NCBI GenBank assembly: GCA_019745975.1
Contig: JAIESQ010000123.1
Location: 1 to 62,914, forward strand
DNA from: Pirellulales bacterium
GTDB taxonomy: Bacteria; Planctomycetota; Planctomycetia; Pirellulales; JAEUIK01
Length of the DNA stretch: 62,914 bases
Reading direction: 5' to 3'
Shown in pieces: positions 1 to 62,914 of the stretch. Both the position numbers and the translations under genes were made by a program. Position 1 is the stretch's first letter; each line of letters starts with the position of its first letter. The notes below the pieces were generated by a model. The model was not told where the DNA came from. It did not search any database and saw nothing but the letters and a program-made list of their open reading frames with translations.

Positions 1-333
1 TCATGGTGAACGAGCAAGTGCCATGATCAGTACCTTTCAACTGACAAGAACAACCAGGCTTTGCCTGGCGCACCAGATATCACGGATGAAATTGGATTTG
101 CATGAATTCAATCCTATCCGTGTCATCCGTGAAATCCGTGGTTAAAGCCTTGGAAATCGGTGCCAACCTTGGTGCACGATTCGTCGTCGATCGTACGAGC
201 CGGCGCGCCCGACTTCAAGCTGAACGGCATTCAATTCAGAGCAACTGCCAAGCCGGGGACTGGTACATTTTTCGGCTCACCAGAGTCAACCGATCAACAG
301 GGCTGGCGATCCGGCCTGGCGCATCGCGAAGCC
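1..333. other. Non-coding start of window
   Basis: No convincing gene is visible before the convergent TPR gene that ends at 334. The only structure seen is a short cluster of the word ATCCGTG, repeated three times within about 30 bases (about 116-141), with an inverted copy (ATCACGGAT) at 77-85. The stretch may be the trailing part of an intergenic repeat cut by the window edge. Confidence 0.4.
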
Positions 334-2226
334 TTACGAAGCTGATTCGCCGCTGGCCGGCCGCGGTCGCGGCTGCGCTTGCATGCGCGCTTGTAATTCC
401 GCCATGGTTTGCAAGAGCGTTTGGGCCGCCTGTTCTTGCCCTGGGCGCTGGGCCGCCGCGTAGCCTGCTTGCGCGGCCTCGAATGCTCTGGACAATTGGC
501 CGTTCGCCGCGTAGGCGGTCGACAGCGTCCTCAGGCATTCCGGGTCCTTGCGCTCGGTCATTTGCACTGCCTGCTGGGCCAGCCGCAGCGCCTCGCCAGG
601 CCGGCGCAACTCGGGTACCTGGCTGATCGCGTACAGCGTGGCCAGGTTGCAGATTGCCTGCGGCGAGTCCGGTTGACGCTCCAACGTCGCTCGAAAGCAG
701 CGTTCCGCATCGAGCTGCCGTCCCACTCGCACGAAGGCCAGGGCCAGATTGCGGTAGTTGGGAGCATAGCCAGGCTCGAGCTCGATCGCCCGTTCAAAGT
801 GTTCGATCGCTTGCTCAGGCTGATCGGCCATGAAATAAGAACCGCCCAGGTTGCGATGAGCCACGGCGTTACCCGGCACCACGGCCGCGGCATGTTCGAA
901 TAACGTGAAGTCGTCGTGCCAGACGCGCGTCTGCCGCCAGGTGACCACGACCAACAGCCCGACGACAACCGCCGCCGACGCCAGGCCAAGCGTCCGCAGC
1001 TTGTCGGGATACGCCTCGACCAATTCGTACAGCCCCCACACCACCAGCAGGCTGATGCCGACCGAGGGCATGTACGTATAACGATCGGCATGCGCTTGCA
1101 AGCCAACTTGGATGATGCCGATGACCGGCAACAGGGTGATCAGGTACCAAAACCAGCCGACCAGCAGATAGCGCCGGCGCCGACCAAACCACCATGCCAG
1201 GGCGCTGCCGACCACGACGAACGCGATGGCCCCCAGCACATGACTTTGTGCAAGGCCGCCCGCGATCAAAGCCTCGCGTGGGTAGGGATAGAAACAGGCC
1301 AGTCCAGCGGGCCAGAACATTTGCCTTAAGTAAATCACGGCCGAGACGGCGCCATTGGCCAGCCGCAAAGGCAACGGCACCGGGTCGAGAAACTCGGTTG
1401 CCCCGCGGTACGATTGCGCCAAATAGACCGCCAGCGAACCCAGCGCCGCCAGCACAAAGAGCGGGATCTTCTCGGCCACGAGCCGCGCAAGCTGCCTCGC
1501 GAGGCTGGGCGAATTCGGGCCGCGATCAGGAAATCGCGCCAAGGGCCAATAGTCGAGCAACAACAACACCAGCGGCAAGCTGACAATCGTCTGCTTCGAT
1601 AGCAAACCGAGAACGAAACAGAGGACGATCGCGACGTACCGCCCGACCGATGGCCGGCGCGCGTACGCCAGGTAAGCCGCCATCGACAAGAGCCAAAAGA
1701 ACGTGCAGAGCACGTCCTTCAACTCGGCCGCCCAGGCTACCGATTCGGCGCGCAGCGGGTGCAGGGCAAACAGCGCGGCCACAATCGCTGCCGGCCAGAC
1801 GGTCGTCGTCGCGCGCTGCGCCGCGGCGTGCCGCCGCGCTGGCTGCGGCGTCGTGGCCGTAGCCCGCACAAGCATCAGAAACAAGATCACGCTGCTCAAG
1901 GCATGGATGGCGATGCTCACCAGATGGTGACCGGCCGGCGAGCTTCCATAGGGGTGCTCGAGCAACGACTCGTTTCGAAACAGGCTCCAATTGATCGTGT
2001 GCGCGACCCAGGTGAGCGGATGCCAGTTCCCGCCGTAGCTGGTCGTGAAAGCCCAGCCGATCGTGTGCGCCGACAGGCCGTGCTGAATCTCGGGGTTTTC
2101 GAACAGATAGGTGCTGTCGTCGTACTGAACGAAAAGATTGTCGAAGGCCGGCGCGAAGGCCACCAAGACCAACAGCAACAACACGCCACTGAGCATTGCC
2201 TCGGTCTTGTTCTGCGGAAATAGCAC
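334..2226 (-). CDS. Multi-TM O-mannosyltransferase-like protein with C-terminal TPRs
   Basis: Large integral membrane protein, about 630 residues. The N-terminal part has a hydrophobic segment followed by an acidic loop (QYDDSTYLFENPEIQHGL) and many further hydrophobic helices, as in TMTC/PMT-like polytopic glycosyltransferases. The last 200 residues are TPR-like (NAVAHRNLGGSYFMADQPEQ, YAPNYRNLALAFVRVGRQLD). It is a paralogue of the gene at 18200-20119, which has the same FDDDVYLTANP loop and TPR tail. The frame is open to a GTG at 2319; the GTG at 2226 is preferred because it places the first TM helix near the N terminus, as in the paralogue, and has a GAGG upstream. Substrate is unknown; protein glycosylation is inferred from the family only. 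Confidence 0.75.
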   Translation of the reverse strand: MLFPQNKTEAMLSGVLLLLVLVAFAPAFDNLFVQYDDSTYLFENPEIQHGLSAHTIGWAFTTSYGGNWHPLTWVAHTINWSLFRNESLLEHPYGSSPAGHHLVSIAIHALSSVILFLMLVRATATTPQPARRHAAAQRATTTVWPAAIVAALFALHPLRAESVAWAAELKDVLCTFFWLLSMAAYLAYARRPSVGRYVAIVLCFVLGLLSKQTIVSLPLVLLLLDYWPLARFPDRGPNSPSLARQLARLVAEKIPLFVLAALGSLAVYLAQSYRGATEFLDPVPLPLRLANGAVSAVIYLRQMFWPAGLACFYPYPREALIAGGLAQSHVLGAIAFVVVGSALAWWFGRRRRYLLVGWFWYLITLLPVIGIIQVGLQAHADRYTYMPSVGISLLVVWGLYELVEAYPDKLRTLGLASAAVVVGLLVVVTWRQTRVWHDDFTLFEHAAAVVPGNAVAHRNLGGSYFMADQPEQAIEHFERAIELEPGYAPNYRNLALAFVRVGRQLDAERCFRATLERQPDSPQAICNLATLYAISQVPELRRPGEALRLAQQAVQMTERKDPECLRTLSTAYAANGQLSRAFEAAQAGYAAAQRPGQEQAAQTLLQTMAELQARMQAQPRPRPASGESAS

Positions 2227-2491
2227 CGCGACTATGCCTCGTTGCGCACAGAAGGAGCCCCGGCCGACCACCGGAAGGCCGCAAGGCCAGAACAAAAGCG
2301 CTCCATTTCGCTCAGGCACGGCACAGCGATCAATTGCTCGTCAGGACCGCCCAAGAATGCCGCGCCAGCGGAGCGCCTGCCCGGTGCCGGGGCCGAAGCT
2401 TCAGTGTACGATGGGCAGCCGGCGGCGACGAGAGTCGATTGCGAAACCTCGGCTGGAATGTACCTCTGGATCGTGCCTGGCTGTTGTCCGT

Positions 2492-2809
2492 ATGACTGAG
2501 TTTCACACCGTCGCGAAAGTCGGTTCGATCGCCGACGGCCAAGGCGCCACGTTCGTCGTCAATGGTCGCCTCGTGGCGGTCTTCTGCGAGCGCGGCGCCT
2601 ATCAGGCGATCGACGACCTCTGCCCGCACATGGGGGCGTCGCTCGGCGCGGGCGAAGTTGTCGAGGGCATCGTCACCTGCCCCTGGCACGCCTGGCGGTT
2701 TCGCGTCAGCGATGGCACCTGGTGCGACAACCCGCGCTTGAAAATCGACAGTTTCGAAGTGCGAGTCGTCGGCGACGAAATTCAGGTCGCCGTGCCCCCC
2801 AGGAAGTAG
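2492..2809 (+). CDS. Small Rieske [2Fe-2S] ferredoxin
   Basis: A 105-residue single-domain Rieske protein of the NirD/biphenyl-dioxygenase-ferredoxin type. Both cluster motifs are intact: C-P-H-M-G (CPHMGASLG) and C-P-W-H (CPWHAWRFRV), giving the two Cys and two His ligands. The frame is open far upstream, but only the ATG at 2492 gives the normal family length and the usual beta-strand start (TEFHTVAKVG). It probably passes electrons to an oxygenase or reductase; no such partner is adjacent, so its role cannot be fixed. It stands alone between two minus-strand genes. Confidence 0.85.
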   Translation: MTEFHTVAKVGSIADGQGATFVVNGRLVAVFCERGAYQAIDDLCPHMGASLGAGEVVEGIVTCPWHAWRFRVSDGTWCDNPRLKIDSFEVRVVGDEIQVAVPPRK

Positions 2810-2851
2810 CTGGCACGCTCTACGTAACCCGGCAGGCCAGCGGCCCGACCG

Positions 2852-3808
2852 TTATTCCGCCGGTTTGGTCGCTTCGGGCTTGGCTTCGGCCGGAGTCGTC
2901 GCGCCAGTCGGCGCGTCTTCATTGGGCAGCAGCTTGTTCGTGACGTGCACCTGAACCTCTTGCCGCACCTTGCTGCCGGCCTGCGCGTATTCGAGCGCCA
3001 TTTTCTGCGTCACCTCGAGGTCGACCAGGCGGCCGTGCTCGTTGTCGAAGTGCACCACGCCCTCCATGCTCTGCTCGGCGATATTGATCTTCACCCCCGC
3101 GACCGTGGCGTCGGCCCAATCGATCCGCGCGGTCATTTCGATCCGCGCCAGCGGGGGCGAGCTCTCCGGCTCGGGGCCGACATAGGTATACACGCTCGTG
3201 ACCTTCATCCCCTTGTGACCCTTGGTGTCCTCCCAAGTCTTGCCGGGTTCGATCGGATCGGCCGGCAGCTTCAGGCTCCCTTGCGAGACCATCGCCTTGA
3301 GGCTCTCCTCGCTGAAGAACTCCTTGGCAACGTTCCCTTGCCCGCGCGCCGCGACCGCCTTCACCAGAATCTCGGGCAGCGTGACCTCGCTGGTCGCCCC
3401 TAGGGGCGACATCTTCACCGAAAACGGGGCGCCGGTCACCGCCTTGACCAGCGGCAACAGCACGGCCTCCTGCCCGGTTGGCTCCTTGGTGCTGGCGGAA
3501 TCCACTTCCAGCAAATTGCCAGGCCTGTCGATGCGCGTTATCCAGCGATCGAACGCCAACCGCAGCGTGGCCGAGCCGTCGTCGGCGACTTTCTCGACGA
3601 GCCAGCTCTGCACAGTTTTCTGCTGCATCGTTTGCTTGTGATCGGTCCCCTCGAACAGCGTGCGCGTTTGCGTTTCGCTCTGGCTCTCGTAACGAAAACG
3701 CTGTTCAGGTGCGAATTTCCACCGCAACTGCACGGCGTCGGCGGCCGCAGCCAATTGGCAGACGCTGGCGGCCAGCAGGGCCGCAATTCCGAGACTCGTC
3801 TTACACAT
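2852..3808 (-). CDS. Exported DUF6263-like protein
   Basis: A 318-residue protein with an N-terminal signal peptide (MCKTSLGIAALLAASVCQLA) followed by AAAADAVQLRWKF. The mature part begins with a strand like those of DUF6263 proteins (LRWKFAPEQRFRYESQSETQ) and alternates beta strands with motifs such as WLVEKVADDGSATLRLAFDR and PGKTWEDTKGHKGMKVTSVY. The C terminus is Pro/Ala/Thr/Glu-rich and low complexity. The ATG at 3808 is chosen because it begins the signal peptide; the open frame reaches 3994. Function is unknown; such proteins are common in planctomycete periplasms. The DUF assignment is from pattern memory. Confidence 0.7.
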   Translation of the reverse strand: MCKTSLGIAALLAASVCQLAAAADAVQLRWKFAPEQRFRYESQSETQTRTLFEGTDHKQTMQQKTVQSWLVEKVADDGSATLRLAFDRWITRIDRPGNLLEVDSASTKEPTGQEAVLLPLVKAVTGAPFSVKMSPLGATSEVTLPEILVKAVAARGQGNVAKEFFSEESLKAMVSQGSLKLPADPIEPGKTWEDTKGHKGMKVTSVYTYVGPEPESSPPLARIEMTARIDWADATVAGVKINIAEQSMEGVVHFDNEHGRLVDLEVTQKMALEYAQAGSKVRQEVQVHVTNKLLPNEDAPTGATTPAEAKPEATKPAE

Positions 3809-4012
3809 GAAAATTACCGCGAGAAATTCGGCTCCGCGGTGCCGCGACGACCCTACGTCGCTCGCCGCCACCATCAACCGCAGTCGGCAAATTATCGCAC
3901 AGCCGTGATGGCCGGTCCAGGAAGGCACAGACACACCCAAGGAAGCTGCCAACTCGTGTGCCGGCAGCCTGCAAGTCCTGGCGAGAAAACTCACAGCGCC
4001 ACCGGGGAGCCG

Positions 4013-4910
4013 TTATGGCTGTGGTGAAGTGCGGTTGCGCTGGCGCTGGCAAATGGCCAGCAAGCTCAAGCCGCCGAGCGCAGCCAACAAGTACGTCGCT
4101 GGCTCGGGAATGATGTACACGAACGGCTTGTCGTTGTACTCGCCGACAATGCGGTTCCCCGAGATGCCGAAGAACTGGTGGTGCAGCCCCATTAGCAGCC
4201 CTTCAATCCCGAAGGGATGGTTGAAGGTCGCGCCGTCGTAGAGGAATGCCGCCCCGGCGACGGTACCGGTCAGCGTGTTGCCGACGATCTTGCCGCCGTC
4301 GATGCCGTACAGCGCGGTGATTCCGGAGGCGCGAAACAGCGGGTCGTCGAGCGTGGTCCAGGTGGCGCCGTCGTAGACAAACCCGTGCGTGCGGTTCTTG
4401 GCATCAGTGTAGGCGCCAACAATAGTGTTGCCAGAAATGCCACGCGCGGAGATCCCACCGAATGGGTCGTTCAACGTCGTGTACGTCGAACCGTCGAAAA
4501 CGAAACCGTGAGCATTGTTGGACGCGTCAATGAATGTGCCCACGATGGTATTCCCTGAAATCCCGTAGGCACGTGTGCCGTTCACACCAAGCGGATGGCT
4601 TAGCGTTGTGTAACTCACCCCATCAAACAAGAACCCCAGTTTGCCCCAGGTCCCGACGATTTTGTTCCCAGAGATCCCGTACGCTGCCGTTGACCCCCCC
4701 CGGCGGCTGAATGACCGTGTACGTCTTGGTCGCGCCGTTGTAGAGAAAGCCGCGCTGGGCCACGTCCTGCCCGACGACGTTCAGCCCATCGACGCCGTAA
4801 GCCACCCCCAGCGACGACCCTGCCGGCGTGAGAAACTGAATGGTCGCCGCGCGCGATGTGCCCACGAGCGCGGCCATCAAGAACACGACTGCCAGAACCG
4901 TGCGACGCAT
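4013..4910 (-). CDS. HAF-repeat PEP-CTERM exported protein (frameshifted)
   Basis: Two overlapping frames together make one protein. The first (start 4910) has a signal peptide (MRRTVLAVVFLMAALVGTSR) and the first repeat. The second runs to 4013 with at least four more repeats of the type YGISGN-IVG-HGF-YDGATWTTL, typical of HAF extracellular repeats, and ends in a PEP-CTERM sorting signal (IPEPATYLLAALGGLSLLA, then a basic tail). The frames separate at a run of eight C on the plus strand (4694-4701). With seven bases the reading is PPGGSTAAYGISGNKIVGTW, a perfect repeat unit. The frameshift is thus a one-base insertion: a sequencing error, a recent mutation or a phase-variable tract. The protein would be sorted by exosortase, which is not in the window. 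Confidence 0.75.
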
Positions 4911-5015
4911 TAGCGCGTCCTCCCCAGATGCGAAACAACTACCCAAACTGCTGCGAGTCGGCCCATTCTACGCCCCGGCCAAATCACGCCGCCAGCAGCA
5001 CGTGAGACGTACCAA

Positions 5016-5088
5016 GGGGACGGGAGTCGTTTCCGGGCAACGACCAAGCGCGACGGGAAGACGTAGACCGGAAACGACTCCCGTCCCC
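5016..5088. repeat. Hairpin with 21-bp perfect arms
   Basis: The arms at 5016-5036 (begins GGGGACGGGAGTCG) and 5068-5088 (ends CGACTCCCGTCCCC) are exact reverse complements over 21 bases, with a 31-base loop. There is no T-run, so it does not look like a terminator. It resembles a small palindromic dispersed element. Confidence 0.8.
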
Positions 5089-5173
5089 CTCCGCGCGAAA
5101 TCGGCCACGACGTTGTCCCAACAACCGGCGCCCGATCAAGTTGCGCCCCCAGCGCGTGGCCATTTTCTGGCTC

Positions 5174-5201
5174 TTGACAAATGATCACAAATGTGTACAG
5201 T
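5174..5201 (+). promoter_or_regulatory. Promoter-like site in repeat A
   Basis: TTGACA (5174-5179), a 16-base spacer and TACAGT (5196-5201) match a sigma-70 type promoter reading rightwards into the repeat. The same pair and spacing are kept in copy B on the minus strand (20748-20775). No coding frame follows, so any product would be a non-coding RNA. Expression is unproven. Confidence 0.5.
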
Positions 5202-5239
5202 AATAGGTGCGAGACCTGAGAAGGAAGTCGCGCGGGTGC

Positions 5240-5264
5240 CATGTCCACGCTTGTCGTGGACATG
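5240..5264. repeat. 25-base palindrome in repeat A
   Basis: CATGTCCACG, loop CTTGT, CGTGGACATG. The copy in repeat B has C/G in place of the T/A pair in both arms, so pairing is kept. Confidence 0.8.
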
Positions 5265-5469
5265 CCTGCGATCGATCCCCTGAAAACTGAACACTGAAAA
5301 CTATCCACAACAGGAGAAAACCTGGCGCGCCAGCCTGCGCGCTGACAACACCGACCAGACATGCATCTCACCCAAGGACTTCGCGGTTCAATGAACCGTT
5401 TGTTTGAGTCGGAGCCGAGAGCTGCGTCCGCCCTGCGCGCTGCGACCGAGTTGCCGTGACGGTCGGCTT

Positions 5470-5500
5470 GTTAGCCGCGGGATTTATCCCGCGCGCTAGC
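5470..5500. repeat. REP-like palindrome (GGGAT stem) in A
   Basis: Begins GTTAGCCGCGGGAT, has a short T-rich loop and ends ATCCCGCGCGCTAGC. It pairs head-to-head with the element at 5553-5583; the two enclose about 50 bases. Confidence 0.75.
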
Positions 5501-5552
5501 TCGTAGGACGTTTCGACTGCGTTCACGCTCGTCGCAGTACGGCACCGGACGA

Positions 5553-5583
5553 GCTAGCGCGCGGAGCAAGCTCCGCGGCTAAC
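5553..5583. repeat. REP-like palindrome (GGAGC stem) in A
   Basis: Begins GCTAGCGCGCGGAGC and ends GCTCCGCGGCTAAC, a near-perfect hairpin with an AA loop. It has the same outer GCTAGC/GCTAAC ends as 5470-5500 but a different inner stem. Further copies lie in repeats B and C and alone at 33486-33516. Confidence 0.8.
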
Positions 5584-5861
5584 GAGTTCTTAGGACGCAA
5601 AACTGCCCTTAGGACGATCTAGGACGCAAGTGTTTTTGATTTTGCGTCCTAAAATAACTCGTTGCTGCGAAAAGACTTAACTACTTTTGACAGCCGCTTA
5701 GGACGGTTAGGACGCAAATTCCCGGATAACTTTATTCTGGGGGCCCCCCAGGTGGGGACAGGTCCACGCGTGCGGCTCACAGCTCACCGCCGACGCCGGG
5801 ACGCGAAACGCCCGCCGCGATGCCACGCACGGGTTAGGACCCGAAACCTCGCAGGAACGCT

Positions 5862-6675
5862 ATGGCTACCGATGGCAGCGAACCTACGCTCGACGTTGAT
5901 GCTTATCTGGCCCGCATCGGGTATTCCGGCCCGCGCGAGCCGACGCACGCCGCGCTGGCCGCCCTGCACCTGGCTCATGCCCAGAGCATCCCGTTCGAGA
6001 ATCTCGACGTGTTGTTGGGTCGCGGCATTCGGCTCGATCTGGCCAGCTTGCAGCAGAAGCTTGTGCACGATCGGCGCGGCGGCTACTGCTTTGAGCAGAA
6101 TCTGCTCTTCGCGGCGGCGCTCGAAGCGCTGGGCTTTCGGCTGGCACGGCTGGCCGCGCGTGTTCGCTTGGGGAACACGCGCGTGTTACCTCGCACGCAC
6201 ATGTTGCTGGCCGTTGAAGTCGATGGGGCGCACTTCCTGGCCGACGTTGGCTTTGGCGCCGAAGGCTTGTATTTGCCACTGCCACTGGCGGACGACCAGC
6301 CGCAGCATCAATTCACGTCAACCTTTCGCGTGCGGAGGGAAGACGCCGACCATTGGGTGCTGCAATCCGAGCGGCCCGAAGGTTGGTTCGATCTCTACGT
6401 TTTCACGCTTGAACCGCAGCACTTGTCCGACTACGAAGTGGCCAATTACTACGTGTCGACGAATCCCCAGTCCCCCTTTACGCGCACGCTGACGGCACAG
6501 CGACTCACCCCGGAAGCGCGATACATTCTTCGCTGGCGCGAGCTCGTCACCGAGCGCAAGACGGCGAGAACTGCAAACCTTGCCCGACGATGCCGCGCTG
6601 CTGCCGTTACTGGCCGAGCGGTTCGGCCTGGTGCTTCCATCCGACACACGGTTTCGCAACGAGCCTTGGGGATGA
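5862..6675 (+). CDS. Arylamine N-acetyltransferase (3' frameshift)
   Basis: Transfers acetyl from acetyl-CoA to arylamines or related amines. The catalytic triad is intact: Cys76 in RRGGYCFEQN, His113 in PRTHMLLAVEV and Asp128 in LADVGFGAEG; the family start (DVDAYLARIGYSGPREPTHA) is well placed. The frame beginning at 5862 runs on to 7472, but NAT-like sequence stops near residue 233 (about 6560). The family C terminus continues in the next frame as LPDDAALLPLLAERFGLVLP, ending at the TGA at 6673-6675, for a total near 270 residues, the normal NAT size. This points to a one-base insertion (or two-base loss) at about 6558-6568. The 536-residue continuation reads antisense through the neighbouring gene and is not believed. 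Confidence 0.8.
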
Positions 6676-6689
6676 CAACGCCAGCAACT

Positions 6690-7448
6690 TCACCTGCCGC
6701 GTTTGATGTTTTTGGCGGCGAACTCGGCGATTTGCCGAATCGTTTCCGGATTCGACCATTCGGCGACGCGCTCGTGGTCGGTCAGCTCCGCCTGACGGCG
6801 CGCTGCCTCGAACATCGGGCGCCGGACGGCCATTTTCGTCGCCGTGAAGGTCGCCGGCGGAATCGCTGCCATCTCCTCGGCAACCTCACACGCGCGATCC
6901 AACAACCGCTCGGGGTCGACCAGCTCGTCGACGAGCCCTCGCGCCAAGGCGTCGTCAGGCTGCCAGGTGCGGCCGGTGAGGATCAACGTCGGAAAATGCT
7001 CTGGCGGAGTCGCAAATCGCGCGATCTCCAGTGGCCAGGCGGGGAAGACCACTCCCACGAGCACTTCGGTCAGGCCGATGCGGGCGGTGCCTTTGGCCAG
7101 AATCCGGGAATCACAAGTCAACATGATGATCGCCCCGCCGGCAATCGCATGCCCGTTGACAGCCGCCACCAACGGCTTGGGAAATGTGGCCAGCCGCTCA
7201 AAACAGCGCTGCATCAGCGGCATGAATTCGCGCACGTAGTCGGGCCCGCCCGCCGCCAGCGCGGGCAGATCGACTCCAGCGCCGAACACTTTGCCCGTGG
7301 CCGTGATCACCACGGCCCTTGCCGGCCCGCGTTCGAGCTCGTCCAGGGCGTTGGTGAGGGCACGGCCGAATTCGATGTCGAGCGCGTTTCCTCTGCCGCG
7401 TGCCATGCGCAGAATGGCGACGTTGCCGCGCGATTCGATCTCGATCAT
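6690..7448 (-). CDS. Enoyl-CoA hydratase/isomerase family protein
   Basis: A 252-residue crotonase-fold protein. The oxyanion-hole segments are present: GKVFGAGVDLPAL near residue 57 and NGHAIAGGAIIMLTCDSR near 98-115. Glu128 (GLTEVLVG) sits where the first catalytic Glu of hydratases is found; the second Glu is not obvious, so the reaction may be isomerase- or hydrolase-like rather than hydration. The ATG at 7448 gives the usual start (MIEIESRGNVAILRM). It is convergent with the NAT gene. No other beta-oxidation gene is nearby. Confidence 0.85.
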   Translation of the reverse strand: MIEIESRGNVAILRMARGRGNALDIEFGRALTNALDELERGPARAVVITATGKVFGAGVDLPALAAGGPDYVREFMPLMQRCFERLATFPKPLVAAVNGHAIAGGAIIMLTCDSRILAKGTARIGLTEVLVGVVFPAWPLEIARFATPPEHFPTLILTGRTWQPDDALARGLVDELVDPERLLDRACEVAEEMAAIPPATFTATKMAVRRPMFEAARRQAELTDHERVAEWSNPETIRQIAEFAAKNIKRGR

Positions 7449-7563
7449 GGGAAATGCCCTCCAGCGTGCTGACAGCGTTTCGCAGCGACGGTCGAGCGAC
7501 GCGCGCCCACGCCACGAGCGCGCCGATTTTCCTGCTACGCGGGGCGCAGGTCAACGCGCGGCA

Positions 7564-7887
7564 TCAGGCGTCGTAGGCGTCGCCCGGGCGGCGCTCGGTG
7601 AATTCCTCCATGACCGGCGGGCTGCTCGGGTCGAGCATCGCCTGAAATTCCTGCCACAGGTCGAGGATCTCGGGCTCGCGATTGATGCGTTCGCTGCTTT
7701 CGCGGCAGGCAGCCTCATCGAGGAACGGATGGATCTCGACCCACTCGCAAGGATCTTCATGGCTCTGAAAATAGGCCGGCTTCTCCGGAAGATAGCGCCG
7801 GTAGATCTCGCTGGCCCGGCGCTGTATCTCCAGGTGCTTGTCGAGCATCTCCGGGAGAACGCGATACCGACAGATCCTCACGAACAT
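7564..7887 (-). CDS. Small conserved-looking protein, possible ferredoxin-like barrel
   Basis: A 107-residue soluble protein, MFVRICRYRVLPEMLDKHLE at the start and an acidic end (EFTERRPGDAYDA). The opening strand, then helix (EMLDKHLEIQRRASEIYRRY), then strand with H-E-D-P-C-E-W recalls dimeric alpha-beta barrel proteins (antibiotic-monooxygenase or NIPSNAP type), but no family can be named. It lies just upstream of the crotonase gene on the same strand, with a 115-base gap, so co-transcription is possible. Function unknown. Confidence 0.6.
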   Translation of the reverse strand: MFVRICRYRVLPEMLDKHLEIQRRASEIYRRYLPEKPAYFQSHEDPCEWVEIHPFLDEAACRESSERINREPEILDLWQEFQAMLDPSSPPVMEEFTERRPGDAYDA

Positions 7888-7939
7888 TGAGCCGTTGGTC
7901 TCGCGAGTCAGCAGGAGCGATGTAAACGTCGGCGATGCA

Positions 7940-9841
7940 CTAGCTCAGCAGGCCAAAGGCCTGCAGGCAGGCGACCGTGGCCATCACGTTGAAAAACAGG
8001 CCCGCGAGCAGCAGCCCTCCGCGTGCGACCCAGCCGGGGCGGAGTTCGCGCGGGAGCAGGATTAGGTTGACGGCCAAGGTATGCCAACAGCTAAATCCTA
8101 GGGCGAAATTCAAGATCAGGCCGGCATAATCGACAAGCTGTTTGGGCTTGCCGACGCTCAGCATAATCAGTCCAAACAGCGCGAATCCTGCCAAAACGGC
8201 AAAATACACGATCCGAATCCGATGGGGCTCCAGTTTGCGCAGCCGGCCGCTGGCCGTCCAGAACACGTCAACCCAGCGGCGAACCAACCCGTCGGCGCTC
8301 GAGGCCATGCTCGTCGAAAGCACGAGGAACCCGCAGAACAGCGTCGTATACCAGCAGATGTGCCCCAGTGTAGCGCCCGAGATGCCCGATACGCGCTCGG
8401 CCACGGCGTCCGATGTCATGCCGGCGGCCGTCCACTCCTGAGCTTCGGTCCCGCGCCGTAAGAACTCGACCGACAACATGCTGGGGAGCGCCAAGCCGAT
8501 AAAGCAGGCCGGCATCCAAACTGCTAATTGATCGCGCATCACATGTCGATACCAGCGCCGCCAGCGCGGCAACGTTTCGGCATTGACGCGAAACACGCTT
8601 CCCACGTGCGAGAGCTTGAGGTGATGCCCGCCGATGACGCTCGGAATCGCCCCGACGTGCCAACCCATTCCCCAGCCCTGATCGCGAGTGTAGTTGCTGA
8701 TGGGCGTGTTCGATAATCCACCCGATCCGGCGATGGCGACCATCGCGCCGATCGCCACGATCAACGACAAATCGATGGGAGCGCGCTCGCGCCCCTGCCA
8801 CCAGGCCGTGAAGACGTTGTCAACATTGTCGCCGTCGCGGAAGCCATCGCCGTCGCGATCGATCCACTTGTCGGGACGGCCGTCGCCGTTGGTGTCGGGC
8901 CAGCTATCGGCCACGCCGTCGCCATTGCTGTCGATCGTTGGTTCGACGCGTTCGACTACATCGAGATTGCCGTCGTCGTCCCAGTCTTCGCCAGCATCGA
9001 GCACGCCATTACCGTTGGCGTCTTCGCCGCGCTCCACGGGCAAAGTGCCAAAGCGAAAGAACCCGGTACCGATTTCGCGCCACGTGCTCCGGCTCGAATA
9101 AACGACGGCCAACAGCGCCAGAAAGCCGAGCACAAAGACGATCTTGAACGACATGATTACCTTGAGCGAGTTGTACACTTTGCCGCCGAAAAACAACGGC
9201 ACTAACGCGCCCAGAAAAATGGCGTACCCCAGCCCGCGCAACAACGTCTGATGATGGGCGACCATGTCAGGCCTGGGAACCTCGCCCAGAATCACCGCGG
9301 CCAGCGGAGTCGCAGCGTTGGCAGCCAGGTAGGGAAAGACGGCGCCAAAATCAAGCACCAGATACACAAACAGCCAGAACCGCGGGCCGGGAAGCGTGCG
9401 GAATTTGCCAGTGAAGATTGGCTCGCCGGTATAAAGCGTGTAGCGACTGATTTCCAGGTTGTAGAGCACCTGACCCACGATGCTCAACGTTGCCAGCCAG
9501 AGGAGGGCTCCGCCATAGCGGGCTGTGACTTCCGGACCCTTAAGCCATTCACCGCCCCCGATGGCCGAGCCACCGACGACCAACCCCGGTCCGATCAACG
9601 CGGCCCAGTTTTTCCAGGTGAACTTGGGGGCGTCGATCAGTTCGTTGGAGTTCCAGCGCGGCATGCGCCGCGAGCCAATGTGGGGCGGAAAATCGTCGTT
9701 GGCGGCGGCTTGGCCGTTGCCTGATTGGATGGTGCCCGGCGCGGCATAGTGGGCAGCGCCGACACCGGGTTGCGAAATCGAGCCGTCGGCGACTAAGCGC
9801 GCAGCTAGGGCCGCATCATTGGGCGTCGCGCTGGTCGACAT
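7940..9841 (-). CDS. Nramp-like metal transporter with calcium-repeat insert
   Basis: A 633-residue polytopic membrane protein. A first helix with GPGLVVGGSAIGGGEW near residue 84, and the overall helix pattern, resemble Nramp (SLC11) transporters, but the DPGN and MPH metal-site motifs are not recognisable, so the substrate is uncertain. Residues about 270-343 are a hydrophilic insert with five D-x-(N/D)-G-(D/N)-G repeats (DANGNGVLD, DWDDDGNLD, DSNGDGVAD, DTNGDGRPD, DRDGDGFRD), like thrombospondin type 3 or dockerin calcium loops, placed between helices. The ATG at 9841 is chosen over upstream codons because a GGGGGAG lies about 10 bases before it. It is divergent from aconitase. Confidence 0.75.
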   Translation of the reverse strand: MSTSATPNDAALAARLVADGSISQPGVGAAHYAAPGTIQSGNGQAAANDDFPPHIGSRRMPRWNSNELIDAPKFTWKNWAALIGPGLVVGGSAIGGGEWLKGPEVTARYGGALLWLATLSIVGQVLYNLEISRYTLYTGEPIFTGKFRTLPGPRFWLFVYLVLDFGAVFPYLAANAATPLAAVILGEVPRPDMVAHHQTLLRGLGYAIFLGALVPLFFGGKVYNSLKVIMSFKIVFVLGFLALLAVVYSSRSTWREIGTGFFRFGTLPVERGEDANGNGVLDAGEDWDDDGNLDVVERVEPTIDSNGDGVADSWPDTNGDGRPDKWIDRDGDGFRDGDNVDNVFTAWWQGRERAPIDLSLIVAIGAMVAIAGSGGLSNTPISNYTRDQGWGMGWHVGAIPSVIGGHHLKLSHVGSVFRVNAETLPRWRRWYRHVMRDQLAVWMPACFIGLALPSMLSVEFLRRGTEAQEWTAAGMTSDAVAERVSGISGATLGHICWYTTLFCGFLVLSTSMASSADGLVRRWVDVFWTASGRLRKLEPHRIRIVYFAVLAGFALFGLIMLSVGKPKQLVDYAGLILNFALGFSCWHTLAVNLILLPRELRPGWVARGGLLLAGLFFNVMATVACLQAFGLLS

Positions 9842-10101
9842 CGAAGATGAGTCTCCCCCCGGGCTGTTGAGACTCCTGAGAATGACATCCCGCGCCGCCC
9901 GTCGCAAGCAATTTGCCAGCAAATAATTCCGCACTACTTGGGAGAGGTCTTCGAGCGTCGCGGTCGAACTTCGCGCGCAGCGTCACACCAGGCAAACACA
10001 CCGCAAGACAGTCGGCAATCGACGCGGTACAATGCTCACAGTCACCTGCCCGCGGTCTCTCCGCACGCGTTGTTTTCACCCCTCGTTCAGGCCGATCTTC
10101 A

Positions 10102-12819
10102 ATGTCCGAACCGACCATTAAGACCGATCCATTTGGTGCCCGCGGCAGCTTTTCGACGGGCAGCGGCCAAGCCGGAATCTACCGTCTCGCTCGGCTCGAA
10201 GAGCTGGGGTTGTGCAAGATCGCTACGCTGCCGTACTCAATCCGCGTGCTGCTCGAATCGGTGTTGCGCAATTGCGATGGCTTCGCGGTCAGCGAAGACG
10301 ATGTCCGCAAGGTGGCAGGCTGGAAGGCTGCGGCGGTCAGCGACGTCGAGATCCCGTTCAAACCAGCGCGCGTGGTGCTGCAAGACTTTACCGGCGTGCC
10401 GTGCGTGGTCGACCTGGCGGCAATGCGTGACGCCATGCGCCGGCTTGGCGGCGATCCGAAGCGGATTAACCCGCTGATTCCAGTCGACCTGGTGATCGAT
10501 CACTCGGTGCAGGTCGACTACTTCGGCACAGCCAATGCCTTGGCGCTGAATGTGGAGTACGAATTCAATCGCAATCGGGAACGGTACGAGTTTCTCAAAT
10601 GGGGGCAACAAGCACTTGATAACTTCCGCGCGGTGCCGCCGGCTGTCGGCATCGTGCACCAGGTGAACCTCGAGTACCTCGCCAAGGGCGTCTTCGTGCG
10701 ACAGGACGCCCAGGGCCCGGTCGCGCTCCCCGATTCGCTGGTGGGCACCGATAGCCACACCACGATGATCAACGGATTGGGCGTCGTCGGTTGGGGTGTG
10801 GGAGGCATCGAGGCCGAGGCGGTCATGCTCGGTCAGCCGATCTACATGCTGCTGCCGGAAGTCGTCGGCTTTGAGCTCACCGGACAACTGCCCGAAGGCA
10901 CCACCGCGACCGACATGGTGCTCACGGTCACGCAAATCCTTCGCAAACAAGGCGTGGTGGGTAAGTTCGTCGAGTTCTTCGGGACAGGTCTGTCGAGAAT
11001 GAGCGTTGCCGACCGTGCCACCATCGGTAATATGGCGCCGGAATACGGAGCCACGATGGGCTTCTTCCCGACCGACGACCGGACGCTGGAGTACTTGCGG
11101 CGCACTGGCCGCACCGACGACGAAGTTCAACTTGTCGAACGCTATGCCAAGGAGCAGCAGCTCTTCCGCACCGATGTCGCGCCGGTGCCGACCTTTAGCG
11201 CCAAGGTTTCGCTCGATCTGGGCACAGTCGAACCGTGCCTGGCCGGGCCGAAGCGACCGCAAGACCGCATCGCGCTCTCAGGCATGAAGCAGTCGTTCGA
11301 GGAGGCACTGCGAGCGCCGGTAACGCAGCGCGGGTACGCGCTTGATGACGCCGCTCTCAAGCGCACCGCTGAAGTTAAGAGCAATGGGCACAGTGAGCGA
11401 ATCGGTCACGGTGCCGTGGTGATTGCCGCGATCACCAGTTGCACCAACACCAGCAATCCTTCCGTGATGCTTGGGGCCGGCTTGTTGGCAAAGAAAGCCG
11501 TCGAGCGGGGACTGTCGGTGAAGCCGTACGTCAAAACCAGCCTCGCCCCCGGCTCGCGTGTGGTAACCGACTACCTGGAACACTCGGGATTGGCGGCCGC
11601 CCTCGATCAACTGGGCTTCGACACTGTTGGCTACGGTTGCACCACCTGCATCGGCAATAGCGGGCCGCTGCCCGAGCAGGTCGCCGAAGCTGTCACCAAA
11701 GGGGACCTGGTCGCTTCGGCCGTCTTGAGCGGCAATCGCAATTTCGAAGGTCGCATCAATCCGCTGGTGAAGGCGAATTACCTGGCCAGCCCTCCATTGG
11801 TCGTTGCGTACGCCCTCGCGGGCACTACCGATATCGACCTGGTTCACGAACCGCTCGGCAAGGGCAAGGACGGCCAACCGGTCTTTCTCAAAGACATCTG
11901 GCCTACCCAGGCCGAAGTCGACCGCGCCGTGCAGGAGATGGTCACACCTGAGATGTTCCGCGCGCGTTACGCCAACGTGCTCAACTCGAATGAGCGCTGG
12001 AATCAGATCAAAGTGGTCGCTGGCGATAGCTACCAATGGGACCCCACGAGCACGTACATCCAGGAGCCGCCGTTCTTGCTCGGTTTGACCAAGGTGCCCG
12101 GCAATATCAAGCCAATCCGCGGGGCACGGGTGTTGGCGGCGCTGGGCGACTCGGTCACGACTGATCACATTTCGCCAGCCGGCTCAATTGCCAAAAATAG
12201 CCCGGCGGGTAAGTGGCTGATCGAGCACGGCGTCGAACCGGTGGACTTCAACAGCTACGGTTCGCGGCGCGGCAACGATCGGGTAATGACGCGCGGCACG
12301 TTTGCCAACATCCGCATTCGCAACCTTTTGGCGCCAGGAACTGAAGGGGGCGTCACGCGCCATCTCCCCGGCGGCGAGCAGATGACCATCTACGACGCGG
12401 CGATGAAGTACAAAGCCGAGAACGTGCCGCTGGTGATTCTGGCCGGTGCCGAGTACGGCACCGGGAGCAGCCGCGACTGGGCCGCCAAGGGTACGTATCT
12501 ACTCGGCGTTCGAGCGGTGTTGGCCGTGAGCTTCGAGCGCATTCATCGCAGCAATCTCGTGGGCATGGGGGTGCTGCCACTTGAGTTACCCCCGGGACAG
12601 ACTTGGCAGTCGTTAGGACTGACGGGTGAAGAAGTATTCGATTTCGAAGGGCTCAACGACGATATCCAGCCGCGCGGCACACTCTCGGTCAAGGCGACCG
12701 CGCCCGACGGCGCCGTCAAGAAGTTCGATTGCAAGGTGCGGATCGACACGCCGATCGAACGCGAGTACTACCGCCACGGTGGAATCTTGCAGTACGTGCT
12801 CCGCGCACTTGCCAAGTAG
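10102..12819 (+). CDS. acnA: Aconitate hydratase A
   Basis: Interconverts citrate and isocitrate through cis-aconitate in the TCA cycle. The 905-residue length is typical of AcnA/IRP-type aconitase. The [4Fe-4S] ligands are Cys447 (in [13 protein letters not shown]) and Cys513/Cys516 ([15 protein letters not shown]). The substrate-binding segments [20 protein letters not shown] and [20 protein letters not shown] are intact, and the swivel domain near the C terminus is complete. The open frame extends to 9913, but homology begins at the ATG at 10102 ([17 protein letters not shown]). It is monocistronic by appearance and divergent from the Nramp-like gene. Confidence 0.97.
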
Positions 12820-12985
12820 TCGTCGGTTTGGGTTTGATGGCAGAAAAGTGGGCTTCACTACCGAGCGAAGCAGTCCCTTGATTGCTCGCTGACATTTGCT
12901 CAAAATGCCTGATTCGCGGTGGGTTGGCCGGTGGGATTTTCCCTGTCAGCGTGGCTGCGACTTGATTCCCGGAGTAGCACGAGCG

Positions 12986-13732
12986 ATGCGTCCCGCACAG
13001 GTCGAACAGTTGCAACGCGAGCTCACGGACAAATATGTCGTGATCGACGCTTCGCGCCCGGAATTGACCCGCTTCCGCGGCCAAACGGGTGTGGTCAAGA
13101 CAGTCAATATGAGCGGCCGGGCGTTGGTCGAGTTCGACGGTCGCGCGAACATCGGCTGGTATGACATCGATCCCGACTTCTTGAAGATCGTCGATCAACC
13201 GGCGCCCGCCAAGTCCAAGGATCGCGAAGCGCCTGCCGCCGCGGCGCCAGCTAAGCCTGCACCCGCCAAGGCACCAAAGGGGGCCGAAGCTGCACCTGCC
13301 ACCAAACCTCCCGCGTCGCCTGCCGCCGGCAAGAAACCTAGCACTGCCGACGTTCTGGCGGCTGCCCGCGCGAAGAAGGAAGAGGCCGCCGCGACTACGA
13401 GCGCCGCTGCACCGACGGCTGCCACGCCGAAGCCCGCAACAGCGGCTGCCGCTGCGCCGTCGAAACGAAGCACTGCCGATATCCTGGCCGCTGCCCGCGC
13501 CAACAAGGCGACGCCTGCACCGGCCGCATCACCCACTGCTTCGGCACCGGTGCAAACGGCGCCCCCCGAAGCCTTGCCGGAGTCTTCGGAGGCGCGCGCC
13601 GAGGAGCCGGTCGCGCCTCCGGCCGCTGCGGCAGCAGCCGTTGCGGCAACTGCCACGGCGGCCAAGCGTGAGGACAAGCCGCGCACGACCGCAGAGAAGT
13701 TGGCGTACTGCCGCCGGGTCGATGCCAAATAG
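12986..13732 (+). CDS. KOW-like N-terminal domain plus Ala/Pro-rich repeat tail
   Basis: A 248-residue protein. Residues 1-70 form a small basic beta domain (FRGQTGVVKTVNMSGRALVE, then WYDIDPDFLKIV) like a KOW/SH3 barrel. The rest is a long Ala/Pro/Lys linker carrying two copies of S-T-A-D-(V/I)-L-A-A-A-R-A-(K/N)-K (residues 119-131 and 162-174) and a diverged third (TTAEKLAYCRRVDAK) at the end. The ATG at 12986 has GGAG 11 bases upstream and starts the folded domain. The repeats look like short linear binding motifs on a flexible tether. Function unknown; nucleic-acid or ribosome association is only a guess from the KOW-like part. Confidence 0.65.
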   Translation: MRPAQVEQLQRELTDKYVVIDASRPELTRFRGQTGVVKTVNMSGRALVEFDGRANIGWYDIDPDFLKIVDQPAPAKSKDREAPAAAAPAKPAPAKAPKGAEAAPATKPPASPAAGKKPSTADVLAAARAKKEEAAATTSAAAPTAATPKPATAAAAAPSKRSTADILAAARANKATPAPAASPTASAPVQTAPPEALPESSEARAEEPVAPPAAAAAAVAATATAAKREDKPRTTAEKLAYCRRVDAK

Positions 13733-13768
13733 TTTGCTGCAGCACGGAATCACCATCGGGCAGTAGCG

Positions 13769-14356
13769 ATGTCATCCGCTGGCGAACGCGCGCCCGAACT
13801 GCCTCGCCCGGCCGACGCTGCCGGACTCGACCCAGCAGCGACGATTGCCGGGCCTGCCGAGTCACATCCGGAATCGGCACCCTCCACGCCCGTTGCGCAA
13901 CCGCAGGGCTGGTGGGCGCGCAATTGGCGCGCCGTTTTGCTCGCCGCCTCGATCACCCCCGTTGCGCTGTGTGGCCTTTGCGGGCTTGGGTGCCTAGGCC
14001 TGATGCGCTTCAGTTCTACAGCCGTACGGCACATGGAGCCGTATCGACTGGCGCTGGACACGATCCAAGGTAGCGGTGATCTGCAAAGGGTCATCGGCGA
14101 ACCGATTGAGGCCGACGACTCGTTTCTGGCCGCTGCTCGCGCGCGCCTTTCCAAGACAGAAGATGGCGTCAACCAAGCGGAGATCTTCTTTGTGGTGGTC
14201 GGATCGCGCGGCCGAGCCAACGTCGCGGCGATAGCGTTCGAGAAAGATGACTATTGGCGATTATCGCAGCTTGAAGCGCTGCCCGTCGGTGGCGAACGGA
14301 TGGTCATCCTGGCACCGACTGACGATTCCTCGGCGGCAGTGCCCGGCGACGAGTGA
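13769..14356 (+). CDS. Membrane-anchored Coa1/Tim21-like protein
   Basis: A 195-residue protein. The N-terminal 45 residues are Pro/Ala-rich and cytoplasmic. One TM helix (about 54-80, AVLLAASITPVALCGLCGLG) is followed by an external alpha/beta domain: YRLALDTIQGSGDLQRVIGE, then NQAEIFFVVVGSRGRANVAA and FEKDDYWRLSQLEAL. This matches the pattern of Coa1-like domains (cytochrome oxidase assembly factor 1 family) in many bacteria. Only 36 bases separate it from the KOW-like gene, suggesting one transcript. The family call is by pattern; no cytochrome oxidase gene is near. Confidence 0.6.
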   Translation: MSSAGERAPELPRPADAAGLDPAATIAGPAESHPESAPSTPVAQPQGWWARNWRAVLLAASITPVALCGLCGLGCLGLMRFSSTAVRHMEPYRLALDTIQGSGDLQRVIGEPIEADDSFLAAARARLSKTEDGVNQAEIFFVVVGSRGRANVAAIAFEKDDYWRLSQLEALPVGGERMVILAPTDDSSAAVPGDE

Positions 14357-14410
14357 ATGGGCCGCGGTCGCACCCCATGCGATTCTCGAACGGCTCGGCG
14401 ACCGACGCCA

Positions 14411-15550
14411 TCAGGTCACTTCCAGCATCCGCTGCAGGGCCACGAGCGCCCAACGAGCCGTCTCGTCGTCCACTTTGATGCGGTTGACCGGGGTTCCCGC
14501 CATGAAGTTCTCCAGCGACCAGCAGAGATGCGCCAAGTCGATGCGATACATGGTGGCGCACATGCACACGACTGGCGAAAGGAAGTGGATCTGCTGCTCG
14601 GGGTGCTCGTGCTTGAGCCGGTTGACCAGGTGCAATTCGGTGCCGATCGCCCAACGCGTGCCGGCAGGCGCCGCGCGAACCTCACGAATGATTCGGCCCG
14701 TCGAGCCAATCAAGTCGCTCTGCGCGACGACTTCCATGGTGCATTCGGGATGAACCATGATCTTGATGTCGGGGTACTTTTCGCGGAATGCCTGTACGTG
14801 CTCGACGCGAAACATCTGATGCACGCTGCAATGCCCTTTCCAGAGCAGCACGCGACTGTCGGACAGGGCCGCTTCGGTATTGCCACCCAGCTCGCGATAG
14901 GGATCCCAAATCGGCATTTGGGATAGCGGGATCCCCATCGCCAACGCCGTGTTGCGTCCCAAATGTTGATCCGGGAAGAACAAGACTCGCTTGGTGCGTT
15001 CAAAGGCCCAATTGAGCACCCCTGCCGCGTTGCTCGAGGTACAGACGATGCCGCCGTGCCGCCCGCAGAACGCCTTCAAGCTCGCCGCCGAGTTGATGTA
15101 TGTCACGGGTGTGATCTCGGCGGTGTCGAGCACTTCGCCCAGTTCGTTCCAGCAGCCTTCGACCTGCTCGATCATGGCCATGTCGGCCATCGAGCAGCCG
15201 GCGGCCATGTCAGGCAGCACGACCGTCACGCGACGACCACAGCGCTCGGCCAGCTTGTTGGGTTGATTGGCGAGCACATCGGCCGTCTCGGCCATGAAGT
15301 GCACGCCGCAGAAGAAGATCGCCTCGCAATTGCCGCTGGCGGCCGCCTGTTTGCTCAGTTCGTAGCTGTCGCCGCGCAGGTCGGCAAGCGCGATCACTTC
15401 ATCCTGCTGATAGTGATGACCAAGGATCAAGAGCCGCGTGCCAAGTTCGTCGCGCACCGCTTGAACCCGCGCGGCTAGCTCCGCGTTGCCGAGCGGCTTG
15501 TAGTCGGCGATCGGATGAGTCACAGAGCTGTCGAGCGTAGTCGTGGACAT
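14411..15550 (-). CDS. nadA: Quinolinate synthase
   Basis: Condenses iminoaspartate with dihydroxyacetone phosphate to quinolinate in de novo NAD synthesis. The 379-residue length fits the long Bacillus-type NadA. Candidate [4Fe-4S] ligands are Cys119 (AAGCSMADM), Cys241 (KGHCSVHQMF) and Cys329 or Cys331 (CMCATMYRID). Substrate-binding motifs ILGHHYQQDEV, DSYELSK, VTYINSAASLKAFCG and FFPDQHLGRNTA are all present. The start at 15550 is well placed. nadB and nadC are not in the window, so the pathway is not clustered here. Confidence 0.95.
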   Translation of the reverse strand: MSTTTLDSSVTHPIADYKPLGNAELAARVQAVRDELGTRLLILGHHYQQDEVIALADLRGDSYELSKQAAASGNCEAIFFCGVHFMAETADVLANQPNKLAERCGRRVTVVLPDMAAGCSMADMAMIEQVEGCWNELGEVLDTAEITPVTYINSAASLKAFCGRHGGIVCTSSNAAGVLNWAFERTKRVLFFPDQHLGRNTALAMGIPLSQMPIWDPYRELGGNTEAALSDSRVLLWKGHCSVHQMFRVEHVQAFREKYPDIKIMVHPECTMEVVAQSDLIGSTGRIIREVRAAPAGTRWAIGTELHLVNRLKHEHPEQQIHFLSPVVCMCATMYRIDLAHLCWSLENFMAGTPVNRIKVDDETARWALVALQRMLEVT

Positions 15551-15672
15551 GCCCTAATTATAGGCGCCCGCCCAAACGACAGGACAGGCGGCGATGGCTC
15601 GAAAACGAGCGGCTCTCGTGCTTTCCGCGTCGACGTGCTCCGACCGTTACTTTGCGGCAGTCCTTCGCGGGC

Positions 15673-17760
15673 CTATCGCTCCAGAACTTGCCAGAGGCTG
15701 CCGTAGTCGTCGGTCCAGATCAACCGGTCGGGCGAGCGCGGCGGAAACTCAGAGCGGGCGGCCTTAATACGCGGATTGTTTAGAAACAGACGAGACGAAG
15801 TTAGCAGCACACAGTCGGCATCCATGGTCCCCTGTGAGTCGTCGCGAAAGCTGCGGACCCACACGGCCTCGAACCCGAGCCGGTCGGCCATTGCCCGGCA
15901 GACTGGCTTCAGATCGAGCATGCGATTGCTGATGTGCAAGGCAAGGATGCCGTCGGACGCGAGATGCCGACGGTAGACTTCGGTACATTCACCTGTCAGC
16001 AGGTGCATCGGAATCGCATCACTCGTGAACGCATCGACGATTAGCACGTCGAAATTCTGGGCCATGCCGGCGTCTAGTTCGCGCTCGAGTTGCACACGCG
16101 CGTCGCCCAGCACGATGTCGATCTGCGCCGGCGAATCACTAAGAAACGTAAAGTGCTTGCGCGCCAGCCGGACCACTTCCGGATTGATCTCATAGTAGCG
16201 GACGTAGTCGCCGGGTTGCGAATATGCCATGAGCGTGCCGGCTCCCAGGCCGATGACGCCGATGCGCAATCCGCGCTGGCTGGGATCGACCACGTGCCGC
16301 TTGGGGTTTTCGGTGATCGCCAACGCGACGCCACTGGTGGGGCCGAACATGGCAGTCGCCAAGTGGCGGCGGCCGGCGTCGCGGAACTGCGAGCCGTGCT
16401 CGATCCGTCCGTGTGTCATCGAGATTTTCTCGCCCAGCCTCGGGGTCGCCCTCGAGACCACCCGCAGTACGCCGTAGAAATTGCGGGTGCTCTCCAAAAC
16501 TTGATGGCTATTGCGCTGCGCTTGCATCCCCAGCGCGCCAATCAACAGGCCGTACAAAGCCGTCGGCATGGCCCATGCTTTCCAGCCCGGTAACGCAAGT
16601 GTCCGGAATCGCTCGCGACGCGTGGCGACAATCGCCAGCAGGCAAGCCGCGCCTAATGTCAGCGGGTATTCCCAGTAGCCGTGAAACATGCGCGGCGCCG
16701 CTACCGCGACGAGCGCTCCACCCGTGGCGCCGCCGGCGGCGATCATCAAGTAAAAGACGGTGAGATACCGCGGATGAGGCCGCCCGCGCGATAGTTCGCC
16801 ATGCGCGACCATCGCACCGACGAACATCGTCAATGAGTAAATCACCACTTGGGGAATGATCCGCACCGCCTCAGCGTGCAAGAAAACGATCGCCGAGACA
16901 GGCACCAGGCAGGCCAGTGCCACCCCGAACGGCCCGCGACGATACCAGCGGTCTCCCTCGAAGCAAAGGATGAACGACAACAGGTATAAACCAAGCGGCA
17001 ACACCCAGAGGAAAGGCACGACGGCCACTTCCTGACACATTTGATTCGTCGTCGCCAGCAGCAGCGCCGAGCCCGTCGCCGCCAGCGCGACCCAGTAGAG
17101 GATATCGGACCAGGTAGGCGGCGACGCCTGTTCGGCGACTGCGTGCTCAGCGCTCTCGGGTTGCAGCGTGGAGATCTTCGCGGCTCGCCAAACACCCGCC
17201 GCACAAGTCGCACAACCCAGCGTGAAGATGACATACCCGATCGACCAGGTTCGGGCCTGAGTGCCAAGCGACAACGCGGGCTCGACGACGAACGGGTAGC
17301 TCACGAGCGCCAGGAGCGAACCGACGTTCGACAACGCGTACAACCGATAGGGGGATGTGCCGGGGCGCGTCGTCGCCCACCACCCTTGCAAGAGCGGGCC
17401 GGTGGCCGACAGCATCAAATAGGGGAGTCCGATCGTCGCTGCAAGCAGCATCACGATTTGAAGCGTGGGGGCTTCGTCACCGGTCGGCTTCCAGTGCTCG
17501 GCCGGTAGGATGGGCAAGCAGGCTAGCGAAACCAGCAATAGCGCGGCATGCACCCCACCCTGCCAGCGGCGCGGCATCTGAGCCACGACCAGATGCGCGT
17601 AGGCATAGCCGCACAAGAGCAGCACCTGAAAGAACAGCATGCAGGCGGTCCAGACGCCGGGGGTGCCGCCGAACCAGGGCAAGATGGCCTTGCCCAGGAG
17701 AGGCTGCACTTGAAATAGCAGGAACGCGCTTAAAAACGTGGTCAACGCATAGCGAAGCAC
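15673..17760 (-). CDS. Fused membrane transporter-like / spermidine synthase-like protein
   Basis: A 695-residue fusion. The first 420 residues are a polytopic membrane domain beginning YALTTFLSAFLLFQVQPLLG-K, the signature of bacterial fused MFS/spermidine synthase proteins. The C-terminal domain has a SAM-type nucleotide-binding loop (GVIGLGAGTLMAYSQPGD, about residue 500), the acidic strand RYYEINPEVVRLARKHF and FDVLIVDAFTSDAIPMHLLT, as in aminopropyltransferases. The frame is open to 17883, but that extension is low complexity; the GTG at 17760 has GGAGA 6-7 bases upstream and starts the first helix. Whether it makes polyamines is unknown: the fused class has diverse or undetermined roles. 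Confidence 0.85.
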   Translation of the reverse strand: MLRYALTTFLSAFLLFQVQPLLGKAILPWFGGTPGVWTACMLFFQVLLLCGYAYAHLVVAQMPRRWQGGVHAALLLVSLACLPILPAEHWKPTGDEAPTLQIVMLLAATIGLPYLMLSATGPLLQGWWATTRPGTSPYRLYALSNVGSLLALVSYPFVVEPALSLGTQARTWSIGYVIFTLGCATCAAGVWRAAKISTLQPESAEHAVAEQASPPTWSDILYWVALAATGSALLLATTNQMCQEVAVVPFLWVLPLGLYLLSFILCFEGDRWYRRGPFGVALACLVPVSAIVFLHAEAVRIIPQVVIYSLTMFVGAMVAHGELSRGRPHPRYLTVFYLMIAAGGATGGALVAVAAPRMFHGYWEYPLTLGAACLLAIVATRRERFRTLALPGWKAWAMPTALYGLLIGALGMQAQRNSHQVLESTRNFYGVLRVVSRATPRLGEKISMTHGRIEHGSQFRDAGRRHLATAMFGPTSGVALAITENPKRHVVDPSQRGLRIGVIGLGAGTLMAYSQPGDYVRYYEINPEVVRLARKHFTFLSDSPAQIDIVLGDARVQLERELDAGMAQNFDVLIVDAFTSDAIPMHLLTGECTEVYRRHLASDGILALHISNRMLDLKPVCRAMADRLGFEAVWVRSFRDDSQGTMDADCVLLTSSRLFLNNPRIKAARSEFPPRSPDRLIWTDDYGSLWQVLER

Positions 17761-18047
17761 GACGAATCTCCGCGTAGTGAGGCTTAAGGTGGAGGCGGGT
17801 GCTGCGGCGCTGCCTCGTGGCGGGGCAGCATCGCATGGCGCCGTTGCGCCGCGAGGTGCTGCCAAAAAGGTGGGATAACCCAACCGAACTCTAGCTCACG
17901 CCTGTCCAGGAGCGCGAGTTACCGATTCTGGCGGCTGTACCTCCCTGTGCAGGGAAAGAAGTCCGGCCGCCCATCGGCAGCTCGCCAGTCCGCTTCGATA
18001 GGGTTCGATCAGTTTTCATGGTTACGAGTCGATCAACGCGCCCTCGC

Positions 18048-18076
18048 TTGCCAGGGGTGAGTTGCTTCACTAGGCT
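18048..18076 (+). promoter_or_regulatory. Promoter-like site for tRNA-Arg
   Basis: TTGCCA (18048-18053), a 17-base spacer and TAGGCT (18071-18076) lie 12 bases before the mature tRNA. The -10 is weak, but position and spacing fit. Confidence 0.4.
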
Positions 18077-18088
18077 TGCAGCTTCGCT

Positions 18089-18162
18089 GTCCCCGTAGCT
18101 CAATTGGATAGAGCGTCGGCCTCCGGAGCCGAAGGTTAGAGGTTCGAGCCCTCTCGGGGATA
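18089..18162 (+). tRNA. tRNA-Arg (anticodon CCG)
   Basis: A full cloverleaf can be drawn by eye: acceptor GTCCCCG/CGGGGAT, D arm GCTC...GAGC, anticodon stem TCGGC/GCCGA with loop CTCCGGA (anticodon CCG, reading CGG), variable loop AGGTT and T arm AGAGG-TTCGAGC-CCTCT. The 3' CCA is not encoded. The gene is alone, between two minus-strand genes. Confidence 0.97.
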
Positions 18163-18199
18163 CTCGCTTCCGTCGTAACCGGCGCGTTCGATCGGGACG

Positions 18200-20119
18200 C
18201 TACTCAGCCTGCATTTGCGTGGGCGATTCCCGATACGGCTGCCGCGCTCGATAGCGGGCCGCGCGGGCCGCGATCTGGTGGGCCGTGTTGGCGTCGCCTG
18301 CTGACGCAGCTACCTGCGCGGCTTGGTCGGCTACGTGCGCTGCCTCGTCAAACCGACCGTTTTCGGCGAAGGCTGCCGCTAAGGCATCGAGCGCCGGGTA
18401 GCTACGCTCGCCGGTCGACTGAACGACCGCGCCGGCCAGTTGCAACGCCTGGGCCGGGTCGCGCAGCCGGGCATCAGGGTGCGTCGCATAGAGCCAGGCC
18501 AATTCGGTAGCCGCATCGATTGAAGCGGGTTGCCATCGCAGCGTCTCGCGATACCAGCGAATGGCTTCCGCGCCCTGGTCTTGCTGGGCCAGGGCAATGG
18601 CCAGCAGTCGGCACGCGGTGGCGTAGTCGGGCCGCACGCGGATGGCTTCGCGCAGGTACGGTGCCGCTTCCGCCGGACGATTGGCCAGGAGTAGCGCAGC
18701 CCCCAAGTTGTGCAGCGCAACGTCGTTGTCGTCGGTTACGCTGACGGCGCGCTTGAAAAGCGACAGATCGTCGCGCCATACGGCCACTTGGCGAACCGTG
18801 AGCGCCGCCAAGGCCGTGATCGCGATGGCAACGGGCACCCCGAACCAGCGACGCACCACGCCCGGCGCCGATTCCAGCCAATCGCCTGCCAACCAGACGA
18901 CCGCCAGGGCGATGCCGACGCTCGGGAGATAGCTATAGCGATCGGCTAGCGCTTGTCGCCCGACCTGTACCAGGCCGATCATCGGCAGCAACGTGATCAG
19001 ATACCAGAACCAGCCAACCAGCAGATACCGACGGCGGCGGCCAAACCACACGGCAACGATCGAGAGTGCGGCCAGCAAGCCGCCCGCCAGCAGCACGCGC
19101 GGCTGCCAAGGGCCGTGCATGTCGAAGTCGGGCTTGGGATGAGGGTAATAGCAGGCCAGCCCACGCGGCCAAAACATCAGTTCCAGGTAGCGGACGTACG
19201 CCAGCAAGGCATTAGCGATGCGATAGGCAAGCGGCAGATGTTCAACGGCCGATAGCGACCCGCCGCGGCGCTGCGCCCAGATGGTCACGGCGCTCGACGC
19301 CGCGCACAGGGCGGCCAACGGAAGCTTCTCGAGCACGAGCCGCCATGCGCGCTGCCAGGAGGTTCGGGTGTCGCGGACAGCCGCCGCGAAGCGATCGAGC
19401 GGCCAGCAATCCAACAGCAGCAAGACGACCGGCAACGTGACGACCGCCGGTTTGGCCAACAATCCGCCGAGCAAGCCCAGCAAGACCAGGCCATAGCGCC
19501 GCCAGTTCGGAGACGCGGTATAGCTCGCATACGCGCCGATGGTAAGCCACCAGAAAAGCGCCGAGAGCGTGTCCTTGCGCTCGGCGGCCCAAGCGACCGA
19601 TTCGACGCGCAAAGGGTGCAAGCAGAAGAGCGCGGCCACGAGCGCGGCACGCCACAGGTTTGCGGACGACGTAGTTGACTCGCCAGGATTTCGATTGGCG
19701 TCAGGACGACGACGGTTCTTTTCGGTGGCGATCGATCTGGGCCTGGTGATCCGCTCCAGCACGAGAAACACGAGCACCGTGTTGATCGCGTGCAACAGCA
19801 CATTCACCAGGTGATGGCCGAGGGCGTTGGCTCCGAACAGTTGCCAATCGAGCAGGTGCGACAGCCAGGTCAGGGGATGCCAATTCGAGGCATAAGCCGA
19901 CGTGAAGCACCACTTAACCGCCTCGGCGGTCAAACCTTGCTGCACGTGCGGATTGGCAGTGAGATAGACGTCGTCGTCGAAGTGGACGAACTGGTTGTTC
20001 CAGACCGGGGCATAGACAGCCGCGGTCGCGGCGAACAGCACCAGCGCCGTCAGTTGTCGCCGTCTGCTCGTCGCTGAGGGCTGGATCACTTCGATCCTCG
20101 ATCCTGGCGGGTCATTCAC
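18200..20119 (-). CDS. Multi-TM O-mannosyltransferase-like protein with C-terminal TPRs
   Basis: A 639-residue paralogue of the gene at 334-2226. A first TM helix (TALVLFAATAAVYAPVWNNQ) is followed by the acidic loop FDDDVYLTANPHVQQGL and then W-H-P-L-T-W-L-S-H-L-L, shared with the paralogue; about ten hydrophobic segments follow. The basic motif WFGRRRRYLLVGWFWYLITL is identical in both genes. The last 200 residues are TPR-like (NDVALHNLGAALLLANRPAE, DYATACRLLAIALAQQDQGA). The start is a GTG at 20119 without a clear ribosome-binding site. It lies next to composite repeat B and a PEP-CTERM gene, mirroring the first paralogue, which is also near a PEP-CTERM gene and repeat A. Glycosyl transfer is inferred. 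Confidence 0.8.
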   Translation of the reverse strand: MNDPPGSRIEVIQPSATSRRRQLTALVLFAATAAVYAPVWNNQFVHFDDDVYLTANPHVQQGLTAEAVKWCFTSAYASNWHPLTWLSHLLDWQLFGANALGHHLVNVLLHAINTVLVFLVLERITRPRSIATEKNRRRPDANRNPGESTTSSANLWRAALVAALFCLHPLRVESVAWAAERKDTLSALFWWLTIGAYASYTASPNWRRYGLVLLGLLGGLLAKPAVVTLPVVLLLLDCWPLDRFAAAVRDTRTSWQRAWRLVLEKLPLAALCAASSAVTIWAQRRGGSLSAVEHLPLAYRIANALLAYVRYLELMFWPRGLACYYPHPKPDFDMHGPWQPRVLLAGGLLAALSIVAVWFGRRRRYLLVGWFWYLITLLPMIGLVQVGRQALADRYSYLPSVGIALAVVWLAGDWLESAPGVVRRWFGVPVAIAITALAALTVRQVAVWRDDLSLFKRAVSVTDDNDVALHNLGAALLLANRPAEAAPYLREAIRVRPDYATACRLLAIALAQQDQGAEAIRWYRETLRWQPASIDAATELAWLYATHPDARLRDPAQALQLAGAVVQSTGERSYPALDALAAAFAENGRFDEAAHVADQAAQVAASAGDANTAHQIAARAARYRARQPYRESPTQMQAE

Positions 20120-20446
20120 GATTGCGGATCGGCTTATGAACTGCGGAGTCTAGCGTGCATAGTTCCCTCAGCCTTGGGGGTCCCCCCAGAATAAGATTGC
20201 CCGGGAATTTGCGTCCTAACCGTCCTAAGCGGCTGTCAAAAGTAGTTAAGTCATGTCACAGAAACGAGTTATTTTAGGACGCAAAATCAAAAACCGTTGC
20301 GTCCTAGATCGTCCTAAGCGCGGTTTTGCGTCCTAAGAGCTCGTTAGCCGCGGAGCTTGCTCCGCGCGCTAGCTCGTCCGGCGCCGTACTGCGACGAGCG
20401 TGAACGCAGTCGAAACGTCCTACGAGCTAGCGCGGCGATGTTATTA

Positions 20447-20471
20447 GCTTGGACCCGCAAGCGGTCCAAGC
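20447..20471. repeat. Hairpin nested inside repeat B
   Basis: GCTTGGACC, loop, GGTCCAAGC (read on the minus strand). It interrupts the REP-like palindrome that is whole in copy A. Confidence 0.7.
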
Positions 20472-20684
20472 GATCCCACGGCTAACCAGTTGATCGTCGC
20501 GGCAACTCGGTCGCAGCGCGCACTGCGGACGCAGCTCTCGGGTCCGACTCAAACAGACGGTTCATTGAACCGCGAAGCCCTTGGGTGAGATGCGTGGCTG
20601 GTTGGTGTTTTCAGCGCGCAGGCTGGCGCGCCAGGTTTTCTCCGGTGGTGGATAGTTTTCAGTGTTCAGCGGACCGATCGCAGG

Positions 20685-20709
20685 CATGCCCACGACAAGC
20701 GTGGGCATG
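20685..20709. repeat. 25-base palindrome in repeat B
   Basis: CATGCCCACG, loop, CGTGGGCATG: the counterpart of 5240-5264, with a paired T-A to C-G change. Confidence 0.8.
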
Positions 20710-20747
20710 GCACCCGCGCGAATTCCTTCTCAAGTCTCGCACCTATT

Positions 20748-20775
20748 ACTGTACACATTTGTGACCATTTGTCAA
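20748..20775 (-). promoter_or_regulatory. Promoter-like site in repeat B
   Basis: On the minus strand, TTGACA (20770-20775), a 16-base spacer and TACAGT (20748-20753), reading into the repeat exactly as in copy A. Confidence 0.5.
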
Positions 20776-20929
20776 GGGCCAGAAAATGGCCACGCGCGAG
20801 GGGCACAAGTTGATCGGGCGCCGGTTGTTGGGACAGCGCCCTGGCCGATGCCGCGCGCGGAGGGGGGCTCGTTTGCAGCGCCGAGTCGACCTTGCAAAGA
20901 TGTCCCGACCGCTTTGTTCTCTCAGCGAC

Positions 20930-21859
20930 TTATCGACGCGAGGTGCGGCGGCCGCGCTTGTTCCAGCCAAGGCCGGCGAGCCAGACAAAAGCGCCGGCTA
21001 TCAGGAGCACTCCGGTTGACGGCTCGGGAACCGAGGCGGTCGTCGCCGCGACCTCGTCGGAATAGGAAGTCGGCGACAACACATAGTAGCTCGTATTGAA
21101 CAAGGTGTAGTCCGACACGCTCGCGACGCCCCCGGAGACGCTGATCGCCGTCTTCAAATCGGCGAGCACCGTGGCATCGTTGAGACCGAGCGAGGGGTCG
21201 CTGGTGAACGTCATTACCAGGTCGCCGATCGAGTTGATCGGCCCATAGGCGACGGCGGTCATCGTCCAGAGCGGGTTGGCGTGATTGGTGTCGCTAGCGC
21301 CGCCGTAAAAAGAGGTAAAGGGATCGGTCGGAAAGACCTCCATCGAAAACGACAGTTTGTACGAGTAGGCGTATAGCCCAGGGTCGATCGACACCGGATC
21401 GATCGATTTGCCGGCGCTGAGCCGCTGGCCCCCCGGCGTCGTCAAGCCATAGGCGGACAGCTCGACTTTGCCACCACCTTTGTTGAAGAACTGCGCGTAG
21501 CCGATCGCCTGGCCGGCGTACGACGAAACATAGGCGTTGTTCAGTTCCGCCCCCTTGTCGACGTCCTTTTTGCCCACGACCGGAGTGAGTTTCTGCGGGC
21601 CCGCCGGCAACGGCGCGGTGACGGTGTCGTTATAGGTGGTGGCTGCCCCTTCGATGCCCTTATAGAAATTCTTCTGGTTCGCTTTGCCGTTCTCCTCGCT
21701 GTAGGCGAAGACGGTGAAGGTGCCTCCTTTGTCGGCGGCGAACTCGCGGGTCACCGAAGTCGTCGCCACCGTGATACTGCCGGCGCGAGCAATCGATGAC
21801 CGGATTAGCAACAGAATCAAGGCGAGCGACGCAGCGCGGGCAAGTGCGGGGCGGGACAT
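20930..21859 (-). CDS. PEP-CTERM exported protein
   Basis: A 309-residue secreted protein. The signal peptide covers about residues 1-26 (ARAASLALILLLIRSSIARA). The mature region is Ser/Thr/Gly-rich beta sequence without a recognised catalytic motif. The C-terminal sorting signal is complete: VPEPSTGVLLIAGAFVWLAG followed by a basic tail (NKRGRRTSRR), the substrate for exosortase. The ATG at 21859 has GGGG about 7 bases upstream. The role is probably extracellular or cell-surface; nothing more can be said. Confidence 0.8.
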   Translation of the reverse strand: MSRPALARAASLALILLLIRSSIARAGSITVATTSVTREFAADKGGTFTVFAYSEENGKANQKNFYKGIEGAATTYNDTVTAPLPAGPQKLTPVVGKKDVDKGAELNNAYVSSYAGQAIGYAQFFNKGGGKVELSAYGLTTPGGQRLSAGKSIDPVSIDPGLYAYSYKLSFSMEVFPTDPFTSFYGGASDTNHANPLWTMTAVAYGPINSIGDLVMTFTSDPSLGLNDATVLADLKTAISVSGGVASVSDYTLFNTSYYVLSPTSYSDEVAATTASVPEPSTGVLLIAGAFVWLAGLGWNKRGRRTSRR

Positions 21860-22376
21860 AGGGCACCCCGGCTAATGCATGAGCGACCTCAAGATCCAAG
21901 AATGCTGTTCCGCGCTGCGCGGAGCTTGACCACGGGAACGCCGAGTGTCACGGCCTGATCCAAACGGTCGTTCACCGCGCAGCCAGATACCAGCGCCTCT
22001 TCGCGTGGCGATCCGCAACGTCTGACGATATCGTGCGCGCCGAGGTAAATCAATAAAAACCTGGCGGCGACGTGTATCGCCACACGATGGCAGCGGCGTC
22101 GATGCCTGGCCGAAAGTGCCAGTGATTGCGCAGCCTGGCGGCAAAAAAAAATGCTTTAACAAACTGCCAGGCCGCCGCTGGCAACGGCCCTCTGATCGGC
22201 GAATCTGGCGGAGTGGCTGGGTTGGCCGCGAGCGAGCGGGGCGTCATGATTGCGGTCAGGAGCGTGCGGGGCGACGCGATTCATGGCCTCGTTGGTGAGT
22301 CTCACACTCGCAGCGGCGAGTGCGACCTTGGAATTGATCCCCGTCCGGTTTGATTCTCCCCTCACGAGCAGAACCG
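21860..22376. other. Intergenic stretch without recognised genes
   Basis: Divergent spacer between the PEP-CTERM gene and the GNAT gene, so it must hold both promoters, but none stands out. A run of nine A lies near 22142-22150. Open frames here lack start signals and family resemblance. Confidence 0.4.
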
Positions 22377-22835
22377 ATGCGCAAAGCAGTTCCCAAGGAC
22401 ATTCCAACCCTGCTGGGGCTGATGTCCGAGTTCTATGCCGAGTCTGGCCACGAGTTGGACCACGCGCTGGCGGAAAGGGCGTTTGCGGCGATTCTTGCCG
22501 AGGAACGCCTGGGCCAGGTGTGGCTGATCGACGACGAAAATAAGAACGTGGGCTACCTGGTGCTAACGCTCCGCTTCGGCATGGAGTACGGCGGCTTGAT
22601 AGGATGTCTCGATGATCTCTTCGTTGTCCCGCCAAGCCGCAACCAGGGGCTGAGCACGGCTGCCTTGACTGACGTGCGTGACTTCTGCAAGGCCAGCGGG
22701 ATTCGCGCCCTCACCGTTGAAGTTGGTTTCAGTAATGGCCCTGCGCAAGCGGTCTACCGTCGCGTCGGATTGACCGCCGCCCCGGATCGTCAACTACTGG
22801 CGTTAGCGCTCGCACGACCGACGCATGTTATATGA
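22377..22835 (+). CDS. GNAT family N-acetyltransferase
   Basis: A 152-residue GNAT-fold protein using acetyl-CoA. The start MRKAVPKDIPTLLGLMSEFY is the usual beta1-alpha1 opening; motif A follows in LDDLFVVPPSRNQGLSTAAL, with the R-x-x-G-x-(S/A) pyrophosphate loop as RNQGLS. The end has VEVGFSNGPAQAVYRRVGLT, the family's A-x-x-x-Y-x-x-x-G-(F/L) signature. The ATG at 22377 is preferred over the in-frame codon at 22350. The substrate is unknown. Confidence 0.85.
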   Translation: MRKAVPKDIPTLLGLMSEFYAESGHELDHALAERAFAAILAEERLGQVWLIDDENKNVGYLVLTLRFGMEYGGLIGCLDDLFVVPPSRNQGLSTAALTDVRDFCKASGIRALTVEVGFSNGPAQAVYRRVGLTAAPDRQLLALALARPTHVI

Positions 22836-23375
22836 CACTGACGTGCTCCCGCGCCGCTGAGCCCCAACGGGGCGACAGAGGTTCGGCGCAACCTGACTGC
22901 CCGGCTGTCGCCCCTTCGGGGCTCGACAAATCAACGACGATGAAGATGGGGGTGGTTCTTCGCGATGATTCCAGGGGCTTCCGCCGCCTGGCTATTGACG
23001 GTCGCCGCGTTGCGGCTGTGGAATCGTGTCGCCGCGGCGCGGCTTGATGGTTCGCGCGCGACTCGGTTCCGTGGGTTGGCACCCACGGCTAAGTGCTGCG
23101 GCCGCTGCGCGGCCAAGACTAGCAGTCTCAGTGGCACGTGGCGCGAGCCACGGAGCCGGGGTAGCACCGACAACGCGTTGGCTTGTCGATGCGCCGCAGG
23201 CGCTGCGGTGTGCGGACGCAGGCGCGGCAGGGACCGACTAGCTCGAGCAAACATCCCTCGCATGGTCGCACAACACGGAATCCAAGTTGTCGGTGCCACC
23301 CTGGGAGGTCGAGAAGCTGGTGCGCCGAACCAATCCCTCGACGCCTGCGGCGAAACCTGGGAAAATGATTATGCT
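22836..23375. other. Palindrome-rich intergenic stretch
   Basis: No gene seen before the antitoxin. It contains an inverted repeat (22859-22878 and 22905-22924) and small palindromes at 23069-23088 (CCGTGGGTTGGCACCCACGG) and 23137-23152 (CGTGGC/GCCACG). Confidence 0.5.
22859..22924. repeat. Inverted repeat, 20-base arms
   Basis: GAGCCCCAACGGGGCGACAG (22859-22878) and CTGTCGCCCCTTCGGGGCTC (22905-22924) pair except at the central AA/TT-CG positions; each arm is itself partly palindromic. It appears to be a dispersed palindromic element just downstream of the GNAT gene. Confidence 0.7.
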
Positions 23376-23609
23376 ATGGTCAACGTCCAACTCAACGACA
23401 CCGTCGCCGCTGCGCTGAGTGCCAAGGCGGCGGCGCAGGGTTTAACGCTTCAGGAGTACCTGGAAGGGCTGGTCCTTCCCAAGGTGCCCCGGACCGCTTC
23501 GCGTTTGACGCTGGATGAATTCGAGCGGCTGTTCGATGAGGAAGCGACGAGCGGTCCGTCTCCGACCGGCACGTTCTCCAGGGTTGAGCTTTACAGCGAT
23601 CACGATTGA
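23376..23609 (+). CDS. VapB-like antitoxin
   Basis: A 77-residue acidic protein directly upstream of a PIN-domain toxin. The start MVNVQLNDTVAAALSAKAAA, then QGLTLQEYLEGLVL, is like ribbon-helix-helix antitoxins (strand, helix, turn, helix). The C-terminal half (RLTLDEFERLFDEEATSG, then FSRVELYSDHD) is likely the toxin-neutralising tail. The frame is open to 22965, but the ATG at 23376 gives the family length. Its stop overlaps the toxin start (TGATG), so translation is coupled. Such antitoxins commonly repress their own promoter, which would lie in the palindromic stretch upstream. Confidence 0.8.
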   Translation: MVNVQLNDTVAAALSAKAAAQGLTLQEYLEGLVLPKVPRTASRLTLDEFERLFDEEATSGPSPTGTFSRVELYSDHD

Positions 23610-24046
23610 TGGCGTGCCTGATCGACACCGGTGTCTTGCTGCGTGCGTTTGACGCGACGTGTCCAGAATACCGCTCGATTCGCCAGGCACTCCGCGCCTT
23701 GTGGGCAAGGCAAGAGCGGCTGATTGTCGCCGTGCAGAATCTGGCCGAGTTTTGGAATGTCTCCACCAGGCCCGTTGACAAGAATGGGTACGGCTTGTCC
23801 GTGGAGCGTGTGTCGAGGCGGCTGATCCGGATAGAACAAGTGTGCGACGTTGTTACGGAAGATGACGACTCGTTTGCTGCTTGGAAGAGGCTTATCGTCA
23901 CGTACTCCGTGTCCGGTGTGGCGGTGCACGACGCTCGCCTTGTAGCCGTTATGCTTGCGCACGGAATCTCGACGATCGTCACGCTCAACGCGCAGGACTT
24001 CCGGCGGTACAACGGTATTACTGCCATCACGCCGGATGAGGTGTGA
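23609..24046 (+). CDS. VapC-like PIN-domain toxin (RNase)
   Basis: A 145-residue PIN-domain protein, presumably an Mg2+-dependent RNase held inactive by the preceding antitoxin. Acidic residues are where the family needs them: Asp6 in CLIDTGVLLRAF, Glu near 47 in QNLAEFWNVSTRP, Asp near 111 in SGVAVHDARLVAVMLAHGI and the terminal NAQDFRRYNGI motif. The ATG at 23609 overlaps the antitoxin stop by one base; a TTG at 23606 is also possible. The pair lies between dispersed palindromes, a typical place for mobile toxin-antitoxin modules. Confidence 0.88.
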   Translation: MACLIDTGVLLRAFDATCPEYRSIRQALRALWARQERLIVAVQNLAEFWNVSTRPVDKNGYGLSVERVSRRLIRIEQVCDVVTEDDDSFAAWKRLIVTYSVSGVAVHDARLVAVMLAHGISTIVTLNAQDFRRYNGITAITPDEV

Positions 24047-24218
24047 CGGGGGCGTACGGCGGGACTGGCACGCACAACTCGTGAGTGTCGCGTCGTTGCC
24101 GAGTCTCCCACGCAACCGCGAGCGCGGCGTTGGCATTGATCCAGGCCTTTGAATCCCATCCGTGGGTAAAACACTCGGGCATTTCGTGCGACAGCCCCAA
24201 GGGGGCGTTCGTCAATAG

Positions 24219-24238
24219 CCAGGGGTGCAAACCCCTGG
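24219..24238. repeat. Short palindrome
   Basis: CCAGGGG, loop TGCAAA, CCCCTGG; a perfect 7-base stem. Confidence 0.7.
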
Positions 24239-24419
24239 GAAGGATTCGCGCGCGCCGCTCACGCTTGCTGCTCGTTACCTGCAGTCTGCGGACTGAAGTC
24301 TGCAGCCTGCTTACACGCTTCTTCCCAAGGGCTTCGCGATTCGTGCGAATCGTTTGTCAAAGTTGGGACCGAAAAGCTGCGTAGAGCGTGCGCGCTGAAA
24401 AACCCGACCCATCACGCCC

Positions 24420-24760
24420 AGGGACTTCGCGATTCACCGAGTCGTTTGTCAAAGTCGGGACCGAAGCTGGGTCCGCCCCGCGCGCGAAGCTTGTTAGCCG
24501 CGGAGCTTGCTCCGCGCGCTAGCGTGCTCGACGCTGAATTGAACCTCGCGCGAGCTAGCGCGCGGGATAAATCCCGCGGCTAACGATCCCGCACGCGTTC
24601 TTGGACGCAAAACGGACGTTGGACGCAACTTGGACGCATGTCCCCGACGATTTGCGTCCAAAAATAACTCGATGTTTAGAAAGGACTTAACCGCTTGTAA
24701 CAGCCTCGTTGGACGCATTGGACGCAAATCTCCGGACAATCTTTTTCTGGGCCCCCCCGT
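24420..24760 (+). repeat. Composite repeat, partial copy C
   Basis: Matches the right-hand part of repeat A: the ACTTCGCGATTC block, a head-to-head pair of GTTAGCC/GCTAGC palindromes (24493-24523 and 24554-24584) and the word module ending in TTTTTCTGGG plus a C run. The promoter-like part is absent. Every TAGGACG word of A/B is TTGGACG here (24601, 24619, 24630, 24709, 24718), and the inverted copy (24651-24661) is changed to match. The two palindrome stem types occur in the opposite order to copy A. Confidence 0.8.
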
Positions 24761-24819
24761 GACATGCCAGGAGAGGAACGACCGCAGCCCCAGACTCCGG
24801 CTTCGGAGTACGTCAACTG

Positions 24820-26412
24820 CTATCCGGCGCCGTGAGGAGTCGCCTGGCGCAACTGCCCCCAAACCAACAGCAGTGCGGCCGACAGACCATAAGCGATCGC
24901 CAGATCAATCGGTGTTTGCCCGGCTGCCGCGGCGGGGAGCTGCGGCAGGTTCCAGGGCACAAACATCGCGGAGCCGGCCAGCGGCGAATGGATCACCCCA
25001 AAGAGCGTCGCGACCGAAGCCACGGCCAGGAATCCGCCCGCCGCCCGGAGCCGCTGATCGATGAGCGCCGCCAGCGTCGACGCCCACAGCAGGCTCGTGA
25101 TGATGAAGCCGCCGGAGAGAGTGCGTATCGTTTGAAGCTGCACGCCGAACTCCGGTCGGTTCAGCGTGTCGACGGTCTTGCCCGCCTCGGCCAGCAAGGG
25201 ATCGGCGAAGATCAAAACCAGGTAGGCGAGCGCCGGCACGCAGGCCAGCGCCACGGCCGGGAAGTGCCGCACGGGCGTGGCATGAAAACTCTGCGCCGTG
25301 ATCTCCAGGCCAACGAAGATCAGAATTGGAAAGATGGCTGCCTTGGGAATCCAGAGGTAAAGATATGCGAAGTAGCCGAACATCCCCGCTCCACCGACGA
25401 ACAGCGCCGCCGCCAGCGTGTAGAGCGCTCGGCCCCCCATCGCTTTATAGGCAGGGTGACCAATGTAAGGAGTCGTTTGAATGACGCCGCCGCAGAGGCC
25501 AGCGATGAGCGTGGCGACTCCTTCGACGGCGATGACCGTGCCGGTGTGGTACTCGTCGCCGGCGGCCGCGGCGCTCTCGGTGCAGTCGATCCCGCCGATC
25601 ACGGTAGCCAATGCGAACGGCACGACAACCGGAAGGTAGGCCAATGATTCCTCTAGAGCGCCAACCCAGCTAAGCGTCGGTCGCGGCCACAAGAGCGCCA
25701 ACTCGGGCTTGAGCGCCTCGGTCGCATGCGATTCGGGAACCCAGCCTGCGGCGCGGAGCAAATAGAACACGACAACACCCAACATCGTCGCGGCCAGCGC
25801 GCCAGGCACCCGGCCGGGTAGCGGCACGCGACCGACGAGGGTCGCCAGGATGATCGTCAAGGACACGATGCCGACGATTGGCAACGCCGCCAGATCCAAC
25901 AAGGGCAGAAAGCTGATCAACACCAGGGCGATAGAAGTCAGCGAACCAAGCAGCCCGGCGCGGGGAATGACCTGGCGGATGGCGCCGGCCGCCAACGCGC
26001 AGATCAGTTTGATGACACCGCTGGCGACAATGGCTGCCATACCGATGTGCCAGGCAAAGCGGGCGGCGTCTTCGGAACCCAGTCCCCGCCGCTGGGCATC
26101 CAAGAAGGCGGGGCCCAACACGAATAGGACCATGCCGATCGTGCTCGGCGTATCGAGCCCCAGCGGCATGGCGGTGATGTCATCGCGGCCGCTGCGGCGA
26201 GCCAGCCGGAAGACCATCCAGGTAAAGGCAAGGTCGCCTGCCAGCACTCCCAACGCGGTGCCCGGGAGCATGTAACGAACGGCAAAACTTGCAGGAAATC
26301 CGAATCCGCCGGCCAACAGCCCGATGGTCAGGACCAAATTGGCGACGTTATCCAACATCAAGCCGAAAAAGGCGTTGACGTCGCCAGCGGTCGCCCAGCG
26401 GTATGGCTTCAC
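24820..26412 (-). CDS. NCS2/AzgA-like permease
   Basis: A 530-residue polytopic inner-membrane protein with about 12-14 hydrophobic segments. The start (YRWATAGDVNAFFGLMLDNV), then MLPGTALGVLAGDLAFTWMV, ITAMPLGLDTPSTIGMVLFV and VIGGIDCTESAAAAGDEYHT resemble the xanthine/uracil/guanine permease superfamily (NCS2). The conserved Glu in CTESAAAAGDEY lies where NCS2 proteins bind base. The GTG at 26412 has GGAAGG 8 bases upstream and is preferred over the GTG at 26433. The substrate could be a purine or another anion; no purine genes are adjacent. Confidence 0.75.
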   Translation of the reverse strand: MKPYRWATAGDVNAFFGLMLDNVANLVLTIGLLAGGFGFPASFAVRYMLPGTALGVLAGDLAFTWMVFRLARRSGRDDITAMPLGLDTPSTIGMVLFVLGPAFLDAQRRGLGSEDAARFAWHIGMAAIVASGVIKLICALAAGAIRQVIPRAGLLGSLTSIALVLISFLPLLDLAALPIVGIVSLTIILATLVGRVPLPGRVPGALAATMLGVVVFYLLRAAGWVPESHATEALKPELALLWPRPTLSWVGALEESLAYLPVVVPFALATVIGGIDCTESAAAAGDEYHTGTVIAVEGVATLIAGLCGGVIQTTPYIGHPAYKAMGGRALYTLAAALFVGGAGMFGYFAYLYLWIPKAAIFPILIFVGLEITAQSFHATPVRHFPAVALACVPALAYLVLIFADPLLAEAGKTVDTLNRPEFGVQLQTIRTLSGGFIITSLLWASTLAALIDQRLRAAGGFLAVASVATLFGVIHSPLAGSAMFVPWNLPQLPAAAAGQTPIDLAIAYGLSAALLLVWGQLRQATPHGAG

Positions 26413-26481
26413 CGAAGTGCCTTCCAGGGGCACGGGAATTGCGGATTTCAGGGCCCGAAGTCTAGTTCACAGCCTGAAAAC

Positions 26482-26509
26482 CTGTCAAATCGGCAGGCTG
26501 TGGTAAAAT
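26482..26509 (+). promoter_or_regulatory. Possible promoter of sigma-factor operon
   Basis: CTGTCA (26482-26487), a 16-base spacer and TAAAAT (26504-26509), about 90 bases before the sigma factor start. The -10 is good; the -35 is weak. Confidence 0.35.
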
Positions 26510-26600
26510 CAAACGGCCTTTTGGTGCGAAACGGCAGATGCGGACACGGTAGTCCGAGATTTTGCCTGCGAACCACCTGGGCTCGCAACCGTAGGAAACC

Positions 26601-27275
26601 ATGAGCAAACTAGCAGTCAACATGCCGCGCACAAGCTCGCAGGCTGGCGAACCGGAGTTCGCCAGCTTGAGCGACGAGGCGTTGCTGTTGCGCTACAGGG
26701 AAGAAGCCGACGAGCGCGCGTTCGCGGAGCTGGTACGTCGTTACGAACGAGAACTGTACAGCTACTTGCGGCGGTATTTGGGCAGTGCCGAAATGGCCGA
26801 GGATGCCTTCCAAGCGACGTTCCTTCAGGTTCACCTGAAGTGCGATCGATTTGAGGAGGGGCGGCGGTTTCGGCCCTGGCTCTATACCATTGCGACGAAC
26901 CAGGCGATCGACGCCCAACGGCGCAATCGCCGGCACAAGCTGATGAGCCTCGATCGGCGACACTCCCATGGCTCAGACGGGGAAGACGCCGGTGCCTTGG
27001 CCGACTTGCTGAGGGCCGACGTCGCCGACCCCACGGGGGACATGGAGGCAGCCGAGCGGACGACTTGGATTCGCGACGCCGTGGCGGGTCTGTCCGCAGA
27101 TTTGCGCGCGGTCGTGGCGTTGATTTATTATCAGGGAATGAAGTATCGGGAAGCAGCCGACGTACTGAAGATTCCGGTCGGCACTGTGAAAAGTCGCATG
27201 CATAGCGCGGTCCTCAAGCTGCACGAAGCTTGGACCCGCCGTCACCCCGGTGAAGAGATACCTAGCGATGCGTGA
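26601..27275 (+). CDS. ECF-type RNA polymerase sigma factor
   Basis: A 224-residue sigma-70 family protein. Region 2 spans about residues 28-105 (DEALLLRYREEADERAFAEL, then EDAFQATFLQVHLKCDRFEE and RPWLYTIATNQAIDAQRRNR), the -10 recognition and core-binding part. Region 4 spans about 160-215 (LSADLRAVVALIYYQGMKYR, EAADVLKIPVGTVKSRMHSA), the -35 helix-turn-helix. AGGA lies 6 bases before the ATG. The following anti-sigma-like gene overlaps its 3' end by eight bases, so the pair is co-transcribed. Confidence 0.92.
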   Translation: MSKLAVNMPRTSSQAGEPEFASLSDEALLLRYREEADERAFAELVRRYERELYSYLRRYLGSAEMAEDAFQATFLQVHLKCDRFEEGRRFRPWLYTIATNQAIDAQRRNRRHKLMSLDRRHSHGSDGEDAGALADLLRADVADPTGDMEAAERTTWIRDAVAGLSADLRAVVALIYYQGMKYREAADVLKIPVGTVKSRMHSAVLKLHEAWTRRHPGEEIPSDA

Positions 27276-28257
27276 CGAACTAGTTGGCTATCTCGTGGGC
27301 GCGTTGGAACCCCACGAGCACGCCGCCGTCGAAGACCGTTTGCGCCGCGATCCGCAGTTGCACGATGCACTGTGCGAACTTCGGGGCTGCCTCGCGCCAT
27401 TGGGATTCGATGGCGGTCACTTTGAGCCGCCGGCCCACCTCGTGCAAAGTACCTGCGACTATGTCGCGGATCGGCGGGCGCTGGTGCCGTGGCGCGACTA
27501 TGCCACGTCGGCGAGCGGGCGGTTTTCGGTGCAAGACTTGATGACGGCGGCCGGCGTTGTCGTGGCGGCGTCGCTGTTGTTCTTTCCGGCGGTCAACTAT
27601 AGCCGTGGCCAGGCCGAAATTGCCGGCTGCCAGAACAGCCTGCGGCAATTGGCCAGCGCGATGCTCAGCTACAGCAATTTGCACGATCGCTATTTTCCGC
27701 ACGGCACGAGCAGCACTGCGATCGCTTCGACGGGGATGTATGCCCCGATCTTGCACGAGCGGGGATTCGTGAAGAATCCGCGCGTCTTCGTTTGCCCGGC
27801 CGCGGCCAGGCGACATGGCGCCATCGTGCGCATACCTACGCTCAAGGAAGTTGAACAAGCCAGTCCGGCCGCTTTGGCCCGGCTCGAGGAAACGATGGGG
27901 GGCGACTACCGGACCACGCTCGGTTACATCAAGGACGAGATCTACCACCCCGTGCGCAATGCCCACCGCGAGTACTTTGCCATTCTGTCCGACGCGCCAG
28001 GGCATGATGGCGACCGCCAGAGCCCGAATCATGGTGGACTTGGTCAGAACGTGCTTTTTGACGATGGTCACGCCCAGTTCATGAGCACGTGCCGCTGCCG
28101 GCCCGATGGCAGCTACGTGCCGGCGACTTACCACGACAACATTTTCTCGAACGACCACGGCGATGTCGGGTTCGGGCTGCATGCCGACGACTCGGTGATC
28201 GCCCGCGGGCATTTCCGGGCTACCGTTCCGGTTTATCCGGCCAGCAGCGCGCAGTAG
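27268..28257 (+). CDS. Anti-sigma-like / DUF1559-like membrane protein
   Basis: A 329-residue protein. Residues 1-55 (RDELVGYLVGALEPHEHAAV, then RLRRDPQLHDALCELRGCL) look like the cytoplasmic domain of anti-sigma factors, though a canonical HxxxCxxC zinc motif is not complete. A TM helix lies at about 90-112 (LMTAAGVVVAASLLFFPAVN). The external part resembles DUF1559/pseudopilin-type sequences: CQNSLRQLASAMLSYSNLHD, and H-G-G-L-G-Q-N-V-L-F-D-D-G-H near the end, close to the H-X9-DG motif. The ATG at 27268 is preferred; the frame is open from a GTG at 27250. It probably holds the sigma factor at the membrane and senses an external signal. Confidence 0.75.
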   Translation: MRDELVGYLVGALEPHEHAAVEDRLRRDPQLHDALCELRGCLAPLGFDGGHFEPPAHLVQSTCDYVADRRALVPWRDYATSASGRFSVQDLMTAAGVVVAASLLFFPAVNYSRGQAEIAGCQNSLRQLASAMLSYSNLHDRYFPHGTSSTAIASTGMYAPILHERGFVKNPRVFVCPAAARRHGAIVRIPTLKEVEQASPAALARLEETMGGDYRTTLGYIKDEIYHPVRNAHREYFAILSDAPGHDGDRQSPNHGGLGQNVLFDDGHAQFMSTCRCRPDGSYVPATYHDNIFSNDHGDVGFGLHADDSVIARGHFRATVPVYPASSAQ

Positions 28258-28509
28258 CGACGTTTCTGATCGGTTTCTGCGTGCCGGGAATCTCCTTTCT
28301 TTGCCGCACCATCGTTGTCGGCCCGCCGGCCTGTATGCGCGAAACGCCGGATGATCGTCCCCAGTGCCATCGTAGCTACCGGTGAGATTTCTTTAAGTAA
28401 CAATTCCGGCGTCTTTTCGCCATGCCTGCTGAGGCGGTCAGTTCGATCGCCGCGGCAGATAAACTCGCACCTTTCAATCATCGCTGCGGATAGCAGCAAG
28501 GAGTCTGCA

Positions 28510-28737
28510 ATGTCGCTGAATAAGAAGCTCACCCTCAAGAAGGACACGGTTCGCGCTTTGTCGGGCACCGAAATGCAAGGCGTCGTCGGCGGCGTGAATT
28601 ATGCCCTGATCCGCGCCGCGGACGCGGCCACAGGACACTGTGGCATCTGCACGAAGAGCTGTGCAACTTGCGGTTGCCCCAAGCGTGATTTCGGCAACGT
28701 GATTCTGCCCGCCTTCAATCAGTTGCGCGCTTTCTAG
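28510..28737 (+). CDS. Class I lanthipeptide-like RiPP precursor
   Basis: A 75-residue peptide. The leader has the motif L-T-L-K-K-D-T-V-R-A-L-S-G-T-E-M-Q-G-V-V-G-G (residues 7-28), close to the L-x-L-K-K-x-T-x-x-x-L...GG leaders of class I lanthipeptide precursors in Bacteroidetes and related phyla. Cleavage after Gly28 would release a 47-residue core with five Cys (44, 47, 51, 54, 56) and Thr41, Thr48, Ser50 and Thr53 as possible dehydration sites. AAGGAG lies 6 bases before the ATG, and a strong terminator follows (28764-28808), so it looks highly expressed as its own unit. No LanB/LanC or ABC exporter is visible; the flavin enzyme and HlyD adaptor follow. Confidence 0.75.
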   Translation: MSLNKKLTLKKDTVRALSGTEMQGVVGGVNYALIRAADAATGHCGICTKSCATCGCPKRDFGNVILPAFNQLRAF

Positions 28738-28763
28738 CGTATTCGTCGGGTCGTGGTTTCCTG

Positions 28764-28808
28764 AACCGGCGGAACGATGCCATCGGGTGTTGTTCCGCCG
28801 GTTTTTCT
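28764..28808 (+). terminator. Rho-independent terminator after precursor peptide
   Basis: AACCGGCGGAAC (28764-28775) pairs exactly with GTTCCGCCGGTT (28792-28803), followed by a T-rich end (28802-28808). It would end the short precursor transcript before the LLM gene. Confidence 0.85.
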
Positions 28809-28920
28809 TGCGCTGCGACCGCGCCCGGATGCGCGCAACAGCGTGTAACAGTTCAACTGGACTTGCGCCAAATGGATTGCCGAGACCCGATCGACGATCC
28901 CCCGCCACAGGGAGCCTGCC

Positions 28921-29877
28921 ATGCTGCGTGCCGCGACGAGCGAACCCACCGCGTTAAAGCTCGGTGTGATGGATTTCTGGTCTCCGCTCGAATTGACCTT
29001 TCGCCTGGCGCCCTTGGTCGATTCACTTGGCTTTAACCGCTACTGGCTGGCCGAGCATCCGCCCCAGCCCAATCCACAGATCGCCGCGGCCTTGATTGCC
29101 GGATTAACGGAGCGAATTCGTGTCGGCACCGCGGGAGTTTGTCTCTCGGTGCACAACGCGTTTCAATTGGCCAACGATTTTCTGTTGCTCGAGCGGCTCT
29201 TTCCCGGTCGCATCGACGCCGGCTTCTGCGGTGGCGGAGCCTCGGGTTTGTGGGCTGAAGCCTTGCTCGAAGGGCGGCCTGATGCCAACCGCGACCCAGC
29301 GGTCTTCGCGGCCAAAACCGATCAATTGATTCATACCCTGCGTGGCGACATGCCGGCCGGCGACCGCTTCGCCGGGCTCGAACCTTGGCGCGAGCGCGGT
29401 GGCACACCCGAAATCTGGAGTTTGGGCACCGGCCCGCGCAGCGCGACACTCGCCGCCGAGCGTGGCATCTCGTTTGGCTATTCGCTATTCCACCACTTCA
29501 GTCGCGACGACACGACAGCCGTGGAGATCTACCGACAACAGTTCCAATCCAAAACCGCGGCCGCCGCGCCGCAAGTTGTGCTGGCCGTGGCTGGTGTTTG
29601 TGCGGAAACCAAGGCTGGCGCCCGAACGTTCGTCGCTGCACACCGCAACGAATTTATCGTGCCGACGATTGTCGGGACACCCGAACAATGTCGCGATCAG
29701 TTGGAGCTGTTGGCCGATCGTTATGACGTTCGCGAATTCGTGTTTCTTGATGTCGCCCCGGATGCCAAGTCGCGGCTGCGTTCTTACGAGTTGCTGGCCG
29801 AAGCTTGCGGACTCGTCGCGTCGGCCACCGACAACTCGGACACCGCGCCCACCGTAATTGCTACCGCTGCCGGTTAG
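28921..29877 (+). CDS. LLM-class (luciferase-like) flavin oxidoreductase
   Basis: A 318-residue TIM-barrel flavoenzyme of the bacterial luciferase family. Motifs include LGVMDFWSPLELTFRLAPLV, GFNRYWLAEHPP, ERIRVGTAGVCLSVHNAFQL (with a VHN-type segment), ERLFPGRIDAGFCGGGASG and IVGTPEQCRDQLELLADRYD near the C terminus. FMN or F420 could be the cofactor; this cannot be told from sequence by eye. GGGAG lies 8 bases before the ATG. It stands between the GG-leader precursor and the HlyD adaptor, so a role in modifying the peptide (oxidation or reduction, as LanJ-type enzymes do) is possible but unproven. Confidence 0.82.
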   Translation: MLRAATSEPTALKLGVMDFWSPLELTFRLAPLVDSLGFNRYWLAEHPPQPNPQIAAALIAGLTERIRVGTAGVCLSVHNAFQLANDFLLLERLFPGRIDAGFCGGGASGLWAEALLEGRPDANRDPAVFAAKTDQLIHTLRGDMPAGDRFAGLEPWRERGGTPEIWSLGTGPRSATLAAERGISFGYSLFHHFSRDDTTAVEIYRQQFQSKTAAAAPQVVLAVAGVCAETKAGARTFVAAHRNEFIVPTIVGTPEQCRDQLELLADRYDVREFVFLDVAPDAKSRLRSYELLAEACGLVASATDNSDTAPTVIATAAG

Positions 29878-29916
29878 AGTTTCTCGTCCCTAGCTCGCGC
29901 GCACGGAGAGCATTTC

Positions 29917-31161
29917 ATGAACAAGCTTGACCTCGTCGATCAACGTCCTCGTCCGCGTTTCGCGCTGGTGCCCTTGTGGGTCGCTTCCATCCTCGCCGTG
30001 CTGGGTATCCTGGCGCTGGTTTTCTTGAAAGTGAACCGCGTGGTACAAGGACGTGGTGTCCTGGTACCGCCATCAAACTCAGTCAAGGTGGCGGTCGCGC
30101 GTCCTGGTACCGTGGCGGCAATTCTGGTGAAAGAAGGTCAGCGGGTCGCAGCCGGCGAAGTGCTCGCGCGGCTCGACGATCGCGAGGACAAGGCGGCCGT
30201 CGAAGCGCTGTCGGCACAAGTCGCGGCCGCTGAACTGGAAATCGTTCGCCGCGATGAGCTGGCTACCCACCGCGAGGGAGTCAATCGGCTGAAACGCGAA
30301 CAACTGGTGAGCGAGCGAGCTGTCGAGCAAGCGGCGCTGCCGTCGCTCGAGGCCGACGCCGCGCGCAACGGGCGCGACCGCGAGCGCAACGCCCGCGAGC
30401 TAGCCAAGAAGCAATCGCTCGCCCAGCGCCAAGTCGTCACCGAATCGGAACTGGATAAGACGACCGCCGAGGCCGATCGCGCACTGGCCGAACAGGTGCA
30501 ACTCGATTCGCAATTGGCGAAAGCCCGGCTCACGATCAATCAACTTCGCCAGAAGATCGACGGCGTGGCGACCGAAGCCGCCGTCGAAACCCTGCAAGAT
30601 GAACTGGCCGAGCTCGAAGCCCGCCGCAACCTGGCGACTCTCCACCGCCAACTGGCCGAAGCGCAATTGAAGCTCGAACGCGCCACGATCAAAGCTCCCG
30701 TGGCTGGCACCGTACACGCTTTGGCGATCCGCGCTGCCGGCGAACAAGTTCGCGATGCCGACGTCATCTGCCGCCTGGTTCCGCCCGAGATCGGTATGTT
30801 GGCCGAAATTGAGTTACCCGCTGCCGATATCGCCTTTGTTCACAACGGGCAGCAAGCCCGCGTGAAAGTCGACGCCTTTCCGTTCGCCGACTACGGCGCC
30901 GTGTTGGGAAGCATCGAGTACGTCGCTCCCGATGCCGATCCGCAAACCGCCGGCGATCGCAAGCGCCGCCCGGTTTACATCGTACGGGTGCGCGTCGACG
31001 ACGCTGAATTCCTGGCACGCGTTGCCGAGAAGCAACCCGGCCGCGAGCCGCGTTTGCGTCCTGGCATGACGCTGACCGCCGAGCTCGTCAACCGTCGGGA
31101 GACACTCGGGGCGCTGTTGTTCAAGCCGCTACGTTCCGCCAGTGGCGAAGTGGGACTCTAG
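29917..31161 (+). CDS. HlyD-family membrane-fusion (periplasmic adaptor) protein
   Basis: A 414-residue protein with an N-terminal TM helix (about 16-37, LVPLWVASILAVLGILALVF), a split lipoyl/barrel-sandwich domain (VKVAVARPGTVAAILVKEGQ and KLERATIKAPVAGTVHALAI) and a long coiled-coil hairpin between them (about 90-240) rich in Ala, Glu, Arg and Gln. It is the periplasmic adaptor of a peptide or type I exporter. The partner ATPase/permease is not in the window. GGAGAG lies 7 bases before the ATG; the gap from the LLM gene is only 39 bases, so the two are likely co-transcribed. Confidence 0.85.
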   Translation: MNKLDLVDQRPRPRFALVPLWVASILAVLGILALVFLKVNRVVQGRGVLVPPSNSVKVAVARPGTVAAILVKEGQRVAAGEVLARLDDREDKAAVEALSAQVAAAELEIVRRDELATHREGVNRLKREQLVSERAVEQAALPSLEADAARNGRDRERNARELAKKQSLAQRQVVTESELDKTTAEADRALAEQVQLDSQLAKARLTINQLRQKIDGVATEAAVETLQDELAELEARRNLATLHRQLAEAQLKLERATIKAPVAGTVHALAIRAAGEQVRDADVICRLVPPEIGMLAEIELPAADIAFVHNGQQARVKVDAFPFADYGAVLGSIEYVAPDADPQTAGDRKRRPVYIVRVRVDDAEFLARVAEKQPGREPRLRPGMTLTAELVNRRETLGALLFKPLRSASGEVGL

Positions 31162-31193
31162 CAGTTTGCCGAGTACTTCAACGTCCACGGGCG

Positions 31194-32291
31194 CTACAAG
31201 TACTCCTTCCAGCCGCGTTCGGCCAAGAGTTGCGTCAATCGCCGCACCGCTTCTTCGTCGTGCCGGTTGGCCACCAGCGTGGCATCGGGCGTGTGCACGA
31301 TCAACAGATCGCTGACTCCCAAGGTTGCCACCAGGTGATCGTCGCTCGTGCGCACCAGTGTGTCGCGCGTGTCGATGCCCAAATGCCGACCGACAATCGT
31401 GTTTCCCTGCTCGTCGGCGCCATGCAACCGCGCGAGCGACAGCCAACTGCCGACGTCGTCCCAATTGAACGGCGCCTCGATCACGGCAACGTCGCGAGCA
31501 TGCTCCATCACGGCATAGTCGATCGAAATCGCACGAATCGCGGCAAACTCAGCGGCGAATACCTCGGCTTGCCGCGGTGTGCCCCAAGCCGCGACGATCT
31601 TCTCCAGCTGTGCGACCATCTCCGGCTGGCGGGTGCGAAGCTGCTCGACGATCGTCGCCGCGCGCCAGACAAAGATGCCTGAGTTCCAGAAGAACTTGCC
31701 GGATGCCAGATACTCGCGTGCCGTGGCGCCGTCGGGCTTCTCGCGAAATCGCGCGACCTGATACGTGGGGGCAATCGGCTTAGCTCCGAGCGAAGCAGGG
31801 GCGGCCAGCGGCTCGCCGCACTCAATGTAACCGAACGACTCTGCCGCGTAGGTTGGCTTGATGCCAAAGGTCACGATGCGCGACGGTCGCTCGTTCACCA
31901 GGGCATCGGCCAAGCGCACTGCAGCGATGAACGCCGATGCAGGTTCAATCACGTGATCGGCGGGGGCCACCAGCAAAGTCGCCTCGGCGTCTTGGCGCGC
32001 GACCAACAGGGACATCAAACCGATGCAGGGGGCCGTGTCGCGCTTACATGGTTCACCGACGATGGCAGCCGTCGCCAACTCAGAAAGTTGTTCGGCCGTG
32101 GCTGGCACGAGCGTCGCCGCGGTTGCCACGCAGATGCGCTCGCGCGGCACCAGCCCCAATAGTCGATCGAACGTCGCCTGCAGCATCGAGCGCTCGCCGG
32201 CAAGCTTCAATAGTTGCTTGGGCCGCGCGGCGCGACTCTCGGGCCAAAACCTGGTGCCGGCTCCTCCGGCCATGATCAGGGCGTGCAACAT
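31194..32291 (-). CDS. manC: Mannose-1-phosphate guanylyltransferase
   Basis: Makes GDP-mannose from mannose-1-phosphate and GTP. The 365-residue protein has the nucleotidyltransferase signature near the start (ALIMAGGAGTRFWPESRAAR followed by PKQLL), VAPADHVIEP for the metal-binding Asp, FGIKPTYAAESFGYIE, FREKPD and the downstream EAPFNWDDVGSW motif. The C-terminal isomerase domain of long ManC proteins is absent, so this is the monofunctional type. The ATG at 32291 is preferred over the upstream GTG at 32321 because it starts directly before the Rossmann strand. Its 3' end is convergent with the HlyD gene. Confidence 0.93.
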   Translation of the reverse strand: MLHALIMAGGAGTRFWPESRAARPKQLLKLAGERSMLQATFDRLLGLVPRERICVATAATLVPATAEQLSELATAAIVGEPCKRDTAPCIGLMSLLVARQDAEATLLVAPADHVIEPASAFIAAVRLADALVNERPSRIVTFGIKPTYAAESFGYIECGEPLAAPASLGAKPIAPTYQVARFREKPDGATAREYLASGKFFWNSGIFVWRAATIVEQLRTRQPEMVAQLEKIVAAWGTPRQAEVFAAEFAAIRAISIDYAVMEHARDVAVIEAPFNWDDVGSWLSLARLHGADEQGNTIVGRHLGIDTRDTLVRTSDDHLVATLGVSDLLIVHTPDATLVANRHDEEAVRRLTQLLAERGWKEYL

Positions 32292-32338
32292 TCGCCTCGC
32301 TCCCTCAGTGAATCGATGCAATCCGTGCCGCGACCGCG

Positions 32339-33235
32339 CTAGCGCTTCGTCAAGTTGCGCCAGGCAACGGGGGCATAACCAATGGCCATGCCAGTCGCCA
32401 AGCCGACGCCGTGTGCCCAGTTAGCAATCGGTCCGATCCAGCCTGTAAGGCATAACGCCCCGAAGATCAGGATCAAAGCGACGTTTTGCCGATCGATGTA
32501 AAGCCCCGCGGCAGAATCGAATCTACTCTTCATCCACAAATAGCCGAACAGCCCGAAGACCACGCCCGAGATGCCGCCGAACCCAGGGCCATCGGCCAGG
32601 TATTGAGCGAGGTTCGAAGCCAGCGCTAGCACCGCGACCAGGCCGAGGTAATTTCGCGAACCGCGTCGAATCTCGATCGGGCCGCCAATCTGGCTAAGCG
32701 CCAGCATGTCCATCACGAGGTGCCCGATACCCAAATGGAGAAAGATTGGCGTCACGAGACGCCAGACCTGACCTTGCCACACTTCGGTCAAGGTGCCCAA
32801 CGTGTAACGCTGTGCCACGTATTTCGAGATCATGAGCGAATACGCCAACGGTCCTTCGCCGAACGAAGACAAAAGTGTCAGCACGACGCTGATCCCAATC
32901 AGCGCGTTGGTCACGGGACGACGCCCTGTCGCCCCCACCGAACTCCACCGCTTGCGCACGTCGATCAGGTTGCGGCGGAACTGCTTTTCGCGGCGGCCGG
33001 CTTCGCGGCGCAGCGCGTTGGCTTGGGGAGCCGCCCCGCGATAGCGCTCGTTGTCGGGCTCGCGCGCGAAGCTGGCCAGCTCTTGGGCCGCCCGCGACAC
33101 CTGGTCCTCTTCGCGCACCCAGATGTTCACGGCGCCGTCGTGCTGGTCGAGCTTGGTGGTAATGCCTTGGGTCAGCAAATAGTCGGCGAAGCGCTGCGCC
33201 TGTTGTGGGTTCGCAAGATTACCAATCTGTCGCAT
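32339..33235 (-). CDS. Rhomboid intramembrane serine protease
   Basis: A 298-residue polytopic protease. The catalytic Ser223 lies in GFGGISGVVFGLFGYLW (GxSG) and His275 in ANWAHGVGLATG. The loop W-R-L-V-T-P-I-F-L-H-L-G-I-G-H-L-V-M-D-M matches the WR and HxxxxHxxxN signatures, with Asp in place of the last Asn. Residues 1-75 form a soluble N-terminal domain (IGNLANPQQAQRFADYLLTQ) like that of GlpG. The start at 33235 is chosen because this domain begins there. The substrate is unknown. It lies 47 bases upstream of manC on the same strand. Confidence 0.9.
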   Translation of the reverse strand: MRQIGNLANPQQAQRFADYLLTQGITTKLDQHDGAVNIWVREEDQVSRAAQELASFAREPDNERYRGAAPQANALRREAGRREKQFRRNLIDVRKRWSSVGATGRRPVTNALIGISVVLTLLSSFGEGPLAYSLMISKYVAQRYTLGTLTEVWQGQVWRLVTPIFLHLGIGHLVMDMLALSQIGGPIEIRRGSRNYLGLVAVLALASNLAQYLADGPGFGGISGVVFGLFGYLWMKSRFDSAAGLYIDRQNVALILIFGALCLTGWIGPIANWAHGVGLATGMAIGYAPVAWRNLTKR

Positions 33236-33539
33236 GAACGAAATCGTACCAAGCCGAGACGAATTCCATAAGCTCGTCGCGGACTGAGCATGTCGAGGCC
33301 CGCGCGTCTCGACAACGCGGGTGCTGTGATCGTAATATCGCGGGTGGCCCTGATCCAATCAGGGTGCCGCAGGCACAAAAGGTATCTCTGGAATCGTCGT
33401 CGCTCGTGTCGAATCGCAACACAGGTCCTCTTGTCGCTCCGCGACACGGACTGAGTCCGTGCCACCCAATGCGGACCTGGATCGCGCTAGCGCGCGGAGC
33501 AAGCTCCGCGGCTAACAAATCGAATTCTATTTCTGCTTA
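33236..33539. other. Intergenic stretch with palindromes
   Basis: No gene seen. Contains a near-palindrome at about 33444-33460 (CACGGACTGAGTCCGTG) and a solitary REP-like element at 33486-33516. Confidence 0.5.
33486..33516. repeat. Solitary REP-like palindrome
   Basis: GCTAGCGCGCGGAGC, AA, GCTCCGCGGCTAAC: identical in type to the element at 5553-5583, but without the rest of the composite repeat. It lies just 3' of the molybdoenzyme gene. Confidence 0.8.
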
Positions 33540-35876
<2,337 letters not shown>

Positions 35877-36242
35877 CGCCACGATATACGTCTCGCAGTC
35901 GTCTTCGCTGTGCCGGTTGTCAGGATACCACGCGAGGGTGTCCAAGCCCCCGTTTACCCTCTCGACCAGCAGAGCCGGGCAACGGAAGGTTACGGAAGAA
36001 ATCGCGGACATCTTGCGGGCAGATGGTCCTGCTCGATAGTTGATCCCATCAGCTCGCGGCCGGCGGCGACCGAGGGGCTGCCGCACGATCCGCGTGCCAG
36101 CGTTGAGCGTCACGATTTATTTGTACATAGTTTTGTACATTTGTCAAGGCCTCAAGCGGCCAAATCGGAAAAAGATCTCTGGACGAACTCCCAAGATCCG
36201 CCCATCCGCGGCGCGAAAGCCTGAAGCAACCGAAAGCGACTC
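35877..36242. other. Upstream region of the molybdoenzyme gene
   Basis: The molybdoenzyme frame stays open to 36113, so part may be coding if an upstream start is used. The rest holds the promoter-like site at 36120-36147; nothing else is recognised before the DUF1501 stop at 36243. Confidence 0.4.
36120..36147 (-). promoter_or_regulatory. Promoter-like site with TGTACA repeats
   Basis: On the minus strand, TTGACA (36142-36147), a 16-base spacer and TACAAA (36120-36125). Two TGTACA hexamers, each self-complementary, lie in the spacer and over the -10, so a repressor such as a BlaI/CopY-type dimer could bind there. The motif resembles the promoter in repeats A and B (TTGACAAATG...TGTACA). Confidence 0.5.
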
Positions 36243-37688
36243 TTAAGTCGCCAGAATGTCGTAGATCGGCCGGCCACCGTGCGCGATCGGGATCGGGCGG
36301 TTGACCTGGTCGGGCAGGGTCATCGCCGGATCGATGCCCAGGCACTGGTAGATCGTGGCGCAGATGTCGCCGGTGCTGACGGGATTCTCCTTGACGAAGG
36401 CCGCCTGCTTGTCCGACGCACCATAGATGGCGCCGCCACGGATGCCCGCCCCGGCCAGCACGACCGAATAGCAATAGGTCCAATGATCGCGCCCAGCGCG
36501 GGCGTTGATCTTGGGGGTTCGCCCCATGTCGCTCATCACGACGACGAGGGTTTCGTCCAACAGACCGCGCGCTTCGAGATCCTCGAGCAGCGCCGAATAG
36601 GTTTGGTCGAAACAGGGCAGGTTGTACTCCTTGAGCACGGCGCAATTGCGCTCGTGCAGATCCCAGCATTCGTATTGCAATTTGAGGCGTTCCCAGTAGC
36701 AGTCCCAGGTGACGTTGACAAACCGCACGCCCGCCTCGACCAGTTTGCGGGCCACGAGGGTGCTCTGGCCGAAGAGCGTCCGACCGTACCGGTCGCGCAA
36801 TCGCGGCTCCTCGGCTTCGAGATCGAAGACGGCTTTGACCGGGCCGGAAGTGAGGATGTCGAACGCGCGGCGCCGATGCCGGTCGAAGCTGGCGACCGTT
36901 TGCTGGCTGTCGAGTTGGCGTAGGCGACGATCGATCTGATCGACCAGGCCGCGGCGTTCGTCGAAGCGGTCGATGGTGATCGCTTCCGGCAGATCGCTAT
37001 GCGGCAGCCGCGGCTGACCTCGCAGCGGCTGAGCATGATAAGGCGTGTCAGGCGGAGTATCGACGTACGGGCTGCACTCGGTGAACATCGGATCGTAGCG
37101 CTTACCCAACATGCCGGCATACGGCCCGGGGCGTACGATCGATTGTCCCCAGCCCAAGTAGCACGGCATGTACACGTAGGCGGGCAGGCCGCTGGCGCCG
37201 TCGTTCAAGTACTCGCACACCGAGCCCATGCTGGGCGGGTAGCTATCCTTGGTAGTGACGATGTTGTCGAGCATCGCCTCGTAGCCGGTGTAGCTGGGGA
37301 GCGGATTGTGGCAGCCGGCCTGATGATTCACGCTGCGCACGATGGCGGCGCGGTGCATCCAGCGAGCCGACCGCGGCAGGTGCTCGCTGATTTGCACGCC
37401 GGAGGCCGACGTGGCGATCGGCTGAAACTCGCCACGCACATCGGCCGGCGCGGCCGGTTTGAGATCGAACATGTCTTGGGTGGGCGCGCCGCCCAGCAGA
37501 TAGAGCACGATCACACTCTTCGCCTTGCCGGGGCGCGGCACCGCGGCGCCGACTGCGCGGGCCTCTTCCGCGGCCAGCAGGCGGGGCAAGGTCATGCCCG
37601 ACAGGAGGGCCAAGCCCCCGGCCCGCAGCGTTTCGCGGCGTGTGAAGCCATCGCAGCAGCGACGCGGGGAACCGAGCATCGTGAGCAT
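36243..37688 (-). CDS. Tat-exported DUF1501 protein
   Basis: A 481-residue protein of the DUF1501 family (sulfatase-like alkaline-phosphatase fold), abundant in planctomycetes. A twin-arginine signal (FTRRETLRAGGLALLSGMTL) is followed by the family opening KSVIVLYLLGGAPTQDMFDL, then MHRAAIVRSVNHQAGCHNPL, LTSG, SDMGRTPKINARAGRDHWTY and GGAIYGASDK near the C terminus. AAGGA lies 8 bases before the ATG at 37688; a second ATG follows at 37679. DUF1501 genes are usually paired with a DUF1549/DUF1553 (PSD1) gene, which is absent here. Confidence 0.93.
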   Translation of the reverse strand: MLTMLGSPRRCCDGFTRRETLRAGGLALLSGMTLPRLLAAEEARAVGAAVPRPGKAKSVIVLYLLGGAPTQDMFDLKPAAPADVRGEFQPIATSASGVQISEHLPRSARWMHRAAIVRSVNHQAGCHNPLPSYTGYEAMLDNIVTTKDSYPPSMGSVCEYLNDGASGLPAYVYMPCYLGWGQSIVRPGPYAGMLGKRYDPMFTECSPYVDTPPDTPYHAQPLRGQPRLPHSDLPEAITIDRFDERRGLVDQIDRRLRQLDSQQTVASFDRHRRRAFDILTSGPVKAVFDLEAEEPRLRDRYGRTLFGQSTLVARKLVEAGVRFVNVTWDCYWERLKLQYECWDLHERNCAVLKEYNLPCFDQTYSALLEDLEARGLLDETLVVVMSDMGRTPKINARAGRDHWTYCYSVVLAGAGIRGGAIYGASDKQAAFVKENPVSTGDICATIYQCLGIDPAMTLPDQVNRPIPIAHGGRPIYDILAT

Positions 37689-37896
37689 GGAACCGGTCCT
37701 TCGCTACGAGCAAGTTCGGGCACGGCCGCGAGAATCGCCGCGCCGCAGGCACGACGTGTCGTCAAGATAGCCGTTCGCCGAATTCAACGCCACCATGGGC
37801 GGGTGGAGCGAGTGGAGGCGCTTTAGTACGAGTTTATAGGGGCGTTTCGCGCGTGCGACGCGAACCGGTCACGCAAGCGCTTCGATCGAGGCCGCT

Positions 37897-38574
37897 TCAC
37901 TCCAAATCGAACACGCCGGCGTTCTGGCCGACGAACGGGTTCGTGCGCCGCTCGGTTCCCACCGTCGTCGGATCGCCGTGACCGGTGAGCACCACGGTGT
38001 CGTCGGGCAAAGTGAAGAGCTTGTCGTGAATGCCCTGCGACAATTGCTTGAAGCTGCCGCCGGGAAAATCGGTTCGCCCGACGCTGCCGGCAAAGAGCAC
38101 GTCGCCGCCGAAGACGAGTATGGGTTCTACGTCGCGACAGATAAGCACGATGTGCCCGCTCGAATGCCCGGGAATCTCGCGGACCTCGAGCCGGAAGCCG
38201 GCCGCCTCGAACACGTCTCCTTCGTCGAGTAGTTGATCGGCCGGCGGGCTGGTGATCGCGAAGCCAAAGCCACGCGAGAGATTCTGGGCCGCACTGGCGA
38301 GCTTAGGCTCGTCGCCGCGACCGATCACCAACGGACAATCGGGCCAGCGTCGTTTCAAGTCGGCATTGCCGGCGATGTGATCGGCATGGCCGTGCGTGTT
38401 GATGATCGCTGCGGGTGTCAGGCGATGTTCGTCGAGATAGTCGAGAATCAAGTTCGGCTCGAGCCCTGGATCGACGACAAGGCAATCATCGCGACCTTCG
38501 AGATGGGCGACGTAGCAGTTCTGATCGACGGGCATCGAGACGATGCGTTCGAGGTGCAATCGAGGAGCAGGCAC
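37897..38574 (-). CDS. Metallo-beta-lactamase-fold hydrolase (glyoxalase II-like)
   Basis: A 225-residue (or shorter) MBL-fold protein. The metal site T-H-G-H-A-D-H (INTHGHADHIAGNADL), the next His in IPGHSSGHIVLICRD, Asp in VFGGDVLFAGSVGRTDFPGG and the last His in VVLTGHGDPTTVGTERRTNP are all present, so two-metal chemistry is expected. The latter motifs are typical of the YcbL/glyoxalase II-like group acting on thioesters. The start is uncertain: homologues begin just before LERIV, so the GTG at 38574 (GGATC about 10 bases upstream) or TTG at 38559 is preferred to the ATG at 38535. Confidence 0.85.
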   Translation of the reverse strand: MPAPRLHLERIVSMPVDQNCYVAHLEGRDDCLVVDPGLEPNLILDYLDEHRLTPAAIINTHGHADHIAGNADLKRRWPDCPLVIGRGDEPKLASAAQNLSRGFGFAITSPPADQLLDEGDVFEAAGFRLEVREIPGHSSGHIVLICRDVEPILVFGGDVLFAGSVGRTDFPGGSFKQLSQGIHDKLFTLPDDTVVLTGHGDPTTVGTERRTNPFVGQNAGVFDLE

Positions 38575-38951
38575 GGCGAAGATCCAATCGATGTGAAGAC
38601 TCAGAAGGGCCGACGGAATGCGCCATACGCGCAAAGCTTGTCGCCCGTGGCGATTGTGAGCGAGCCCTTGCCGCTTGGGTAAGGCTTGCGAGCGATTGTA
38701 AGTTTCTCCGCGCCGCGCGACGAGTGGGCGTCGGTTCGCGCGACCGTATTGCGCATCTTCTGATCGACGCAAGGTGCTGAATTCAAGTGACTTCGAAACG
38801 TGGTCGCGTGATCGCCACGTACCGCATCGCTGCGACGGCATGAGGTTTGCCCCGGCCCGGCGGGCCCCTTGCGCCCTCGGCTTTTGCAGCGGAATGCTGT
38901 GGTAGCGGGGCTGGCGCACCCGATGAAACGCTACAGAGATGGGAGTTTACG
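38575..38951. other. Intergenic stretch, nothing recognised
   Basis: Divergent spacer between the MBL hydrolase and the DUF1571 gene. The minus frame is open through most of it but has no family resemblance. No repeat or clear promoter was seen. Confidence 0.35.
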
Positions 38952-39935
38952 ATGGCTGCTAGCAAGCGCAGAACGAATCTGATGCGAGGCTGCGGCGCCG
39001 CTGCCGTGGGCCTGTTGCTGGCGTCTCCGACCTGGGGGCAGGGCGGCGGGACGACGACTCCCTACTCGGGTTACAACGCGGGTGCTACGGCGGCGCAAGT
39101 TCCCACGGCACAGCCGGCAACGACCGCCTCACAACCCGGCGGCCAGCCGGCGTATCGTATCGCCCAGGCTCCAGCGGCCGGGGCGACCGAACAACAATTG
39201 GCGACGGTTCAATCGCCAAATATCGTCACCCAAGGGGCCGCCGGCGAGCATCCGTTAATGCCAGCGCTGCGTTGGGCCCACGAAGGGGTAGGGCGGATTA
39301 GCCAGATTCAGGATTACTCGTGCACGATGTACAAGCGCGAGCGCGTCGACGGCGTGGTAGGCGACTATCAGGCGATGTACGTCAAGGTCCGGCATCAGCC
39401 CTTTAGCGTGTACATGTACTTCCTTAGCCCGGCCGACATCAAAGGGCAGGAAGTCATCTGGGTCAAAGGAGTCAACGACAACAAGTTGCAGGCGCACGCC
39501 GTCGGCATCAAGAACGTGGTGGGCACCGTGTCGCTCAACCCGACCGGCCAGATCGCCATGCGGGGCAATCGCTATCCGATCACCGAGGTCGGCATCCTCA
39601 ATCTCGTTGAGCGGCTGATTCAGGTTGGCGAGAAGGACGCGCAATACGGCGAATGCGAAGTGCGCTTCCAGAAAGCAAAGATCGGCGGCCGGCCGGCGAC
39701 CTGCATTCAGGTGGTTCACCCGGTGCCGCGGAGGAACTTCTTGTTTCATCTGGCGCGGATTTTTGTCGACGACGAGTTGAATCTGCCGATTCGCTACGAA
39801 TCGTACAGTTGGCCGTCGCAGCCGGGCGGGCAACCGGAACTGCTTGAAGAGTACACCTATCAGAACTTCAAACTCAACAACGGCTTCACCGACCAGGATT
39901 TCGACACCCGGAACCCGAAGTACGGGTTTCGGTAG
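38952..39935 (+). CDS. Exported DUF1571 protein
   Basis: A 327-residue exported protein. The signal peptide is at residues 1-30 (LMRGCGAAAVGLLLASPTWG), followed by a Thr/Gln/Ala/Pro-rich linker to about residue 95. The folded domain begins HPLMPALRWAHEGVGRISQI and contains DYSCTMYKRERVDG, VRHQPFSVYMYFLSPADIKG, GQEVIWVKGVNDNKLQAHAV and a C-terminal YTYQNFKLNNGFTDQDFDTR, the pattern of DUF1571 proteins. Similar folds are related to LolA/outer-membrane lipoprotein carriers, which is a possible but unproven role. The ATG at 38952 has GGGAG 6 bases upstream. Confidence 0.85.
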   Translation: MAASKRRTNLMRGCGAAAVGLLLASPTWGQGGGTTTPYSGYNAGATAAQVPTAQPATTASQPGGQPAYRIAQAPAAGATEQQLATVQSPNIVTQGAAGEHPLMPALRWAHEGVGRISQIQDYSCTMYKRERVDGVVGDYQAMYVKVRHQPFSVYMYFLSPADIKGQEVIWVKGVNDNKLQAHAVGIKNVVGTVSLNPTGQIAMRGNRYPITEVGILNLVERLIQVGEKDAQYGECEVRFQKAKIGGRPATCIQVVHPVPRRNFLFHLARIFVDDELNLPIRYESYSWPSQPGGQPELLEEYTYQNFKLNNGFTDQDFDTRNPKYGFR

Positions 39936-39963
39936 TCCTGACCTCCGCTCCTCATCTCCTTGT

Positions 39964-40473
39964 TCAACGAACGGCGCGACGAATCGCGTCGACCAGTGCT
40001 GCCAGCGTACTGGCATCGTTCATGCGATGTTCGTCGCCGACGACGACCAGCGCCACGGCGTCGAGCCCGCTGGTGGCTGCCAATTGGCGGCTGTCTTCCA
40101 GCGGAATCAATTCATCGGCCGCCGAGTGCAGGATGATCGTCGCCGGCGGCACGCTCGTCGCAGTTCCCCAGCGTCGCCAGGCCGGCGCGATGAGCACCAA
40201 GGGGGTCCCGCGCAAGTGGCAGTTCATGGCCACCGCCCCGCCGCGTGACGAGCCGACAACAACGTCGGGTCGTTTCTCGTCAAAGGCCCCCTGGGCGATC
40301 TCGACCGAGTGGGCGAAGTCGTTGTCGGCAAGCGGCGGGTTGTCGACTTCGAAGCCCTGCGAGGCGAGATACTGCGGTTTCAGTCCGCCGGGCCGCGCAC
40401 CGAAGCCGTGCAAATACAACACGCGGATTCTGCCTGGGTTCGCGTCGCGAGTAGCGGTCGGGCTGGTGGACAT
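39964..40473 (-). CDS. YqiA-like alpha/beta hydrolase (esterase)
   Basis: A 169-residue small alpha/beta hydrolase. It starts IRVLYLHGFGARPGGLKPQY (oxyanion loop HGF). The nucleophile is Ser76 in VVGSSRGGAVAM, the acid Asp120 in ILHSAADELIPLEDS and the base His149 in VVGDEHRMND. The size matches the YqiA/UPF0227 esterase group, which lacks a lid domain. It is convergent with the DUF1571 gene; the substrate is unknown. Confidence 0.88.
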   Translation of the reverse strand: MSTSPTATRDANPGRIRVLYLHGFGARPGGLKPQYLASQGFEVDNPPLADNDFAHSVEIAQGAFDEKRPDVVVGSSRGGAVAMNCHLRGTPLVLIAPAWRRWGTATSVPPATIILHSAADELIPLEDSRQLAATSGLDAVALVVVGDEHRMNDASTLAALVDAIRRAVR

Positions 40474-40578
40474 GGTGATAGTTTAAGTCGGCACCTTGCA
40501 AACCGTGGAGAGTCGGCCTGCGTGGGGGGCCCGACCCGGCTTGGCGCGCCGGCCTCCGCGACGTTCAATGAACTCGCC

Positions 40579-41757
40579 ATGAACACGCTTTCTACGATTT
40601 CGGTCGATCAAGGCTGCGGCGAATCGCCAGTAGGCAGTGGCGGAACCAGTGGCCTCCATATTCTGGTCCAGGGATCCGCGGAATCATCGCCCCGCCCGGC
40701 GAGTTCGATCCGGCCATTGAAGATCGGTCCTTTGGTCGTCGATCCACCGGTTCTACAGGCACCCATGGCGGGCTTTACCAACTATGCCTTCCGCCAGATC
40801 GTGCGCGAGTTCGGTGGCGCGGGCTTGCAAGCCACGGAGATGATCAGCGCCAAAGGCTTCTTGTGGCGCGAGGAGCACGAGACCGAATTGCCCGACCGGC
40901 TCTGGGGCGTGGCCGACGAACCTCGCCCGCTGGCAGTGCAGATTTGGGACAACGACCCCGGGCTGTTGGCGGCGGTCGGCGCGCGGCTTGCGCACGTCTT
41001 TCGTGTCAGCGTCGTCGACATCAATTTTGGCTGCCCGGTCCGGCAGCTCACCGAAAAAGCGCACAGCGGTTCGTACCTGCTGAAGTTCCCCGATCGCGTG
41101 GGTTCGATCGTCGAGCGCGTGGTGCGGGCGTGCGCGCCAACGCCGGTGACCGCCAAGATTCGGCTCGGCTGCACGCGTGACCGGATCGTAGCCAACGAAG
41201 TGGCGCAGGTTGTCGAAGAAGCGGGTGGGGCAGCGCTGACCGTGCATGGCCGAACCGCGCAGGACTTTTTTCAAGGCTCTGCCGACTGGGAGCGGATCGC
41301 AGCCATCAAGCCACACTTGAAGAAGATTCCGTTGATCGGCAACGGCGACCTCGACTCGGTCGACAAAGTGCTGCACGCGCTAGCGACCTATGATGTCGAC
41401 GGCGTAATGATCGCCCGGGCGGCGCTCGGCAAGCCGTGGCTGTTTCGACAAGTGCAAGCGGCCTTGGCGGGCGAGTCGATTCCACCCGACTTGAGCCTGG
41501 CCGAACAGCGGGGGCTCATGCTGCACCACTATGACCTGGTGATCTCCCGCTTTGGGGTCGAAAAAGGGACAATCCTGATGCGCAAGTACGCTTGCTGCTA
41601 TGCTCAAGGGAAGCCGGGCGCGAGGGACTTTCGCTCGCGCGTGTCGCGCGTGGCCTCGGCCCCGGAATTTCACGAAGTCGTCGACCGCTATTTTCCTCGC
41701 GGCGACCATGCCGCAGGCGCTACACAAGCTGATCTTGGCAGCGGGCTCGAAGATTAA
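40579..41757 (+). CDS. tRNA-dihydrouridine synthase
   Basis: Reduces uridine in the D-loop of tRNA with FMN and NADPH. A 392-residue protein: FMN-binding opening LQAPMAGFTNYAFRQIVREF, the catalytic Cys152 in VVDINFGCPVRQLTEK, then PVTAKIRLGCTRD, ALTVHGRTAQDFFQGSADWE and PLIGNGDLDSVDKVLHALAT, which all fit the Dus family. The C-terminal helical tRNA-binding part has RKYACCYAQGKPGARDFR. The N-terminal 45 residues before IGPLVVDPPVL are low complexity and not needed, so the ATG at 40579 may be upstream of the true start. Which subtype (DusA, B or C) is not clear. Confidence 0.93.
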   Translation: MNTLSTISVDQGCGESPVGSGGTSGLHILVQGSAESSPRPASSIRPLKIGPLVVDPPVLQAPMAGFTNYAFRQIVREFGGAGLQATEMISAKGFLWREEHETELPDRLWGVADEPRPLAVQIWDNDPGLLAAVGARLAHVFRVSVVDINFGCPVRQLTEKAHSGSYLLKFPDRVGSIVERVVRACAPTPVTAKIRLGCTRDRIVANEVAQVVEEAGGAALTVHGRTAQDFFQGSADWERIAAIKPHLKKIPLIGNGDLDSVDKVLHALATYDVDGVMIARAALGKPWLFRQVQAALAGESIPPDLSLAEQRGLMLHHYDLVISRFGVEKGTILMRKYACCYAQGKPGARDFRSRVSRVASAPEFHEVVDRYFPRGDHAAGATQADLGSGLED

Positions 41758-41792
41758 TTGATCGAGGTCGTTGGCTTCGCTGAGGGTGCGGA

Positions 41793-43619
41793 TTGCTGGG
41801 ACCAGTTTTTAGCCGGGCGTGGACAACGCTCCCTCGACGCGGCAGGTTCTATCTACTGCGCGCCGGTTGGCCCGCCGCGCTCTTGGGGTTAATGCTGGCT
41901 GCCTGGCTGGTGGTGGCGGGCACTCAAGTCGTGCGCAACACCGGCGATTTCGCGCGCTTCGGCGGGATGCTGTTCGAAGCCCTCGCGCCGCTGCAATTGG
42001 CGCTCGTCGTATTCCTGGCGGCGATCCTGGCCGCGACGTCCGTGGCCGCCGAAAAAGATCGCCGCACGCTCGATTTGCTGTTGTTGAGCGAACTATCAAG
42101 CGCGCAGTTCGTGCTGGGCAAACTGTGTGGCGTGCTGCTCGAGGTGCTGGCCGTCGTCGCCGCGGCGGCGCCGCTGTTCTGGCTCTGGCTGTTGTTCGGC
42201 GGCATCGGCGTCGATCAGATCGCCCGTGCGCTGTTGGTGACCGTGGCGACCGCCGTGGTTGCGGGGAGCTTGGGGTCGACGATTGCCTTATGGCGCGACA
42301 AGACTTTTCAGACGCTGGCCATCACGGCAATCCTCCTCGTGTTGTGGCTGGTGTTCTGGGAAGTGGTGGCGCTGGGCGGGTTGGGCGCAAGCTTCGGCCA
42401 GATGTCGGCGGGCGATGCGGCGGTGGTCTTCAGCCCGTGGCGCGCGATTCTGGCGGCGACGCGCCCGCGCGACCCGCGATCCGCGACCGAGCTATTCTCG
42501 ATCGATCCGGTGTGGTATTTCGCCGGGGCGGCTTTTTTGGGGGCCGTGCTTCTCAACGCCTGGGGAATCGCACGCTTTCGAGTCTGGAATCCGCCGCGCG
42601 AGGTCGACGAGCGGCCCGGCGCGTTCACGCCACGCGAAGCACTGGTGCGCCCAAGCGGCGGCGGGGCGCGCGACATGGTCGAAGTCTGGTCGGCGGCCAC
42701 GCATGCCGAAACTCCGCCAACCGCCGCTGAAAGCGCCCCCGGGACAACTCGACCTGTCTGGGATCAACCTGTCTTGTGGCGCGAGATGCGCACCTGGGCG
42801 TATGGCCGCAAAGTTCTGTTAGTGCGCACCGCCTATCTGGTGTTCTGCGCCCTGGCGATGACGGCGCTGGTGCGGGTTGGCGGGACGGACTCCCGCCTGA
42901 CGCGCGTGCAAGCAGCGGCGCCGCTCGTGCCCTTGGTCGTGCTCAGCCTGGTGCTGGTGAACGCTCAGGCGGTGACGTCGATTACGATGGAGCGCGACAG
43001 CAAGGCCTTTGACTTGCTGCTGGTTACCGATCTGACTCCTAGAGAGTTCGTATTCGGCAAGCTGGTGGGGGTGTTGTACAACACCAAGGAGATGGTGCTC
43101 GTGCCGATGCTGTTGAGCCTGGGGCTGTGTCTCGCCGGGCAGTTGAGCATCGAGAACTTGCTCTACCTGGTGGGGGGCTATCTGGCGCTGGTGGCTTTCG
43201 CGGCCATGCTCGGAGTGCACGCGGGACTGACCTATGAGCACTCGCCGAGCGCCGTGGCAGTAAGCCTGGGGACGGTGTTCTTTTTGTTCGTCGGCGTGGG
43301 GGCCTGCATGCGGGTGATGATCGCGTTCAGCGGGTCGTTCGGCGTGCAAATGCAGCCGTTTTTGGCGTTCATGGGGGGTGGCGGCGTGGGCTTGTTTCTG
43401 GCGCTCGGCGTGCGCAACCCGTCGACGGCGCTGTTGATCGCTTCGCTGGCCTGCCCGTTCGTGACGTTTTTCGCGATCACGAGTTTCCTGCTAGGGCAGA
43501 CGCTGAACGTGTTTCTGGTGACAACGGCGATGTACAGCTTCGCCACGGCGGCGATGTTGGTGCCGGCCATTCACGAGTTCGACGTGACGACGGGCCGGAC
43601 GACGCTGGGCGAAGAGTGA
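41793..43619 (+). CDS. ABC-2 type transporter permease (two halves)
   Basis: A 608-residue polytopic membrane protein. The first half (about 1-250) has the ABC-2 pattern: a TM helix, then ATSVAAEKDRRTLDLLLLSE and SSAQFVLGKLCGVLLEVLAV. The second half (about 320-600) repeats it: NAQAVTSITMERDSKAFDLL, then TDLTPREFVFGKLVGVLYNT. Such E-(K/R)-(D/x)-R-x-T-(L/F)-(D/E)-L-L segments are the conserved cytoplasmic loop of ABC-2 permeases, so the protein is likely a fused dimer. It starts with TTG at 41793, with GAGGG 9 bases upstream. No ATPase gene lies alongside; the DevA ATPase downstream belongs to another operon. Confidence 0.82.
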   Translation: MLGPVFSRAWTTLPRRGRFYLLRAGWPAALLGLMLAAWLVVAGTQVVRNTGDFARFGGMLFEALAPLQLALVVFLAAILAATSVAAEKDRRTLDLLLLSELSSAQFVLGKLCGVLLEVLAVVAAAAPLFWLWLLFGGIGVDQIARALLVTVATAVVAGSLGSTIALWRDKTFQTLAITAILLVLWLVFWEVVALGGLGASFGQMSAGDAAVVFSPWRAILAATRPRDPRSATELFSIDPVWYFAGAAFLGAVLLNAWGIARFRVWNPPREVDERPGAFTPREALVRPSGGGARDMVEVWSAATHAETPPTAAESAPGTTRPVWDQPVLWREMRTWAYGRKVLLVRTAYLVFCALAMTALVRVGGTDSRLTRVQAAAPLVPLVVLSLVLVNAQAVTSITMERDSKAFDLLLVTDLTPREFVFGKLVGVLYNTKEMVLVPMLLSLGLCLAGQLSIENLLYLVGGYLALVAFAAMLGVHAGLTYEHSPSAVAVSLGTVFFLFVGVGACMRVMIAFSGSFGVQMQPFLAFMGGGGVGLFLALGVRNPSTALLIASLACPFVTFFAITSFLLGQTLNVFLVTTAMYSFATAAMLVPAIHEFDVTTGRTTLGEE

Positions 43620-43623
43620 CACG

Positions 43624-44454
43624 GTGCGCCTGGGCTCGAGATCCACACCCGGCGACGCGGAGGACAACTTGTCCGAGGCACTCCCCCTAGTTCCGCCGCC
43701 GCAAACGTCGATCCATGGGTCGTTGGACGGAAGCTGGAGTTGGCGCCGCGGCACGGCGGTGTTTGTTGCGTCGCTGGCGGCGTTGACACTACTGCACTTC
43801 GACGCCCTAGACTCCCCCCCCACTAAAGACCAGGCGATGGGCCTGTGGATGGAGGCCAATTTTCTGGCGGAAAGTGGCTACGACTATGCGGCCTTGTTGC
43901 AACAGCCGGGAGAGTTTCAGGGCGGGCCACGGCTCTATGTAATCTCGGTCCTGCCAACGTTCTTGGCGCTCTTGATGAAGGTCACCACCACTCCACAGGA
44001 TGCAATCTTCGCCTATCACGTCTTCACATTGGCCTGCGCGGCGGTCGTGCTGGCCGTGGTCTTCGAGCTAATCCGGCCAGCGACTAGCACTCTGATCGCC
44101 GTGTTGTGCTGTGGGGCGCTAGCAACAACGCCGGCGTTTAGCGTGCAAGTGGAACTGTGCGGCATGGACGTACCGCTGGCGGCAGTGGTAGCGGTATCGG
44201 CGTGGTGGACGCTACGGGGCAGGCTGTTTCTAGGAGCGGGATCTTCGCTGCTGGCATTTCTGGTTAAACAAAGCGGCATCTTTGTCACCGCCGCGACGCT
44301 CGTGGCAGCACTGTGGCTTGTCGCCAGGCCGGGAAACTCGGCGCCAGTCGTGAGCCGCGGTCGTGCCGTGGTGGCCGCGTTGCTGTGTCTGGTTTTACTG
44401 CTCGCGGAGTTGATCGTGTTCTTTTCAGGCATTAGCGGACTGGGAAGGTTTTGA
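43624..44454 (+). CDS. Glycosyltransferase-like membrane protein, N-terminal part of split gene
   Basis: A 276-residue frame from GTG at 43624. It has one early TM helix (about 43-60), an acidic loop with DQAMGLWMEANFLAESGYDY, and six or seven more helices, including LTLACAAVVLAVVFELIRPA and FLVKQSGIFVTAATLVAALW. The layout recalls ArnT/GT39-type glycosyltransferases acting on lipid-linked sugars. The frame stops at 44454 in the middle of the expected membrane domain and resumes in the same frame at 44518, where further helices and TPRs follow. Two in-frame stops (44452-44454 and about 44515-44517) separate the parts, so this is either a decayed gene, a sequence error pair or two genes. Confidence 0.6.
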   Translation: MRLGSRSTPGDAEDNLSEALPLVPPPQTSIHGSLDGSWSWRRGTAVFVASLAALTLLHFDALDSPPTKDQAMGLWMEANFLAESGYDYAALLQQPGEFQGGPRLYVISVLPTFLALLMKVTTTPQDAIFAYHVFTLACAAVVLAVVFELIRPATSTLIAVLCCGALATTPAFSVQVELCGMDVPLAAVVAVSAWWTLRGRLFLGAGSSLLAFLVKQSGIFVTAATLVAALWLVARPGNSAPVVSRGRAVVAALLCLVLLLAELIVFFSGISGLGRF

Positions 44455-44517
44455 GGCCCGGCGCCCCGACGCGCTCCCGTGAACGCGCGTGCGGCGTTCG
44501 CCTCGATCCAAATGTGA

Positions 44518-45864
44518 TTGTCGATGAACGACGTGCAAAGTCGCTGGCCGGGTTTCGAGTCGGCGCTGTATCTCTGCCCCGACCTGGTGCTGCTGCTGGC
44601 GATCGCCCTGGTGGCGACTTTAGTCGAAGTGCTGCGACCACGTCACTGGCGCGGCCAAGTGCCGCGGTCCAAGTTGCCGACCAATGCGGGCTTTTCCGTC
44701 GCACTGGCTTGGTTGTTCGTGTGCGGCACGCTGGGTTCGACGGCGCTGGTCATGTTTTGTCCAAGGTATCTCTTCCCGGCGCTCGGGTTCCTGTATGTGA
44801 TTCTGGGCTGCGTCGTGTTTGCCAGAATGCCAAGAGCGTTGGCCGTGATCGCGCTGGCGTCAATTGTCGGTGTCAACCTTGCGAATCGGAGCGGGGTCCT
44901 TTATCCACCGCTTGATAGCGGACCGCTGGCGGACAAGCTGCAGTTCGAGAAGTGCCTCGAACGGAGCCATGAGTATCGTGAATTCCACCACTCGAACGTC
45001 AGACTTGCACGCTGGCTGGAGCAACACGCACGTAAAGAGCTGCTTGTCACCATGCACCCCTTCGCGCACTTTCTCGGCCTGCCGCGATTGGGTTACGTGC
45101 GGCAGCCGTTTCGCGGATACTGCCTGGCGCTCGGGCGGGGAGTGGTGCCCGGATTTCAGCCGCTCACCGATTTGCACTCCAACCACGCAATCGATCCACT
45201 ATTTGTGCGCGAGCGGTTCGAGGGCAGATTGGTGACCTTTCCGCCGTGCGAGCCGGGAGACGAGGTCATCCATGACGATCGGTTGACGCCCCCATTGCTG
45301 GCCTTCAAAAAGCGCTGGCGCGACTCGCCGCCACGCGAACCGGCGCGGTTGGCCCGCTGGTACGCCAGGCAGGGTTGGCCAGGAGCAACCCTCGCGGAGC
45401 AGGTCTCGGGGCGCTTGTTCTGCTTGAGCTACACGGGCCGCCCGCGCGACGCGGTGCGGGAGGCGCAGGTCGCCGCGCGCACCCAACCGGCGGATGCCAC
45501 CTTGTTACGCTTGGGGGCGGAACTATCGGCCAATGCGGGAGAGCTCAGCGAGTCGATCGCGCTGGCCGAGCGCTGGCTGGCGCTCGAACCCAAATCACCG
45601 GCCGCCTGCCAGATGTTGGCGCAGTTGCGGCTGCAGCGTGGAGACTCAGCCGGCGCTATCGATTTGCTTACACGCGCGCGATCGGCCGGCGCCGACTCCG
45701 CCGCGGTCTTCGCGCTGCTCGGCTTGGCACACGAACGGCAAGGGAATTGGAGCGAAGCCCAAGAAGCGTACTCCCAGGCCCTCGCGCGTACCAGCGAATC
45801 TCGCGAGCAAGCCCGCGTGACCGAGGCCCTGGAGCGATGTCGCCGGAGAACTGGAGTTCCCTAG
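44518..45864 (+). CDS. Continuation of split gene: TM helices plus C-terminal TPRs
   Basis: A 448-residue frame. It opens with three or four hydrophobic helices (LVLLLAIALVATLVEVLRPR, ALAWLFVCGTLGSTALVMFC, YLFPALGFLYVILGCVVFAR) that would complete the preceding membrane domain, then a soluble part (residues about 130-280), then TPR-like repeats (ARTQPADATLLRLGAELSAN, LEPKSPAACQMLAQLRLQRG, GADSAAVFALLGLAHERQGN). The same order, membrane domain then TPRs, is seen in the two other large membrane proteins of the window. The start is TTG at 44518 or ATG at 44524. It ends 51 bases before the convergent DevA gene. Confidence 0.6.
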   Translation: MSMNDVQSRWPGFESALYLCPDLVLLLAIALVATLVEVLRPRHWRGQVPRSKLPTNAGFSVALAWLFVCGTLGSTALVMFCPRYLFPALGFLYVILGCVVFARMPRALAVIALASIVGVNLANRSGVLYPPLDSGPLADKLQFEKCLERSHEYREFHHSNVRLARWLEQHARKELLVTMHPFAHFLGLPRLGYVRQPFRGYCLALGRGVVPGFQPLTDLHSNHAIDPLFVRERFEGRLVTFPPCEPGDEVIHDDRLTPPLLAFKKRWRDSPPREPARLARWYARQGWPGATLAEQVSGRLFCLSYTGRPRDAVREAQVAARTQPADATLLRLGAELSANAGELSESIALAERWLALEPKSPAACQMLAQLRLQRGDSAGAIDLLTRARSAGADSAAVFALLGLAHERQGNWSEAQEAYSQALARTSESREQARVTEALERCRRRTGVP

Positions 45865-45915
45865 CGCACCCGTCACGCCGCATTGGCATGGGAGCGTCCA
45901 CACACACCAATAACT

Positions 45916-47082
45916 TCATTGCCGCTCGTAGGCGACGCGGCGCAGTTCTTCCTCAAACGTTTCACTGCGCCCCAGCGCCGCGTCGAATTCGTCCTTATCG
46001 AGCGAGTAGAGTTCGACCTGCTCGGTGGCCACGACGCTGGCATTGCGTGGCTTCTTGGTCAAGAGCGCGACTTCGCCGAAGTAATCGCCCGGTCCAAGCT
46101 GGATCGGCGCGCGGTCCGCGGACGAGCCTTCCTTGTCGGTCACGATCACCTGGCCCGATTTGATCACGTAGAATTTGTCGCCAGGGTCTCCCCTGCGGAT
46201 GATGACGGTACCAGCGGGGTGTCGCTCGTAGGCAACTTCTCGGACGATGTTGGTCATCTGCGCGGCCGAAAACTCGCGGAACAGCTTGTAGTTGCGGAGA
46301 AAGCTCGTGATCTCAAGCACCTGGCGGGTGTTGAGGTCCGAGACGATGCGCCCGCCTTTCATGCGAATCGCGCGATCGGCGGCGTGCAAGATGCGATCGT
46401 CGTGCGTGACGACCAGGATCGCACAGCCGGTCCGCTCGCGCAGCTCCTTCAGCAGCTCGATGACGTCGCGCGTGGCGGCATCGTCGAGCGACGCCGTCGG
46501 CTCGTCGGCCAGGATCAGATCGGGCTCGTTGACGACCGCGCGCACGATCGCCACGCGCTGCCGCTGGCCTCCGGAGAGCTCGGCCGGACGAAATTCCAGA
46601 CGCTGTCCCAACGCGAGACGCCGCAAGAGCCCGTCGACATGCTCGCGCGATGCTGGCGAAACCTCGCGCTTGAGCTGCATCGCCATGAAGACGTTTTCAC
46701 GGGCGGTCAGCGAATCGAACAAATTGTGCTGCTGAAAAATAAAGCCGATCCGGCGGCGCACCTTGACCATCTCATCCTTGTCGAGACCGCGCAGCTCCTT
46801 GTCGCAGATCGTCACGCTCCCCTCTTGCACGCGGCGCAGTCCACCGATGAGGGTGAGGAGCGTCGTTTTGCCCGAACCCGAGCGACCGGTCATGATCGCC
46901 AACTCGCCGCGCAACAAGTCGAGGTCGTTGTCGAAGAGAACCTGCGTCGGTGGGTCTCCTTCGTAGAACGTGTGCGACACGTTGCTGACACGGACGACCT
47001 TTTCTTTCGCCTCGCCGGTGACGCGCTGCGATGAGCTGCCGGAACTGGCGGAGCGGACGATGATCGATTCGTTGTTCGACAT
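45916..47082 (-). CDS. devA: DevA-type ABC ATPase fused to a cyclic-nucleotide-binding domain
   Basis: A 388-residue protein. Residues 28-255 are an ABC ATPase of the MacB/DevA/LolD group: Walker [10 protein letters not shown] (66-74), Q-loop FIFQQHN, signature LSGGQRQRV (169-177), Walker [13 protein letters not shown] (189-200) and the switch His in VVTHDDR. Residues about 268-385 are a cNMP-binding domain with a near-canonical phosphate-binding cassette, [16 protein letters not shown] (335-350). ABC proteins of this group normally end after the ATPase, so export may be gated by cAMP or c-di-GMP-like ligands, or the domain is structural. It is the last gene of the devB-devC-devC-devA operon. 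Confidence 0.9.
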
Positions 47083-47140
47083 GGCTTCGATACTCGCCTC
47101 TGCGCGGCCACGGGATGTTGCGACATCCTGGGCCAGTGGT

Positions 47141-48337
47141 TCAAAACAACTCCGCCGGATCGGCCGTGAAGATCCTCCGCACGGCCAAGGCGCCTGACGT
47201 CGCGCACATCACCAGCGTCAACCCAAGAATGAATAGCGCTCGCCAGAAGGTCAGGTTGAGCAGCAGTCCGGTCATGCTTCCCAACAACCAATAGCACAAC
47301 TGGCTCACCGCGATCCCGGGAATGAACCCCAAGCCCCCCAGCAGGAGCGCCTCTTGCAGTACTACGCCAACGAAGTAGCGGTTGGGGTAGCCGATCGCCT
47401 TGAGCGTGGCGAACTCCTTCATATGGTCGTCGATGTCGCTGTAGAGAATCTGGTAGCAGATGATCGTGCCAACAGCGAAACCCATCAGCGTGCCCAGCAG
47501 GAAGACAAAGCCGATCGGCGTGCTGTTCTCCCAGAAGGATTTCTCGCGGTCGATCATTTCATCCTTGGTGAGCACGTCAACGTCGGGCAGGAGGTCGACA
47601 AGTTGCGATTTGATCTTTTGCGCATCGGCTCCGTCGTGCACCTTCACGATTCCCAGGTCGACTCGCCCCAGGCCGCTGGTGCGTGGCGGGGCGTAAAAAA
47701 TCTGATCGAGCGTTTGAGCGCTGGTGAGCAAGTTGCCGTCGTTGGCAAAATCGGTGCCCAGCGAAAAGAAGTCCACAACCTTGATGGCGTGTCCCGCCAG
47801 GTCGGTTTGCGTACCGACCTCGATTCGCCCGTAGTCATCCTTGCTCTTGTCGTCGTAAAGCACGTTGCCGGAGGCAAACAGCTTCTGGAGCTTTTCCTTG
47901 GGCAAGGAAAAGACGGGATCGTCGGGTTCGATCGCCAGGACGCGAATCAAGTGACCAACGCCGGGCTTGCGATCTCCTTTGGGCTCGGCCGGTTTGCCTT
48001 CCAGATCGCGAACCGGGACGTCGAGCACCGCACGACGCGTTTCGATGTAGAGTGGCCAGGCGGCCTTGACCCCAGGACAAGCCGCAATCTGATCGAGCCG
48101 AATCCGGCCAAACTGGTCGCTAACCCCCAAGGCGTAGCGCATCTTGCTGGCGACGATCAGGTCGGCGTTGAGTTGTCGCAAGAGTTCGACCGTGCTGTCG
48201 AACAGCGCATTGCGAAAGCCGATCTGCATGCACATCAACAGCACGGCGAAGCCGACGCCGGCCAGCGCCAGCGCCAACCGCCGCCGGTTGTGCGTGATGT
48301 TCTTCCAGGCCAAAGGTACGCGTTTGGGACGCCACAT
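47141..48337 (-). CDS. devC: DevC-type ABC transporter permease
   Basis: A 398-residue FtsX/MacB-type permease. One N-terminal helix (ALALAGVGFAVLLMCMQIGF), a large periplasmic domain (about 45-270) and three C-terminal helices fit the DevC topology. Family motifs are VPLAWKNITHNRRRLALALA, FRNALFDSTVELLRQLNADL and EFATLKAIGYPNRYFVGVVL before the last helices. It lies 16 bases after its paralogue and 58 bases before the ATPase gene, in the same operon. Having two different DevC-like permeases suggests a heterodimeric membrane core. Confidence 0.9.
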   Translation of the reverse strand: MWRPKRVPLAWKNITHNRRRLALALAGVGFAVLLMCMQIGFRNALFDSTVELLRQLNADLIVASKMRYALGVSDQFGRIRLDQIAACPGVKAAWPLYIETRRAVLDVPVRDLEGKPAEPKGDRKPGVGHLIRVLAIEPDDPVFSLPKEKLQKLFASGNVLYDDKSKDDYGRIEVGTQTDLAGHAIKVVDFFSLGTDFANDGNLLTSAQTLDQIFYAPPRTSGLGRVDLGIVKVHDGADAQKIKSQLVDLLPDVDVLTKDEMIDREKSFWENSTPIGFVFLLGTLMGFAVGTIICYQILYSDIDDHMKEFATLKAIGYPNRYFVGVVLQEALLLGGLGFIPGIAVSQLCYWLLGSMTGLLLNLTFWRALFILGLTLVMCATSGALAVRRIFTADPAELF

Positions 48338-48353
48338 GACGCTTGCTGCCGCA

Positions 48354-49604
48354 CTAGAACAGCGCCGCCGGATCGGCCGAGTGCACCTTGCGCATCGAGC
48401 CTAAGCCGGCCAGCGAACACATGATCAGGCAACTGACAAACACAAACGTCGTGAGCGGCACTCCCATGTGCATGGGAATGCCGGCCAGCCGCGCCGTGAG
48501 CCGATACAGCCCCCACGAAACCAACGAGCCAGGTACAAATCCTGCGACGGCCAGAATCCACGCCTGCTGCAGCACCAGCAACGAGAGATAGGCCGGGGTA
48601 TAGCCGATCGCTTTGAGCGTGGCGTATTCCTTGAGGTGACCAACGATACTGCTGGCCAACACCTGATAGACGATGGCCACCCCAACCAAGAGCGCTACGA
48701 TCGCGCCCGTGCCAAAGATCACGCCGACCGAGGTCTTGCTGACCCAATAAGTGCGCTCGGCGCCGAGCGCCTCCGCGCAGGTCAGCACCTCGACGTCGCC
48801 GGGGAGCAGTTCTTCTAGTCGCGCTTTGACCGCGACCGGGTCGGCGGCTTTTTCGACGCGCACCAAGCCGAGCGACACATCGTCGAGCGAGCGTTGTGGT
48901 AGCAAGCGGCCGAAGGTGACGTCGCTGGTGATCATGGCGCCGTCGGCGGCAAAACCCAACGGCAGCGTGAATTGCCCTGTGAGCCGCAACTGCTGACGTC
49001 CAAAGTCGGTCACCAAACCTGGCCGCAGGCAGCCGAACTCCGACCGACTCAAGGTATCGACCAGCACCGAGCCTGGGGTCTTGAGGGTCTTGAGATGCAT
49101 CTGTACGTCGGACAAGCGAACGACGTTTTCATCAGGGTTCTCGGCGAGAACCAACATCGCGCGGCGACCGGCGCTGGCAAGTTCTTCGCTCGACCGCCCG
49201 CGCGAAAACAAGCCGCGGCCTCCACAATCGGCCGGCTGGCGAGTCTTCGCCTCGGTGGGAGTTTCCCCCTCTTCTTGAGCGGGGATCCAAAGAATGTAGC
49301 CGATATAGAGCGGTTGGGCGGTGGTCACGCCCGGTGCCGCCCGGGCCTGGAAAAGACGCGCTTGCGGGATCGAGCCAGGGCGTGAGATGTGCAGATACTC
49401 GTGCGAGCGGATCAAGAGATCGAACTCGAGCTGATCGTAGATGAGCGTGGCGGTGCGGCGAACGGAACCGAGGAATCCCAGTTGCAAGAACACCAGGACG
49501 ACGGCGAAGGCAACCCCGGCAATCGCCACCAAGGTGCGAAGCCGATCGTGTACCAGATTGCGCCAGGCGAGTGGGATGTTGCGACTCATGCGGCTGCCGA
49601 TCAT
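48354..49604 (-). CDS. devC: DevC-type ABC transporter permease, second paralogue
   Basis: A 416-residue paralogue of the next gene. IPLAWRNLVHDRLRTLVAIA, then AVVLVFLQLGFLGSVRRTAT, gives the N-terminal helix; a periplasmic domain contains two loops rich in Arg and Gly; EYATLKAIGYTPAYLSLLVL and three helices end the protein. The last residues (SMRKVHSADPAALF) match the paralogue's end (AVRRIFTADPAELF), showing duplication. ATGs at 49604 and 49589 are both possible. It follows devB by 96 bases. Confidence 0.9.
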   Translation of the reverse strand: MIGSRMSRNIPLAWRNLVHDRLRTLVAIAGVAFAVVLVFLQLGFLGSVRRTATLIYDQLEFDLLIRSHEYLHISRPGSIPQARLFQARAAPGVTTAQPLYIGYILWIPAQEEGETPTEAKTRQPADCGGRGLFSRGRSSEELASAGRRAMLVLAENPDENVVRLSDVQMHLKTLKTPGSVLVDTLSRSEFGCLRPGLVTDFGRQQLRLTGQFTLPLGFAADGAMITSDVTFGRLLPQRSLDDVSLGLVRVEKAADPVAVKARLEELLPGDVEVLTCAEALGAERTYWVSKTSVGVIFGTGAIVALLVGVAIVYQVLASSIVGHLKEYATLKAIGYTPAYLSLLVLQQAWILAVAGFVPGSLVSWGLYRLTARLAGIPMHMGVPLTTFVFVSCLIMCSLAGLGSMRKVHSADPAALF

Positions 49605-49700
49605 CGTCCGCTAGAGCTCCTCAGCCTGCCATGGCAGCCGCTACAATCCCTGACCGTCCGCCGCGCGGTTCGACTCGGCCGCCGCGTGTTTCGGCGCCGA

Positions 49701-50831
49701 TCAGTCGGTATGAATCTCCGCGTTCACTTGCAGGTTGACCAGCTTCTTCGCTTCCTCGGTTGGTTTCTCGACGAGAATGCGCACGCTGACAACTCGCGCG
49801 TCGGCGCGCTCCGCCGGGTCGATCCCCATGATTTCGTTCTGGGCGACGACCGCGCCGACACTTTCGACTGTTCCTTCGATCGGTTGCGGCAGGGCACCGT
49901 TCGTGCCTGTCGTGATCGTCACGGCTTGGTCTTTCTTCACGCGGTGGGCCTCGGTCTCATAGACCTCGGCAACGACCTCCATTTGATCCAACCGCCCGAA
50001 TTGAATGATGGGGCGCTGGCCGACCATCTCACCCGCTTGAATCGAAATGCGCAGCACCGTGCCGTCGAACGGCGCGATGAGCTGGGCCATCTTGGCGCGC
50101 TCCGTTGCCAACTTGACGTTGGCCCGCAGCGCGGGAATGCGCGCCAAGGGCTCGACGCGCTCGACGTTGGCCTTGGCCGACTTGAGCTTGGCCTCGGCTG
50201 CCGATTGTGTTAGCTCCTTCGACTTGACGAGCTTTTCGAATAGGGCGTTGGCGCTGGCCAGCTCGCTGCGTGCTTGTTCGAGCAACAGCGCCTTGTGTTC
50301 GCGGTCCTGTGGGCTGACCAGTGTGGCATCGAGCTTTTCGAAGCGCTGGGCATCGTGTTCGGCCACCCGCAGACGCGATTCTAAGAGCGCCACCTGGTTT
50401 TGCTGGGCGTTGATTTCCAGATCCATCATCTGGGCTTGTTCCAGCGCGATCTGGGCTTCGGTGGCCGCCGCCTCAGCGAGTTGCTTATCGAGCTTGAGGC
50501 GCTTTTCGGCTTCGGCCAACTCGGTCTCGGCCACATCAAGTTCGGCAGCACGCAGCGGGTACGACTCAAACGTGGCCAGGACCGTGCCGGCCGGATAGGT
50601 CTCGCTCTCCTTGGCGGTAATTGAGGCCACCCGATCGCCGACCATGCCACTTAAGTCGATGATGCCTCCCAGGGGTAGCAGCCGACCGCGGGCCACGACC
50701 GTTTCCCCCGCCGCATCAGGGTCGAATCCCTGGCTGCCCGTCGAGCCGTGGCGGCAGCCGGCAAGCATCGCCACGGGAATGATGCCTAGTAACACGAGTT
50801 GGCAAAGGCGATTGGTTTGCTTTGTAACCAC
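49701..50831 (-). CDS. devB: DevB-type HlyD-family adaptor lipoprotein
   Basis: A 376-residue periplasmic adaptor and first gene of the Dev operon. The GTG at 50831 (AGGTGA 5 bases upstream) starts a lipoprotein signal, CQLVLLGIIPVAMLAGC, with Cys as the probable lipid site. Then come a barrel-sandwich half (VARGRLLPLGGIIDLSGMVG), a long coiled-coil hairpin (about 100-250) and the returning half (AQLIAPFDGTVLRISIQAGE), followed by a beta-barrel (MEVVAEVYETEAHRVKKDQA). The open frame extends to a TTG at 50933, but the extension lacks a signal. It would link the DevC permeases to an outer-membrane exit or to the cell surface. Confidence 0.88.
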   Translation of the reverse strand: MVTKQTNRLCQLVLLGIIPVAMLAGCRHGSTGSQGFDPDAAGETVVARGRLLPLGGIIDLSGMVGDRVASITAKESETYPAGTVLATFESYPLRAAELDVAETELAEAEKRLKLDKQLAEAAATEAQIALEQAQMMDLEINAQQNQVALLESRLRVAEHDAQRFEKLDATLVSPQDREHKALLLEQARSELASANALFEKLVKSKELTQSAAEAKLKSAKANVERVEPLARIPALRANVKLATERAKMAQLIAPFDGTVLRISIQAGEMVGQRPIIQFGRLDQMEVVAEVYETEAHRVKKDQAVTITTGTNGALPQPIEGTVESVGAVVAQNEIMGIDPAERADARVVSVRILVEKPTEEAKKLVNLQVNAEIHTD

Positions 50832-51250
50832 GATTTCACCTGGCGCGCCGGGCCGATACTCCGGACGACTTTCCACTCGCTGGATCGCAACTTCGGAACT
50901 GGTTTCCTGAGGGGGACGCACCACGGCGGACAACGCCGCTGGGGTGACCCCTAGGACGTCCGGCCGCTAGCGCCGACGGGCGCGCGCCGAACTAACTGGC
51001 AGAAAAGCGCTGAGCCGCGAACGCATCGGCGAAGCGCAACCTAGTTTAGCTGCGCGATTTGGGAGGGGCAATTCAGCGTCTAGACCACTTCCGCCCCGGA
51101 CCCTACGATGAACCCGGTGCCGGAGCCAATCCCCTGCGTCGAAGATGGCCGGTGCCTGCCGATGCGGCTGGTCCAGGGCCGGATAGACGGAATGCCGTCC
51201 CTTTCGTGCCAAGTCGGCATAACAGGCCCTCGTCGGAGGTGCGTAGCTTG
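50832..51250. other. Intergenic stretch, nothing recognised
   Basis: Divergent spacer between the Dev operon and the large unknown gene; both promoters should be here, but none is clear by eye. Frames through it are open on both strands because of high GC, without family resemblance. Confidence 0.35.
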
Positions 51251-54200
51251 ATGCATTCGCCAGGGACTCCGCCTGATCGCAGCGAGTTGCCTTGGCTCGC
51301 CGACGCCCCCTGCCAGGCGGCTCTGCACGACGTGCTGGGCTACCTGAACTTCGCTTCCGGGGCGCGCAATTCTTGCGTTGCCCGACGGATCAACGAGCTC
51401 TGGAGGCGGCTCGAGGAGGATGGTCCCTCAGGCGGAGCCTGGCGGCTGCTGGGGCAACTGCTCAAAGCCCAACTAGCCGGCCTGCAAGGGCACGAGCCCG
51501 CGTTCGAACAAGTCGACCAGGCCCGGACGGTGCTCGAAATCGCGTTTGACCACGTGCCGCGAGCCTATCGGCGCTTTCATGCGGACCTGTTGGCTCACCA
51601 GAGCGAGGAGGAATTGTGGCGGCCCTTGTTCCTGGTCCGCATTTTTGAAGCCGTGTTGCAAGAGGGCGCTCCCTGGGAGGAGACCGAACGGATCACCGCC
51701 GGAGCGTTGCGGCGGTTGAACGATTTTCTCGGTTACCGGCCGGTCGCCGTGTTGCAGACTCCTCAGCGGATCGAACCCTATCCGCACGAATGGGTTTCGC
51801 CGATCGGTCTCTATTGGCGCGACGCGGGCGTTGCGCCCGGCCGGTACCAGGTGCTGGTCGAGCGCGCTTTGGAACTGCTCCGCCAGACCGACAGCGAGCT
51901 CGTCGAGCAAGCCTGCTTCAACCTCGAGCGACTCGACGAACTAGCGGTCGATCCGCGGGCCTACGACTTTGATCATCCCGTGAATAAGCGGCCAAACTAC
52001 CAGTTTGGCCAGTGGGACCCGCTGACGATCGATGGCCGAGGTTTCTATCGGCGGTTCGTGCTGGTTGGCGTGACGCTCGACGCGCTGTTGGGGCGCGTGG
52101 GCGCGGCGCCTGCCGAGTCGCGCGACGAGTTCCTGACCGAGGCCGCGGCAGTGCTCGCGGGCACAATGCTGATGGCGGCGGGGACTAGCGGCCAGGGTCC
52201 CGATACACACGACTCGTCGGTCACGCTGGCGACCTTGCTGCCGCGGATAGCGCGGTACCGCGACGCTTTTTATCAGCGACTGTTGATGCGGACGACCGGC
52301 CCGCATGGAGAGCGTCTGCAGGCCGAAGCAGCGCGCCTGCGACAGCCGTTCGGTGGCGCGCGGCAGGACTTGAACCAGCGGCTCGCCCGGCACCGCGCGG
52401 CTCAACTGGAAAGTGTGCACCTCGCGCAGTTATTTGCGCGCATGGGATTCCCCGAGGCGGCGCTGGCGCGCGTCGGCCGTGTGCCCGCAGTGTCGGCGCG
52501 CTTTACCTGCGAAATCCAATGTCGGCTCACGTTGGGACATCGAGCGCTCGATGAGCGCCAGCTCGAGCGGGGGATCAAGTGTCTGGAGGAGATTCGCGAT
52601 CTGGTGCGCCGCGGGATCAACTGTGGTGCTTTCATCGACCCCTGGAACATTCTTGGCTTTCAAGCGCAGTTCAGCTTGTTTCCCGCGGTGGAGAACACGA
52701 TCCACGACCATCGCGCCGACGCCCTCGTCGGGTTGCTGCGGCGAACATTCGAACTGGCGTCGCGGTTGGAAAGCGAATCAGCCGCGCTGGGCAAGCCCGA
52801 GTTGACTGACGAATTGGCGCGGCAGTTGAGCGACCTGGCCGATTGGTGGGATCGCTACGCCAGCGTCGAAGTCAGCGCCGTGGAAGGGTTCTCAGGGCGT
52901 GATTGCGCCAACTCTTCGCGTCAGGTGGCCGTGGCCTTGACTGCCTGGCGAAAGGCAGGCGGCGCGGCCGCCAACATTGCGTTCTGGCGCGAACACGCGG
53001 GGCAGTTGCGGTCGGCTAACGCTTATGCCCTCGTTGTCGAATCGCTGCTGGATAAGGATGACCTGGTCGCGGCGATGGCGCTGTTGATGCACTGGCTGAG
53101 CCAGTCCCAGTGGCTACCGCTGGCGGGTGGCGGCTGCTCGTTTCATGATCTGGCCGGCCGCTGGATGCGCCGCGCGCTGCGCCCGCTCGTTGCCCGTGCG
53201 GCCCGTGAGCAGCCATCGCCCGAGGCTTGGCAAATGGCGCGCAAGTTCTTCGACTACGCCGAAGCCAACGCCGAGAGCTACTGGGAGGTACCCGAATTTC
53301 AACTGGCCAGCGACTCCGGCGCCAGCACCGCGATCGCCGGCACGCGCGGATCGCCAACCGACGCAGCGGAAGACGACGAAGCAGACCACTTGTTCGATGC
53401 GGCCTACGAAGAGGTGATCTACCGCGACAGCACGGCCGACGGCATCGATGCCGAGATGCTCGAGGGGCGCGGAGCGGCGCCCACCTCCGACTTGGAGTTC
53501 GACGCTGAAGCCGAACGGCTGTCGCAGCGCCTGGCGTTTCTGGCCACGACCGCGCGGCTTTGGAAGTTCGTCGCGACCGTGGCCGCCACCAGCGGGCTGG
53601 CCCGCGACGAGGAGCTCGATGTCGCGTCGGTGCTGACGGGCTGGCACGAGCAAGCATGTCACCTCGCAGCGGGGCTGCAAGGTTTGCTGCGTACGCTAGA
53701 GACCCGACGGATTCCGAGGCCGTCGGGGACCGCCGAATCGCTGGTCGAATACGATCGGCGACGCAGCGCGCAACTGACGTTATTAGAAAAGGTGATCTTC
53801 ACGGCCGTGAACATGAGCGACGCGGCGCGCTACTTGCTGGCCGCGTGCGCCGACTCAACTCGTTTCGACAGCTTGCCGGATACGGAGCGTGCGGCGGTGG
53901 CGGCGCTGTCGGCGATCATGGCCGGGCGGCGTGAAATCGTGCCGGCAGCGCTGGCCGATTTGCGCCAAGCGCTTGCCCCACAGGCGCTCTTGTATGTGCC
54001 CTTGGCGGCCGGTGGGGCACCTGCCGCGATTGTCACGGCACAAGGCTGGCAGCGGCTGTTTCTGGACCTGGTGTCGGTGCTACCCCGCTTAGGATTTGTC
54101 CTCGAGACCTGCCGGCTGCTTTCGTTGGCCCAGGATCTGGAGCTATCGCATCCGGTTGGCAAGGGCGCTGTGAGCGAGTTCGATCGGCTGTTTCGCCACG

Positions 54201-55252
54201 GTTTTCGAGCAATGGTCGAGTCGATCGTCGAATCGGCCAGCCAGTGGCCCGCCGGCGAGTCTCCCGACGCCGAACTGATCGAGAATCTCGAGCCACTTAC
54301 CGAAACGCTGCTGCGGCGCTGGCTGCGGCACAGCCGTGCCTTGCGGCTCACCGTGCTGGAACGTGTCTCCGACCGCGAGGCGTGGCGCAATCTCGTGCGC
54401 TTTGTCGAAACCTACGGCGGCGACTTATTTACGCAACAGTTCTTTCACATCGGTAACCTCAGGGCGATTCTCCACGAAGGGGTCGGCACCTGGCTCGAGC
54501 AACTCGCCGAGCAGCCCGATCCCGGGCAATTTGAAAAGCTGCTGGGCGATCTGGACCGCAAGCTTCCGCGCAAGGAAGCGATCTCGCACCTGGAAGTCAT
54601 TCTCGAGGCGGTGCTGGAGAATTTCGCGGAATACAAGGACTACAACAACATCGCGGTGCAATCGGATCGCGGCGAGTTGCTATACACGCTCCTAGACCTG
54701 CTGCGGCTCAAGGGGCGCTACGACCGCGTCGCCTGGAATCTCAAGCCGGTATTTCTCGCGCACGAGATTCTGATGCGACACGGACGGCATGGCGCCGCCG
54801 AGTTGTGGAGCGAAGGCTTCTCGCAGAAAACGGCCGAAGCCGCCGATTGGCACATGAACCGACTCGCGGAGCTGAACCGTGAATATGGACTGCAACTCCC
54901 CACCATCGCGGACCACCTAGGCGAAGGCTTCGTCCGCGGGCTGGCCTTGGATCGCATTCGTTCGCTGGTCCCCAAGGCCATCGCCGAGAAATGCCAGGAT
55001 GGAGAGTCCCCTTCGTTCGTGGCGCTGGAACAGGAGTTGGCCGAGTTCACCGAGACGCCAACTGGCGCCGGACTCGACATTCCGCGTTGGCTCGTCGCGT
55101 TGGAACATGAAGTCGACCGTGCGCTCGATCCCGATCTCACCGCGCCCGCCGAACTCGAGCTGCTCCGCACGCTCCCCTCCGTGTTGCTCGACCGCGAAGC
55201 GCTGCGCGAGCAGTTGCAGCAATGGCACGCCGAGGTGGACGGCCAGTCATGA
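51251..55252 (+). CDS. Large protein of unknown function (1333 residues)
   Basis: I do not recognise a family. It is soluble, mostly alpha-helical by composition (rich in Leu, Ala, Arg and Glu), with no signal peptide and no TM helix. No Walker, Cys-cluster or protease motif is seen. Some stretches look like helical repeats (LAQLFARMGFPEAALARVGR, KCLEEIRDLVRRGINCG). A strongly acidic, low-complexity segment lies near residues 695-765 (TDAAEDDEADHLFDAAYEEV), likely a flexible linker between two large halves. The ATG at 51251 is the first good start, though the frame is open from 51059. Its stop overlaps the start of the glycosyltransferase gene (ATGA), so the two are translated together, hinting at a shared role in surface polysaccharide. 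Confidence 0.75.
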   Translation: MHSPGTPPDRSELPWLADAPCQAALHDVLGYLNFASGARNSCVARRINELWRRLEEDGPSGGAWRLLGQLLKAQLAGLQGHEPAFEQVDQARTVLEIAFDHVPRAYRRFHADLLAHQSEEELWRPLFLVRIFEAVLQEGAPWEETERITAGALRRLNDFLGYRPVAVLQTPQRIEPYPHEWVSPIGLYWRDAGVAPGRYQVLVERALELLRQTDSELVEQACFNLERLDELAVDPRAYDFDHPVNKRPNYQFGQWDPLTIDGRGFYRRFVLVGVTLDALLGRVGAAPAESRDEFLTEAAAVLAGTMLMAAGTSGQGPDTHDSSVTLATLLPRIARYRDAFYQRLLMRTTGPHGERLQAEAARLRQPFGGARQDLNQRLARHRAAQLESVHLAQLFARMGFPEAALARVGRVPAVSARFTCEIQCRLTLGHRALDERQLERGIKCLEEIRDLVRRGINCGAFIDPWNILGFQAQFSLFPAVENTIHDHRADALVGLLRRTFELASRLESESAALGKPELTDELARQLSDLADWWDRYASVEVSAVEGFSGRDCANSSRQVAVALTAWRKAGGAAANIAFWREHAGQLRSANAYALVVESLLDKDDLVAAMALLMHWLSQSQWLPLAGGGCSFHDLAGRWMRRALRPLVARAAREQPSPEAWQMARKFFDYAEANAESYWEVPEFQLASDSGASTAIAGTRGSPTDAAEDDEADHLFDAAYEEVIYRDSTADGIDAEMLEGRGAAPTSDLEFDAEAERLSQRLAFLATTARLWKFVATVAATSGLARDEELDVASVLTGWHEQACHLAAGLQGLLRTLETRRIPRPSGTAESLVEYDRRRSAQLTLLEKVIFTAVNMSDAARYLLAACADSTRFDSLPDTERAAVAALSAIMAGRREIVPAALADLRQALAPQALLYVPLAAGGAPAAIVTAQGWQRLFLDLVSVLPRLGFVLETCRLLSLAQDLELSHPVGKGAVSEFDRLFRHGFRAMVESIVESASQWPAGESPDAELIENLEPLTETLLRRWLRHSRALRLTVLERVSDREAWRNLVRFVETYGGDLFTQQFFHIGNLRAILHEGVGTWLEQLAEQPDPGQFEKLLGDLDRKLPRKEAISHLEVILEAVLENFAEYKDYNNIAVQSDRGELLYTLLDLLRLKGRYDRVAWNLKPVFLAHEILMRHGRHGAAELWSEGFSQKTAEAADWHMNRLAELNREYGLQLPTIADHLGEGFVRGLALDRIRSLVPKAIAEKCQDGESPSFVALEQELAEFTETPTGAGLDIPRWLVALEHEVDRALDPDLTAPAELELLRTLPSVLLDREALREQLQQWHAEVDGQS

Positions 55253-56376
55253 AGCTCGTCGTCAACGCGCTGGCGACTCGCCCCGGTGGTGCACTCACGG
55301 TGCTGCTGGGTGTGCTGCGGGCGTGGCAACGGGCCGCGCTCGATTGGCAGATCACGGTGCTAGCAAGCGTGCCGCAAACCCTCGAAGCGCTGCGCGCTTC
55401 CGGTTTGAGCTGTCGAATCGAGCCGCTGCTGGTCGGAGCTGGCAGCCTACGCCGCACGTGGTGGCAATCACGTCGACTCGGTGCTTGGTTGCGACAGGCC
55501 AGGGCCGACGCGCTGTTGACGAACAATCACTGGCTGCCGCGCATCGGCTGTCCGCAGGTGGTTCATCATCACAATCTGTGGCAGTTCCTGACGCCCGACT
55601 TGGGCGTACCGCCACGCCGCCGCTTCGGCGAGAACTGGCGCAACGCCCGCGCCCGCGACGCGTTGACTCGCGCGGCGGCCAACGTATTTGTCTCGCACTT
55701 TCTGCGACGGCAAGCCGAACGGTTTGTGCCCGAATCGGCGCCGCGAAACTCAGTCATTCCAAACGCCTTGGATGACGAAGTTGTCGATCGCGCATTGGAG
55801 CTACCGACCACGCGCGCCTCGCGCCCCTGGCTCGTCTCGGTGCAAAGTGCCAATCCGCACAAAGACCATTCAACTTTGCTGCGGGCATTTGCGCGGGTAA
55901 CTGCCCTGGAGCCGTCGGCCGACTGGAGGTTGCGGATCGCCGGCACGGCGGGGAGAGCCAGTTGGCAGCCGGTGGAGGCGCTCGCTCGCGAATTGGGAGT
56001 TGCCGAGCGCATTGAGTGGTGTGGTTTCAGTCATGCCGCACGGCTGCGCGAGCTCATCGGCGAGTCGCTTTGCCTGGTGTCGACCAGCCGGCTGGAATCG
56101 AGCGGCTTGACGCTGCTTGAGGCGCTGGGCGAAGGCTGCGTGCCGGTCGCGTCGCGAATTCCGGCATTCGAGGAATACGCTGGCCCAGCGGCCGTGCTCG
56201 TGCCGCCACAAGATGTGGACGCGTTTGCCCAAGCGATCGTAACGCTGTGGCGCGATCCAGCGCGGCGCGCGGAGCTCGTCGAACGCGGCCGACAACAGCT
56301 CGCCGGATATCGCTGGAGCGACTGGGCGCCGCGCCTGGTCGCGATTATCGAGCACGCGCCAGGCGGTGGCGGCTGA
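55249..56376 (+). CDS. GT4-family glycosyltransferase
   Basis: A 375-residue GT-B glycosyltransferase. The N-terminal half begins MKLVVNALATRPGGALTVLL (the Gly-rich acceptor loop) and has VVHHHNLWQF and NVFVSHFLRRQAERF; the C-terminal half has VSVQSANPHKDHSTLLRAFA, LRIAGTAGR, ERIEWCGFSHAARLRELIGE and the E-x7-E type motif SRLESSGLTLLEALGEGCVP, which binds the nucleotide sugar. The ATG overlaps the previous stop by four bases. The sugar donor cannot be told. Confidence 0.9.
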   Translation: MKLVVNALATRPGGALTVLLGVLRAWQRAALDWQITVLASVPQTLEALRASGLSCRIEPLLVGAGSLRRTWWQSRRLGAWLRQARADALLTNNHWLPRIGCPQVVHHHNLWQFLTPDLGVPPRRRFGENWRNARARDALTRAAANVFVSHFLRRQAERFVPESAPRNSVIPNALDDEVVDRALELPTTRASRPWLVSVQSANPHKDHSTLLRAFARVTALEPSADWRLRIAGTAGRASWQPVEALARELGVAERIEWCGFSHAARLRELIGESLCLVSTSRLESSGLTLLEALGEGCVPVASRIPAFEEYAGPAAVLVPPQDVDAFAQAIVTLWRDPARRAELVERGRQQLAGYRWSDWAPRLVAIIEHAPGGGG

Positions 56377-56445
56377 GGCTAGCCATGCGCGCTGGCGTCG
56401 CGCACCATAGGCGTCGGAATGCTGCCCAGTTCAGGGAGTCACCGA

Positions 56446-58218
56446 ATGCTAGACGCCACGACACGTTCGACGCAACCTAGGCGAACTGCAAGCCGCGTGG
56501 CCTTCGCGCTGGCCGCGCTCTGCTTAACGAATCTTGCCATCGCAGCCGAGCCGACCGTGGTGCGCACGCCAGGGGCGAAGCGTCCCAACGTCGTGCTCAT
56601 CATCACCGACGACCAGGGCTGGGGCGATCTCGGCTGCCACGGCAATGAACGGATCCGCACGCCCCATCTCGATCGGCTGGCGACCGATGGCTTGGAGATG
56701 ACGCGGTTCTACGTCTCGCCGGTCTGCGCGCCGACGCGTGCCAGCCTCCTCACTGGTCGCTACAACTACCGCACCGGCGTGGTCGACACCTACCGCGGCC
56801 GGGCGATGATGCACGCCGACGAAGTTACCCTTGCTGAGATGCTCAGCGCGGCCGGATACCGCACCGGCATCTTCGGAAAATGGCACCTGGGCGATAACTA
56901 CCCGCTGCGGGCCTGCGATCAAGGTTTTGCGGAATCGCTCGTGCACGGCGGTGGCGGAATCGTGCAGGCTGCCGATCCGCCGCAGGGCAATCACTATCAA
57001 GATCCGTGGCTGTGGCGCAACGGCCATCTCGAACAGACACACGGCTATTGCAGCGATGTCTACACCGACGCGGCGATCGACTTCATCGAGCACCAAAGCG
57101 GCCGGCCATTCTTCGCTTATCTGGCGTTCAACTGCCCGCATTTGCCGCTTGAGGTGCGCGCTGGCGACGACACGCCCTACCGTGCGGCCGGGCTCGACGA
57201 CGTCACCGCCAAGGTCTACGGCATGGTCACCAACATCGACGAGAACATTGGCAGGCTACTGGACGTGCTCGACGAGGCGAGGCTCGCCGACGACACGATC
57301 GTGATCTTCCTGACCGACAACGGTCCGCAGCAAGATCGCTACAACGGCCAGATGCGCGGGCGCAAATCGAGCGTCTACGACGGCGGAATTCGCGTGCCGC
57401 TGTTGGTGCGGTGGCCCGGCCGGCTCGAGCGCGGCCGAAAACTCGATGTCGTGGCCGCGCATATCGATATCACGCCGACCTTGCTAGCGGCCTGCGACGT
57501 CGCCGCGCCGTCGAGCGTGAGGTTCGACGGCCTGAATCTACTGCCGCTGTGGACCGGCAACGACGCGCAACCGTCGGCGCTGCCCGATCGCACGATCTTC
57601 ATTCAGACGCATCGCGGCGATGTGCCAGAGTTGGGGCGCAATTGCACAGCGATCGGCCCGCGCTGGAAGCTCGTACAAGGGGTTGGCTGGCGCGAAGGGG
57701 CGCTGGCCGATCGCGAAAAGAAGTTCGAGTTGTTCGACTTGCTCGCTGATCCGCGCGAAGAGCACGACCGCGCCACCGCCGAACCGACCGTGCTGGCTGA
57801 CCTCAAGAGACAGTACGAGGCATGGTTTCACGACGTCGAAGGCACGCGGCACTTCGCACCACCGCGGATTCTCGTCGGCACGCCGCGCGAGAATCCGACA
57901 TTGCTCACGCGGCAGGAATGTCGCGGCGACGACCCGGGACACTGGCTCGTCGAGATCGCGCCGGGACACTACGACATCAAGCTCATCGTGGCGCCGGCCG
58001 CTGCCGAACGCACGGCGACGATCTCGCTACCGCAATCTGCGGGAGAAGCGATGCTTGCAGCGACGTTACCTGCCAATGCGACCGAAGTGCTGCTTGCACG
58101 CGGGGTGGAATTGGTTGGCGGACCGTTCGCGCTAGCGCCCTATATCGAGTCGCGCGCGGGGGCTCGAACCGGCGTGCGATATCTGGAGATTCACCGGACC
58201 GATCTGCCGGCGGAATAA
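56446..58218 (+). CDS. Exported sulfatase
   Basis: A 590-residue sulfatase with a signal peptide (SRVAFALAALCLTNLAIAA). The metal site is N-V-V-L-I-I-T-D-D (Asp55, Asp56), and the formylglycine Cys94 is in CAPTRASLLTGR (C-x-P-x-R). GIFGKWHLGDNYPLRACDQG, then FLTDNGPQQDRYNGQMRGRK (second metal site), follow the family order. The C-terminal 150 residues are an extra beta domain. An activating enzyme is not in the window. The ATG at 56446 has GGGAG about 7 bases upstream. Such enzymes remove sulfate from sulfated polysaccharides, typical of planctomycetes. Confidence 0.93.
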   Translation: MLDATTRSTQPRRTASRVAFALAALCLTNLAIAAEPTVVRTPGAKRPNVVLIITDDQGWGDLGCHGNERIRTPHLDRLATDGLEMTRFYVSPVCAPTRASLLTGRYNYRTGVVDTYRGRAMMHADEVTLAEMLSAAGYRTGIFGKWHLGDNYPLRACDQGFAESLVHGGGGIVQAADPPQGNHYQDPWLWRNGHLEQTHGYCSDVYTDAAIDFIEHQSGRPFFAYLAFNCPHLPLEVRAGDDTPYRAAGLDDVTAKVYGMVTNIDENIGRLLDVLDEARLADDTIVIFLTDNGPQQDRYNGQMRGRKSSVYDGGIRVPLLVRWPGRLERGRKLDVVAAHIDITPTLLAACDVAAPSSVRFDGLNLLPLWTGNDAQPSALPDRTIFIQTHRGDVPELGRNCTAIGPRWKLVQGVGWREGALADREKKFELFDLLADPREEHDRATAEPTVLADLKRQYEAWFHDVEGTRHFAPPRILVGTPRENPTLLTRQECRGDDPGHWLVEIAPGHYDIKLIVAPAAAERTATISLPQSAGEAMLAATLPANATEVLLARGVELVGGPFALAPYIESRAGARTGVRYLEIHRTDLPAE

Positions 58219-58474
58219 AGCCGGTCGCAGCGCTGGTTTCGACGCCGCACGGCGATTTCGCGAGAGTTCTTCCGTTGCTGGCGACACAATCTGTTCGTTA
58301 CCGATCCGAACGATTAACTCGGCGTATCATGCAGCCCTAAGAAGACCTCCGTTTTCGCACGATCTTCGTCGGCACATCCAGCTAAGGAGAAATCCGCGCT
58401 GCCCTTGCAGCCGTATTGTTGTGGGCGAGTGAGTGCCTTGATTGTTAGATCGCCTGTCTAGCTGGAGGTGACCT

Positions 58475-59116
58475 GTGGGAGTGAAACGAATCCTGGCAGT
58501 TTCGTTTTGCCTTGTCTTGATCGTGGCCGCGTCGGGTCGAGCAGCGACCATCTGGAATGAAGGTGTCAGCGGCGATCTGTCGGACAACCAAGCGGCTCCC
58601 AATGCTCTGGCCGTGGCGTTCGGCAAGAATTCGATTATTGGCACCGCCGGGGGCGGGAACATTCAAGACTGGGTCTCGCTGCAGGTTCCCGCCGGCCTGA
58701 AGCTCAAGCAGATCGTTCTGGCGGCATACGCGTCGACCGACGCACAGGGCTTTACCGGCTTTCAGCCCGGCGTCAGCTTTGTTGGCAGCCCCTTCGTGCC
58801 GGGTTCGTATGCTGGTTACGCCCACTTTGGAACGGGCGCGACCAACCCAGTCGTTCCGACGAACTTAGTCGGGCAAGATCTTCTCCCGATCATGGCAGAT
58901 CCTGTCGCAGCCGCTGGTTCGACAGGTTTCGTGCCGCCGCTAGGTCCGGGCACCTACACCTTCTTGATTCAACAGTTGGGTGCCTTAACGAACTACCAGT
59001 TCGACTACGTTGTGGCACCTGAGCCATCGACGATGATGCTGGTCGGCCTGGGAGCCCTGGCGCTGGCGCCGTGGCTGCGTCGCCGCGCGGCGATAGGCCA
59101 CCGACTGCCGACTTAA
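58475..59116 (+). CDS. PEP-CTERM exported protein
   Basis: A 213-residue secreted protein. The signal peptide is at residues 1-23 (VKRILAVSFCLVLIVAASGR). The mature part is beta-rich, with Gly-Thr-Gly segments (VGSPFVPGSYAGYAHFGTGA). The sorting signal is VAPEPSTMMLVGLGALALAP, then a basic end (RRRAAIGHRLPT). The GTG at 58475 has GGAGG 7 bases upstream; another GTG at 58481 is possible. The function is unknown; a cell-surface role is inferred from the signal. Confidence 0.8.
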   Translation: MGVKRILAVSFCLVLIVAASGRAATIWNEGVSGDLSDNQAAPNALAVAFGKNSIIGTAGGGNIQDWVSLQVPAGLKLKQIVLAAYASTDAQGFTGFQPGVSFVGSPFVPGSYAGYAHFGTGATNPVVPTNLVGQDLLPIMADPVAAAGSTGFVPPLGPGTYTFLIQQLGALTNYQFDYVVAPEPSTMMLVGLGALALAPWLRRRAAIGHRLPT

Positions 59117-59182
59117 CTGACTTACAGAAATAGGGCGCGCCCAACCGGCTGGCCCTTTGGCGTTTATGCGCCGAGGGCTAGA

Positions 59183-60778
59183 TTAGCTTTTGCCGGTCGC
59201 CGACACGTCGGCCGTGGTCCAGGCGCCGTCGATCGAGCGCCACATCCGACCGTTGGGGTTCCTGTCTCCCAAGGCCGCCGGCAAGCGTTCGGGGCGCACG
59301 TTGTCGTAGCAGGCCAACATGCCGAATCGCCGCAACGATGCGGGAATTCCGACGGCCGTAAAGCCTGGGTGTCCGGTCGCCGGATATGGTCCGCCGTGGT
59401 TCATCGCCGGCGAGACGGCGACGCCTGTCGGCATCTTGTCGTTGAGCAACCGCCCCACGCGGCGCCGCAGTGCCGGTTCCAGGCACGCGTAGAGCGCATC
59501 GTCGCCGCCACCGCTATGCGAGTAGATCGCGCCCGTCAAGTTACCTTCCAACAGCTCGATCACCGTCGCCAGCTCGTCGACGTCGTCGGCAACGACTACG
59601 AGCGAAGCGTTCCCAAAAGCTTCCGTTTGCAGCGCCTCGGCGTGGTGGATGAATTGTCGACCGCTGGCTCGCAGCAGCGTGTTGGCGACACTTGCTCGCG
59701 GACCGGTGTCGCGGGCCCCGCCAACCAGCAGCGTCGCGCCGGCTGCCTGTAATTTGCCGATACTCTCAACCAGCGACACAGCGACGCGATTCGATAAGAG
59801 CGTGCCGGCAGCCGATGACCGAAATCGCTCAACCAGTCCCCCGACGAATCGCTCAGTCGCTTCGCTAGCCAGCAGCAGGACCAGGCCGGGATTGGTACAG
59901 AACTGTCCGGTCCCCATCAGGCAACTGGACGTAAACTCTTCGGCCAGTTTGTCGCCGCGCTGCTGAATCGCACCCGGCAGGATCACTACCGGATTGATGC
60001 TCGAGAGCTCAAGATAGATCGGCTTGCCAGCGGCGTCGGCCGCGCGCTTCAGCGCCAGGCCAGCGCCGCGGCTGCCAGTGTAACCGGTGGCTCCCAAGCG
60101 CGGATCGGCAACGAGTCGCTCGCCGTCGGCATGACTGGTGCGATAGATCAGTTGCACGATCGCGGGCGGGAGCCCGGCGGATTGCACGGCGGCAAAGGCG
60201 GCCTCGGCCAATAGCTTTGTCGTGCCCGGATGCGAGGTGTTGGCTTTGGCAATCACTGGGTTGCCGGCCGCGATCGCCGCTGCGAAATCACCCCCGGAGA
60301 CGCTATTGAATGCCAGCGGAAAGTTGTTGGGTCCGAAGACGGCGACTGGCCCGATCGGCAGCAACAGCGAGCGGATGTTCGCCTTGCTGTCGATGGTCGG
60401 CAGTGCCCACGTGCCCTCGCGAGCCGCGGCGGCCGCTTGTCGCAACTGGCCTGTCGTTCGAGGGAGTTCAACCTCGTCAAGCCGGGGCTTCGCCGGCAGG
60501 GCGGTCTCCTGATGAGCCATGCCAACGATGGCGTCGCGCGTGGCCTCGACTCGCGCGGCAAAGTCGTCGAGAAACGCGGCCAATTGCTCGGCCGGAAGGG
60601 CCGCCAGTTCAGGAGCCGCCTGGGCTGCGGCCGCCAAGGCCGCGTCGCAATCGGCCCAACCACTGACGGGGAATTGCGCACCAAACGGCTCGCCCAACGT
60701 TGGGTTCTCGGCTCGAAAGCTACCAACCGCGTCGGCGGGTCGCCACCGGCCGGCAATCAAAACGGGTGCTACGTCCAT
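59183..60778 (-). CDS. Aldehyde dehydrogenase (ketoglutarate semialdehyde type)
   Basis: A 531-residue NAD(P)-dependent dehydrogenase. The catalytic Cys294 (GTGQFCTNPGLVLL) and general base Glu257 (PIYLELSSINPVVI) are intact, and GPVAVFGPNNFPLAFNSVSG and the cofactor loop TGYTGSRGAGLAL are present. The length, and motifs such as NPVIAKANTSHPGTT and EAFGNASLVVVADDVDEL, match the group that includes 2,5-dioxovalerate (alpha-ketoglutaric semialdehyde) dehydrogenase. The ATG at 60778 is chosen; the open frame to 60991 has no similarity. No sugar-acid catabolic genes flank it. Confidence 0.9.
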   Translation of the reverse strand: MDVAPVLIAGRWRPADAVGSFRAENPTLGEPFGAQFPVSGWADCDAALAAAAQAAPELAALPAEQLAAFLDDFAARVEATRDAIVGMAHQETALPAKPRLDEVELPRTTGQLRQAAAAAREGTWALPTIDSKANIRSLLLPIGPVAVFGPNNFPLAFNSVSGGDFAAAIAAGNPVIAKANTSHPGTTKLLAEAAFAAVQSAGLPPAIVQLIYRTSHADGERLVADPRLGATGYTGSRGAGLALKRAADAAGKPIYLELSSINPVVILPGAIQQRGDKLAEEFTSSCLMGTGQFCTNPGLVLLLASEATERFVGGLVERFRSSAAGTLLSNRVAVSLVESIGKLQAAGATLLVGGARDTGPRASVANTLLRASGRQFIHHAEALQTEAFGNASLVVVADDVDELATVIELLEGNLTGAIYSHSGGGDDALYACLEPALRRRVGRLLNDKMPTGVAVSPAMNHGGPYPATGHPGFTAVGIPASLRRFGMLACYDNVRPERLPAALGDRNPNGRMWRSIDGAWTTADVSATGKS

Positions 60779-61213
60779 GACGTAGGATTGTACAGGTTTT
60801 GCGTGGGGTGCCAGGACTTGGGCCGCCCCAGGACCATGTCGGAGCCCTAGCCGATCAATGCCCGGGGAGCCAGCCGACTGCGTTCGACACGCGGCGGCCA
60901 GAGCAACCGAGAATCGGTCAGTCCCGCCTTGTCGTCGCCGGGGCGTCGCGGCCATTGGCACGCGGTTGCCGACCCTTTGCCCGTCTCGCACGGCCGACTA
61001 CGATGCGCTGGTTCGACGGCGGCCGGACGGCGGAGCATGCTGACTGTCTGACTGGGGGTGCGGAAGTTGGCGACCATGTCGAACTCTCCGGCGAAAGGCT
61101 GGCCCACGGGATTGTCACTCGGTTCTGCCTTAGATACGCCGGCCAAGTGGCGATTTTGACTCGTTTCCAGAGGAATTTCCTGGCGCACGACGCGGCAGGG
61201 GGCCGTTTGCGTT
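60779..61213. other. Intergenic stretch, nothing recognised
   Basis: Divergent spacer between the aldehyde dehydrogenase and plsC. Several overlapping frames are open, but none has a start signal or similarity. No repeats noted. Confidence 0.35.
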
Positions 61214-61840
61214 GTGAAAAGCGCGGATAAAGAGATTGCCGGGACTTTTCTGGCCACGCTGGCCCGGATCATGAGCGGGGTCAGCGTGCGCTGGATCGAC
61301 TGCGAACCCGACACTTGCCAGCGGGTCTACTTCGCCAACCACACCAGCCACCTCGACGCCTTGGTGCTCTGGTCGGCGTTGCCCCGGCGCGTGCGCAACC
61401 TGACGAAGCCCGTGGCGGCCAAGGACTACTGGGAACAAGGGGCCGTGCGTCGCTACATTGCCCGTGTCTTCGATGCCTTACTGATCGACCGCAAGAACAT
61501 CAAGGTACACTCCAACCCGGTCAACATGCTCTTGGACGCGATCGGCCAGACGCATTCCCTGATTGTCTTTCCCGAAGGAGGCCGTAACACCAGCGAACAA
61601 ATGCAAGAGTTCAAAAGCGGCTTGTACTACTTGTGCAAGAAGCGGCCCGACATCGAGGCGGTGCCAGCCTATATCGACAACATGAACCGGATTCTGCCAC
61701 GCGGCGAGTTCTTGCCGGTCCCCTTGTTGACTTGCATCACCTTCGGCCCCCCAATTTGGCTGGAGGAAGGGGAAACCAAGCACATGTTCCTGTCGCGGGC
61801 ACGCGGCGCCATCGAAGCTCTGAAGGAGCGTGAAGACTGA
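61214..61840 (+). CDS. plsC: 1-acyl-sn-glycerol-3-phosphate acyltransferase
   Basis: Acylates lysophosphatidic acid to phosphatidic acid at the membrane. A 208-residue protein with the acyltransferase motif N-H-T-S-H-L-D (His43, Asp48) and the glycerophosphate-binding FPEGGRNTSEQM near 117-128. It is somewhat short, lacking a clear N-terminal TM helix. The start is GTG at 61214. Its end lies next to CdsA, which uses its product. Confidence 0.88.
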   Translation: MKSADKEIAGTFLATLARIMSGVSVRWIDCEPDTCQRVYFANHTSHLDALVLWSALPRRVRNLTKPVAAKDYWEQGAVRRYIARVFDALLIDRKNIKVHSNPVNMLLDAIGQTHSLIVFPEGGRNTSEQMQEFKSGLYYLCKKRPDIEAVPAYIDNMNRILPRGEFLPVPLLTCITFGPPIWLEEGETKHMFLSRARGAIEALKERED

Positions 61841-61848
61841 CCGAACTG

Positions 61849-62784
61849 TTGCAAGAGCGCACGTTGTGGCTCGTCGGGGGCGTGATGGCCGTATTGGCCG
61901 TTGCGACCAGCGTGGGCCAACTGATCAAGCAGCGCGGCGGATCGACGTTGAATCCGGCGGCGGTGCGAGCCTTCACGCTGCGCCTGCGCAGCTACTGGCT
62001 GATGTGCGCCGTGCTGGCCGGCTCCTTTCTGATGGGCCGCGTTGCCACCGTGGTGCTGTTCGGCCTGATCTCGTTTTGGGCCTTGCGCGAGTTCATCACG
62101 CTCACGCCGACGCGCCCCGCCGACCACCGCGCGTTGTTTTGGGTTTTCTTTCTGTTCACGCCGCTACAGTTCGTCTTGGTCGGCATGGGAGAAGCACAAT
62201 ACAACCTCTACACGGTGTTGATTCCGGTCTACGCCTTCTTGTTCGTGTTGGCGCGCGTGGCCCTGGCCGGTGATTACAAGCGCTTTCTCGAACGCACCGC
62301 CAAGATTCAGTCGGGGCTGATGGTCTGCGTCTATTGTCTGAGTCATGCGCCGGCGCTCTTGGATCTACATCTCCAGCGTCCCAACGACAGCACCCGGTTG
62401 CTGTTCTTCTTCGTGCTGATTGTGCAAATGTCCGACGCCCTGGAATACGTTTTTGAACGATTGCTGGGTGAGCACGTGATCGTGCCGGCGATCAATTCGA
62501 ACAAGACCTGGGAGGGCTTTATCGGCGGCGCGCTGGCGACTTCGCTCTTGGGTAGCCTGCTGTGGTGGGCCACGCCGTTCCGTCCTTGGGAAGCCGCGCT
62601 GATGTCGCTGATGACAGCGGTTGTAGGTTACCTGGGCGGTTTGACGATGTCAGCGGTCAAGCGCGACCGTGGTGTGAAGGACTACGGCACCCTGGTCCAA
62701 GGGCACGGCGGCATCCTCGACCGGCTCGACTCGCTCTGCTTTGCCGCACCCGTCTTCTTTCACGTCACGCGGTACTTCTTTTGA
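61849..62784 (+). CDS. cdsA: Phosphatidate cytidylyltransferase
   Basis: Makes CDP-diacylglycerol from phosphatidic acid and CTP. A 311-residue polytopic protein; the C-terminal CDS signature is complete: SAVKRDRGVKDYGTLVQGHG then GILDRLDSL. NSNKTWEGFIGGALATSLLG and the acidic QMSDALEYVFERLLG before it also fit. The start is uncertain: TTG at 61849 is the first standard codon, but a CTG at 61837, overlapping the plsC stop and with GGAG 9 bases upstream, would add TELL at the front. The close spacing means coupling with plsC. Confidence 0.92.
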   Translation: MQERTLWLVGGVMAVLAVATSVGQLIKQRGGSTLNPAAVRAFTLRLRSYWLMCAVLAGSFLMGRVATVVLFGLISFWALREFITLTPTRPADHRALFWVFFLFTPLQFVLVGMGEAQYNLYTVLIPVYAFLFVLARVALAGDYKRFLERTAKIQSGLMVCVYCLSHAPALLDLHLQRPNDSTRLLFFFVLIVQMSDALEYVFERLLGEHVIVPAINSNKTWEGFIGGALATSLLGSLLWWATPFRPWEAALMSLMTAVVGYLGGLTMSAVKRDRGVKDYGTLVQGHGGILDRLDSLCFAAPVFFHVTRYFF

Positions 62785-62914
62785 ACATTGCATGCCGCCG
62801 ACGATGCAAGCTGCGGTGCTGCTTGGCCGCCGCCCTCCTAGTTCTACTGTCCCAAGTTATCGTCGTTGCTTAACTCGTAAGGGAGGCATGAGGTTGTGTT
62901 TCTTCCAGTGATAG
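62785..62914. other. End of window, no gene called
   Basis: The last 130 bases have only short frames. GGGAGG lies a few bases before an ATG at about 62888, but that frame closes within ten codons. Confidence 0.3.

Follow-up and report, generated by a model that had tools for sequence, protein, structure and literature searches.

The stretch of DNA analysed here (hereafter the window) comprises positions 1–62,914 of contig JAIESQ010000123.1 from a Pirellulales bacterium (GCA_019745975.1; genome G000), a draft assembly of 7.0 Mb in 204 contigs in which the contig of the window is designated C174. It carries a predicted gene for a class I lanthipeptide precursor, together with its expression signals and four flanking genes whose involvement is putative only:

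26601..27275, + strand: ECF sigma factor (domain/family search)
27250..28257, + strand: protein with an anti-sigma-like N-terminus (NF052375, 45.6 bits, under the cut-off of 100)
28498..28503, + strand: Shine–Dalgarno sequence AAGGAG, six bases upstream of the ATG
28510..28737, + strand: class I lanthipeptide precursor gene (LanA-like), 75 aa (translation, leader models, codon score)
28510..28593, + strand: leader, residues 1–28, L7-x-L9-x-K11-x5-L17 ... G27-G28 (NF038153, NF038158)
28594..28734, + strand: core and tail, residues 29–75 (translation; [ST]xxC permutation)
28763..28810, + strand: intrinsic terminator, a 19-pair hairpin followed by a T-run (folding compared with shuffles)
28921..29877, + strand: MsnO8-family luciferase-like monooxygenase, beyond the terminator (TIGR03558, 179 bits, cut-off 166.95)
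29917..31161, + strand: HlyD-family adaptor (family search; 27–31% identity to four HlyD proteins of C39 exporters)

The frame of the precursor gene scored +0.17 per codon for codon usage, whereas the values of the other five frames ranged from −0.73 to −0.01. The terminator 3′ of the gene looks real: the hairpin at 28763–28804 has a folding energy of −34.8 kcal/mol (z=−6.1), equal stability was reached in 0 of 200 shuffles and a T-run follows, although a simple consensus scan had missed it. Translation, these signals and the leader models described below together bear out the precursor reported in a first-pass annotation of this DNA, including its strong Shine–Dalgarno sequence and its own terminator. 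The 75-residue peptide matched no Pfam family at E 0.01 and no PADLOC family, protein searches returned no match in 116 relatives or in plasmids, and an initial pattern scan of the genome contigs with the precursor found no relative.

The leader was identified by two NCBIfam models, one of them the class I lanthipeptide leader model NF038153 (30.0 bits, cut-off 22, residues 2–28; E=2.3 × 10−6 across the six frames of the 7.0-Mb genome) and the other NF038158 (29.7 bits, cut-off 27, residues 5–28). This match lies far above chance; a control search with NF038153 at the loose limit of E 1 gave matches in 3 of 14 named genomes, and none of the 14 had a match over the cut-off. The leader carries the LxLxKx5L motif (L7, L9, K11 and L17) and ends in Gly-Gly (G27, G28), as the first-pass annotation had read it (a GG leader of the L-x-L-K-K-x-T...L type), and it keeps K6, L9, T13, L17 and G28, the columns that are invariant across nine aligned leaders. 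Four precursors of this genome retain the same pattern, as do precursors near LanB genes elsewhere, so the possibility raised earlier that the GG leader might prove unconserved did not materialize. The mersacidin/lichenicidin-type class II model TIGR03898 was absent from the four NCBIfam matches of the precursor at E up to 1, and the nisin-type FxLD motif is absent from its sequence. Walker et al. 2020 (PMC7268733) describe the combination of LxLxKx5L and GG in Bacteroidetes, for class I precursors whose clusters often include a C39 protease. By leader score and motif, the peptide is thus predicted to be a class I lanthipeptide precursor with an L1a leader (NF038153), and the suggestion that it might represent a new RiPP class is unsupported, since the leader belongs to this known type.

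The core bears Thr41, Thr48, Ser50 and Thr53 and, as described previously, Cys at 44, 47, 51, 54 and 56 with Ser/Thr nearby; the C-terminal tail (residues 57–75) is free of Cys. The Cys spacing is CxxCx3CxxCxC, and the Cys and Ser/Thr residues are placed suitably for ring formation. Three [ST]xxC motifs are present, a number reached in 0.26% of 20,000 shuffles of the whole core and in 2.6% of 20,000 shuffles of the Cys segment alone. As judged from the searches across the 116 relatives, the core sequence is new.

Among the flanking genes, the HlyD adaptor at 29917–31161 was absent from the earlier annotation. It was considered as an exporter part and left out because of its low identity to the four C39-exporter HlyD proteins (27–31%) and because neither of its neighbouring genes encodes an ABC protein. 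The monooxygenase gave no match at E 1 × 10−30 in the 39 other relatives searched and hence appears to be as local as the precursor. A sigma-70-type gene and the gene that follows it adjoin precursors both in the window (26601–28257) and in another genome of the phylum, G317 (locus L056, 13076–14343), where the second gene of the pair has no Pfam match at E 1 × 10−5; the recurrence hints that expression may be sigma-controlled. A dispersed, apparently intergenic repeat family also occurs in the window (5085–5752, 20172–20866 and 24315–24758), with pieces of at least 100 bases being about 66–93% identical; it recurs on contigs C43, C83 and C154, on the first two of these near the precursors and the exporter described below.

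Candidate enzymes with the expected domains are present in the rest of the genome. PF14028, PF05147 and PF03412 had no match on C174 at E up to 0.01 and all of their matches fell on other contigs, in agreement with the earlier statement that the window holds no LanB, LanC or C39 exporter. The only PF14028 (LanB) match of the genome lies on contig C145, as does the only LANC_like match over the cut-off, a second one, under the cut-off, being part of a LanM on contig C124. The LanB of C145 (1,091 aa) contains both Pfam domains, with PF04738 in full, and its structure matches include 9g04, 5ehk and NisB (4wd9, 6m7y). The 446-aa LanC adjoins it in the same orientation and matches the structures 8byk and NisC (2g02); its WCYG and CHG motifs align with those of 8byk and presumably hold the zinc ligands. 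A passage of PMC10352776 names a C-gap-CH triad, which agrees with the zinc-ligand reading. In a LanB tree the C145 protein was placed with low support (68/29), and long branches as well as compositional unevenness were flagged. Contamination was considered for C145 and is thought unlikely, because the tetranucleotide composition of the LanB–LanC segment fits the window (0.911, where thirteen 4.7-kb segments taken from the window itself gave 0.843–0.922).

Three C39 peptidase matches (PF03412) over the cut-off were found in the genome, on contigs C83, C154 and C191. On C83, a 744-aa C39-ABC protein is followed by HlyD; it shares 34% identity with the C154 protein, the other large C39-ABC protein of the genome. 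A GG-leader exporter is thus present in the genome and lacking on C174. A reference for its assignment is a locus of about 9 kb in phylum genome G403 (L055), in which HlyD, C39-ABC, LanA (L055:5544–5762), LanC and LanB follow one another. The same five kinds of gene are found in G000, with identities of 44% for LanB, 38% for LanC, 54% for the C83 ABC protein (over 720 residues) and 40% for the C83 HlyD. Because of the last two values, the C83 transporter is preferred as the exporter and is the best candidate for cleavage at Gly-Gly and export. The first-pass annotation had called the precursor orphan-looking and had pointed to enzymes encoded elsewhere as one possibility: the term holds for its neighbourhood and fails for the genome, where the leader-model searches and the searches for LanB, LanC and C39 exporters proposed at the time now give a lanthipeptide-type leader on C174, LanB and LanC on C145 and a C39 exporter on C83.

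Whereas G403 keeps all five genes together, the parts in G000 are distributed over five contigs, with precursors on C174, C43 and C106, LanC–LanB on C145 and the exporter with HlyD on C83; LanB and LanC are accordingly not in the gene cluster of the precursor. On C174, 28.5 kb precede the window precursor and at least 34 kb follow it, and the closer end of C145 is 9.2 kb away from the LanC–LanB pair; whichever way the contigs are joined, precursor and pair are therefore separated by at least about 37 kb. The C106 precursor lies 7.2 kb inside its contig. Both the C43 precursors (1.5–2.2 kb) and the C83 exporter (3.6 kb) are near contig ends of the draft, which makes the separation of these two uncertain; it could be about 5 kb. 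When nine stretches from contig and window ends were compared (excluding the right-hand ends of C83, C145 and C106), only C43 and C124 had sequence in common, namely 75 bases oriented as expected of a repeat present on both and not of a join.

To place the leader and LanB in a wider context, both were surveyed in other genomes. Across 117 relatives (G000 included), the leader family and PF14028 each occurred in one genome, G000. Across 392 genomes of the phylum (G000 included), PF14028 was found in seven and the leader, counted at E up to 0.02, in five, with four genomes (G000, G403, G317 and G417) having both (hypergeometric P=1.8 × 10−7, or 8.0 × 10−6 without G000, assuming the same 392 genomes in both searches). 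The leader exceeded the cut-off in three genomes, all of which also have PF14028. Three of the seven LanB genomes (G121, G187 and G327) gave no leader match and one genome, G266, has a leader match under the cut-off and no LanB, both of which count against our preferred explanation; the two leader matches of G417 are also under the cut-off. Leader and LanB are clustered in G403, in G317 (LanB with two precursors at a distance of about 0.5 kb) and in G417 (two precursors adjoining LanC), and apart in G000, which makes G000 the odd one among the examined phylum genomes that have both.

A leader-pattern scan of 14 named loci extended this picture. The closest named LanB (43% identity) belongs to a Spartobacteria MAG and is surrounded by three LxLxKx5L precursors at distances of up to about 4 kb; all three fall short of the NF038153 cut-off, which again counts against the preferred explanation. 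GG precursors were also found at up to about 7 kb from LanB in the two Hymenobacter loci and at up to about 2 kb in the Rheinheimera-type loci L027, L028, L029 and L031, while the Chitinophaga pinensis locus (L030) contained no clear GG precursor. Given this co-location, across the named loci and the phylum genomes, the leader pattern and this type of LanB belong together.

The window precursor has relatives in its own genome, two on C43 (E=1.5 × 10−6 and 3.4 × 10−4) and one on C106 (E=0.0085). A profile of nine leaders, four from this genome and five from others, recovered the four precursors (by construction) and no fifth at E up to 10, and none were found among open reading frames of 25–200 aa on C145:1–20000 or C83:1–14000. 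The NF038153 score is 30.0 bits for the window precursor and 24.1 for that of C106, both over the cut-off; of the C43 pair one scores 15.7 and the other has no match. The two adjoining C43 copies (L006 1473–2181) are near duplicates (87.6% over 145 bases) and look like a recent duplication whose cores already differ. An IKTN[ST] motif before a Cys is common to three of the four cores (the C43 pair and C106), and one Spartobacteria MAG precursor contains IRPNTYETC; the window core lacks the motif. No upstream motif beyond what shuffles gave was shared among the five units compared. The low C43 scores, the missing core motif and the missing upstream motif all weigh against the explanation we prefer, as do the lack of a match in the 116 relatives and the draft state of the assembly.

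A second lanthipeptide locus lies on contig C124 (L021, 5067–9697). It encodes an MNIO enzyme (PF05114, 163 bits), a 250-aa protein that matched nothing in Pfam, a precursor of the mersacidin/lichenicidin type (TIGR03898, 60.9 bits) and a LanM of 855 aa, which has an entire DUF4135 dehydratase domain and a LanC-like half of which only the first part is matched. The pairing of an MNIO with a LanM whose cyclase is cut down appears unusual; in the main text of one MNIO survey (PMC12452194), the term LanM is not used.

Taken together, we consider it probable that the window gene encodes a class I lanthipeptide precursor that is modified in trans by the C145 LanB and LanC and exported through C83. 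The LanB/LanC pair would bind the LxLxKx5L leader; LanB would dehydrate some of Thr41, Thr48, Ser50 and Thr53, and LanC would close thioether rings to some of the five Cys residues, for which T41–C44, T48–C51, S50–C54 and T53–C56 would be fitting pairs. The C39-peptidase ABC transporter of C83, with its HlyD, would then cut after Gly27–Gly28 and export the product, and the same machinery probably serves the three other precursors on C43 and C106 too. Whether at least four divergent precursors from three contigs share the stand-alone LanC–LanB pair as a hub, giving a small class I lanthipeptide library with the unlinked C39 transporter as common exit, we regard as evenly balanced.

Modification of this GG-leader RiPP by an enzyme other than LanB/LanC, such as a radical-SAM enzyme or the neighbouring flavin monooxygenase, is improbable: the precursor does match TIGR04149, a family of radical-SAM-modified GG RiPPs, at 17.2 bits and the luciferase-like monooxygenase starts 183 bases downstream, but that match stays under its cut-off of 25 while the lanthipeptide models score over theirs, a strong terminator stands between the two genes, and the leader tracks LanB across the phylum. 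We give equally little credence to a stranded relic, meaning a copy of a precursor gene that has ceased to yield a product. Such a copy would fit the missing match in 116 relatives, a core unlike the three others and a contig on which no lanthipeptide enzyme was found with PF14028, PF05147 or PF03412; the frame is nevertheless intact, with coding-like codon use, a Shine–Dalgarno sequence and a terminator, the leader retains the residues invariant in nine leaders, and four Ser/Thr and five Cys keep a ring-like spacing. A small Cys-rich metal-binding protein with a coincidental GG leader, to which CxxCx3CxxCxC could belong, is very improbable given the genome-wide E value of the leader, the leaders of the same pattern near LanB in other genomes and the lack of a Pfam family for the peptide at E 0.01.

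Several known systems come close to this one. The LxLxKx5L-GG class I lanthipeptides of PMC7268733 share with it the leader motif, LanB with LanC and C39 for GG leaders, but that set was from Bacteroidetes and was sought within seven genes of lanC, whereas here the host is a planctomycete, as gene kinds such as DUF1501 also suggest, and the precursor is on another contig than the enzymes; the same paper notes nisin-like precursors that lie over seven genes away from lanC and names the pinensins of Chitinophaga pinensis as the sole lanthipeptides isolated from Bacteroidetes at that time. The pinensins are class I products of Bacteroidetes, and the C. pinensis LanB was among the relatives that we found (35%). 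Pathways with unclustered proteases (PMC8960859) likewise have a step encoded elsewhere in the genome; there it is the protease that is unclustered, and here the precursor, the dehydratase–cyclase pair and the exporter are all apart. The scattered layout is the unusual part. It is known for the class II prochlorosins, many of whose precursors lie far from the single synthetase ProcM (PMC7268733), and the hub reading would be the class I counterpart of that arrangement, with LanB/LanC and an L1a leader in place of a LanM and Nif11-type leaders. Among the literature matches listed, as far as the excerpts extend, none dealt with scattered class I precursors.

Lanthipeptides are commonly mined beside LanC or LanB, and a class I system with scattered parts would therefore be invisible to one-cluster mining. 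Searching whole genomes leader-first could bring in substrates from phyla regarded as poor in lanthipeptides and, if the hub reading is true, a LanB/LanC pair accepting four different cores would be a useful engineering tool.
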